From contig JBKPCR010000273.1 in NCBI GenBank assembly GCA_046727435.1, forward strand, positions 1-33,578: a DNA stretch of 33,578 nt. The letters are read 5' to 3'. The position numbers and the translations under genes are program-made. The notes beneath the pieces were generated by a model that did not search any database, was not told the origin of the DNA, and saw only the letters and a list, made by a program, of their open reading frames with translations. This stretch comes from CAVPRW01 sp046727435 [NCBI: bacterium] (GTDB lineage: Bacteria; Tectomicrobia; Entotheonellia; J063). Each line of letters starts with the position of its first letter. Positions within the stretch are counted from its first letter, which is position 1. Positions 1 to 33,578 of this stretch are shown one piece after another.

Positions 1-2180
1 CCCAGGGCTTTGTGCATGCTCAGGACCGCCTCTGGCAGATGGATTTCGACCGTCACCGCGCCTATGGCAGAGCTGCTGAATATCTCGGCGCCAGCGCCAT
101 TCCACAAGATGTGCTGCTGCGCCGCCTACGTCTGGAGGCCAGCGCCCGCGCCGACTATGACGCGGTCAACGTCGAGACCCGCACCATGTTGGAAGCCTAC
201 GCGGCAGGCGTGAATGCCTGTGTGCAAGCGACAGACCGGCTACCGATCGAGTATCAGCTCCTCGCCATGACGCCGGAGCCCTGGCAGCCCTGGGATGCCT
301 GTGCCGTGTTCAAAGTCCGGCATGTGTTCACCGGGGGCGTGTGGCAGTCAAAGCTCTGGCGCGCCCGGCTGCTACGTCAGATCGGCCCAGAACTGACCGC
401 CAAACTGTATGCCGATGAGCCCTCCGGACAACCACTGATCATTCCCCCTGGCGTGGATTACCGCGGCCCCACTCTGAACGGTGTGCTCGCGCTCCGCGCC
501 GGCGAAGCCGTGGTGAGTGTGTTGCAAGAGCTCGAAGGCGGCAGCAATAGCTGGGTCCTCGCTGGACAGCGGACCGCCAGTGGTGCGCCGCTGCTCGCGG
601 GCGACCCACATCGGGCGCTCGACACCCCCAATGTGTTCTATCAAAATCATCTCACTTGCCCGGCCTTCGATGCCGTGGGGCTATCGTTCCCAGGTGTTCC
701 GGGACTGCCCCACTTCGGTCATAACCGTGCCGTCGCCTGGTGTATCACCACCGCTATGGCAGACTATCAGGACCTCTACATCGAACGCTTCCAACCTGGC
801 AATCCACAGTTCTACGAGATCGAGGGACAATGGCGTCAGGTACAGCACCAGCACGAAATGATTCGTGTGCGCAACGGCCAGGCGGTGGAGATCGACGTCA
901 GCGTCACCCACCACGGCCCGATCATCATTGGCGATCCCGCCCAGGGGTATGCTCTCGCCTTGCGCTATACGGCGCTGGCTGAGCCCAATGCCAGCTTCGA
1001 TGCGCTACTCCCGATGCTGTGCGCCGCTGGTCCAGACGAATTCGAGGAGGCACTGCGCCCCTGGGTCGATCCCTGCAACAATATCCTGTTTGCCGACGTG
1101 CACGGTCAGATCGGCTACAGAACGCGGGGCCAGGTACCGATCCGCTCCAGGGCCAACGCCTGGTTGCCGGTGCCCGGCTGGACAGGCGAACACGAATGGC
1201 AAGGGATGATTCCCTTCGAGGACATGCCACGCCTCCGCAACCCGGAAGCCGGCTTTATGGTCACGGCGAATAACCGCATCGTCGATCAGACGTATCCGCA
1301 TTACCTGGCATTGCATTATGAGCCAGGCTTCCGCGCCCGACGCATACGCGACCGTCTCCGCCCCCTCGTGCACGCCAGCGGCGGGGATATGGCGATGATC
1401 CATGCTGATCGCGTATCGCTTCCCGCCCAAGCCTTTGTCGCCATGCTCGCGCGGGTGGAACCGGTCGATATGCTCTCTGCACCGGCCAGGTCATGCCTGC
1501 AACAGTGGGACGGCACCATGGCGCCAGACAGTGTGGCCGCGACGATCTACGCCGTGTGCCGGGATGAATTGATGCGGCTCATCATGGAGCCGGTGTTAGG
1601 GCCGTTGGCGCGAGAGGCGCTCGGCGGCGGCCTCTATGGCACGCTCATGCCGCTGGGTCAGTTACGGGAGCGGCTGTTGACCATGATGCAGGCGGACGAT
1701 CGCACCCTGTTGCCGGCCGGCGAGACTTGGGCGTCATTGTTGGCGAGTGCCCTGCAGCGGACGATGACATGGCTACGACAAGAGTTAGGAGACGATCCGC
1801 AGGGTTGGCAGTGGGCACGCCTGCATCGCACCACGCCCCGGCACCCACTTGTCGCTGAGTTCCCGGCTCTGGCCGAGCGGCTGAATCCGCCCGCAGTCGC
1901 GACCGGAGGCGATGGCGACACCGTGCAGGCGGCGTCGATCAGCGCTGGAGGCGGGTACACCGTGGGCGGCACCGCGGTGACGCGTTTTGTATTCGACCTG
2001 AGCGACTGGCAGCGTAGCGCCTGGGTGGTGCCGCTCGGGGCTTCCGGCCATCCCGGCAGCCCGCATTATGCCGATCAAACCGCCACCTGGGCAGCCGTGC
2101 AGCTCTATCCGATGCTCTACGACTGGACGCAGATCAGCGCTGAGGCGGAAACGCAGCAGAGCCTGGAACCGATGGCGTGA
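1..2180 (+). CDS. Penicillin acylase family protein (5' end missing)
   Basis: Ntn-hydrolase that would hydrolyse an amide bond in beta-lactams, acyl-homoserine lactones or related N-acyl compounds; the substrate cannot be read from the sequence. The frame is already open at base 3 and reads QGFVHAQDRLWQMD, a conserved alpha-subunit motif, so the true start and signal peptide lie outside the window. The autocatalytic processing site is LEGGSNSWVL: the Ser codon at 543-545 would become the N-terminal nucleophile of the beta subunit, after a spacer. The beta subunit continues through HFGHNRAVAWCITTA and a C-terminal HPGSPHYADQ stretch typical of the family. About 720 residues are visible, near full length. 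The family normally matures in the periplasm. Its last 77 bp reappear at 9184-9260 ahead of a CoA ligase gene. The product class is clear; specificity is unknown. Confidence 0.93.
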   Translation, partial: QGFVHAQDRLWQMDFDRHRAYGRAAEYLGASAIPQDVLLRRLRLEASARADYDAVNVETRTMLEAYAAGVNACVQATDRLPIEYQLLAMTPEPWQPWDACAVFKVRHVFTGGVWQSKLWRARLLRQIGPELTAKLYADEPSGQPLIIPPGVDYRGPTLNGVLALRAGEAVVSVLQELEGGSNSWVLAGQRTASGAPLLAGDPHRALDTPNVFYQNHLTCPAFDAVGLSFPGVPGLPHFGHNRAVAWCITTAMADYQDLYIERFQPGNPQFYEIEGQWRQVQHQHEMIRVRNGQAVEIDVSVTHHGPIIIGDPAQGYALALRYTALAEPNASFDALLPMLCAAGPDEFEEALRPWVDPCNNILFADVHGQIGYRTRGQVPIRSRANAWLPVPGWTGEHEWQGMIPFEDMPRLRNPEAGFMVTANNRIVDQTYPHYLALHYEPGFRARRIRDRLRPLVHASGGDMAMIHADRVSLPAQAFVAMLARVEPVDMLSAPARSCLQQWDGTMAPDSVAATIYAVCRDELMRLIMEPVLGPLAREALGGGLYGTLMPLGQLRERLLTMMQADDRTLLPAGETWASLLASALQRTMTWLRQELGDDPQGWQWARLHRTTPRHPLVAEFPALAERLNPPAVATGGDGDTVQAASISAGGGYTVGGTAVTRFVFDLSDWQRSAWVVPLGASGHPGSPHYADQTATWAAVQLYPMLYDWTQISAEAETQQSLEPMA

Positions 2181-2370
2181 TCGCGGGGAGAGTGCTCCTG
2201 GTTCACAACCTGAATTGGCTCTCGATTCGGCAGATGATACGATAAGAGCGTTGATAAACTGGGCTTTGGTCTCGATCCTGCCAGCTGAATGGCCATATGT
2301 GATACCTCGATCAGGCGCTCAGCGCTCTCCGGTGCCCTCCTCGCCTGGTGTTATGCTAGCTAGGGGCGTT

Positions 2371-2393
2371 CCCCGAGGGCAGGGCCCTCGGGG
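2371..2393. repeat. Perfect 10-bp GC hairpin
   Basis: CCCCGAGGGC, a three-base AGG loop, then the exact complement GCCCTCGGGG. No T-run follows, so it is not a classical intrinsic terminator. It lies about 190 bp after the acylase stop, directly before the TPR remnant. Confidence 0.6.
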
Positions 2394-2560
2394 ACGAAGG
2401 GCTGCGGATTGCTGAGGCGGGTGCTCACCCCGGGAGCCTCATGCAGGCCTCGTGGGGGATCGCTCTGCTGTGCCTCCTCCAAGGGAAGCTACACAGGGCG
2501 CTCCCCATGCTCGAACGGGCCTTTGATTGCTGGGATGAGGGCGTCGGCGGGCTTCGAAAC
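2393..2560 (+). pseudogene. Fragment of a TPR-repeat regulatory protein
   Basis: One frame reads DEGLRIAEAGAHPGSLMQAS and continues with WGIALLCLLQGKLHRALPML. This is the helix-turn-helix pattern (small residue, L.QG, RALPLLER) of the TPR arrays found C-terminal to cyclase or AAA-ATPase domains in large regulatory proteins. Only about 55 residues, roughly one and a half repeats, survive. There is no plausible start, and the frame loses its pattern after 2560, where it runs into the end of the acetyltransferase gene on the other strand. Family assignment is from memory of the motif. What is visible is an isolated, well-patterned fragment, so it is most likely the remains of a much larger gene. 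Confidence 0.5.
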
Positions 2561-2578
2561 GTCTCAGAGTGGTGTCGC

Positions 2579-3175
2579 TCATCGCCGCAGGAACGGCACT
2601 CCGGTCTCCAGGGTGGCGTTCCACGCCGGAGATGCGCGGACCGTGCCGAGGTCAGTAGGAGGTTCAGGAGGCATCGCTCGCTCGTGTAGGGCGAGCTGCC
2701 ACCATCCGACATCGTGCCAGGCTCCCAATTTATAGCCTACGGCGCGATAGACCCCAACGAATTGAAACTCCAGGGATTCGTGGAGCCCGACGCTCGCGGG
2801 GTTCGGCAGCGTGATGCCGGCGTAGGCATTATAGAAGCCTTGCAAGGCCAGAAGCGCAAAGAGCGAGCGATACAGGGCCTGGCCCACACCCGAGCGCCGG
2901 GCGTTGGGATGCACGTAGACCGACACGTCGACGGACCACTGATAGGCCGGTCGCGTGCGATGCTGGCTGGCATAGACATACCCTAGGATGTCCCCGCGGC
3001 GTTCACAGACCAGCCACGGCCAATGCTCTAGCGTCTTGACGATGCGCTGCTGCATCTCTGCAACAGTTGGCGGCTCCAGTTCAAAGGAGATGGCCGTCTC
3101 CCGCACGATGGGGGCATAGATGGCCTGCACGCCGGAGGCATCATCCGCGGTTGCTAGTCGAATCACGGGGTTCAT
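2579..3175 (-). CDS. GNAT acetyltransferase, phosphinothricin acetyltransferase (Pat/Bar) type
   Basis: Predicted to transfer acetyl from acetyl-CoA to the amino group of a small substrate. Family members act on phosphinothricin, methionine sulfoximine or related amino acids; the real substrate here is not known. It opens with IRLATADDASGVQAIYAPIV, the family N-terminus, then PWLVCERRGDILGYVYAS. The acetyl-CoA loop is VHPNARRSGVGQALY, followed by GITLPNPASVGLHESLEF and the diagnostic GYKLGAWHDVGWWQ. At 198 residues it is slightly longer than usual, and the last 25 residues look like unconserved tail. GGAGG lies 7 nt before the ATG. It is the last gene of a minus-strand run behind a DinB gene and an aminotransferase fragment, 27 nt after the fragment. 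Confidence 0.88.
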   Translation of the reverse strand: MNPVIRLATADDASGVQAIYAPIVRETAISFELEPPTVAEMQQRIVKTLEHWPWLVCERRGDILGYVYASQHRTRPAYQWSVDVSVYVHPNARRSGVGQALYRSLFALLALQGFYNAYAGITLPNPASVGLHESLEFQFVGVYRAVGYKLGAWHDVGWWQLALHERAMPPEPPTDLGTVRASPAWNATLETGVPFLRR

Positions 3176-3202
3176 GGGAAGGCCTCCACTTACGAAGACT
3201 CG

Positions 3203-3427
3203 TCACGAGAAGCCGGAGCAGAGGGCGGGATGTAGGCGGCTGGCGTCCGCATCATGCGCCTGCACCGCTGCTTCGTACCTGCCGACCAGAGCTTCCAATT
3301 GAAGATGGGCGATCGTCGCATCCAGAACCGGCTGCAGCATCAACGCTGCTCCGACTGTGTTGAAATACCAGACGTTCCTGCATCCGGGCGTCTCGTGGCG
3401 GACCCGCTGCGCGTCGATCGCCATCAT
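3203..3427 (-). pseudogene. N-terminal fragment of a class V aminotransferase
   Basis: The 74-residue frame begins MMAIDAQRVRHETPGCRNVW, then YFNTVGAALMLQPVLDATIA. This is the N-terminus of cysteine-desulfurase-like PLP enzymes (usual form: R..TPGC...HFNNAGAALMP.PVLDA). The match fades after about residue 60, and the frame stops at residue 74, while the family is near 380-400 residues. The PLP lysine and all catalytic domains are absent. The fragment cannot be an enzyme; it sits 15 nt downstream of the DinB gene and is probably still transcribed with it. A deletion seems to have joined its 5' end to the leader of the acetyltransferase gene. Confidence 0.7.
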
Positions 3428-3442
3428 TTGCCCCCTCGCGTG

Positions 3443-3907
3443 TTAATTGCGCGCCTTCTTCAGGACAGCGATCTGGCCGGCATGGTAGAGGTCATGCTGA
3501 ATCACACCATGTAGCATGTGGTACACCGAGTGCTCTTTTCCGGGCACCAACTCAGCAAGCTGCATCTCGCCCGACCTCGCGATCGCCTTGCGCAGGGCGC
3601 GATGCCCCCGCTCCAGGTCATCAATCACCTTGCGCCAGGCGGCTTCGCTGATATCCTGGACCGGTGGCCAGTCCTGCTCGGCGGGGAGGTCGGCGACGGA
3701 CTCACCCTGCAATCGTCGGCGCACGACCTCTTCCCAGGTGGTTATATGGAGCACGATTTCCCAGATATTATGGGCATCGGAGAGCGGCCTGGCCGCAGCC
3801 TTGGCGGAAGTGACATCGGCCAGCAGTTCTCGCACGGCAGGACCATGCCAGGCATGGCCCTCGAATGCTCGTCCCAGTTGATCTTCGATACGCTGAATCT
3901 CGCTCAT
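3443..3907 (-). CDS. DinB family protein
   Basis: Four-helix-bundle protein of the DinB/YfiT superfamily. Members bind a divalent metal through three histidines, and some are thiol-dependent transferases; no specific reaction can be assigned here. The histidines are visible in NIWEIVLHITTWEEVV and in MLHGVIQHDLYHAGQIAVLK, at the usual spacing (one in helix 2, two in the last helix). Its 154 residues match the family length. AAGGAGG lies 6 nt before the ATG, one of the best ribosome sites in the window. It is the intact first gene of the minus-strand run that continues into the aminotransferase fragment and the Pat-type acetyltransferase. Confidence 0.85.
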   Translation of the reverse strand: MSEIQRIEDQLGRAFEGHAWHGPAVRELLADVTSAKAAARPLSDAHNIWEIVLHITTWEEVVRRRLQGESVADLPAEQDWPPVQDISEAAWRKVIDDLERGHRALRKAIARSGEMQLAELVPGKEHSVYHMLHGVIQHDLYHAGQIAVLKKARN

Positions 3908-3919
3908 AACCCCTCCTTC

Positions 3920-4408
3920 TCACGAGAGATCATCGCCTTGCCCATGGACGCCATCTGTACTTGCTGAAACCGAGTACAGGACTGAAACCAGGAATTGCGA
4001 AGAACTTGTGCTCTGCAATGCCCGCAACGCGGGCATGTGCGTCCTCTTCGGCTCAATGGGATACCCCTCGATGACCCTGCCACCCGACGCCTCGTCGACA
4101 CGTTTCAGGATGCGGGACCGTTCCAGCATGGGGTAGCTCTTCCGCAGTGCGATGGCGCACCAAACCATGGGCTGCCCCTTGACACAGGCCAGCAGCCGGA
4201 CGATTTCCCCGCTCTCGACGACCTGCTGAAAGACTTGCTTGGTGCCTTCCCCTTTTTGCGCAAGGAACTGCGCCTGCGGCAGTCGCCAATACATATACCA
4301 ACAGCCGCCGAGCGATAGTCTCGTGCCATGTGGGTGAAGGGCTCTATCTCCCATGTCATTCGGCTTGATGGCAACGGCCGGTTTTGGTGTATGGTCTAGC
4401 GGGTTCAC
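3920..4408 (-). pseudogene. GNAT acetyltransferase remnant with internal deletion
   Basis: The frame contains GGCWYMYWRLPQAQF, then KGQPMVWCAIALRKSYPMLE and RSRILKRVDE, the N-terminal half of a known GNAT subgroup (GGCWCM.WRLP ... G.P.GWCAV.PR..YP.L.RSR.L). Directly after RVDE it reads GGRVIEGYPIEPKR, which in relatives comes some 35 residues later, after the acetyl-CoA-binding loop. The loop is therefore deleted. Upstream of GGCW, and after MPAL, the frame no longer resembles the family. Start is a GTG with no good ribosome site. The acetyl-CoA site is gone, so this is a non-functional remnant. It ends 12 nt before the DinB start. Confidence 0.65.
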
Positions 4409-4453
4409 AAGGTCATGAGCCCGCCGATAGAGCCATCTGGACCCCCAAGTCTC

Positions 4454-4495
4454 TTGACGATCATCATTATAACCTCCTATACTTAAAAAATAAGT
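4454..4495 (+). promoter_or_regulatory. Candidate sigma-70 promoter with overlapping palindrome, for the CGNR gene
   Basis: TTGACG (4454-4459), 18 nt, then TATACT (4478-4483) is a near-consensus pair. ACTTA-AAAAA-TAAGT (4481-4495) begins inside the -10 box and covers the likely start point, so it could be an operator. The 60 bp around it are much more AT-rich than the flanking genes. Confidence 0.45.
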
Positions 4496-4537
4496 TAGAA
4501 TATAGAGCTCCTCCTATAACCTGTCAACTAGGATTCA

Positions 4538-5242
4538 ATGGTTATGTCCAAAAAAAAGCAACCGGATGCTGGAGGGAAGTTGGCGGTCGATTCGTCGCGC
4601 ATGGATCCGTGGCACTGCGGGTCATCGGCCCCCCGGGTGTGCCTAGACTTCGCCAATACTCTGGACGGCCGCCTCACGGCCCATCCACACGAATCGCTCA
4701 CTGACTATGCTGCTCTGGTGTCGTGGGGCCAGCAGGCCGGTATCTTGGCGGAGGATACGGCGCGGCGTCTCACCAAGGAAGTGGCACGCCGACAGGCGGT
4801 AGCTGCCATGGTCTTGGAGTGTGCCATCGCGCTGCGGGAAGCGTTCTATCGGATCTTCTCAGCGGTGGCACGCCAGCGCTCCCCACAGACGACTGATCTC
4901 GACTGCTTGAACGCCATCCTCGGCGAGGTCTTGGCGGCGCTGCGGATCACGCCAACGGCAGACGGGTTTGCATGGGATTGGACCAGTGATTACCAGGGGC
5001 CCGATCGCCTGCTCTGGCCGATCGCTCAGTCCGCCGCTGCTCTCCTCACCTCTGATGCGCTACACACGGTGCGCGAGTGCGCGGCGCCCAACTGCGGCTG
5101 GCTGTTTCTGGACACGAGCCGCAACCATAGCCGTCGCTGGTGCGATATGAAGGCCTGTGGGAACCGAGCTAAAGCGCGTCGGCACTATGAACGGACGAAG
5201 CAGGCCATGGAAAAAGCCACTGGCAAGTCCAATCAGTGCTAA
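4538..5242 (+). CDS. CGNR zinc-finger / ABATE domain putative regulator
   Basis: Two-domain protein of the family annotated as putative stress-induced transcription regulators. The N-terminal ABATE domain starts at CLDFANTLDGR (about residues 35-45) and runs to about 150. The C-terminal zinc ribbon has CAAPNCGWLFLD with two cysteines, then WCDMKACGNRAKARRHYERT, which carries the other two and the name-giving CGNR motif. Its 234 residues are a little longer than average because of a lysine-rich N-terminus. ATG at 4538 or 4544 are both possible; AGGA is 5-11 nt upstream. A good promoter with a palindrome lies about 45 nt upstream, which allows autoregulation, but this is inference. DNA binding is the accepted guess for the family; targets are unknown. 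Confidence 0.88.
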   Translation: MVMSKKKQPDAGGKLAVDSSRMDPWHCGSSAPRVCLDFANTLDGRLTAHPHESLTDYAALVSWGQQAGILAEDTARRLTKEVARRQAVAAMVLECAIALREAFYRIFSAVARQRSPQTTDLDCLNAILGEVLAALRITPTADGFAWDWTSDYQGPDRLLWPIAQSAAALLTSDALHTVRECAAPNCGWLFLDTSRNHSRRWCDMKACGNRAKARRHYERTKQAMEKATGKSNQC

Positions 5243-5251
5243 GCGGAAGAC

Positions 5252-5321
5252 GCCCTTGAGCGCACCCCTTGAAGGGCTAGCGGGAGGGACGCTGCGATGA
5301 GACGCAATAACTCACGCAGCG
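5252..5321. terminator. Two hairpins after the CGNR gene
   Basis: GCCCTT/AAGGGC (5252-5277) is followed by CGCTGCG-a-TGAG, a 9-nt loop, CTCA-CGCAGCG (5290-5321). The second is an 11-bp stem with one bulged A. Neither has a T-run, so a factor-independent terminator is not proven. They lie between the CGNR gene and remnants on the opposite strand. Confidence 0.4.
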
Positions 5322-5409
5322 CCGGCAGAGGTTCCCGTTTCAACGGAGCAAAGAACCTCGATCTAAGAGGAGGCAGAGCGAGCGGCGACTTAAGGTTATT
5401 GCACGGTTG

Positions 5410-5565
5410 CTATCGCGATCTCGCCTCGCGAAACCGCAAGACATAGAGATCCTCTCGCTGCATCTCCCCCGCGCGTTGCACCTGCTCCGCGACATCGTTG
5501 CCCATATAGAGGTATCGCCCGGACAACCCATCACCGTGGCCCGAAGCCAGGACGGAGCCCAGCCG
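5410..5565 (-). pseudogene. C-terminal fragment of a short-chain dehydrogenase/reductase
   Basis: The frame reads LGSVLASGHGDGLSGRYLYM, then GNDVAEQVQRAGEMQREDLY and VLRFRE before the stop. Several SDR subfamilies end this way (ASG.ADGLSGRY.HV.DDV..L..RA.EI...DLY.LRLR). About 50 residues remain; the Rossmann fold, TGxxxGxG motif and YxxxK are absent. The fragment lies about 100 bp downstream of the YfiT-like gene on the same strand, so it may be what is left of an operon partner. The assignment rests on C-terminal motif memory only. Confidence 0.5.
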
Positions 5566-5668
5566 CGTCGCGTGCTTTGGATCACAGCTCCCGTAGGGCG
5601 ACAGCGATTCGCTGGCGCGCCGCCCGGATCGCGGGCGGAACGCCGCCCACAAGCCCCATCAGATCCAG

Positions 5669-6148
5669 CTACCACCCTTGCGCAGCCCTCAGTCTCATGA
5701 CCTGCTCCACGTGTTGTTCCCCGTGACGAGCATAGTCGGCAAGTAGATCTGCGAGCGTGACCACGCCAATCTCTGGGTGGAACGCCGAACGGTTCCAGCT
5801 CGCCTCCGGGAGGTTCTCCAGTAAGGCAAACCAGCGTTCGTGTAGCCCTTTGAGGATCAACATAGAACTCTTGACGGGCATAGCGGCGGTGTCGGGTAGT
5901 TTGGCCCACGCATCTTGATCATACGGCTTCAGCACTGGCCCAAGTTCGGTGAGCATCAATTTCATGCGCACAAAGCCGTTCAGATGTGAATCGGCTAGAT
6001 GATGGACCACTTGCCCCACGGTCCATCCCCCCTCGCGATAGGGCGTATTCAATTGTGCATCGCTGAGGTCTTTCACCGCCGTCTCGACGGCTGCCGGCAG
6101 GCATCGCAATTGGGCCATCAGATCGTGTCGTTCTGCCGCTGTGAGCAT
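5669..6148 (-). CDS. YfiT/DinB family metal-dependent protein
   Basis: A 159-residue protein resembling YfiT of Bacillus, a DinB-fold bacillithiol S-transferase. Conserved blocks are YREGGWTVGQVVHHLADSHL (first metal histidine near the end), LKPYDQDAWAKLPDT, LHERWFALLENLPEASWNRS, HPEIGVVTLADLLADYARHG and then EQHVEQV with the second histidine pair. The organism need not make bacillithiol, so the thiol is unknown. A longer in-frame start exists at 6208, but 6148 is chosen because GGAGG lies 6-7 nt upstream and the family begins here. It is the second DinB-fold gene within 2.5 kb; the two proteins belong to different subgroups and are not recent copies. Confidence 0.85.
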   Translation of the reverse strand: MLTAAERHDLMAQLRCLPAAVETAVKDLSDAQLNTPYREGGWTVGQVVHHLADSHLNGFVRMKLMLTELGPVLKPYDQDAWAKLPDTAAMPVKSSMLILKGLHERWFALLENLPEASWNRSAFHPEIGVVTLADLLADYARHGEQHVEQVMRLRAAQGW

Positions 6149-6228
6149 GGGAGTCCTCCTGCCATGGTAGATGTCTCTTATCTTCTGACGTCTGAGGCGC
6201 CTTGCCATGCCCGGACTGATGGGTTAGC

Positions 6229-6262
6229 GCGGCAGGCGTATGCCGCTTCCGGGGGTTTTTCT
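6229..6262 (+). terminator. Weak hairpin followed by a T-run
   Basis: GCGGCA, 6-nt loop, TGCCGC (6229-6246), then TTCCGGGGGTTTTT. The T-run is 8 nt from the stem, so termination is doubtful. Confidence 0.2.
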
Positions 6263-6308
6263 TCGCTCAGTGGTGGGCCTCAGATCTGCTCCGACGGCCG
6301 TTCCCAGC

Positions 6309-6812
6309 TTAAAGTGTTGCGAGCCGCTGCCGGAGCATCTCGATCCCGGCCTGATCGAGCCTGCGGTCCTCCACCAGGATCTCCGTCCCGGGGGAAGCCA
6401 TGGTCCGGATCTCTGCTGCCACCAGACTAGAACAGACGACGACCGAGACTTCGTTGAGCATGCGACGCAAGCTCTCTGGGTCTTGCCCACAGCCCGGAAT
6501 GAGCTGGATATGCGTGAGCCCGGCGTTTTGGATGGAAAGCCTGACGTTCTCCGTCCCCGCCCACTCATGACAGGCTATGCCGACCTTGGTGCCCTCTGGC
6601 AACGCTGTGATCCGCCTCAGAGTCTCGAGGCTCGCCTCAGCCAGGAGGCCTGCCACCTCGATGGCGATACCGGCGAGCAGTACCTGCACCTCGTGGACGT
6701 GAAAGAAGGTGGTGATGACCAGGGCATAGCCTTGGAGGAATCCGGGCATCTGCAGCATTTTGCCTTTGAATTCTTCGATGAACAGGGGCGTCACCCGGAG
6801 GGGCAATACCTC
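6309..6812 (-). pseudogene. C-terminal effector domain of a GntR-type regulator, decapitated
   Basis: In the -1 frame relative to the Ada gene a new protein pattern starts at about 6810: LFIEEFKGKMLQMPGF, then FFHVHEVQVLLAG, GLLAEASLETLRRITALPEG, TKVGIACHEWAGTENVRLSI, VVVCSSLVAAEIRTM and LVEDRRLDQAGIEMLRQRL. I read this as the ligand-sensing half of a GntR-family regulator (pattern VVCSSLV ... DRSLD.AGIE.LR). No DNA-binding helix-turn-helix is present, because the Ada gene occupies that place. The segment has no start codon of its own at the beginning of the match. It is either a relic left by a deletion that joined two genes or, less likely, expressed by frameshifting from Ada. The family name is less certain than the fact of a conserved-looking frame. 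Confidence 0.5.
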
Positions 6813-7881
6813 TGTCGCGCAGCACATGCTTGCGCTCCATGCCCCAGCGGTAGCCGGAGAGCGTTTCGTCATTGCGCACGACGCGATGGCAGGGGGTGGC
6901 GACGGCGCGGACATTGGACGCACACGCCCGCGCCACCGCGCGCACGGCGTTCGGCGCACCGATGCGCTGGGCAATGTCCGCGTAGTTTACCGAAGCGCCA
7001 GCTGGGATCCCGCGCAACGCCTGCCAGACTCGCTGTTGGAAGGCCGTGCCCCGCACATCGAGGGGCAAATCGAGCCCGAGCGCCGGCGCCTCGACGCAGC
7101 CGACCACCGTGGCCACCGCGTGCTCAAAGTCTTCATCACCACCGAGCAGCTGTGCCGTCGGGAAGCGGTCCTCGAGCGCGCGCACGAGCGCCTCGCGATC
7201 GCCGCCGAGCAGGATGGCACAGACGCCCTTATCGGTGGCGGCGACCAGGATTGAGCCCAGTGAGCATTCGCCGACGGCGAAGCGAATGGGTGTCCCATGA
7301 CCGCCAGAGCGGAAATTTGTGGCTGTCATGCCCAATACCTCCGAGGACGTCGCGTAGAAACGCCCATTGGAATTGAACCCGGCGCCATAAATGGCTTCTG
7401 TCACCGTGTCAGTTCGCGATAACTCCTCCCGCACCCGCTGCGCACGGTGAGCCATTGCGTACGCCTTCGGCGTGACTCCGGTGATGGCTTTAAAGACCCG
7501 GTGAAAATGAAAACGGCTCATGCCGACCGCTCCGGCGAGCACATCGAGGCTCGGCCATGTCTCGGCGTGTTCGATGAGGCGACAGGCCTTCTCCACGGCC
7601 GCCGCGTGTTGTTCGGCAAGCGCAGCCGCGTTCGGACGGCACCGTTTGCACGGCCGAAAGCCGGCCTGTTCGGCCGTCTCGCGGGTCGCATGGAATTGCA
7701 CGTTCTCACGTCGGGCGAGCCGTGCCGGGCACGACGGCCGGCAATAGACGCCGGTCGTCCGTACCGCATAATAGAACGCGCCGTCCGCGGCGTGGTCGCG
7801 CCGTACGACCGCCTCCCACCGTGCATCGTCGGCGGAGAACACAGCCAAGATCCGATCGGTTCTCACCGCTACAGACGCCAT
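6637..7881 (-). CDS. ada: Ada: bifunctional methyl-phosphotriester/O6-methylguanine-DNA methyltransferase and AraC-type regulator
   Basis: Adaptive-response protein. It removes methyl groups from phosphotriesters and O6-methylguanine and, once methylated, activates repair genes. The Ada zinc domain has C47, C51, C78 and C81 (GVYCRPSC ... FRPCKRC). The AraC helix-turn-helix spans about 95-190 (LDVLAGAVGMSRFHFHRVFK). The methyltransferase domain ends in TPCHRVVR, with the alkyl acceptor C331, and LSGYRWGMERK. Relatives stop soon after this point. Here the frame continues 57 residues (to 414) through sequence that, in another frame, encodes a GntR-type effector domain, so the tail is probably junk fused by deletion. 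AAGGAG lies 8 nt before the ATG, and the start overlaps the stress-protein remnant by 13 nt. All catalytic residues are present, so it is probably active. Confidence 0.9.
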   Translation of the reverse strand: MASVAVRTDRILAVFSADDARWEAVVRRDHAADGAFYYAVRTTGVYCRPSCPARLARRENVQFHATRETAEQAGFRPCKRCRPNAAALAEQHAAAVEKACRLIEHAETWPSLDVLAGAVGMSRFHFHRVFKAITGVTPKAYAMAHRAQRVREELSRTDTVTEAIYGAGFNSNGRFYATSSEVLGMTATNFRSGGHGTPIRFAVGECSLGSILVAATDKGVCAILLGGDREALVRALEDRFPTAQLLGGDEDFEHAVATVVGCVEAPALGLDLPLDVRGTAFQQRVWQALRGIPAGASVNYADIAQRIGAPNAVRAVARACASNVRAVATPCHRVVRNDETLSGYRWGMERKHVLRDRGIAPPGDAPVHRRIQRQNAADARIPPRLCPGHHHLLSRPRGAGTARRYRHRGGRPPG

Positions 7882-8546
7882 GATGACGCTCCTTCAGGTT
7901 TCGACAGACAGCCATCTTGGCTGGTCAGTCTGGGTGGCAGCACCTTTGGGGACGCTGTGGTGGTCACCTCTGGACCACGGCATGAGAGGCCCAGAGCTGT
8001 CACGGTACGAGCCATCTCATCGCCGTGAACATCGACACGACCCCCGCCGACGCGTTGGGATGGATCATCACGGCCTCCTCCGGCTCCTCCAAAGCCGCGA
8101 TGCTGTGCGTTCACCGCGATCACAGGAACCAGGGCGTTGCGCATGACCCTATCGGTAACCATGCTTCGCAAGGGACGCCGCAGGCTTCTCTGCCCCAGAC
8201 TCCCCAGCATGATGAGGTCGGCCTCCTGTTCCCTGGCCATCCGTACGATTTCATTGGCAGGCTTGCCGGCCGTCACCACTGTACGTATGCGGATCCGATC
8301 TCCAAGTGGAAACAACCCTGTGAGTTTCCAGTAGGCTTCCTCACAGCGGTCTCGCCGCATTATCCTTTTCTTGCGATCAAATTCAGGCGGCAACAATGCA
8401 TCATCACCGCGCCTGCGCCTGTGCGAAACGATGCAACCAGGGGGACGAGAACTACAAGTGTTCATATTAGGTAAAACAGTCGAAGTGGGAAGAACGTTAC
8501 ATCGGAGGGCATAGTGTTCTATGAAGTCATGAATTATCAATGGCAT
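7869..8546 (-). pseudogene. Universal stress protein (UspA) remnant
   Basis: Only residues about 50-146 of the frame (8396 down to 8108) look conserved: LLPPEFDRKKR, AYWKLTGL, IRTVVTAGKPANEIVRMARE, QEADLIMLGSLGQRSLRRPL and MVTDRVMRNALVPVIAVN. This is the last two thirds of a UspA domain, including an altered G..G.........G(S) nucleotide-binding stretch. The usual first strand (RILVP.DGS) is missing. Both the N-terminal 50 residues and the C-terminal 80 are glycine/arginine-rich text without pattern. Total length 225 against about 145 for the family. I call it a truncated gene that reads through on both sides. An odd but functional variant cannot be excluded. Confidence 0.6.
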
Positions 8547-9150
8547 ACGTACGGCGATGGTCTCAAGTCCTTCGTCACATCTAGGATTGCGACATCCTCG
8601 ATGATGTCTAGCGAATTTCTCACCTAATTAGCTGGCAGAGGTCCTGTCTCTGCTGCACCCCACGTCGGGGACAGGAGATCATACATCGGATGGCCTGCAA
8701 AGCACTCTGCGCGACAGCACCTTTCCCCGAATTGTTGCCCAGATGGGGTTTTCCTGATATGGTGGCTAGTAGGGCATCTTTTGAGGTGGCGAAACCATAG
8801 ACAATGGCCCTCTTTCTAGGGTAACTACTGTGGAGGTTGCGATTCGCTCGCTTGATGATATTGCGCCATATCTGGAGGGGCAGGGGGGAGACGATATCTC
8901 CTGTTATGTACTTGGAAGCCCTGCGGTGGAATGCTTCCGGGCGTGGATGCATGGTGAATCGCAGCTTAGACAGCTATTAGGATAGGATTCGAAGCACGGC
9001 TTGAAGTCCACGCTTTCTTGAAGGTGTCTGGTAAGCAGCCTGACGCATACGCTCGCTTCTTTGTCCCACGAAACCCTAGCTATTTCCTATGGGTTGCTCC
9101 AGATCCGCTCGACAAACTGACACTTAGCATGTGGTACCACTTGAGAATCT
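8547..9150. other. Intergenic stretch with a hairpin and two staggered short frames
   Basis: No gene can be named here. TCCTGTC (8642-8648) and GACAGGA (8670-8676) enclose an inner CCCC-ACGT-CGGGG, a compound hairpin. On the plus strand GTG at 8830 opens a 51-residue frame to 8985 (SLDDIAPYLEGQGGDDISCY, then VLGSPAVECFRAWMHGES). A second frame overlaps it and runs to about 9156 (FEARLEVHAFLKVSGKQPDA, then YARFFVPRNPSYFLWVAPDP). Both have protein-like composition and could be one gene broken by a frameshift near 8985. No family was recognised. GC content is lower than in the flanks. Confidence 0.35.
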
Positions 9151-9270
9151 CCCGGTAGTCCGCATGATGCCGAGGAGACCGCCCCTGGGCGGCCGTGCAG
9201 CTGTATCCGATGCTCTACGACTGGACGCAGATCAGTGCTCAGGCAGAAACGCAGCAGAGCGTTGAGCCGT
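9150..9270 (+). pseudogene. Second, broken copy of the penicillin acylase 3' end
   Basis: Bases 9184-9260 match 2086-2162 of the acylase gene at 72 of 77 positions by eye, encoding QLYPMLYDWTQIS. Four of the five changes before the end alter the protein little or not at all. Homology extends upstream to about 9150 (CCCGGTAGTCCGCAT against CCCGGCAGCCCGCAT) but with a one-base deletion near 9183 that breaks the frame. Nothing upstream resembles the rest of the gene. The copy lies in direct orientation and ends just before the ribosome site of the CoA ligase gene. Confidence 0.8.
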
Positions 9271-9318
9271 TTCCGTGCTCTCTGGGAAAGTCCCCTCAGT
9301 TCCCTGCAGGAGGCCACG

Positions 9319-10902
9319 ATGATGTTCCGCAGCCCATATCCCGACGTGATCATCCCCGAACAATCGTTCAGCGATTACGTGTTCGAGCACGTCTCCCAAT
9401 GGGGCGACGCACCGGCGTTCATTGACGGGCCCAGCGGTCGCACGCTCACCTTCGCCGAGGTGGTTGACGGTGCGCGCCAGGTGGCTTCGTCGTTGGCCGA
9501 GCGTGGCTTGCACAAAGGCGATGTGTTCGCCATGTACTGCCCCAACTTGCCAGAATATGCGGTGGCGGTCCACGGCGTGACGATGCTCGGGGGCGTGGTC
9601 ACGACCGCGAACCCGCTCTACACGGCTGACGAGTTGGCGTACCAACTCAATGATGCCGATGCGACATACATACTCACCGTACCGTCGTTCCTCGACAAGG
9701 CGATAGAGGCCGCCGCCAAGACGCGGGTGCGGGAGCTTTTCGTCATCGGCGAGGCACCAGGCGCGACACCGTTCTCGGAACTGCTTCAGGGGAACAGACA
9801 CCTACCCGCGGTCCACATCAGCCCGCGCCAGGACGTAGCTCTCCTCCCATATTCGAGCGGGACGGTTGGAAAGCCTAAGGGCGTGGTGCTGACGCACTAC
9901 AACCTCACGGCTCTGCTGCAACAGATCGCGCCTGTCCTCCCGGACCGTACGGACCATCGGGTGCTTGGTTTCTTGCCGTTCTTTCACATCTTTGGGCTGC
10001 AAGTGCTGATGAACAACACCCTCCGCAACGGCATCACGTGCGTGACCATGCCGCGCTTCGATTTCGAGCCATTCCTGCAATTCATCCAGGATTACCGCAT
10101 CACGCACCTTTACCTGGTGCCGCCGATCGTCTTAGCACTCGCCAAACAGCCGCTCGTGGATCAGTATGACCTCTCGTCACTGCGCTGCATTCTATCGGGT
10201 GCAGCGCCGCTCGATGGGGCCATCCAGCAGGCCGTGTCGGCACGTCTGCATGTCCCGGTGGTGCAAGGCTATGGAATGACCGAGACGAGCCTGGCCATCG
10301 CACTGACCCCGCCGGACTCTGCCAGTGTCAAAGTCGGGGCAGCGGGCGTGCTCATCCCGAACCTGGAAGGCAAAGTGGTCGACCCCGCCACCGGCACTGA
10401 ATTGGCTGCGCACGAGCCTGGTGAATTGCTGGTGCGTGGGCCGAACATCATGCGTGGCTACTTGAAGAATCCCGACGCCACCGCGATCACGATTGAGCCC
10501 GATGGCTGGCTGCATACAGGCGACATCGTCTATGTCGACGAGGAGGGATATATCTTTGTCGTGGACCGCCTGAAGGAGCTCATCAAGTACAAAGGCATGC
10601 AGGTGGCGCCAGCTGAGCTCGAAGGCGTGTTGCTGACGCACTCAGCGATTGCGGACGCGGCCGTGATCGGCATTCCCGACGAAGAAGCTGGGGAGGTGCC
10701 CAAGGCATTCGTGGTGCTCAAGGGAGCCGTCACGCCTGAGGCTGTTATGCAGTATGTGACGGCTAAGGTCGCTCCCCACAAAAGGATTCGCCATACCGAA
10801 ATCGTGGAGGTGATTCCCAGGTCGGCCTCAGGCAAGATTCTACGACGTGTGCTGGTCGACAGAGAGCAAGCGAGACGGTCTGGACAAACAGCGGCCCCAT
10901 AA
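9319..10902 (+). CDS. 4-coumarate-CoA ligase-like acyl-CoA synthetase
   Basis: ANL-superfamily adenylating enzyme that would activate an aryl or fatty carboxylate with ATP and CoA; the 4-coumarate ligase resemblance is family-level. The P-loop YSSGTVGKPKGVVLTH lies at about residues 177-192. Other motifs are FLPFFHIFGLQV, LRCILSGAAPLDG, QGYGMTETSLA (about 316), GWLHTGDIVYVDEEGYIFVV, DRLKELIKYKGMQVAPAELE and the catalytic lysine in SASGKILRR (about 503). At 527 residues it is full length. The frame is open further upstream into the acylase remnant, but ATG at 9319 is chosen: AGGAGG lies 6 nt upstream, and MMFRSPYPDV is the normal family start. The phosphatase gene follows 58 nt later and is probably co-transcribed. 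Confidence 0.92.
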   Translation: MMFRSPYPDVIIPEQSFSDYVFEHVSQWGDAPAFIDGPSGRTLTFAEVVDGARQVASSLAERGLHKGDVFAMYCPNLPEYAVAVHGVTMLGGVVTTANPLYTADELAYQLNDADATYILTVPSFLDKAIEAAAKTRVRELFVIGEAPGATPFSELLQGNRHLPAVHISPRQDVALLPYSSGTVGKPKGVVLTHYNLTALLQQIAPVLPDRTDHRVLGFLPFFHIFGLQVLMNNTLRNGITCVTMPRFDFEPFLQFIQDYRITHLYLVPPIVLALAKQPLVDQYDLSSLRCILSGAAPLDGAIQQAVSARLHVPVVQGYGMTETSLAIALTPPDSASVKVGAAGVLIPNLEGKVVDPATGTELAAHEPGELLVRGPNIMRGYLKNPDATAITIEPDGWLHTGDIVYVDEEGYIFVVDRLKELIKYKGMQVAPAELEGVLLTHSAIADAAVIGIPDEEAGEVPKAFVVLKGAVTPEAVMQYVTAKVAPHKRIRHTEIVEVIPRSASGKILRRVLVDREQARRSGQTAAP

Positions 10903-10960
10903 AACGCTGGATCGCCCGCGCTCACGCACCACCCTGACGCAGTGGGAAGGAAATCAAGGG

Positions 10961-11482
10961 ATGCCCGAACTGGTACAGCCCAGAGACATGCCCACCCTCC
11001 CTGGTCTAGCGGTGCCCTACGACTTCTATTGGGTCCTGCAGCACCCGGTTCCCCTGGCTGGCATGCCGTATCCATCGGCCCGAACGCCGTGGCACGACCT
11101 CGCCGCCGCAGGTTTTTGCCATATTATCTGCCTTGAGGGTCATGGGCCTGCCTACGACCCTTCCCCACTCACCGTGAGCCGGCGCACGAGTCTGCAAGAC
11201 CTCTACGGCGGAAACGTGCCGCCTGACCCGGAGCAGGAAGAAGGCCTCATCCATGAGGCGGCACATGCCGTCGTGAGCAAATTGCAGGCAGGTGAAGGGG
11301 TAGTCGTCCACTGCGCTGGCGGGACGGGACGCACGGGCACGGTGATCGGCTGCGTGCTACGAGTCTTGGGGGTTGCGGCCGTGCAGGTGATCACCTACCT
11401 TGATCACCTGCACCAGGCTCGTGGCAAGTCGGGCTGGCCTGAATCTGCGTGGCAGTCTCAGGTAGTCCGACGCTTTTCATAA
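10961..11482 (+). CDS. Dual-specificity/tyrosine phosphatase-like protein
   Basis: Cys-based phosphatase of the protein-tyrosine/dual-specificity fold. The signature HCxxGxxR(T/S) is present as VVVHCAGGTGRTGTVIG, with nucleophile C118 and phosphate-binding R124. The general-acid region may be in the 60-90 segment but is not obvious. Length is 173 residues, cytoplasmic, with no signal peptide. The frame extends upstream into the CoA ligase gene; ATG at 10961 gives the sensible N-terminus and has GGAAGG about 10 nt upstream. It ends 20 nt from the convergent exported-protein gene. Whether it dephosphorylates protein, nucleotide or phosphoinositide-like substrates cannot be told. Confidence 0.8.
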   Translation: MPELVQPRDMPTLPGLAVPYDFYWVLQHPVPLAGMPYPSARTPWHDLAAAGFCHIICLEGHGPAYDPSPLTVSRRTSLQDLYGGNVPPDPEQEEGLIHEAAHAVVSKLQAGEGVVVHCAGGTGRTGTVIGCVLRVLGVAAVQVITYLDHLHQARGKSGWPESAWQSQVVRRFS

Positions 11483-11502
11483 ATTAGAGGCAATGCGCTG
11501 TA

Positions 11503-11979
11503 CTATTGTTCCAGTTGGACGGTGACGCCTAACTCCGACGGCATCAAGTGGACATTGCCGCTCTCCCGTTCGAAGTGCACCGTCACCACGACGTGGACAT
11601 TCTGTTCGTTCTTGATAATCACCGTATTGGTGCCCCGCTCAGGGCTGAGATCACCCAAAGTCCTTTTGTAGATGCCAGCGAAATTCCCGAGCATGGTCAA
11701 GTTGTAGACCTCGCCCTTGACTTCCATATCGAAAATGCTCCCCTCATTGCCCTGAATGCCAAGCCCGCTGACCGAAAACACATACCTGGTGCCGTCGATC
11801 AATGTGAGCGTGCCCTTCCCCCAGGTGAAGTCAAAGCCACCCTTAGGAGGCACGGCCGAGTTGATCTTCAACGACACCCGCCCAGCCAACCGTTGCACCT
11901 CTCCGGCATGTCCATCCACACCTACAAGCACCGTGCTCAGCACCACGAGAACCAGCAACACACAAGACCTCCACATCAT
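11503..11979 (-). CDS. Exported protein of unknown function
   Basis: 158 residues. The first 26 (MMWRSCVLLVLVVLSTVLVG, then VDGHAG) form a Sec signal peptide with likely cleavage after HA, so the mature protein would be periplasmic or secreted. The remainder is beta-rich: GFDFTWGKGTLTLIDGTRYV, FSVSGLGIQG, EVKGEVYNLTMLGNFAGIYK, then VHVVVTVHFERES. It has no cysteines after the signal and no recognised catalytic motif. The EVYNL..L.NFAG.Y segment recalls small exported proteins of unknown role, but I cannot name a family. GAGGAG precedes the two adjacent ATG codons. It is transcribed against the phosphatase gene, with 20 nt between stops. Confidence 0.7.
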   Translation of the reverse strand: MMWRSCVLLVLVVLSTVLVGVDGHAGEVQRLAGRVSLKINSAVPPKGGFDFTWGKGTLTLIDGTRYVFSVSGLGIQGNEGSIFDMEVKGEVYNLTMLGNFAGIYKRTLGDLSPERGTNTVIIKNEQNVHVVVTVHFERESGNVHLMPSELGVTVQLEQ

Positions 11980-12418
11980 GGGCTCCTCACCACTTTCGGC
12001 GAAACCGGGTTTGCACTCCCCTCACCGGGTGTCCGTTGGAGTTGCATGGTCATGACAGGACTGACTGATCGCCCTCTCACCCTGAGCCTCTCCCGGAGGG
12101 AGAGGACATCGGCCCCTATCAACCTGTGGGACGATACCAGCGAGGCATCGGAGAGCGATTACAGGTCGGACGGGAATTCTGGCTCGCGGCTGATGATAAC
12201 ACAGTCGGTCCTTGCTTCGCATCCGAGATTCGGGCATCATAGAGTGTGCTCTGAGGCAAAGTTATCAGCAATGTCTCCGGGGTGAGGCTGCCCATGGGCG
12301 AACGTTCCATGGGCATGGAGGCATAGCGGACGTGGCGAGCGCATGGGCATCTAGTGCAGGTGGGGCGTCAGCACACTCCCCCCTATGGCATGGCGTGAGC
12401 TTTCACCAGGAGGTCACC
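11980..12418. other. Intergenic region with an REP-like palindrome
   Basis: Separates the exported-protein gene from the rhodanese gene, which point away from each other, so promoters for both should lie here; none is clear. CCTCTCCC-gga-GGGAGAGG (12087-12105) is a perfect 8-bp hairpin preceded by CTCACCCTGAG, one of a family of GC-rich palindromes in this window. Two CATGGGC copies occur near 12300. No coding pattern was seen. Confidence 0.5.
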
Positions 12419-12859
12419 ATGAGCATCGAGCAGCTTACCGCAGAAGAGGCCCAGGCCTTAATGACCCAGGATCAAAACATTGTCTACCTGGATGTGCGGA
12501 CTGTCCCCGAATTCGAGGCCGGCCATCCGCCCGCAGCACTCAATATCCCCGTCGTGGTCCCGAACCCGGCTCTGCGTAAAATGGTCCCTAATCCCGACTT
12601 CCTATCAACGGTGGAAGCTATTCTCCCCAAAGAGGCCAGGATCATCATCGGCTGCATGTCCGGGGGACGCTCCCAGTTCGCCGCCGAGGTATTGGAAGAT
12701 GCCGGTTACCAACACGTCGCCAATCTGCAAGGGGGATTCGGCGGGGCACGCGACCAGATGGGGAGGCTCCTGGTGCCGGGCTGGCAGGACCACCGCCTCC
12801 CAGAAGAGGCAGGTGATGGCGGCGAAAGTAGCTATGCGAATTTGTTGGAGAGGAGATAA
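12419..12859 (+). CDS. Single-domain rhodanese-like protein
   Basis: Sulfur-carrier or thiosulfate sulfurtransferase-like protein of 146 residues. The N-terminal CH2A block is YLDVRTVPEFEAGHPPAALN. The active loop is GCMSGGRSQFAAEVL with C79 as persulfide-forming cysteine, followed by LQGGFGGARDQMG. The six-residue loop (CMSGGRS) fits rhodanese rather than Cdc25-type phosphatases. There is no signal peptide, so it is cytoplasmic. AGGAGG lies 5 nt upstream of the ATG. It is 4 nt from the next gene, a flavin monooxygenase-like protein, so the two are translationally coupled. A role in delivering sulfur, or in detoxifying sulfide or cyanide for the neighbouring oxidoreductase, is only a guess. 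Confidence 0.88.
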   Translation: MSIEQLTAEEAQALMTQDQNIVYLDVRTVPEFEAGHPPAALNIPVVVPNPALRKMVPNPDFLSTVEAILPKEARIIIGCMSGGRSQFAAEVLEDAGYQHVANLQGGFGGARDQMGRLLVPGWQDHRLPEEAGDGGESSYANLLERR

Positions 12860-12863
12860 GCGC

Positions 12864-13895
12864 GTGAAGTCACCGCTGCAGTTGAGTGTGCTCGATCAAT
12901 CCCCCGTCCGCGAGGGCGGAACGGCCACCGATGCCCTACATGAGACCATCGCCCTGGCGGTGGCGACTGAAGCACTGGGCTATCAACGCTTCTGGGTGGC
13001 GGAGCATCACAATTTGGGGAATTTTGCCGGCACCAGCCCGGAGATCCTGATCGGCCAGATCGCCGCCCGTACGCGCTCCATCCGCGTGGGCAGTGGGGGG
13101 GTGATGCTGACCCATTACAGCGCCCTGAAAGTGGCGGAGAATTTTCGTATCTTGCAGGCCTTGTATCCCGGACGCATCGATTTGGGCATCGGCCGTGCTC
13201 CCGGCAGTGACTCACTCACGGCTGCTGCTCTGGCCTATCCGGGCACGGCGCGCGATGTGCGCCATTTCCCCCAGCAGGTAGCGGATGTCATGGCCTATCT
13301 GAGTGATTCACTGGACCGCTCCCATCCATTCTCGGGCATCCATGCCGGGCCGGGGCAACCGGCCGGTATCCCGGATATCTGGCTTCTCGGGTCGTACGTA
13401 GAATCAGCCCATATGGCTGCCAAAATGGGGCTGCCCTTTAGTTATGCCCATTTCTTTGGCAATGGCGCGGAAAATGGCCCGCTCATCGTCGAGAGCTACC
13501 GTCGGCATTTTCAGCCGTCGGCGTGTTTGGCCGAGCCGCTGGTCAACGTCGGCGTGCATGTCTTGTGCGCCGAGACGGAAGCAGAAGCCTTGCGTTTGGC
13601 GACGAGCCGCAACCTGATGAAGCTGCGAAGTGCACTTGGAGTCCGCAGTGGCGTGCCGAGCGTCGAGGAGGCGGTGGCCTATCCGTATCGACCGGAAGAG
13701 TCGGCTTACCTCGAGCAGGTCAAGCGATCGTACGTCGACGGCAACCCGCAGCAGGTGAAAGCCAAGCTGGAAGATCTCGCCGATCTGTACCAGACCACAG
13801 ACCTGACGATCGTGACGATCTGTCATGGCTTCGCCGAGCGGGTGCGCTCCTACGAACTATTGGCCGAGGTGTGTGAGCTCAAGAGCCGCCAGTGA
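12864..13895 (+). CDS. LLM class flavin-dependent oxidoreductase, group 1
   Basis: Bacterial-luciferase-like TIM-barrel protein of the subgroup called luciferase family oxidoreductase group 1. It should use reduced FMN or F420 with an unknown substrate. Motifs are LSVLDQSPVREGGTATDALH at the N-terminus, GYQRFWVAEHHNLGNFAGTS, IRVGSGGVMLTHYSALKVAE and LYPGRIDLGIGRAPGSDS, all highly typical; then PDIWLLGSYVESAHMAAKMG and LPFSYAHFF. At 343 residues it has family length. GTG at 12864 is taken as start: the frame continues upstream inside the rhodanese gene, but GGAGAGGAG is 8 nt before this GTG and the protein begins MKSPLQLSVLDQ as in relatives. Coupled to the rhodanese gene. Confidence 0.92.
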   Translation: MKSPLQLSVLDQSPVREGGTATDALHETIALAVATEALGYQRFWVAEHHNLGNFAGTSPEILIGQIAARTRSIRVGSGGVMLTHYSALKVAENFRILQALYPGRIDLGIGRAPGSDSLTAAALAYPGTARDVRHFPQQVADVMAYLSDSLDRSHPFSGIHAGPGQPAGIPDIWLLGSYVESAHMAAKMGLPFSYAHFFGNGAENGPLIVESYRRHFQPSACLAEPLVNVGVHVLCAETEAEALRLATSRNLMKLRSALGVRSGVPSVEEAVAYPYRPEESAYLEQVKRSYVDGNPQQVKAKLEDLADLYQTTDLTIVTICHGFAERVRSYELLAEVCELKSRQ

Positions 13896-13914
13896 TGGGT
13901 GCCCCCTAGGACTC

Positions 13915-13958
13915 CTACCCCCCACCTGTATCCTCCCCCACAAGGGAGGGAGGAAATG
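13915..13958 (+). repeat. Intergenic GC-rich repeat, copy 1
   Basis: Contains CCCCCCACCTGTATCCTC, then a TCCTCCC...GGGAGGA hairpin (13931-13954). A 21-bp core (13918-13938) recurs as an exact reverse complement at 15660-15680, so inverted copies bracket the acyl-CoA ligase gene. Confidence 0.75.
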
Positions 13959-13997
13959 AAGGGAGTGCATACAGAGCAGCTTGAAAGGATCTGCATA

Positions 13998-15593
13998 ATG
14001 TTTGAACCCCTGCTGCCAGTGAATTTTCTCCGCCGCGCCGCCCGTCTGTTTCCCGACAAAGTGGCCGTCGTCGATGGCGATCGGCGTGATACCTACCGCA
14101 CACTCGCGGCCCGCGTCAATCGCCTGTCCAATGCCCTGCGGCAGATGGGCGTCAGCCAGGGGGACAAGGTGGCAGTGTTGTCCCCTAACAGCCATCGTAT
14201 GCTCGAAGCCTTTTTCGCCGTGCCGCAACTGGGCGCCATCTTGACGCCGCTGAACTATCGCCTGAGCACCCCCGAGTTTGCGTACATCCTGGAACATTCC
14301 GAGACCAGAGTGGTGCTGGTGGATTGGGAATATGCCCAGCAACTGGCTCCCATCGTCGATACGTTAAAGGGGGTTCGGCATTACGTGTTGCTGCGCGATG
14401 CCGAGGCACCAACGGCGGCGCTGCCGGCCCAGGATTACGAAACCGTGCTAGCGGCCGCTAGCCCAGAGTTCCCCCAACCGGTGGAGGTGGCCGAGACCGA
14501 CATCGCCACCCTGAACTATACCAGCGGCACCACGGCGCGCCCCAAGGGGGTGATGCTGAGCCATCGTGGCTGTGTCACCGCCGCGCTTAACTATATCGTG
14601 TCGCTCAATGTCCGGCCGACAGACGTCTATTTGCACACCCTTCCCATGTTTCACGCCAACGGTTGGGGAGGGATCTGGGCCCTGGGCGGGCTGGGGGGGA
14701 CGCAGGTGTGCTTGCGGCGGGTGGAGGCACAAACCATTTTTGCGCTGCTGCAAGAGGAAGGAGTGACGCTCGCCTGCGCCGCCCCGACCGTCCTGGTGAC
14801 ACTGGCCAATTTTCCGCCGGCGCGTGACTACCGCCTGGCCGCTCACCTACGCATCGGCACTGGCGGTTCGCCCCCTGCCGCCGCTGTCTTACGCCACATG
14901 GAGGCGTTGGGAATCGAGGTCATTCATCTCTATGGTCTCACCGAGACCGGCCCATTCCTGACCTCCTGCGAATGGCAGCCAGCCTGGAATGCACTCGATG
15001 TCGCCGAACGCTATCGCCTTAAGGCACGACAGGGGATCGCCCAGCTGCTAACCGACGTGCGCGTCATGGATGAGGAAATGCGTGAGGTGCCGCAGGACGG
15101 TAAAACCGTCGGCGAGATCGTGGCACGCGGTAACAACGTCATGGAGGGCTACTTCAAACAGCCAGAGGAGACCGCCAAGGCCATGCGTGGCGGCTGGTTT
15201 CACACCGGCGACCTGGCTGTGGTACATGCCGATGGCTATATCGAGATCGTCGATCGCGCCAAGGATGTGATCAACAGCGGCGGAGAGAACATTTCATCGG
15301 TCGAGGTGGAAGCCATGCTCTATGAGCATCCGGCGGTGCTCGAAGCCGCCGTCATCGGCGTCCCCGATGAGCAGTGGGGGGAAGTGCCCAAAGCTCTCGT
15401 CGTGCTCAAGCCCGGCCAGAGCCTGGAGGAGCGCGAGTTGATCGACTTCTGTCGCGATCGCATGGCACATTTCAAGGCTCCGAAATCGGTGGAGATCATT
15501 GAGGTGCTGCCCAAGACGGCAACCGGGAAGATCCAGAAGTTCACTCTGCGCGAGCCGTACTGGCAGGGATACGATAAGCGTGTGCAGGGCTAA
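13998..15593 (+). CDS. Fatty-acyl-CoA ligase-like AMP-binding protein
   Basis: ANL-superfamily acyl-CoA synthetase of 531 residues, close to the medium/long-chain fatty-acid ligases related to AlkK. The P-loop is YTSGTTARPKGVMLSH (about residues 174-189). Further motifs are LPMFHANGWGG, which in the family lines the acyl pocket, LYGLTETGPF (about 311), GWFHTGDLAVVHADGYIEIV, DRAKDVINSGGENISSVEVE and TATGKIQK with the catalytic lysine. ATG at 13956 is an alternative start with an SD-like GGAGGA that belongs to the intergenic repeat. 13998 gives the normal N-terminus MFEPLLPVNFLRRAARLFPD, with AAAGGA about 9 nt upstream. The gene is flanked by inverted copies of a repeat and sits among other catabolic genes. 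Confidence 0.92.
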   Translation: MFEPLLPVNFLRRAARLFPDKVAVVDGDRRDTYRTLAARVNRLSNALRQMGVSQGDKVAVLSPNSHRMLEAFFAVPQLGAILTPLNYRLSTPEFAYILEHSETRVVLVDWEYAQQLAPIVDTLKGVRHYVLLRDAEAPTAALPAQDYETVLAAASPEFPQPVEVAETDIATLNYTSGTTARPKGVMLSHRGCVTAALNYIVSLNVRPTDVYLHTLPMFHANGWGGIWALGGLGGTQVCLRRVEAQTIFALLQEEGVTLACAAPTVLVTLANFPPARDYRLAAHLRIGTGGSPPAAAVLRHMEALGIEVIHLYGLTETGPFLTSCEWQPAWNALDVAERYRLKARQGIAQLLTDVRVMDEEMREVPQDGKTVGEIVARGNNVMEGYFKQPEETAKAMRGGWFHTGDLAVVHADGYIEIVDRAKDVINSGGENISSVEVEAMLYEHPAVLEAAVIGVPDEQWGEVPKALVVLKPGQSLEERELIDFCRDRMAHFKAPKSVEIIEVLPKTATGKIQKFTLREPYWQGYDKRVQG

Positions 15594-15640
15594 GGCATGG
15601 GCTGGGCGGCATACCGGATGGGTGCATCACTCGCTATTGA

Positions 15641-15685
15641 TCATTCCTCCCCCCTGGCAGGGGAGGATACAGGTGGGGGGAGTTC
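15641..15685 (-). repeat. Intergenic GC-rich repeat, copy 2 (inverted)
   Basis: Reverse complement of the element at 13915-13958, with an exact 21-bp core and an outer TCCTCCCC/GGGGAGGA hairpin (15645-15667). A related element, CTCACCCTGGCCCGCCCCC with GGGGAAGGGG, follows at 15702-15737. Confidence 0.75.
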
Positions 15686-15760
15686 ACGGTGGTCTACCCA
15701 CCTCACCCTGGCCCGCCCCCGTCAAGGGGAAGGGGAATTTGCGCTGCGAAAGGAGTCGCT

Positions 15761-16789
15761 ATGAAGGGGGTGGTCTTCGTCGGAGATCGACAAATCGACA
15801 TGCGGGAGGTGCCCAAGCCGACGCCAGGCCCCGGTGAAGTGGTGTTGGCGATGAAGGCGTCCGGGTTGTGCGGCAGCGACCTCAGATCCTATCGCCTGCC
15901 CAGGGCACAGCGTGGCAATCCCTCGGCGCTGACGGTCGGTGGGCATGAACCCTGCGGCGTCGTGGCTGAGGTTGGGCCGGAAGTGACCACCGTCAAGGTG
16001 GGCGATCGCATCATGATGCATCATTACACCGGCTGCGGCACATGCCGGATGTGCCGCATCGGCTACACGCAGATGTGTCTATCCCATCATGAGGTCTACG
16101 GCTTCACCCAAGGGGGCGGCCATCAAGACTTTTTAAAGGTCCCAGCTTCTACTTGCGTGGCACTGCCCGACGCTCTTAGTTTTGAAGAGGGAGCCGCCTG
16201 CGCCTGTGGCACAGGTACAGCGTTCCACGCGCTGAAACGCCTCGGCATCTCCGGCATCGATACCATCGCCATTTTCGGCCAGGGCCCTGTGGGCTTGAGC
16301 GCCACGCAGTTCGCTGCCAGCATGGGCGCCAGGGTCATCGCCGTCGATGTGATCTCCGAGCGCCTGGAGTTGGCCACGCAGCTCGGCGCCGATCTCACCA
16401 TCGACGCCAGCGCCGATCCACCTGTGGAAGCTATCCGCGCGCTAACACATGGGGAAGGTGCAGATGCCACCCTGGACGCCACGGGCATCCCCGAGGTGCG
16501 CCTCAACGCCGTAGATAGCGCCCGCTTGTGGGGCAAAGTCTGCTTCGTCGGCGAGGGTAATACCACCACCTTCGACGTCAGCCCGCAGATCATCCACAAG
16601 CAATTGACCATCTACGGCTCCTGGACCTTCAGTCTCAGTGGGCTGGCCGAGGTGGCGAATTTCGTGATCGAGCGCCGTGTGCCGCTGAAGGATCTGATCA
16701 CGCACCGCTTTACGCTGGACCGAGCCGTTGAGGCCTACCAACTCTTCGATAGCGGTCGGACGGGAAAAGTCGTGTTAATTTGGCCGTAG
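15761..16789 (+). CDS. Zinc-dependent alcohol dehydrogenase (MDR family)
   Basis: Medium-chain dehydrogenase/reductase of 342 residues. Catalytic zinc ligands are C37 (GLCGSD) and H62-E63 (GGHEP). Structural zinc ligands are C92, C95, C98 and C106 in GCGTCRMCRIGYTQMC. The Rossmann motif is IFGQGPVGLSATQFAASMGA, followed by VIAVDVISERLELA; the Asp in AVD favours NAD over NADP. Close relatives are annotated as threonine, sorbitol or generic alcohol dehydrogenases, and the substrate cannot be told. AAAGGAG lies 5 nt before the ATG. It lies 167 nt after the acyl-CoA ligase, separated by repeat elements, so common transcription is possible but not obvious. Confidence 0.92.
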   Translation: MKGVVFVGDRQIDMREVPKPTPGPGEVVLAMKASGLCGSDLRSYRLPRAQRGNPSALTVGGHEPCGVVAEVGPEVTTVKVGDRIMMHHYTGCGTCRMCRIGYTQMCLSHHEVYGFTQGGGHQDFLKVPASTCVALPDALSFEEGAACACGTGTAFHALKRLGISGIDTIAIFGQGPVGLSATQFAASMGARVIAVDVISERLELATQLGADLTIDASADPPVEAIRALTHGEGADATLDATGIPEVRLNAVDSARLWGKVCFVGEGNTTTFDVSPQIIHKQLTIYGSWTFSLSGLAEVANFVIERRVPLKDLITHRFTLDRAVEAYQLFDSGRTGKVVLIWP

Positions 16790-17083
16790 ATTATGCGCGC
16801 AGGTCCACGATGTCCAGGTAAGAACCGCAACAACTGATGCACATGACGCGCCCGCTCCAGGCCCCTTCTTCGGACGGTCGATGATCGGGCTATAATCAAC
16901 GCGACATGACGGTAAGGACATCGAGGGGCTCCTTCTGATGGTGTCTGACGCTTCCTTTAAAGCGCTTTGTGGATGCTGGGGGCAATTTGCTGATTAGGTT
17001 TCTGTGCAGCCCAGAAGGGGACTACCAGCCCAGCATTCATCGGTAACCGGTGGAACTGAGGCTAGAACTGTGAGGCCGCCAGC

Positions 17084-17395
17084 CTACAAGAGCCTCCTGA
17101 CGATCTTGGCGTTCCATTCCATGCCCATGTCATTGATCTCCCGCGTCAGACGGGCTCCATCAGGATCGCCGGAGTAAGCTTTTTTCCACGCATCGAGGGT
17201 GGCATAATCGGGGATCTCCCACAGCGCAAAATAGTGTGGGCGGGTCCCCAACAGCATGTCTCGCGCGAACAGGCCTTCCAGCTTCATCTGCGGGAAAATT
17301 TTCGTGTAATGCTCGACAAAGCGGCGATAGGCATCGGCCACCTCGCGCTGGGTCACGCCAGGTTTGGGGTCAAATTCAACTAGATAGTACATCAT
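17084..17395 (-). CDS. Small dimeric alpha/beta-barrel protein (NIPSNAP/EthD-like)
   Basis: 103 residues: MMYYLVEFDPKPGVTQREVA, then DAYRRFVEHYTKIFPQMKLE, GLFARDMLLGTRPHYFALWE and IPDYATLDAWKKAYSGDPDG. A strand, helix, long hairpin and second helix in this order fit the ferredoxin-like dimeric alpha/beta barrel found in NIPSNAP, EthD and stress-responsive A/B-barrel proteins. Exact family uncertain. The frame is open further upstream to 17638, but 17395 has GGAGG about 9 nt upstream and starts the patterned sequence. It is transcribed divergently from tldD, some 400 nt away. Confidence 0.7.
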   Translation of the reverse strand: MMYYLVEFDPKPGVTQREVADAYRRFVEHYTKIFPQMKLEGLFARDMLLGTRPHYFALWEIPDYATLDAWKKAYSGDPDGARLTREINDMGMEWNAKIVRRLL

Positions 17396-17795
17396 GGCAG
17401 CGTTCCTCCCGGCAGCAGGAGCGTAAGGGGGGCACGGTCGTCCAAGGTGCAGGGTTGATGAGCCGCAGCGCATCCCACTGTAGCATATCCATTCGCTACA
17501 CAACAAGCGGAGCCGCCGTCCGGAGATCCCACGGTTGACCCAGGCCGTGAAGGAGCGTATCCTAAAGCCACGAAGTACCCACATGCCGGAGACGCAGACG
17601 GCTGTGTCATCCCGCTCTGTCGGAGCGTTGGAATCCATAACCAGAGCACACCGTCACCGCTACAGTGTCGTTGGTGCAAGTGTGCTCGAGATGACCTACA
17701 GACGCGTTGCATGTCCGGTTGCTAAGCAGGTGCCTGCGGCATTGTCCGGCGGTGCAGGGCAGTCGCAAGTTTGAGCCTTCAAGGGGATACTGATA
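17396..17795. other. Divergent intergenic region before tldD
   Basis: 400 bp between a minus-strand small-barrel gene and tldD. Open frames here lack protein-like pattern or ribosome sites. TGCCTGC and GCAGGGCA around 17730-17763 could pair imperfectly. No clear promoter or tRNA was found. Confidence 0.3.
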
Positions 17796-19244
17796 ATGAC
17801 AGACACCAGTTTGACCCCGCAGCGGTTTTTCGCTGAAAAGTTCGGCATCGCCAAAGAGAGCCTGGGGCGTATCCTCGGCGGCGTGCTGGGAAAAGCCGCG
17901 GACGATGGGGATATCTATTTCGAATATCTCGTCGGGGAGTCGATTAGCCTCGAAGATGGGGTCGTGAAAAAAGCCTCGAAGAGCATTTCGCAAGGGGCAG
18001 GCGTACGCGCCATGGCGGAGAGTCGCACGGGGTACGGCTACTCCGATGAGATCACCGTCGAAAACCTGGCACTGGCCGCCCGTACCGCCCGCGCCATTGC
18101 CTCTGAAACCACTAAGAGCGGCGCGGTCGCTGTCGGCCAACCGGCGCAATCGCCCCACGATCTGTATCCGGTGCAAACTTTCCCGACCGATGTCCCAGCA
18201 CAAGCCAAGATTGACCTCCTGCTACAGATCGATCGCATCGCCCGCGCCTACGATCCGCGTATTAGCAAAGTGTTCGCTTCACTCGGTAGCACCCAGAAGA
18301 TCATTCTGATCGCCACCGCCGAAGGTCTGGTGGTGGGGGACATCTTACCACTCGTGCGCCTGTCGGTGAGTTGTATCGCCGAGGATGGGAGCAATCGCCA
18401 GACGGGGACACATGGCGGCGGCGGACGCTTTGAGTTCACCTCCTTGCTAGAGGGCAAGCGCTATGAGCACTTCGCACGAGAGGCCGCCCGGCAAGCGATT
18501 GTGAATCTCGACGCTGTCAATGCCCCGGCCGGCTACCTCGATGTCGTCCTTGGGCCGGGCTGGCCCGGTATACTGCTGCACGAAGCCATTGGCCATGGCC
18601 TGGAGGGGGACTTCAATCGCAAAAAGGTCTCAGCCTTCAGCGGCCGCATCGGCGAGCAAGTGGCGGCCCCGTCGGTCACAGTGGTTGATGACGGGACGAT
18701 GCCGGGGCGACGGGGGTCGCTTAACGTCGACGACGAAGGCACCCCCACCGGTCGCACGGTGCTGATCGAAAACGGCATTCTGCGCGGTTATCTACAAGAT
18801 CGTTTGAATGCTCGTCTAATGGGTATGCCGCTCACCGGGAATGGCCGCCGTGAGAGTTACGCCCACATTCCTATGCCACGGATGACCAACACCTTTATGC
18901 TCCCCGGCGAATCTGATCCAGAAGAGATCATTCGTTCTGTCAAACACGGCCTGTACGCGGTAAACTTCGGCGGTGGCCAGGTGGATATCACCAGCGGCAA
19001 GTTCGTGTTCTCGGCTAGCGAGGCCTACATGATCGAGGACGGCAAGGTCACGCGTCCGGTGAAGGGGGCGACGTTGATCGGCAATGGCCCAGACGTACTC
19101 ACCCGTGTAGCGATGGTGGGAAACGATCTGCAACTGGATGCGGGCGTGGGTACCTGCGGCAAAGACGGGCAGTCGGTACCCGTCGGGGTAGGGCTGCCAA
19201 CGATCCGCGTCGACGGCATGACCGTCGGTGGCACGCAGCGCTGA
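17796..19244 (+). CDS. tldD: TldD metalloprotease
   Basis: Subunit of the TldD/TldE (PmbA) protease, which cleaves unfolded peptides and matures some peptide products such as microcin B17, and helps degrade the CcdA antitoxin in E. coli. The zinc motif HEAIGHGLEGD begins at H262 (H262, E263 and H267 form HExxxH). Other family blocks are GVVKKASKSISQGAGVRAMA near the N-terminus, VVDDGTMPGRRGSLNVDDEG, TVLIENGILRGYLQDRLNA and GGGQVDITSGKFVFSASEAY. At 482 residues it is full length and cytoplasmic. AAGGGG precedes the ATG by about 11 nt. pmbA follows after 16 nt and a transporter-like gene after that, so an operon of three is likely. Confidence 0.96.
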   Translation: MTDTSLTPQRFFAEKFGIAKESLGRILGGVLGKAADDGDIYFEYLVGESISLEDGVVKKASKSISQGAGVRAMAESRTGYGYSDEITVENLALAARTARAIASETTKSGAVAVGQPAQSPHDLYPVQTFPTDVPAQAKIDLLLQIDRIARAYDPRISKVFASLGSTQKIILIATAEGLVVGDILPLVRLSVSCIAEDGSNRQTGTHGGGGRFEFTSLLEGKRYEHFAREAARQAIVNLDAVNAPAGYLDVVLGPGWPGILLHEAIGHGLEGDFNRKKVSAFSGRIGEQVAAPSVTVVDDGTMPGRRGSLNVDDEGTPTGRTVLIENGILRGYLQDRLNARLMGMPLTGNGRRESYAHIPMPRMTNTFMLPGESDPEEIIRSVKHGLYAVNFGGGQVDITSGKFVFSASEAYMIEDGKVTRPVKGATLIGNGPDVLTRVAMVGNDLQLDAGVGTCGKDGQSVPVGVGLPTIRVDGMTVGGTQR

Positions 19245-19260
19245 GGCTGAGGAGGACGCC

Positions 19261-20604
19261 ATGGGCATGGAACGTGATTTAGCCCACGATCTGCTGGCCA
19301 AAGTGCGCCGACAGGGAGCCACGGAAGCGGATCTGCTCATCGTCGAAACGGATTCGTCCACCACACAGGTGCGGCTGCGCGACATCGAGTCGCTGAAAAG
19401 TGCCCAGGAGCGCCGTTTGCACCTGCGGGTGATGTTTGACAAGAGTTCGGCCGCCACCTCGACCTCGGATTTCTCCATGCGGGCCCTCGACCATCTCGTC
19501 GACGAAACCTGCACCCTGGCCCGCGCTACCGCAGCCGATGAATATCTCGGCCTGCCAAACCGCGAGTCAATTGTGGCCTCGGTGCCGGACCTGGCGCTCT
19601 TCGATGATGAGGCCCAAGATCTCGATGTCGAGGAGAAAATCGCCTTGGTAAAGCAGGCTGAGGCGGCCGCCCTGGACTATGATCCACGCATCACGAATTC
19701 GGAGGGGGCGGGGCTCGACACCCACTTCAGCCAGATCATCTACGCCAACACCCATGGCTTCGTGGGGGAATACCGCACCTCGTCGTTTACGCTTGCGGTG
19801 TCACCCATCGCTGATGCGGGCGGCGCGATGCAGCGCGACTCATGGTATGCCATGAACCGCCACTTCAAGCTCCTTGAAGCTCCGGAAGTCATCGGCAAGA
19901 CCGCCGCCAAGCGTGCGTTACGCCGGCTGGGCGCGCGTAAAATTGCCACCCAGGAGGCTCCCGTGATCTTCGATCCCGAGATGGCCGCCAGCCTGTTGCG
20001 CACACTGGCCGGCGCCGTGTCCGGGATGTCGATCTATCGCGGCAGTTCCTTTCTCCTCAACCGTCTGGGACAGCAAGTCGCGGCCGACACCGTGACGGTT
20101 ATCGATGATGGCACGATTCCCGGCGCGCTAGGCTCTCGCCCATTCGACGGTGAAGGCCTGCCGACACAACGGACGGCCGTGGTCGAACATGGTGTGCTGC
20201 AAAGCTATCTCCTCGATACATACTGTGCACGGCGATTGGGACTGACTTCAACCGGTAATGCCGCGCGTGATGCCACCGGCATCAGCGTCGGTGCCTCCAA
20301 TTTCTATCTCGTTCCAGGGACCTCCACGCCGGCGGAAATCATCGCCTCGGTCAAAACTGGTCTCTATCTCACTGAGCTCATTGGTTTTGGCGTCAATCTG
20401 GTGACCGGCGATTATTCGCGGGGGGCTGTAGGAATCTGGATCGAAAATGGCGAGTTGGCGTATCCGGTGGAAGAAATCACCATTGCTGGCAACCTCAATG
20501 AGATGTTGGGTCACATCGAAATGGTCGGCAACGATCTGGTATTCCGCGGCCGCACGGCTGCGCCGACGCTCAAGATCGCGGGCCTGACCATTGCCGGGAA
20601 CTGA
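19261..20604 (+). CDS. pmbA: PmbA/TldE, partner subunit of TldD
   Basis: Homologue of TldD that lacks the zinc motif and forms a heterodimer with it. At the place of HExxxH it reads AASLLRTLAGAVSGMSIYRG, as in PmbA. Conserved blocks are SSFLLNRLGQQVAADTVTVI, DDGTIPGALGSRPFDGEG, VVEHGVLQSYLLDTYCARRL and NFYLVPGTSTPAEIIASVKT, then GFGVNLVTGDYSRGAVGIWI near the C-terminus. 447 residues, full length. GGAGG lies 5 nt before ATG 19261, 16 nt downstream of tldD. Together the pair makes a complete TldDE protease. No obvious peptide substrate gene was seen next to it. Confidence 0.95.
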   Translation: MGMERDLAHDLLAKVRRQGATEADLLIVETDSSTTQVRLRDIESLKSAQERRLHLRVMFDKSSAATSTSDFSMRALDHLVDETCTLARATAADEYLGLPNRESIVASVPDLALFDDEAQDLDVEEKIALVKQAEAAALDYDPRITNSEGAGLDTHFSQIIYANTHGFVGEYRTSSFTLAVSPIADAGGAMQRDSWYAMNRHFKLLEAPEVIGKTAAKRALRRLGARKIATQEAPVIFDPEMAASLLRTLAGAVSGMSIYRGSSFLLNRLGQQVAADTVTVIDDGTIPGALGSRPFDGEGLPTQRTAVVEHGVLQSYLLDTYCARRLGLTSTGNAARDATGISVGASNFYLVPGTSTPAEIIASVKTGLYLTELIGFGVNLVTGDYSRGAVGIWIENGELAYPVEEITIAGNLNEMLGHIEMVGNDLVFRGRTAAPTLKIAGLTIAGN

Positions 20605-20606
20605 TC

Positions 20607-21308
20607 ATGTCCTCGAACCAACCTGACCAACTGTTCTGGGCAATGCGCTGGACGTTAAGAGATGTGGTGGCGCTGGTCGTTACCTCCATCGTACTGGGGG
20701 TCGTCTTCTACCTGTGGGGCTGGGCGGTGCAGCTACTGAGCCGCATCTTGGGGGATGTGGTGACTGGATTGTTTTATGGCGTTTGGTTCTGGGCTGGGCT
20801 CATCCTCGCGTATGCCATTCGCAAGTCGGGTGCGGCGCTGCTGGGCGAGTTCGGCGCCGCCCTCGTGGCATACGCCCTGGGGAGTGCACTGGGCAGCCCG
20901 ATGGGCGCGCTGATGCTGGTGTTGGGTTGGGTACAGGGATTGGCGCTAGAGATGGTCTTTGCCTGGGAACGCTTCCAGCACTGGGGCTTGGTCACGATGT
21001 TGGTGGCAGGGGCCATGGCGGGAACAGCGAGTTTTGCGGTCAACCTCGCAGTCGACCATGGGATCAGCCTGGCTGTCGAGGTTGCATCCAGCCGCGGCGT
21101 CAACCTCGTGGCGCCGCCGTTTCTGATTTTCCCGCACTCAGCTGGTATCATCATCGCCATCCTGTGCATCGCCATCATCAGTGGCACCGTCCTCGGCGGG
21201 CTGGTGTGCAAGATTCTCGGCGATCGCTTGCTCGCCATCGCTCCAGTACGGCAGTTTCTTGGCACGCAACTGCCCTATGAGGAGTCGGCCCAGACGCCAC
21301 CCACTTGA
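20607..21308 (+). CDS. YkoE-like ECF transporter S component
   Basis: 233-residue integral membrane protein. Hydrophobic segments at about 18-48, 55-70, 80-110, 128-150 and 185-210 suggest five or six helices. WTLRDVVALVVTSIVLGVVF, LFYGVWFWAGLILAYAIRKS, GAALLGEFGAALVAYALGS and LVLGWVQGLALEMVFAWERF match the YkoE family of ECF S components, in Bacillus linked to thiamine-precursor (hydroxymethylpyrimidine) uptake. The energising ATPases and the EcfT subunit are not in the window, so it would have to borrow them from elsewhere. It begins 2 nt after pmbA and is surely co-transcribed. Its link with the protease is unexplained. Confidence 0.75.
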   Translation: MSSNQPDQLFWAMRWTLRDVVALVVTSIVLGVVFYLWGWAVQLLSRILGDVVTGLFYGVWFWAGLILAYAIRKSGAALLGEFGAALVAYALGSALGSPMGALMLVLGWVQGLALEMVFAWERFQHWGLVTMLVAGAMAGTASFAVNLAVDHGISLAVEVASSRGVNLVAPPFLIFPHSAGIIIAILCIAIISGTVLGGLVCKILGDRLLAIAPVRQFLGTQLPYEESAQTPPT

Positions 21309-21571
21309 TTTCTCCGGGGTGCCTTTTTTCGCCATACTAGTCTCGTGATGCTGCGGCGCTCGGATGTCGTCGTGGGACCGCTCGCCCCTGTGCCGCACCA
21401 TCTCTGTTGAGCTTTTCTGCAAACCTTTCACAATGCAGCATCGTAAGCGCATTAACGGCTTTTCTCTCCTACGTTCGGACAGCTGTAAGCCAATAGCCCC
21501 GGCTCCAGAAGAAATCATTGACTCTCTAATGGGGGAGTGTTAGGTTCGCGGAAAAAGCGAGGAGGGGTGGC

Positions 21572-21991
21572 ATGGCTGAATTGACACGCTTTGGGGTTTC
21601 CATCCAGACTCGTCTGCTCGAACAGTTTGACCAACTCATCGCTCAGAAAGGTTATGTCAATCGCTCTGAAGCGATTCGCGATCTGATCCGTGGCGAGCTC
21701 GTGGATGTCGCCGCTGAACACGACGAGGGGGAGATGGTGGGCACGGTGACCTTTGTCTACAACCACCATGTGCGCCAGCTTACAGATATCCTGACCGAGT
21801 TTCAGCATCAGAATTATAGCGCGGTCATCGCCTCCCTGCATGTCCACCTCGATGCGGAAAACTGCTTGGAGGTGCTAGTGGTCCGGGGGAAGAGCGGGGA
21901 AATTCGCCGCATCGCCGACAAGCTCATTGGCACTAAAGGGGTGAAACACGGCAAATTGACCCTGACCACGGCCGGAAGCGATCTCACCTAA
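21572..21991 (+). CDS. nikR: NikR nickel-responsive regulator
   Basis: Ribbon-helix-helix repressor with a C-terminal ACT-like nickel-sensing domain. The RHH domain is [20 protein letters not shown], then [16 protein letters not shown]. The square-planar nickel ligands are all present: H79 (EFQHQNY), H90 and H92 (LHVHLD) and C98 (ENCLEV), equivalent to E. coli H76, H87, H89 and C95. Length 139, as expected. AGGAGGGG lies 5 nt before the ATG. It precedes a two-gene ABC-3 metal transporter on the same strand, and a NikR-like operator lies in the transporter leader, so control of that transporter is likely. Confidence 0.95.
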
Positions 21992-22073
21992 AGGCGCAAG
22001 GTGTTTCTGGCCTGAGCACTCACCCAGCTTGCTCCCCGTACCATGTCCCGGTATAGGCGGCCGAACGATGTTG

Positions 22074-22168
22074 CTCCTCCCTCCGGGAAAGGAGTGGGGT
22101 GAGGGCGGATCCAAGCGAGTTCAGTGACCCAACTTCCCTCATCCCAGCCCCCTCCCCAGGGAAGAAAG
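22074..22168. repeat. Inverted pair of REP-like palindromes
   Basis: CTCCCTCCGGGAAAGGAG with GGGGTGAGGG (22077-22105) faces CCCTCATCCCAGCCCCCTCC with CCAGGGAAG (22136-22164). The two halves are in opposite orientation about 30 bp apart, like a small BIME. They belong to the same family as the elements near 12.1 and 15.7 kb and separate nikR from the ABC transporter. Confidence 0.6.
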
Positions 22169-22236
22169 TGCCTCATCCTGCCGCGAGGGATTTTTGTGGG
22201 GCACGGTGCCACGATCGTGTATTTTATATTTATCCA

Positions 22237-22263
22237 GTGTTATGCTTGCACCTTTTGTAACCT
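22237..22263. promoter_or_regulatory. Candidate NikR operator upstream of the ABC transporter
   Basis: GTGTTAT (22237-22243), 13 nt, GTAACCT (22257-22263). The motif reported for Geobacter NikR is GTGTTAC-N13/14-GTAACAC; here 11 of 14 half-site bases agree and the spacing is exact. The site lies 45 bp before the transporter ATPase gene, in an AT-rich leader, and nikR is the preceding gene. Confidence 0.55.
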
Positions 22264-22308
22264 CCAGCCATGACGGTCTCGCGCTCGTGATGGAAGGGAA
22301 TAGCGCCG

Positions 22309-23214
22309 ATGAATCTCCATTCAGCAGGACGTCGGGAGGCCTGGGCGGATGCAGTACTCTCTGATGCAAAGGAATCGCATCATAATTTCGAGCCTACAGG
22401 CAACCAAGTTCTGGATGGCGAAGTTGTGGCCAGCATGAACTCTGTCACCTGTGGCTATCGTCGCCAACCGGTCTTCCGCGACGTGACGTTAACGCTCCAT
22501 GCGGGCCAACTCGCGGGGTTGGTGGGACCAACCGGCTCGGGCAAGACCACGTTATTGAAGGCCCTGCTTGGGCTGGTACGCCCGTGGCAAGGGGAGGTGC
22601 GCATTTTCGGGGCGCCGATGACGCGGGCGACACGGGCGTGCATTGGCTACGTCCCTCAGCTAGAGACATTCGACTGGCAGTTTCCGGTCACAGCCGAACA
22701 GGTGGTACTCATGGGAGCCTTTCGCAGCATGAGTTGGCTGCCGTGGTGCAGGGCATCCGAGCGCGGGGCGGCGTTCCAGCTCATGGAACAGCTGGGGATT
22801 GCCGAGTGCATCGGGCAACACATTCGCGAATTGTCGGGTGGTCAACAGCAACGCGTCTTTCTGGCGCGCGCCCTCCTGGGCCAGCCACAACTGCTCATTC
22901 TGGATGAGCCTACGGTGGGTGTCGATCTGAAGACGCAGCACGACATTCTGCACCTGCTTGGAGACCTGCGCCAGCAGGGGATCACCATTGTGCTGACAAC
23001 GCATGACCTTAATGCTGTGGCCGCCCATCTGCCATGGTTAATCTGTTTCAACCGCGGCGTGATCGCCCAGGGGCCGCCGGATGTGGTGTTCACGACGGAT
23101 GTCCTCCGCGCGACCTATGCCTCGGAGATGCTGGTCCTCCGACAACACGGCTACCTGTTGGTCGCCAATAGCCCGCTGGCCTATCAGGGCCGTCACGGTG
23201 ATCAGCTTGACTGA
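22309..23214 (+). CDS. ABC-3 family metal transporter, ATP-binding subunit
   Basis: ATPase of a ZnuABC/MntABC-type importer. Walker A GPTGSGKTT is at residues 73-81, Q-loop VPQ at 115-117, signature LSGGQQQR at 175-182, Walker B LLILDEP at 195-201 and the switch histidine H232 in TTHDL. It has a roughly 40-residue N-terminal extension not usual in the family, so translation could start later; the ATG at 22309 has GAAGGGA upstream. The permease gene overlaps its 3' end. The family normally carries zinc, manganese or iron, but the nikR neighbour and the operator-like site suggest nickel or cobalt here. No periplasmic binding protein gene is adjacent. Confidence 0.9.
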   Translation: MNLHSAGRREAWADAVLSDAKESHHNFEPTGNQVLDGEVVASMNSVTCGYRRQPVFRDVTLTLHAGQLAGLVGPTGSGKTTLLKALLGLVRPWQGEVRIFGAPMTRATRACIGYVPQLETFDWQFPVTAEQVVLMGAFRSMSWLPWCRASERGAAFQLMEQLGIAECIGQHIRELSGGQQQRVFLARALLGQPQLLILDEPTVGVDLKTQHDILHLLGDLRQQGITIVLTTHDLNAVAAHLPWLICFNRGVIAQGPPDVVFTTDVLRATYASEMLVLRQHGYLLVANSPLAYQGRHGDQLD

Positions 23215-24040
23215 GTGGTCCCTCGCCTCCTTGCTGGAACCCCTGACCTACGTGTTCTTCCGCCGTGCCTTGCTCGCTTCATTCCTTGTCGGGGCGTTGT
23301 GTGGTCTGGTTGGCGTCTACGTCGTCCTGCGTCGTATGAGCTATATCGGCCACGGCCTCTCCCATGCGGTGTTCGGGGGGGCGGTCATCAGTTATCTAAT
23401 GCAGGTGAATTTCTATCTCGGAGCCGGGCTCTGGGGGGTGGCCTCAGCGTTGCTCATCAATGAAGTGGCGCAGCGACGCAAGCTTGGGGCGGATGCAGCT
23501 ATCGGCATCGTCACCACAGCGAGCTTTGCGGTCGGTGTGGCCGGGATCAGTCACCAGCGGCGCTTCACCCGGAACTTTGAGGCGGCCCTGTTTGGCAATG
23601 TCTTGGGCATTACCCCGGCCGACCTGTGGATGATTGCCGGGGTGGCGATGGTCGCCATTGTCGGTATCCTCATCCTATACAAACCACTGCTGTTCACCAC
23701 CTTCGACCAGGAGGTGGCGGAAGTCTATGGTATCCCCACACACTGGGTCAACGCCGCCTTCGCCCTGATCCTGGCTGCAGTAATCCTCGTCTCGATGCAG
23801 GTCATGGGCGTAACACTGATCGCTGCCGCCCTCGTCATCCCCGCCAGCGCCGCGCGACTCCTGACACAGCGATTTGACCGCCTGCTCTGGCTCGCGAGCC
23901 TCATTGGAGCCGGGGTGAGTGTGCTGGGCATGTACGCCAGTTATTACCTTGACCTAGCGTCAGGGGCCTCGATCGTGTTGATCGGCACCGCGATTTTCCT
24001 GGTTGCATGGCTGATCAGCACCGGCCAGCCAGGACAATAG
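23198..24040 (+). CDS. ABC-3 family metal transporter, permease subunit
   Basis: 280-residue inner-membrane protein with about eight hydrophobic segments, of the ZnuB/MntC/TroC family. Conserved blocks are FFRRALLASFLVGALCGLVG, VYVVLRRMSYIGHGLSHAVF, GADAAIGIVTTASFAVGVA and ALVIPASAARLLTQRFDRLL. The frame is open 117 nt further upstream, but that part is arginine/serine/proline-rich text overlapping the ATPase gene. GTG at 23198 gives a protein starting MISLTEWSLASLLEPLTYVF, overlaps the ATPase stop by 17 nt and implies translational coupling. The partner is the ATPase just upstream; the solute-binding component must be encoded elsewhere. Confidence 0.9.
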   Translation: MISLTEWSLASLLEPLTYVFFRRALLASFLVGALCGLVGVYVVLRRMSYIGHGLSHAVFGGAVISYLMQVNFYLGAGLWGVASALLINEVAQRRKLGADAAIGIVTTASFAVGVAGISHQRRFTRNFEAALFGNVLGITPADLWMIAGVAMVAIVGILILYKPLLFTTFDQEVAEVYGIPTHWVNAAFALILAAVILVSMQVMGVTLIAAALVIPASAARLLTQRFDRLLWLASLIGAGVSVLGMYASYYLDLASGASIVLIGTAIFLVAWLISTGQPGQ

Positions 24041-24080
24041 AGGGGGCCCCGCGAAAAACTACCTTGAGTCATTCACATAT

Positions 24081-24121
24081 TGCCGATGCTGGTGTTCATG
24101 CACTCGCGGCGAGTATCGGCA
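24081..24121. terminator. Hairpin between convergent genes
   Basis: TGCCGAT (24081-24087) pairs with ATCGGCA (24115-24121) around an inner ACTCG-cgg-CGAGT (24102-24114), with a 14-nt bulge on the left. It sits between the convergent permease and response-regulator genes, so bidirectional termination is plausible. There is no T-run. Confidence 0.35.
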
Positions 24122-24132
24122 TCGATCGTGCC

Positions 24133-25392
24133 CTAGGCGCTCAGGATATATCGGCGATAAGTGCCTGGACGGTATCCCGCATACCGGAGAAACACCCGTG
24201 AGAGATGAGAGGCGTCGCTAAAGCCCACCTTCTCCGCAATATGATCGAGTGTATATCCTCGCTCATAGAGCAGCTGTTTGGCCACCTCAATTCGGACCTT
24301 CGTGACATATTCCTTCACCGTCACCCGGAGCTCGACGGGGAAGAGATGTGCGAGATGCCCTACTGAAACCCCAATCGCCTCCGCGACAGTGATAACCTGA
24401 AGAGCCTCGCCATAATGGGTGCTGATGTAGGATAGTGCCTTGACAACGTAGGGGCTGAAGGTCGGTGGAGGGGCTACCACGGTATGCTTGATTGCAAGCA
24501 CTTCAGTGAGCTCTCGCAAGAGTCTATCGAGAGAGCCTGGGTCGCCAGTGAGCCTGTACATCGGCAGCGACGCTAACTCTGAAGGCAGCTGGGAACTCGG
24601 CGCACTACCGGCGAGGAGGAGCACAGGGCAAGCGAGAGCCATCGACTGCACTATTCGGACTAGGCGAGTACTATCAGCAGACAGCAGCGATTCATGCACA
24701 ACTAGTAGTGCGGGGAGGTGGTGCGAGAGCCAGCGTAGGGCGATAGTCGTATTCGCCGCGATACCTGCCATGACATATTGCTCGAGCACCAGCTTCAACG
24801 TGACCAATGGCCCCAGTGCACTCCCCACGAAGAGCACGCTTGCTCCGGGACCCTTGGGATGACGCGAAGCCAGGTGGTGCCTGGGCAAGAAGCAAGCATC
24901 ATCCCGGTCGCTACGTAAGGCTGCCTTGATCAGGAGGCATATTTCCTCGCCACTGAACGGTTTGGTGAGATAATGAAAGGCGCCATTCTTCATCGCCTCC
25001 ACCGCAGTGCGCACGGACATGACCGCTGTCAAAATGATCACCTTGAGCTGAGGTCTCGCGTCGTTGATCTGCGCTAACATTTCGAGCCCGTATACACCCG
25101 GCAGCCGAAGATCGAGCAACACTAGATCCACGTTATGGGAGTCGAGAGTGGCAAGCGCGGCCGGGCCATCACGGGCCCCCAGAAGATCATACTGATCGCC
25201 CAGCAGGGCGTGACAGAACTCATGAACTCCCCACTCATCGTCGACGACCAGGATCACAGGACGATGGTGGTGCATGCCTTCTGCGCGCTCTGGTACATGA
25301 GTGAATGGCCCTGTCTCTGGCACGGGCAGCCCTCCATGCAATACTCGGAACCTTTCTGGAAAGGTCAGCAGATTGCCGGACAATCCAAACAT
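24133..25392 (-). CDS. AraC-type response regulator with a second receiver-like domain
   Basis: Receiver domain at about residues 45-160: acidic pocket D51-D52, phospho-acceptor D94 (LVLLDLRLPGV), T122 (ILTA) and K144 (YLTKPF) are all present. Residues about 180-295 form a second domain with a receiver-like pattern (SVLFVGSALGPLVTLKLVLE ... PALLVVHESLLSAD) but no acidic pocket. The C-terminal 110 residues are an AraC DNA-binding domain with both helix-turn-helices (TVAEAIGVSVGHLAHLFPVE; TLDHIAEKVGFSDASHLSRV). Start is uncertain: ATG 25392 has no good ribosome site, and M40 (25275) begins just before the receiver, with AAGG very close. No histidine kinase is present. It is divergent from the molybdenum storage genes, so a role there is possible but unproven. 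Confidence 0.85.
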   Translation of the reverse strand: MFGLSGNLLTFPERFRVLHGGLPVPETGPFTHVPERAEGMHHHRPVILVVDDEWGVHEFCHALLGDQYDLLGARDGPAALATLDSHNVDLVLLDLRLPGVYGLEMLAQINDARPQLKVIILTAVMSVRTAVEAMKNGAFHYLTKPFSGEEICLLIKAALRSDRDDACFLPRHHLASRHPKGPGASVLFVGSALGPLVTLKLVLEQYVMAGIAANTTIALRWLSHHLPALLVVHESLLSADSTRLVRIVQSMALACPVLLLAGSAPSSQLPSELASLPMYRLTGDPGSLDRLLRELTEVLAIKHTVVAPPPTFSPYVVKALSYISTHYGEALQVITVAEAIGVSVGHLAHLFPVELRVTVKEYVTKVRIEVAKQLLYERGYTLDHIAEKVGFSDASHLSRVFLRYAGYRPGTYRRYILSA

Positions 25393-25598
25393 TGGGATAT
25401 GTAACCGCCTGCATCCCGCTTATGGAGCAACCTTATCATAAATTTCTAAAATGATCAAAACTTGCTTATTTTATCATCGGTGCCTTCGTTAAGGGCCCTT
25501 TGGCATCCGAGCCGCCGGCTTGAAGACTAGATGTTACAGTCATATGCATATTTTGCGCAGTGACCCCTATTCTATACTTACTACCATCATCCTGCATC

Positions 25599-25617
25599 AT
25601 CCCGTATAATGCGGGAT
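25599..25617. promoter_or_regulatory. Palindrome over the start of the broken storage-protein gene
   Basis: ATCCCG-TATAATG-CGGGAT: perfect 6-bp arms around a loop that contains both a consensus TATAAT box and the first ATG (25609) of the following frame. As DNA it could be an operator at a -10 element; as RNA it would hide the start. No good -35 box was found. The 25393-25608 leader is AT-rich. Confidence 0.35.
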
Positions 25618-26141
25618 ATGGCCCGTCCCACTTTGACCATGCGCCATGCAGTTCAAGCAAGATCTCGCCCGGCTCGGGGGGTAGACGACGGTATTCCCTT
25701 CATCGAACCGGCCCAGTTTGCACAGCTGCCGCACTACCTGGCTGAGCGCGGCGCCGTGATTTTCTTTGGCATGCCGCCCTACAGCTTCTGGCACGAGAAT
25801 CCCCCGCTGGGGCGTATCCCACCCCACCGCACCGACACAGGCGCCTACCTGGTCAGCGAAGTGTTTGGCGCTAAGTCGCTGATTTTCGTGAAGGACGAGG
25901 AAGGGCTCTATTCTGCCGACCCCAAGAAGGATCGGCACGCTAAGTTCATCAAAAACATCTCAGTGGCGGAGCTCAAAGCGCTCGACCTCCAGGATGTAGT
26001 CGTCGAACGACCCGTCCTAGAGATGATGCAGCATGCCAACCATCGGCGCTCGATTCGGGTGATCAATGGTCTCAAGCCGGGTAACCCCTGACCAGGGCCC
26101 TGCAGGGCGAAGACGTGGGGACCCTGATTTATGCAGACTGA
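25609..26141 (+). pseudogene. Molybdenum storage protein subunit, truncated and frameshifted
   Basis: Amino-acid-kinase-fold protein of the Mosto family, which stores molybdate or tungstate as polyoxometalate clusters. Clear family text: GMPPYSFWHENPPLGRIPPH, RTDTGAYLVSEVFGAKSLIF, VKDEEGLYSADPKKDRHAKF and RVINGLKPGN. The match begins only near residue 28 (GIPFIEP), equal to about residue 140 of a 276-residue relative, so the glycine-rich nucleotide-binding half is missing. The frame stops at 26091, yet moving two bases at the C run (26086-26087) gives LTRALQGEDVGTLIYAD to a stop at 26141, exactly the expected C-terminus. The intact subunit gene starts 25 nt later. Two separate lesions make this a pseudogene unless the C-run indel is an assembly error. 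Confidence 0.75.
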
Positions 26142-26166
26142 CATGGTCCTGGGAGCGGAGACACCT

Positions 26167-26997
26167 ATGGCGCACGCAACGGAGAGGGAAGACACACGCC
26201 ATCACCTTGGCTCGACGCTGATGCGCGAAAGTCTACTCGACAAAGAGGTCCAGCAGTCGACGGAGATGCCGGTCTTTCGCATGCTACCCGACACCCACGT
26301 CATTAAGATTGGTGGCGGCTCGATTCTTGACGCGGGGCGAGCCGCAACATTTCCGGTGGTTGATGCCCTGGTGACCTGTCTCGCCACGCAAAAATTGATC
26401 ATCGGCACGGGGGGTGGGGCTAGGAGTCGGCACGTCTTTGCCATCGGCATCGACCTCGGCATGCCGGCCGGGGTGTTGGCTGAGCTCGCCCAGGCCGATG
26501 CCCTGGGGAACGCCCATATATTGGGCACGCTCTTGGCCCCCTATGGGGTTGTTGCCATTCCCCCGCATATCTTTGGACACCTTTTACCCCTGTTCATCCG
26601 CACCGCCCCCGGTGTCATCTTCACGGGCGTCCCGCCATACTCGCTGTGGGAGCACCCCCCGGCGCTAGGTCGCATTCCGCCGCATGGCAGCGATGCGGGT
26701 TCGTTTCTGCTGGCGGAATGTTTTGGCAGTCAGGACCTGACATTGGTGAAGGACGTGGACGGGCTTTACGACAAAGATCCGAAACGCCATCCCACGGCCA
26801 ATTTTATCCGTGAGATCTCCGTCACCGAGCTCAAGAAGCGTCAGCTCGAGACCCTCTCGTTCGAGCGCATCATGCTCGATTTGCTCGGCCATGCCCGGCT
26901 CCTAAAGCAGTTCCAGATCATCAACGGACGGAAGCCCGGGCAAATCATCCGTGCCCTAGGGGGGGAGCATGTCGGGACCATTGTCTATGCTGATTGA
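26167..26997 (+). CDS. Molybdenum storage protein subunit (MosA/MosB family)
   Basis: Full-length 276-residue member of the Mosto family, related to UMP kinase. Nucleotide-binding motifs are VIKIGGGSILDAGRA (about 45-59) and LIIGTGGGARSRHVFAIGID. The second half has GVPPYSLWEHPPALGRIPPH, DAGSFLLAECFGSQDLTLVK, DVDGLYDKDPKRHPTANFIR and the end block IINGRKPGQIIRALGGEHVG. In Azotobacter two different subunits form an alpha3-beta3 cage that stores about a hundred molybdenum atoms using ATP; here the partner is broken, so a homohexamer would be needed. Longer starts exist at 26131, but ATG 26167 has GGAG 6 nt upstream and gives the family length. Cytoplasmic. Confidence 0.88.
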   Translation: MAHATEREDTRHHLGSTLMRESLLDKEVQQSTEMPVFRMLPDTHVIKIGGGSILDAGRAATFPVVDALVTCLATQKLIIGTGGGARSRHVFAIGIDLGMPAGVLAELAQADALGNAHILGTLLAPYGVVAIPPHIFGHLLPLFIRTAPGVIFTGVPPYSLWEHPPALGRIPPHGSDAGSFLLAECFGSQDLTLVKDVDGLYDKDPKRHPTANFIREISVTELKKRQLETLSFERIMLDLLGHARLLKQFQIINGRKPGQIIRALGGEHVGTIVYAD

Positions 26998-27113
26998 ACC
27001 TGTGGTCCAAAGATAGTGCTGCGCCCCCCACCCAGCACCCCAATCGAGGGGGAACGGTTCGGATGGGTAAAATGGCGGCGCACGATAGTTCGAGCAAATC
27101 AGGAAGGAGGAGG

Positions 27114-29432
27114 ATGAGCATCGACAAGACGCATGCTCTGCGTACGTGCCGCAGTCCACAGCAAGACGGATACCGCAACGAAAATTGGGTACGTCGGGGG
27201 CGCCGGCGGGGTGCCGGCGGCGCCGTGCTCCTGTTGCTGCTGCTCGCCAGTCTCGCAACGTCTGCCCCAGCCCAGCAAGGGCCAGCCCTGGTCCAGCCTG
27301 TTGAACTTTGCCCGAATAATGGTGTCCTCAGCGTAAGCTTCAAGGTGGAGATGCAGGCAGCGCCAGTGTACGATCCCACAACCAATACCTTCACCGCGCT
27401 GCCGGTACGGACTTACAATCTCGATCAGACTGGCACCTGGCGGTTTTGCGGTGGACAGGGATCGATCCAGAACCCGATGATTCCCGGCCCAACGATTCGA
27501 TTGCGCAAGGGGACGCCAGGGAACACCGACGGGACCCAATTCAGTCTGACGCTCAGCAACCGGCTCCCCGTGGACGGGTCAAACCATACATGCAACCCTG
27601 TCATCAACTACAGTGCCACCGTCCCGGCGCGGCCCGATGGCACATGCAATCTTGCAGATTTTCCGTCCCTGACGACGGAGTGGCCCGCCTGCTTCCATGG
27701 CGACAACGTCACCAACATGCACTTCCACGGGTTTCACATCTCTCCGCAACCACCGCAGGATTTTGTGCTCCTCAGCCTCTATCCTGAAGGCACACCGCAC
27801 GTCACTCCCACGCCCACAGAACAGGTCGGCACGTATCAGTTTACGCTCGATCCGATCCCTTATACCCAGGCCGAGGGGACCCACTGGTACCACCCCCACA
27901 AGCATGGCTCCACGGCACTTCAGGTGACGAACGGCATGGCCGGCGCGGTCCTCATCGCCGGGCCTTTCGACGACTGGCTCAACGGGCAGTACGCGTCAGT
28001 CGGTGGCGTCACGGAGCAAGTGCTCATCGTCCAGCAACTGGCTCAGGGGAGTAATTTCTTCGCGCAGGGCCCGCTACCAAGCCTCAGCAAGGACTGCTCG
28101 ACCGGGGCCTGCCTCTGTACGGCCAGTTCGAATTCCCGCACTGCACCGCCTACGATCAACGGTCAGCTCAACCCTGTGATCACCATGCGGCCAGGGGAGA
28201 TCCAGCGGTGGCGCCTCATCAACGCCGCGGTGCAAGCCGGCGGGGCATTGGCAATCGGCTTTCCAATCGAATTTCAGATCAGGCAAATCGCGCAAGATGG
28301 CGTCCAATTCGCGCCGCAAAACTATCAACAACAGCCGCTGCTCAACCTCGCCTGGTTTGTGCCCAATCAACCGCCACAGACGCTGACGACGGCGAACCTG
28401 GCGCCGGGTAATCGTGCCGATTATTTGGTGCAGGCGCCGATGGTGACGCAACTAACCTGTTATGCGCCGGTCCAGTCGGTGTTCGGCAACGTTGCCCCCG
28501 CCGTTCGCCAGCGCATCGACGCCCAGCAGCAGGCAATCAGGGCAGCCCTTCGAGCACAAACGACCTTCACTCCGCTGCTCACCGTGTGTGTCGATCCCAG
28601 CCTGGGACCAAAACCAATGGCATTGCCGAACACCGCCCAGTGGCCTCCTCTCCCGAACTTCTTGAATGATATCCCCGCGCAGCCGCCCCAGCCACCGGTG
28701 GCGTTCAGCATGACGCAGAAACCAGGGCCACCGGACCAGCCAGGGATCGGTAACGCCATGAACCAGTTCTTTATCGACAACGTGCAGTATTGTCCTGACT
28801 GCGCCAATAAGACGATGACCCTGAACGTCCCGCAGGAGTGGATCATCACCAATGACTCAACGCCCCAACACCCGTTTCATATCCACACCAATCCCCATCA
28901 GCTGGTCGAACAGGGGAGCATCATCAATGGTCAATATGTACCGTTCCTGACGTACAATCCTCCAGTATGGGGGGATACGATCGCATTGCCAGCCGTGACC
29001 CAGGCATCCAGTCAAGGGCAACAGGGCTGTTGGAACATCCCGGCAGGCCCGATCGCGAATAACGACGCAGCCCAGCAGCAGTGCTCTGCGGCCTGCGCTG
29101 CACAAAAAATGACGTGGTCTGGCAATTGGGTGACGACCGTCCCAGGCCAGATGTCGGTCTGCCAATGTTGTCCACCGAACGGCAGCCTCGGCTACGTCAG
29201 AATCCGTCTGCTGCCCATTGACTTCACCGGCGAATTCGTGCTCCACTGCCACATCCTTGGCCACGAAGACCGCGGCATGATGCAGAACGTCCAGGTCGTC
29301 TGTCGCCAAGGCCCCTACTATGGGAAGCCACGTGCTGGAGGGACTGAATGTGTGCCAGACAATTTCATTCCCGCGGCTAAGCCATGCCCTCGGGAATACA
29401 AGACGGGACCGATGTGCGCCTCCGGTTCATAG
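27114..29432 (+). CDS. Exported multicopper oxidase with a Cys-rich insertion
   Basis: 772-residue laccase-like oxidase. A positively charged, strongly hydrophobic signal (RRGRRRGAGGAVLLLLLLAS, cut after APA) sends it out of the cytoplasm. All four copper motifs are present: NMHFHGFHIS (about residue 201), HWYHPHKHGS (about 256), QHPFHIHTNPHQL (about 584) and LHCHILGHEDRGMM (about 709), giving type 1 and the trinuclear centre. The T1 axial ligand is Met or similar in GMM. It is longer than ordinary laccases (about 500): there is a long middle domain and a cysteine-rich segment between motifs 3 and 4 (QQCSAACAAQ ... SVCQCC). The in-frame TTG at 26994 is rejected; ATG 27114 has AAGGAGG upstream. 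Substrate (phenols, Mn, Cu or Fe) unknown. Confidence 0.9.
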   Translation: MSIDKTHALRTCRSPQQDGYRNENWVRRGRRRGAGGAVLLLLLLASLATSAPAQQGPALVQPVELCPNNGVLSVSFKVEMQAAPVYDPTTNTFTALPVRTYNLDQTGTWRFCGGQGSIQNPMIPGPTIRLRKGTPGNTDGTQFSLTLSNRLPVDGSNHTCNPVINYSATVPARPDGTCNLADFPSLTTEWPACFHGDNVTNMHFHGFHISPQPPQDFVLLSLYPEGTPHVTPTPTEQVGTYQFTLDPIPYTQAEGTHWYHPHKHGSTALQVTNGMAGAVLIAGPFDDWLNGQYASVGGVTEQVLIVQQLAQGSNFFAQGPLPSLSKDCSTGACLCTASSNSRTAPPTINGQLNPVITMRPGEIQRWRLINAAVQAGGALAIGFPIEFQIRQIAQDGVQFAPQNYQQQPLLNLAWFVPNQPPQTLTTANLAPGNRADYLVQAPMVTQLTCYAPVQSVFGNVAPAVRQRIDAQQQAIRAALRAQTTFTPLLTVCVDPSLGPKPMALPNTAQWPPLPNFLNDIPAQPPQPPVAFSMTQKPGPPDQPGIGNAMNQFFIDNVQYCPDCANKTMTLNVPQEWIITNDSTPQHPFHIHTNPHQLVEQGSIINGQYVPFLTYNPPVWGDTIALPAVTQASSQGQQGCWNIPAGPIANNDAAQQQCSAACAAQKMTWSGNWVTTVPGQMSVCQCCPPNGSLGYVRIRLLPIDFTGEFVLHCHILGHEDRGMMQNVQVVCRQGPYYGKPRAGGTECVPDNFIPAAKPCPREYKTGPMCASGS

Positions 29433-29465
29433 AGCGTGATCGACGCCATCGCCCTTGGTGGTGAG

Positions 29466-30275
29466 ATGACCAACAGTCCAGCCGCTTTTGACGCTCAGGC
29501 CGGCGCATTTGACCGGCGTGCTGGTATCTCCGAGCAGCACTGCCAGACGATCGCACAAGCTGTGCTGAGGCTGGCAGAGGCAATGCCTGGGGATCTCATC
29601 TTCGAAGTGGGGGCAGGCACTGGAATGCTCGGCACCTGGCTGGCCCGGACGCCTCTGCGATACGTGGGTGCCGATCTCTCCCGCCCTATGCTGGCAGCCT
29701 TCCACAGGCGACTGGCTTCTCCCAGTCCCTTGTCGCTTCTGCTTCAGGCTGACGGCGATCATCGATGGCCGCTTGCCGATGGCGCGGTGAAGGTCATCTT
29801 CAGCTCACGGGCTCTCCATTTGCTCGACCTGGCACATGTTGTGGACGAAAGCTTCCGCGTGGCGCATCCCGATGGCGCCAGCCTCATCATTGGCCGGATC
29901 CAACGACCAGCAGGCAGCCTTCCTACCCTGCTGCAACAGGCGATGCAGCGTTTGCTTCGCCAACAAGGTTTCTCTAGCCACGCCGGCGAGCAGCATCAGC
30001 GCCAACTCCTGGCAGCCTTTGCACAGCGTGGTGGAACGGTGCTCGAGCCGGTGGTTGTCGTCAGGTGGACCGTGACGAGGACGCCCTGGCAGTCCATCGA
30101 GGCCTGGCAATCCAAGCCAGGGCTAGCCGGCCTTGATGTGCCTGCCGTTGTCCAGCGCGCCATTCTTGACGAGCTGCATAGCTGGGCCCAATCGAGGTTC
30201 GGTGACCTCAATCACGAGGTCATCTGCGATGAAGCCTACGTGTTGCAGGGAGTCAATCTGCGGCCAACTTTATAA
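29466..30275 (+). CDS. SAM-dependent class I methyltransferase
   Basis: 269 residues with a class I Rossmann fold. The SAM-binding motif I is LIFEVGAGTGMLGTWLA (about 45-61), then YVGADLSRPMLAAF (the acidic D binds ribose), WPLADGAVKVIFSSRALHLL and SFRVAHPDGASLIIGRIQRP. The C-terminal 100 residues (QQGFSSHAGEQHQRQLL, VVVVRWTVTRTPWQSIEAWQ) form a substrate-recognition part with no recognisable family. A GTG at 29436 would add ten residues; ATG 29466, with GGTGGTGAG just upstream, is preferred but not certain. It starts 33 nt after the oxidase gene and may be co-transcribed. Not closely related to the methyltransferase in the integron cassette. Confidence 0.82.
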   Translation: MTNSPAAFDAQAGAFDRRAGISEQHCQTIAQAVLRLAEAMPGDLIFEVGAGTGMLGTWLARTPLRYVGADLSRPMLAAFHRRLASPSPLSLLLQADGDHRWPLADGAVKVIFSSRALHLLDLAHVVDESFRVAHPDGASLIIGRIQRPAGSLPTLLQQAMQRLLRQQGFSSHAGEQHQRQLLAAFAQRGGTVLEPVVVVRWTVTRTPWQSIEAWQSKPGLAGLDVPAVVQRAILDELHSWAQSRFGDLNHEVICDEAYVLQGVNLRPTL

Positions 30276-30518
30276 AGGTGGGCACCATCAAGGCCAGCCG
30301 CGTTTCAGTCGTGCTGGTAAGTACCCCGCAATGTGCTCCCGGTGACTGGACATGATGCCCTAGTACCGCTTAACGTTGGCGCCGGGCCAGGTCGAAGCGA
30401 TCGCATGGTGGGAGCCGGGACAAGCAGCGAAAAAGCGCTGACGCCGCGTACGACCAGTCGATTGGCCAGCGATGGCGAAGACCTTGCCAACCGCACGCCT
30501 TTATGTCCCCGCCTCAAA

Positions 30519-31742
30519 TTACAGATCAAGAGGACTTTGTAACGGCTTGAGGTCGGATGTGATGGTATGGGTGTAGATCATCGTGGTTCGCACATCGCTG
30601 TGGCCAAGCATCTGCTGAATCTAGCGGATGTCGTAGTTCGCCTGCAACAGAGGCGTGGCGAACGTGTGCCGAAGGGTGTGCGGAGAAACCCGTTTTGGAA
30701 TGCCCGCCTTGCGAGCCGCCGCCTTGATAGCCCGCTGGATATCGGTTTCATGCACATGATACCGCCGCACTTCGCGCGTGGCCGCCACGAGCGTCAGACG
30801 TTGTGCGGGAAAGCACCACTGCCAGACGAGTTCCCGCGCCGCCGACTTGGCCTTCTTTTCGAACGACGCAGGAAGAAAAACGCCGTCATAGCCCTTCTTC
30901 AGGTCCTCTTGATGGATCTCCCTGACCTTTTCGAACGGCCGCATGATTGACCCATGGATCTTCTTCGGCAAGGGCACGGTCCGCGATTTGCCGCCCTTGC
31001 CGAACTGGACAGACAGCATCCCGGTGTCAACATTGAAGTTGTGGATCCGTAGATTGGCCGTCTCGGAAAGCCTCAAGCCACACCCGTACATGAGCATCGC
31101 CAGTAATGCATAGGGCTCGTGCAACCCAGCCAAAAGCAAGTCCACCTCCTGCCGCGAAAGCACCGTTGGGATATACTTGCTTCGCTTCGCCCGTGGCGTA
31201 TCCGACAGATCACCGAGCTCCTTTGTGAACACATGTCTGAACAGAAACAGCAGGGCATTGAACGCTTGGTTTTGCGCCGCAGCCGACACCTGTCTCCTGA
31301 CGGCCAGATCGGCCAAAAACCGCTTGGCCTCCGCACCCGTCAACTCCGCCGGATGGGTCTTGACCATGAAACCCCGAAACTTCCGCATCCATTCGGCATA
31401 CGCTTGGAGCGTCTTGGGCGAATAATGGCGAAGCAGGATCTCGTCTTTCAACTTCGCTTCCACCTCTCGCCAGGCCGCGTTCGTCTGTTCGCTCGCGCCA
31501 TGGGCCTGAACGAGGACATGCGCTTGTTCCTCCATCATTCGAGATGGCCCGATGACGCTCTCCTGCGTCCTTGCCGCGAGACTATCTTCTCCGTCTTCCG
31601 GCGCGGTCGGCGCGACCGCATCGTCGTCTCGCAACGATCGCAACTGCGGCGACAAGAACACGGAGTCATATTCGACCGCGCATTGTGCCTGGGCCCGCTG
31701 TGCAGCCGTTTGGCCTTTCGAAGCTAGTTTTCCTAGAAACAA
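30519..31742 (-). pseudogene. intI: Integron integrase (IntI-type tyrosine recombinase) with in-frame amber codon
   Basis: Tyrosine recombinase that would insert and excise gene cassettes at attI/attC. The N-terminal SAM-like domain is HYSPKTLQAYAEWMRKFRGF. Catalytic box I is MYGCGLRLSETANLRI (Arg), followed by GKGGKSRTVPLP (Lys) and PHTLRHTFATPLLQANYDIR (His, Arg). The integron-specific insert, GVFLPASFEKKAKSAARELV then WQWCFPAQ, is present, which separates IntI from XerC/D. Directly after YDIR a TAG stop (30621-30623) interrupts; in the same frame the gene continues IQQMLGHSDVRTTMIYTHTI with the catalytic Tyr (30573-30575) and ends SPLDL at TAA 30519. Without readthrough there is no nucleophile. 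The first 69 residues, from a TTG, are doubtful; an ATG at residue 69 is a better start. Confidence 0.85.
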
Positions 31743-31790
31743 TGCAAGGCTCTTGGAATCGGCGGGACGGTGGCAGTACTTATGGCAAAA

Positions 31791-32123
31791 ATGAAGATAG
31801 AATCGTACCCATTTGTGGTAGTTCCGCCATTGTTCACGCGGGACCCCCTGGCCGCGAGGACCTCACCGTATCTCGTATCAGTGACCGGGAAAGCGCTCAT
31901 GCGTGACTCCTCCGCCGTCATTATCCAAGTGCTGGATATCATTACATCACGCATGTTATACAGCAATAATTGGGATGTCAATGATTTTTCTGCTTTTTTG
32001 ATCTGTGATCGCCATGGTTTCGTAGTTTTGCCCTTTCCCACAGGGAGGTTTTGTGGAACCCTTATGAAATCAATGATTTGTCCATTGAGACGCGATCGTG
32101 ACATCCTGATCGTGACGTGTTGA
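31791..32123 (+). CDS. Unrecognised small protein, possible cassette gene
   Basis: 110 residues from ATG 31791 (or 31782): MKIESYPFVVVPPLFTRDPL, then PYLVSVTGKALMRDSSAVII, LYSNNWDVNDFSAFLICDRH and GFVVLPFPTGRFCGTLMKSM. The hydrophobic pattern looks protein-like, but there is no known domain and no good ribosome site. A 153-residue frame on the other strand covers the same DNA, so coding is not certain. It points away from the integrase, as cassette genes do, and the segment is less GC-rich (about half) than the flanks. If real it would be the first cassette gene; if not, this is intergenic DNA next to the integrase. Confidence 0.35.
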   Translation: MKIESYPFVVVPPLFTRDPLAARTSPYLVSVTGKALMRDSSAVIIQVLDIITSRMLYSNNWDVNDFSAFLICDRHGFVVLPFPTGRFCGTLMKSMICPLRRDRDILIVTC

Positions 32124-32262
32124 ATTGAAAAGGGGTCATTCAAAAAAATGCGAACGTATCGTGTTCTTACCCATGCTATAATGTCGGCGCTCACAGTTCA
32201 CCCATTCCAAAACCCGTTTCAAACAATCCTTATAACTGCTTGATTTTACAAGACCCTGTTCA

Positions 32263-32449
32263 GCCTAACTGCAACTCTACGGTACAGGGAGGGGTCAACG
32301 GCACCGGCCAAGCAACATTCCGACAGGCGGTCAACCTTCAAAAGCACTGTATTTTCAAATCTTTGCCCAAATGTTGGAAACGGTCGCAAACAATGCGCGA
32401 ACCGTGAGTCGGGGGGTTATACAGAAAACGGTTGAATAACTTGTTAGGC
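32263..32449. repeat. Integron core-site pair: possible degenerate attC, right end at GTTAGGC
   Basis: GCCTAAC (32263-32269) and its exact complement GTTAGGC (32443-32449) are perfect RYYYAAC/GTTRRRY core sites. The 187-bp span is longer than usual attC sites (about 57-141), and the inner arms do not pair well by eye. GTTGAAT (32431-32437) is a further core match next to it. The right core may instead be the R box of attI, in which case the left one is chance. Confidence 0.4.
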
Positions 32450-33456
32450 TCCCAGGAACTTCTAATATGTTTAAGCGTAACACTTTTGTCACGTGTGCCC
32501 GCCCGAGAAGGAACTACCCGATGAGTCAGCCCGAGCAATGGCAACTGAGTAGCAATGCTGCCGAGATGTATGAACGATGCGTCGTCCCGTATCTCTTAGG
32601 TCCCTGGGCGCCAGGTCTCGTCGAACTCGCCGCCCTACAGCCAGGAGAGTGCGTGCTCGACGTCGCCTGTGGAACTGGAGTGGTAGCCCGTCTCGCCGCC
32701 CAAAAAGTCGGGACCACGGGACAGGTGACGGGCTTGGATCTGAACCCAGGAATGCTCGCCGTTGCCCGCTCGCTGCTACCGCTACCTGGAGCGCCCATCA
32801 CCTGGGTTGAATGTAGCGCGGTGGCAATGCAGCTGGCGGATGCGACATTTGATGTCGTCCTGTGCCAGCAGGGCTTACAGTTCTTTCCTGACAGGTCTGG
32901 AGCCCTGCGCGAGATGCGCCGTGTCCTGAGACCCGGCGGACGTCTGGTCCTCAGTGTCTGGAAAAAGGCAAGCCCGTATACCACAGCAATGCGCGAAGTG
33001 GTGGAGCGGCATATAGGCCCGGAGGCTGCGGCCCGACTGAGTGCCACCACAGGGCTGGGAGACGCCGAGGCATTGCACCGACTCCTCGTCGACGCCGGGT
33101 TCTCTGACGTCCACATTCGCCCCAGCGTGATGACGATACACGTGCCACCTGTAGCAGAGTTCGTGCTGAAGCATCTGGCTGCCACGCCTGTGGCTGGCGC
33201 GGTTGCCGCACTCAGCGAGGAGGCACGGACGGCCCTGGGCCAGGATTTCCATAGGGCGTTGCAGTCGTACGTCGATGGGGAGGGGGTCGCGTTTCCCAAC
33301 GAAGCCAACCTCGCGACAGCACATACGTAATGAGAGGGGCTTTGGGGAGAAGAGCAGTGCTGAACGGCTCACCGAGAAGAGCCTAACGAAGGCCTGGAGC
33401 CGACGCCTTCCAGCGTCCGCTGCGCTCCCGCTTCCAGGCGCGGCTCAGGCCCGGCG
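32444..33456 (+). mobile_element. Integron gene cassette carrying a methyltransferase
   Basis: Bounded on the left by the core G/TTAGGC (cut after 32443) and on the right by attC with R' core G/TTCGGG (cut after 33456). It holds one gene of 810 bp, 71 bp of leader after the left core and 50 bp between stop and attC. This one-gene, attC-tailed layout, pointing away from the integrase, is the standard cassette form. Confidence 0.7.
32521..33330 (+). CDS. Class I SAM-dependent methyltransferase (UbiE/type 11-like), cassette-borne
   Basis: 269-residue methyltransferase. N-terminal MSQPEQWQLSSNAAEMYERC is typical of small-molecule methyltransferases. SAM motif I is CVLDVACGTGVVARLAA, the ribose-binding acid is in VTGLDLNPGMLAVAR, the adenine region is VECSAVAMQLADATFDVVLC, and the post-motif is REMRRVLRPGGRLVLSVWK. 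The C-terminal third (AEALHRLLVDAGFSDVHIRP) also fits the type 11 group. Substrate unknown; cassette-borne relatives are sometimes guessed to modify antibiotics or quinones, without proof. The frame is open to 32467, but ATG 32521 has AGAAGGAA about 8 nt upstream. It is the only gene in the cassette and lies between two integron core sites, so it was probably acquired by cassette insertion. Confidence 0.88.
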   Translation: MSQPEQWQLSSNAAEMYERCVVPYLLGPWAPGLVELAALQPGECVLDVACGTGVVARLAAQKVGTTGQVTGLDLNPGMLAVARSLLPLPGAPITWVECSAVAMQLADATFDVVLCQQGLQFFPDRSGALREMRRVLRPGGRLVLSVWKKASPYTTAMREVVERHIGPEAAARLSATTGLGDAEALHRLLVDAGFSDVHIRPSVMTIHVPPVAEFVLKHLAATPVAGAVAALSEEARTALGQDFHRALQSYVDGEGVAFPNEANLATAHT

Positions 33457-33462
33457 TTCGGG
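33381..33462 (+). other. attC recombination site of the methyltransferase cassette
   Basis: R'' core GCCTAAC (33381-33387). L'' arm GGCCTG-g-AGCCG-a-CGCCT (33391-33408) pairs perfectly with AGGCG-CGGCT-CAGGCC (33436-33451), leaving two unpaired bases, G33397 and A33403. This is the arrangement of extrahelical bases used for strand choice by IntI. A 27-nt terminal loop lies between the arms. R' reads GTTCGGG, which departs from GTTRRRY at one or two positions, either natural or changed by what follows. About 82 bp in all, within the usual size. Confidence 0.82.
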
Positions 33463-33578
33463 TGTGCCGAGACAAACCGGCACGATGTGAAGGAGTGTAA
33501 GTCTCCGACAGTGAAGGTTTAGCCAACCACACTGGCCCCGAGTCATGCGCGCGCCTCGGTAACGGGGTCCGTGAAGCG
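33462..33578 (+). mobile_element. Possible 5' end of a group II intron inserted after attC
   Basis: Starts GTGTG, the group II 5' consensus (GUGYG). It then folds into successive stems: GTGCC...GGCAC (33464-33483), GGAG...CTCC, and CAGTG...CACTG, with GAGTCATGCGCG, GGTAACGGGG and GTGAAGCG further on, resembling domain I of bacterial group II introns. It begins right behind the attC hairpin, as class C introns do after stem-loops. The window ends before the reverse-transcriptase gene and domains V-VI, so this is not proven. Confidence 0.5.

What the first reader, a model, noticed from the sequence alone, without database searches (positions are those of the whole stretch)
33381..33578. Group II intron-like sequence begins exactly where an attC site ends
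Directly seen: attC hairpin (33381-33451), then a damaged R' core, then GTGTG at 33462 and three consecutive short stems within about 100 nt. Established: some group IIC introns target attC stem-loops, usually reported on the opposite strand to the cassette gene. Here the orientation is the same as the cassette gene and the 5' end is GTGTG, so it may be a different intron class or targeting mode.
Basis: partly seen in the sequence, partly recalled or inferred. Interest (0 to 1): 0.68.

Follow-up and report, generated by a model that had tools for sequence, protein, structure and literature searches.

The report
Sense-strand group II intron in attC
[quoted passage not shown] a few similar cases are in print, so this is a further example of a rare association rather than a new kind of element.

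Summary
Window 33462-33578 is the 5' 117 nt of a group II intron (best Rfam family RF02005, 65.2 bits, gathering 49), on the strand of the cassette gene. Its 5' exon is an attC-like site (33381-33461) after a methyltransferase gene, near an integron integrase gene. The intron starts after six of the seven bases of R' (GTTCGG^GTGTG), which explains the "damaged" core. GTGTG is the ordinary GUGYG start. It is probably not a IIC-attC intron: one Kl.pn.I3-like control matches RF02001 and not RF02005, and strand and position differ. Across 20 distinct exon ends, RF02005 introns pair with their own exons better than in any of 2000 reassignments, so base-paired homing is the likely mechanism. The decisive bases start about 67 nt past the window's end. 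None of 83 other RF02005 exons was attC-like. Sense-strand introns at attC are already in print (PMC7923331). Maturase, domain V and 3' exon could not be tested. Side finding: 62 of 84 RF02005 introns (36 of 57 distinct exons) lie next to a CTG-N10-CAG LexA-type box.

The parts
30621..31742 (-). intI, integron integrase gene (match to integrases starts at residue 96; the ORF as listed has about 95 residues before that, status unclear)
   Evidence: TIGR02249 293.7 bits, cut-off 265; PF00589 and PF13495
32263..32269 (+). inverse core GCCTAAC of a possible upstream recombination site; the 187-nt stretch to 32449 does not fold as a clean attC
   Evidence: sequence, folds
32443..32449 (+). core GTTAGGC, left border of the methyltransferase cassette (attI or attC core, not decided)
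   Evidence: sequence
32467..33330 (+). cassette gene: class I SAM-dependent methyltransferase, 287 aa
   Evidence: PF08241 E 4.8e-26
33381..33461 (+). attC of the methyltransferase cassette = 5' exon of the intron (R'' 33381-33387, R' GTTCGG 33456-33461)
33455..33461 (+). predicted IBS1 (CGTTCGG); should pair with an EBS1 at about intron nt 184-190, beyond the window end
   Evidence: inference from the EBS1 position in relatives
33462..33578 (+). 5' 117 nt of a group II intron (start GTGTGCC, domain I), cut by the window end; RF02005 match at 33498-33578
   Evidence: RF02005 65.2 bits, E 2.9e-16; alignment with relatives

Best explanation
[quoted passage not shown] I infer that it is group IIB-like, because RF02005 relatives pair about six bases with the 5' exon where IIC introns pair 3-4, and that its maturase lacks an endonuclease, as in three relatives. 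Shown: intron 5' end, attC-like site, integrase gene, sense orientation, insertion after GTTCGG (six of seven R' bases). Inferred from relatives: the RNA recognised the site by base pairing of EBS1 with IBS1 (CGTTCGG or part of it) and reverse-spliced there. Because R' is cut after base six, the recombination point G^TT stays intact, so the integrase might still use this attC and the intron would travel as the 5' leader of the following cassette; being in sense, it could also splice out of the cassette transcript. These last steps are untested.
For: RF02005 at E 2.9e-16, with the junction at the family's 5' boundary. Integron integrase and cassette layout. The IIC-attC-type control matches RF02001 (134 bits) and has no RF02005 match at E up to 10. 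In relatives EBS1 lies near intron nt 184-190: 20 distinct IBS1 heptamers average 5.55 of 6 pairs, reassigned ones 4.55 with a maximum of 5.15 in 2000. The IIC figure of 3-4 bp is from a passage of PMC7923331. Three relatives' maturases match RVT_1 and no endonuclease family.
Against: Only 117 nt are visible; the intron may be a dead 5' fragment. EBS1, EBS2, maturase, domains V/VI and 3' exon are outside the window, so pairing with attC is untested. The attC call is moderate by sequence statistics alone (9 of 100 shuffles), and R' has C where the consensus has R. The window intron is a long separate branch (at most 70% identical to 29 other distinct 5' regions; node support 0.674), so properties carried over from relatives may not hold. 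The host is unknown.
Confidence: 0.72

Rival explanations
1. Chance homing: the intron recognised a short sequence ending in GTTCGG that happens to lie in an attC; attC structure or integron biology played no part. (This is one reading of how the best explanation came about, not its opposite.)
For: RF02005 relatives choose sites by EBS1-IBS1 pairing. 21 distinct non-LexA 5' exons show no excess of structure (mean z 0.02; 1 below -2). 0 of 83 other exons are attC-like.
Against: An insertion inside one seven-base R' is an unlikely random landing (a few in 10,000 positions of this window, my estimate, made after the fact). Other IIB introns are reported directly after attC (PMC7923331, passages, discussion part 1).
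Confidence: 0.45
2. attC-adapted lineage: this RF02005 branch has exon-binding sequences fitted to the conserved part of attC R', so cassette arrays give it many equivalent targets, as LexA-type boxes do for some of its relatives.
For: 62 of 84 RF02005 introns (36 of 57 distinct exons) sit next to CTG-N10-CAG, so this family can specialise on a recurrent dyad site; the window intron is a separate branch at an attC dyad.
Against: One insertion only; no second attC insertion found (0 of 83); R' here is off consensus at one base.
Confidence: 0.3
3. It is a IIC intron, only inserted on the unusual strand (as reported for one IIC intron in Enterobacter cloacae).
For: IIC introns follow hairpins, and one top-strand IIC case is cited in PMC7923331 (its reference 31, paper not held).
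Against: Domain I fits RF02005 best; the one IIC-attC-type control fits RF02001 and gives no RF02005 match at E up to 10; the usual IIC-attC target is bottom strand TTGT^T (PMC7923331 passage).
Confidence: 0.05
4. Assembly or fragment artefact: only an intron 5' remnant, or a chimeric contig end in a repeated element.
For: The window stops inside the element; repeated intron copies can break assemblies (general knowledge).
Against: The junction falls at the first intron base and inside R', as a real insertion would; a chimera would not be expected to respect both borders.
Confidence: 0.12

Closest known systems
UHB.I2, group IIB1 intron (CL1-type maturase), Tanatar-5 soda lake metagenome (PMC7923331: abstract, passages, discussion part 1 of 2 and reference list part 1 of 2 read)
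   Same: IIB-type, directly after an attC, same orientation as the cassettes
   Different: Its ends are UUGCG..GU and its maturase is CL1 class; ours starts GTGTG and fits RF02005
H.ha.F1 / H.ha.F2, class E group IIB fragments in a CALIN of Halorhodospira halochloris (same paper)
   Same: IIB-type fragments after attC or attC-like structures
   Different: Only 3' ends known there, only the 5' end here, so they cannot be compared; no integrase gene there, one here
Group IIC intron in an attC top strand, Enterobacter cloacae (Rodriguez-Martinez 2012; known only as cited in PMC7923331, paper not held)
   Same: Top strand of attC, same orientation as cassettes
   Different: Group IIC
Group IIC-attC introns (S.ma.I2, Kl.pn.I3)
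   Same: Insert at attC
   Different: Bottom strand, antisense to cassette, target TTGT^T (PMC7923331 passage); domain I RF02001 in the one control tested
RF02005 introns of plasmid, phage and E. coli records (L001-L003, L007-L021) and of IMG/VR contigs
   Same: Same Rfam family in all 18 of the named-record loci; IMG/VR introns were placed by a nucleotide profile only
   Different: Targets are LexA-type boxes, GGGGTC(A/G)GAACAAG or other sites; none attC-like in 83 examined

Membership tests
Group II intron, Rfam RF02005 (D1D4-6) | Covariance-model match above gathering score | tested here: met
   65.2 bits against 49, model positions 1-81 of 225, cut by the window end (only the best family of the clan is shown there)
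Group II intron, Rfam RF02005 (D1D4-6) | 5' end GUGYG | tested here: met
   GTGTG at 33462; boundary agrees with relatives
Group II intron, Rfam RF02005 (D1D4-6) | Maturase gene, domains V/VI, 3' RAY end | not testable with these tools
   Window ends at intron nt 117; no source genome held; exact-pattern scans of viral contigs and genome contigs found nothing
Group II intron, Rfam RF02005 (D1D4-6) | EBS1 pairs with IBS1 | not testable with these tools
   EBS1 lies near nt 184-190 in relatives, outside the window
Group IIC-attC introns | IIC-type RNA | tested here: not met
   RF02005 here; the IIC-attC-type control in L098 matches RF02001, 134 bits, and has no RF02005 match at E up to 10; one control only, and only domain I could be compared
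Group IIC-attC introns | Inserted in attC bottom strand, antisense to the cassette | tested here: not met
   Same strand as the methyltransferase gene, attC top strand
Group IIC-attC introns | Target TTGT^T | tested here: not met
   5' exon ends GCGTTCGG^
Integron attC site | R'' RYYYAAC, R' GTTRRRY, hairpin with bases unpaired on one side, at the 3' end of a cassette ORF | tested here: inconclusive
   R'' fits, hairpin and two unpaired bases fit, ORF and integrase fit; R' is GTTCGG, one base off, last base replaced by the intron; strict rule met in 9 of 100 shuffles

The most novel reading that the evidence does not exclude
The RF02005 intron family repeatedly re-evolves its exon-binding sequences to fit recurrent dyad-symmetric protein-binding sites: LexA operators in the lineage found in Klebsiella, E. 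coli and Cupriavidus plasmids, and the attC R' core in the lineage of this window, where sense insertion after base six of R' leaves the recombination point intact and lets the intron ride as the leader of the next cassette.
Probability: 0.25. Interest if true: 0.68.

Novelty: new member of a known kind. Interest (0 to 1): 0.42.

Why it matters
If the intron is whole, it is a group II intron outside the IIC class in an attC, with an integrase gene nearby, in the orientation that would allow splicing from the cassette transcript. It would add to the few cases showing that attC invasion is not limited to the bottom-strand IIC-attC lineage, and it offers a simple test (about 70 more bases) of whether base pairing to R', rather than the hairpin, chooses the site.

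Tried and rejected
IIC-attC identity: rejected by Rfam family, strand and target position. 'GTGTG means another class': rejected. A LexA-type box at the window's junction: no CTG-N10-CAG there. Hairpin as the family's general target: not supported, 21 non-LexA exons average z 0.02. Rhizobial-type exons ending GAACAAG as half of an inverted GAAC-N7-GTTC site: L002 could be read so, but the 3' exons of L017 and L018 lack the second half. Extension of the window: no genome held; exact patterns found nothing in viral contigs or genome contigs. My second genome-contig scan and a viral scan used one pattern mis-written by a base that could not match even the window, so their zeros mean nothing; the right pattern was then run only on viral contigs (zero hits). 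Integrase search in viral contigs found no relative; in plasmids the best rows shown were about 40-44% identical, which did not name a host. The first wording of the IIC control ('no RF02005 match') was not borne out, because that call shows only the best family of a clan; I tested it directly. An earlier count said 4 of 5 LexA-site introns lie beside umuD or lexA-like genes; on checking the tables it is 3 of 5 (L007, L009, L021).

Full report
Observation. The window ends with R'' GCCTAAC (33381-33387), a long imperfect hairpin, GTTCGG (33456-33461) and GTGTGCC from 33462. cmscan of the whole window gives one match at E up to 1 (best family of a clan only): RF02005, group-II-D1D4-6, + strand, 33498-33578, 65.2 bits (gathering 49), E 2.9e-16, cut at the window end.

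Surroundings. The ORF 30621-31742 (-) is an integron integrase (TIGR02249, 293.7 bits, cut-off 265), matching from residue 96. The ORF 32467-33330 (+) is a class I methyltransferase. It lies between a GTTAGGC core (32443-32449) and the attC, as a cassette gene should. The upstream GCCTAAC/GTTAGGC pair (32263-32449) does not fold as a clean attC, so whether it is attI, an attC or neither is open.

The attC. By a strict rule it is the only site in the window on both strands, and 9 of 100 dinucleotide shuffles have at least one such site. With a looser rule there are 4 sites on the + strand against a mean of 2.1 in 20 shuffles. The hairpin alone is z = -2.0. Two single bases are unpaired on the R''/L'' side within the stem, which from memory is the attC arrangement. 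I take it as an attC on layout and position together.

The junction. R' should read GTTRRRY. Here it reads GTTCGG and then the intron: six of seven bases, one of them (C) off consensus. The intron thus sits between bases six and seven of R', five bases after the recombination point G^TT (position of that point recalled). This explains the 'damaged' core.

Class. GUGYG is the normal 5' consensus (PMC7923331, passage). L007 and L021 have identical maturases, yet by the profile L007 starts GTGTG and L021 GTGCG. As a control I used p1220-IMP (NZ_KX711880, L098). PMC8934634 (passage) says its intron reverse transcriptase seems almost identical to Kl.pn.I3, and PMC5725488 (passages) says Kl.pn.I3 lies in the attC of blaIMP-4. 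Over the whole record this gives RF02001 at 134 bits and no RF02005 match at E up to 10; in reverse, the records of L001, L002 and L003 give no RF02001 match over the cut-off. In L098 an intron 3' end lies on the strand opposite to blaIMP-4, as the literature says for IIC-attC; the intron there is in pieces. So the window intron differs from IIC-attC in domain I family, strand and position. Three relatives' maturases match RVT_1 and no endonuclease family. 'IIB-like' is my inference from six-base IBS1-EBS1 pairing; PMC7923331 gives 6 bp for IIA/IIB and 3-4 bp for IIC. I did not assign a maturase class: no labelled reference was at hand. In sequence searches of solved structures the relatives' maturases score 146-156 bits with IIC reverse transcriptases and other group II maturases and about 124 with LtrA, which does not settle the class and, if anything, does not separate them from IIC proteins.

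Relatives. I fetched 18 loci first; all 18 pass the RF02005 gathering score. I then took 76 IMG/VR loci found with an alignment of five of their maturases (80 best of 82 kept, 76 distinct). A nucleotide profile from 17 sequences (16 loci and the window) placed 87 intron starts: 18 of 18 first loci and 66 of 76 IMG/VR loci; 10 IMG/VR loci gave none. Three starts lie directly after another intron and were dropped, leaving 84 introns with exons. In two of these, L010 and L015, the start is not GTGYG. The window intron is at most 70% identical to 29 other distinct 5' regions and forms a long separate branch with support 0.674. The highest-scoring BLAST match in plasmids at first was L001 (78.7% over 88 nt).

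How they choose sites. In relatives a stretch near intron nt 184-190 pairs with the last bases of the 5' exon. For 20 distinct IBS1 heptamers the mean is 5.55 of 6 pairs, 11 of 20 complete; 2000 reassignments give a mean of 4.55 (maximum 5.15) and at most 10 complete. So this family homes by EBS1-IBS1 pairing. Hairpins are not a general feature: 21 distinct non-LexA exons average z = 0.02, one below -2; 49 distinct LexA-type exons average -1.15; the window exon is -2.2. Of 84 exons, 83 were long enough to test and none has an R''/R' pair ending within 10 nt of the junction. The sample is dominated by one group (57 of the 66 IMG/VR introns are LexA-type), so this zero says little about integron-rich lineages.

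Mechanism. Most likely the intron RNA paired with the sense-strand R' region and reverse-spliced after GTTCGG. The pairing partner lies outside the window, so this is a prediction: EBS1 close to CCGAAC near position 33645-33655, if the contig goes on. Consequences (inference): G^TT is kept, so the integrase may still use the site, and the intron would move as the leader of the next cassette; in sense it could splice from the cassette transcript, which an antisense IIC-attC intron could not.

What is known. PMC7923331 (abstract, passages, discussion part 1 of 2, references part 1 of 2) reports UHB.I2, a IIB1 intron in the same orientation directly after an attC, and class E IIB fragments H.ha.F1 and H.ha.F2 after an attC-like structure and a putative attC. 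It cites a IIC intron in an attC top strand in Enterobacter cloacae (paper not held). So sense-strand and non-IIC introns at attC are in print. My searches (open-licence library; one search listed 40 of 46 papers; passages of PMC7923331, PMC4424553, PMC8876359 and PMC5725488 read) showed no named case with this target position, but they did not search for RF02005 by name. I file it as a new member of a rare known kind.

Side finding. 62 of the 84 introns, and 36 of 57 distinct 25-nt exons, have CTG-N10-CAG ending one base before the profile-placed insertion: 5 of the first 18 loci and 57 of 66 IMG/VR introns. For 57 of the 62 the start could also be read two bases earlier (GTGTG), which would put the cut inside the box; the 5 that end CAGC^GTGCG are unambiguous. 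Of the 58 whose 3' end was found, 46 have a 3' exon starting AT. CTG-N10-CAG is the gammaproteobacterial LexA box (recalled). In 3 of 5 plasmid or E. coli loci the upstream neighbour is umuD or a LexA-family gene with umuC (L007, L009, L021); L001 and L008 show no such neighbour. EBS1 reads ACTGT followed by A or T in the LexA-type introns shown, matching the box's right half. Searches for group II intron with LexA (25 of 28 papers listed), umuD or SOS box, and intron with LexA box, showed no title or abstract start that describes this (passages of one paper read); subscription papers and intron databases were not searched.

Limits. 

Noticed in passing
L001, L007-L009, L021, L022, L024-L068 (L069 gave no intron start) and others: 62 of 84 RF02005 introns (36 of 57 distinct exons) sit next to CTG-N10-CAG, a LexA/SOS-type box, and EBS1 is complementary to its right half. 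The named hosts are Klebsiella, E. coli and Cupriavidus plasmids; the IMG/VR hosts are not named.
   Followed up: partly
L033 4547 and 6456, L044 3012: RF02005 introns lying directly head to tail: the sequence before one copy is the 3' end of another intron (3 cases).
   Followed up: no
L002, L011, L012, L017-L020: 7 of the first 18 RF02005 loci share the 5' exon end GGGGTC(A/G)GAACAAG with different sequence upstream; six are rhizobial-type plasmids, one is a faecal 'Bacteriophage sp.' scaffold (L017).
   Followed up: no
window 30621-31742 (-): Integron integrase ORF with about 95 residues before the part that matches known integrases; start codon unclear.
   Followed up: no
window 26994-29432 (+): 812-aa multicopper oxidase-like protein with a match near its C-terminus to the MVL mannan-binding domain (PF12151, E 4.3e-9).
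   Followed up: no
L098 21674-22978 and 25024-25093: In p1220-IMP group II intron pieces are separated: a 5' part on the minus strand and a 3' end on the plus strand, with insertion-sequence transposase genes beside and between them.
   Followed up: partly
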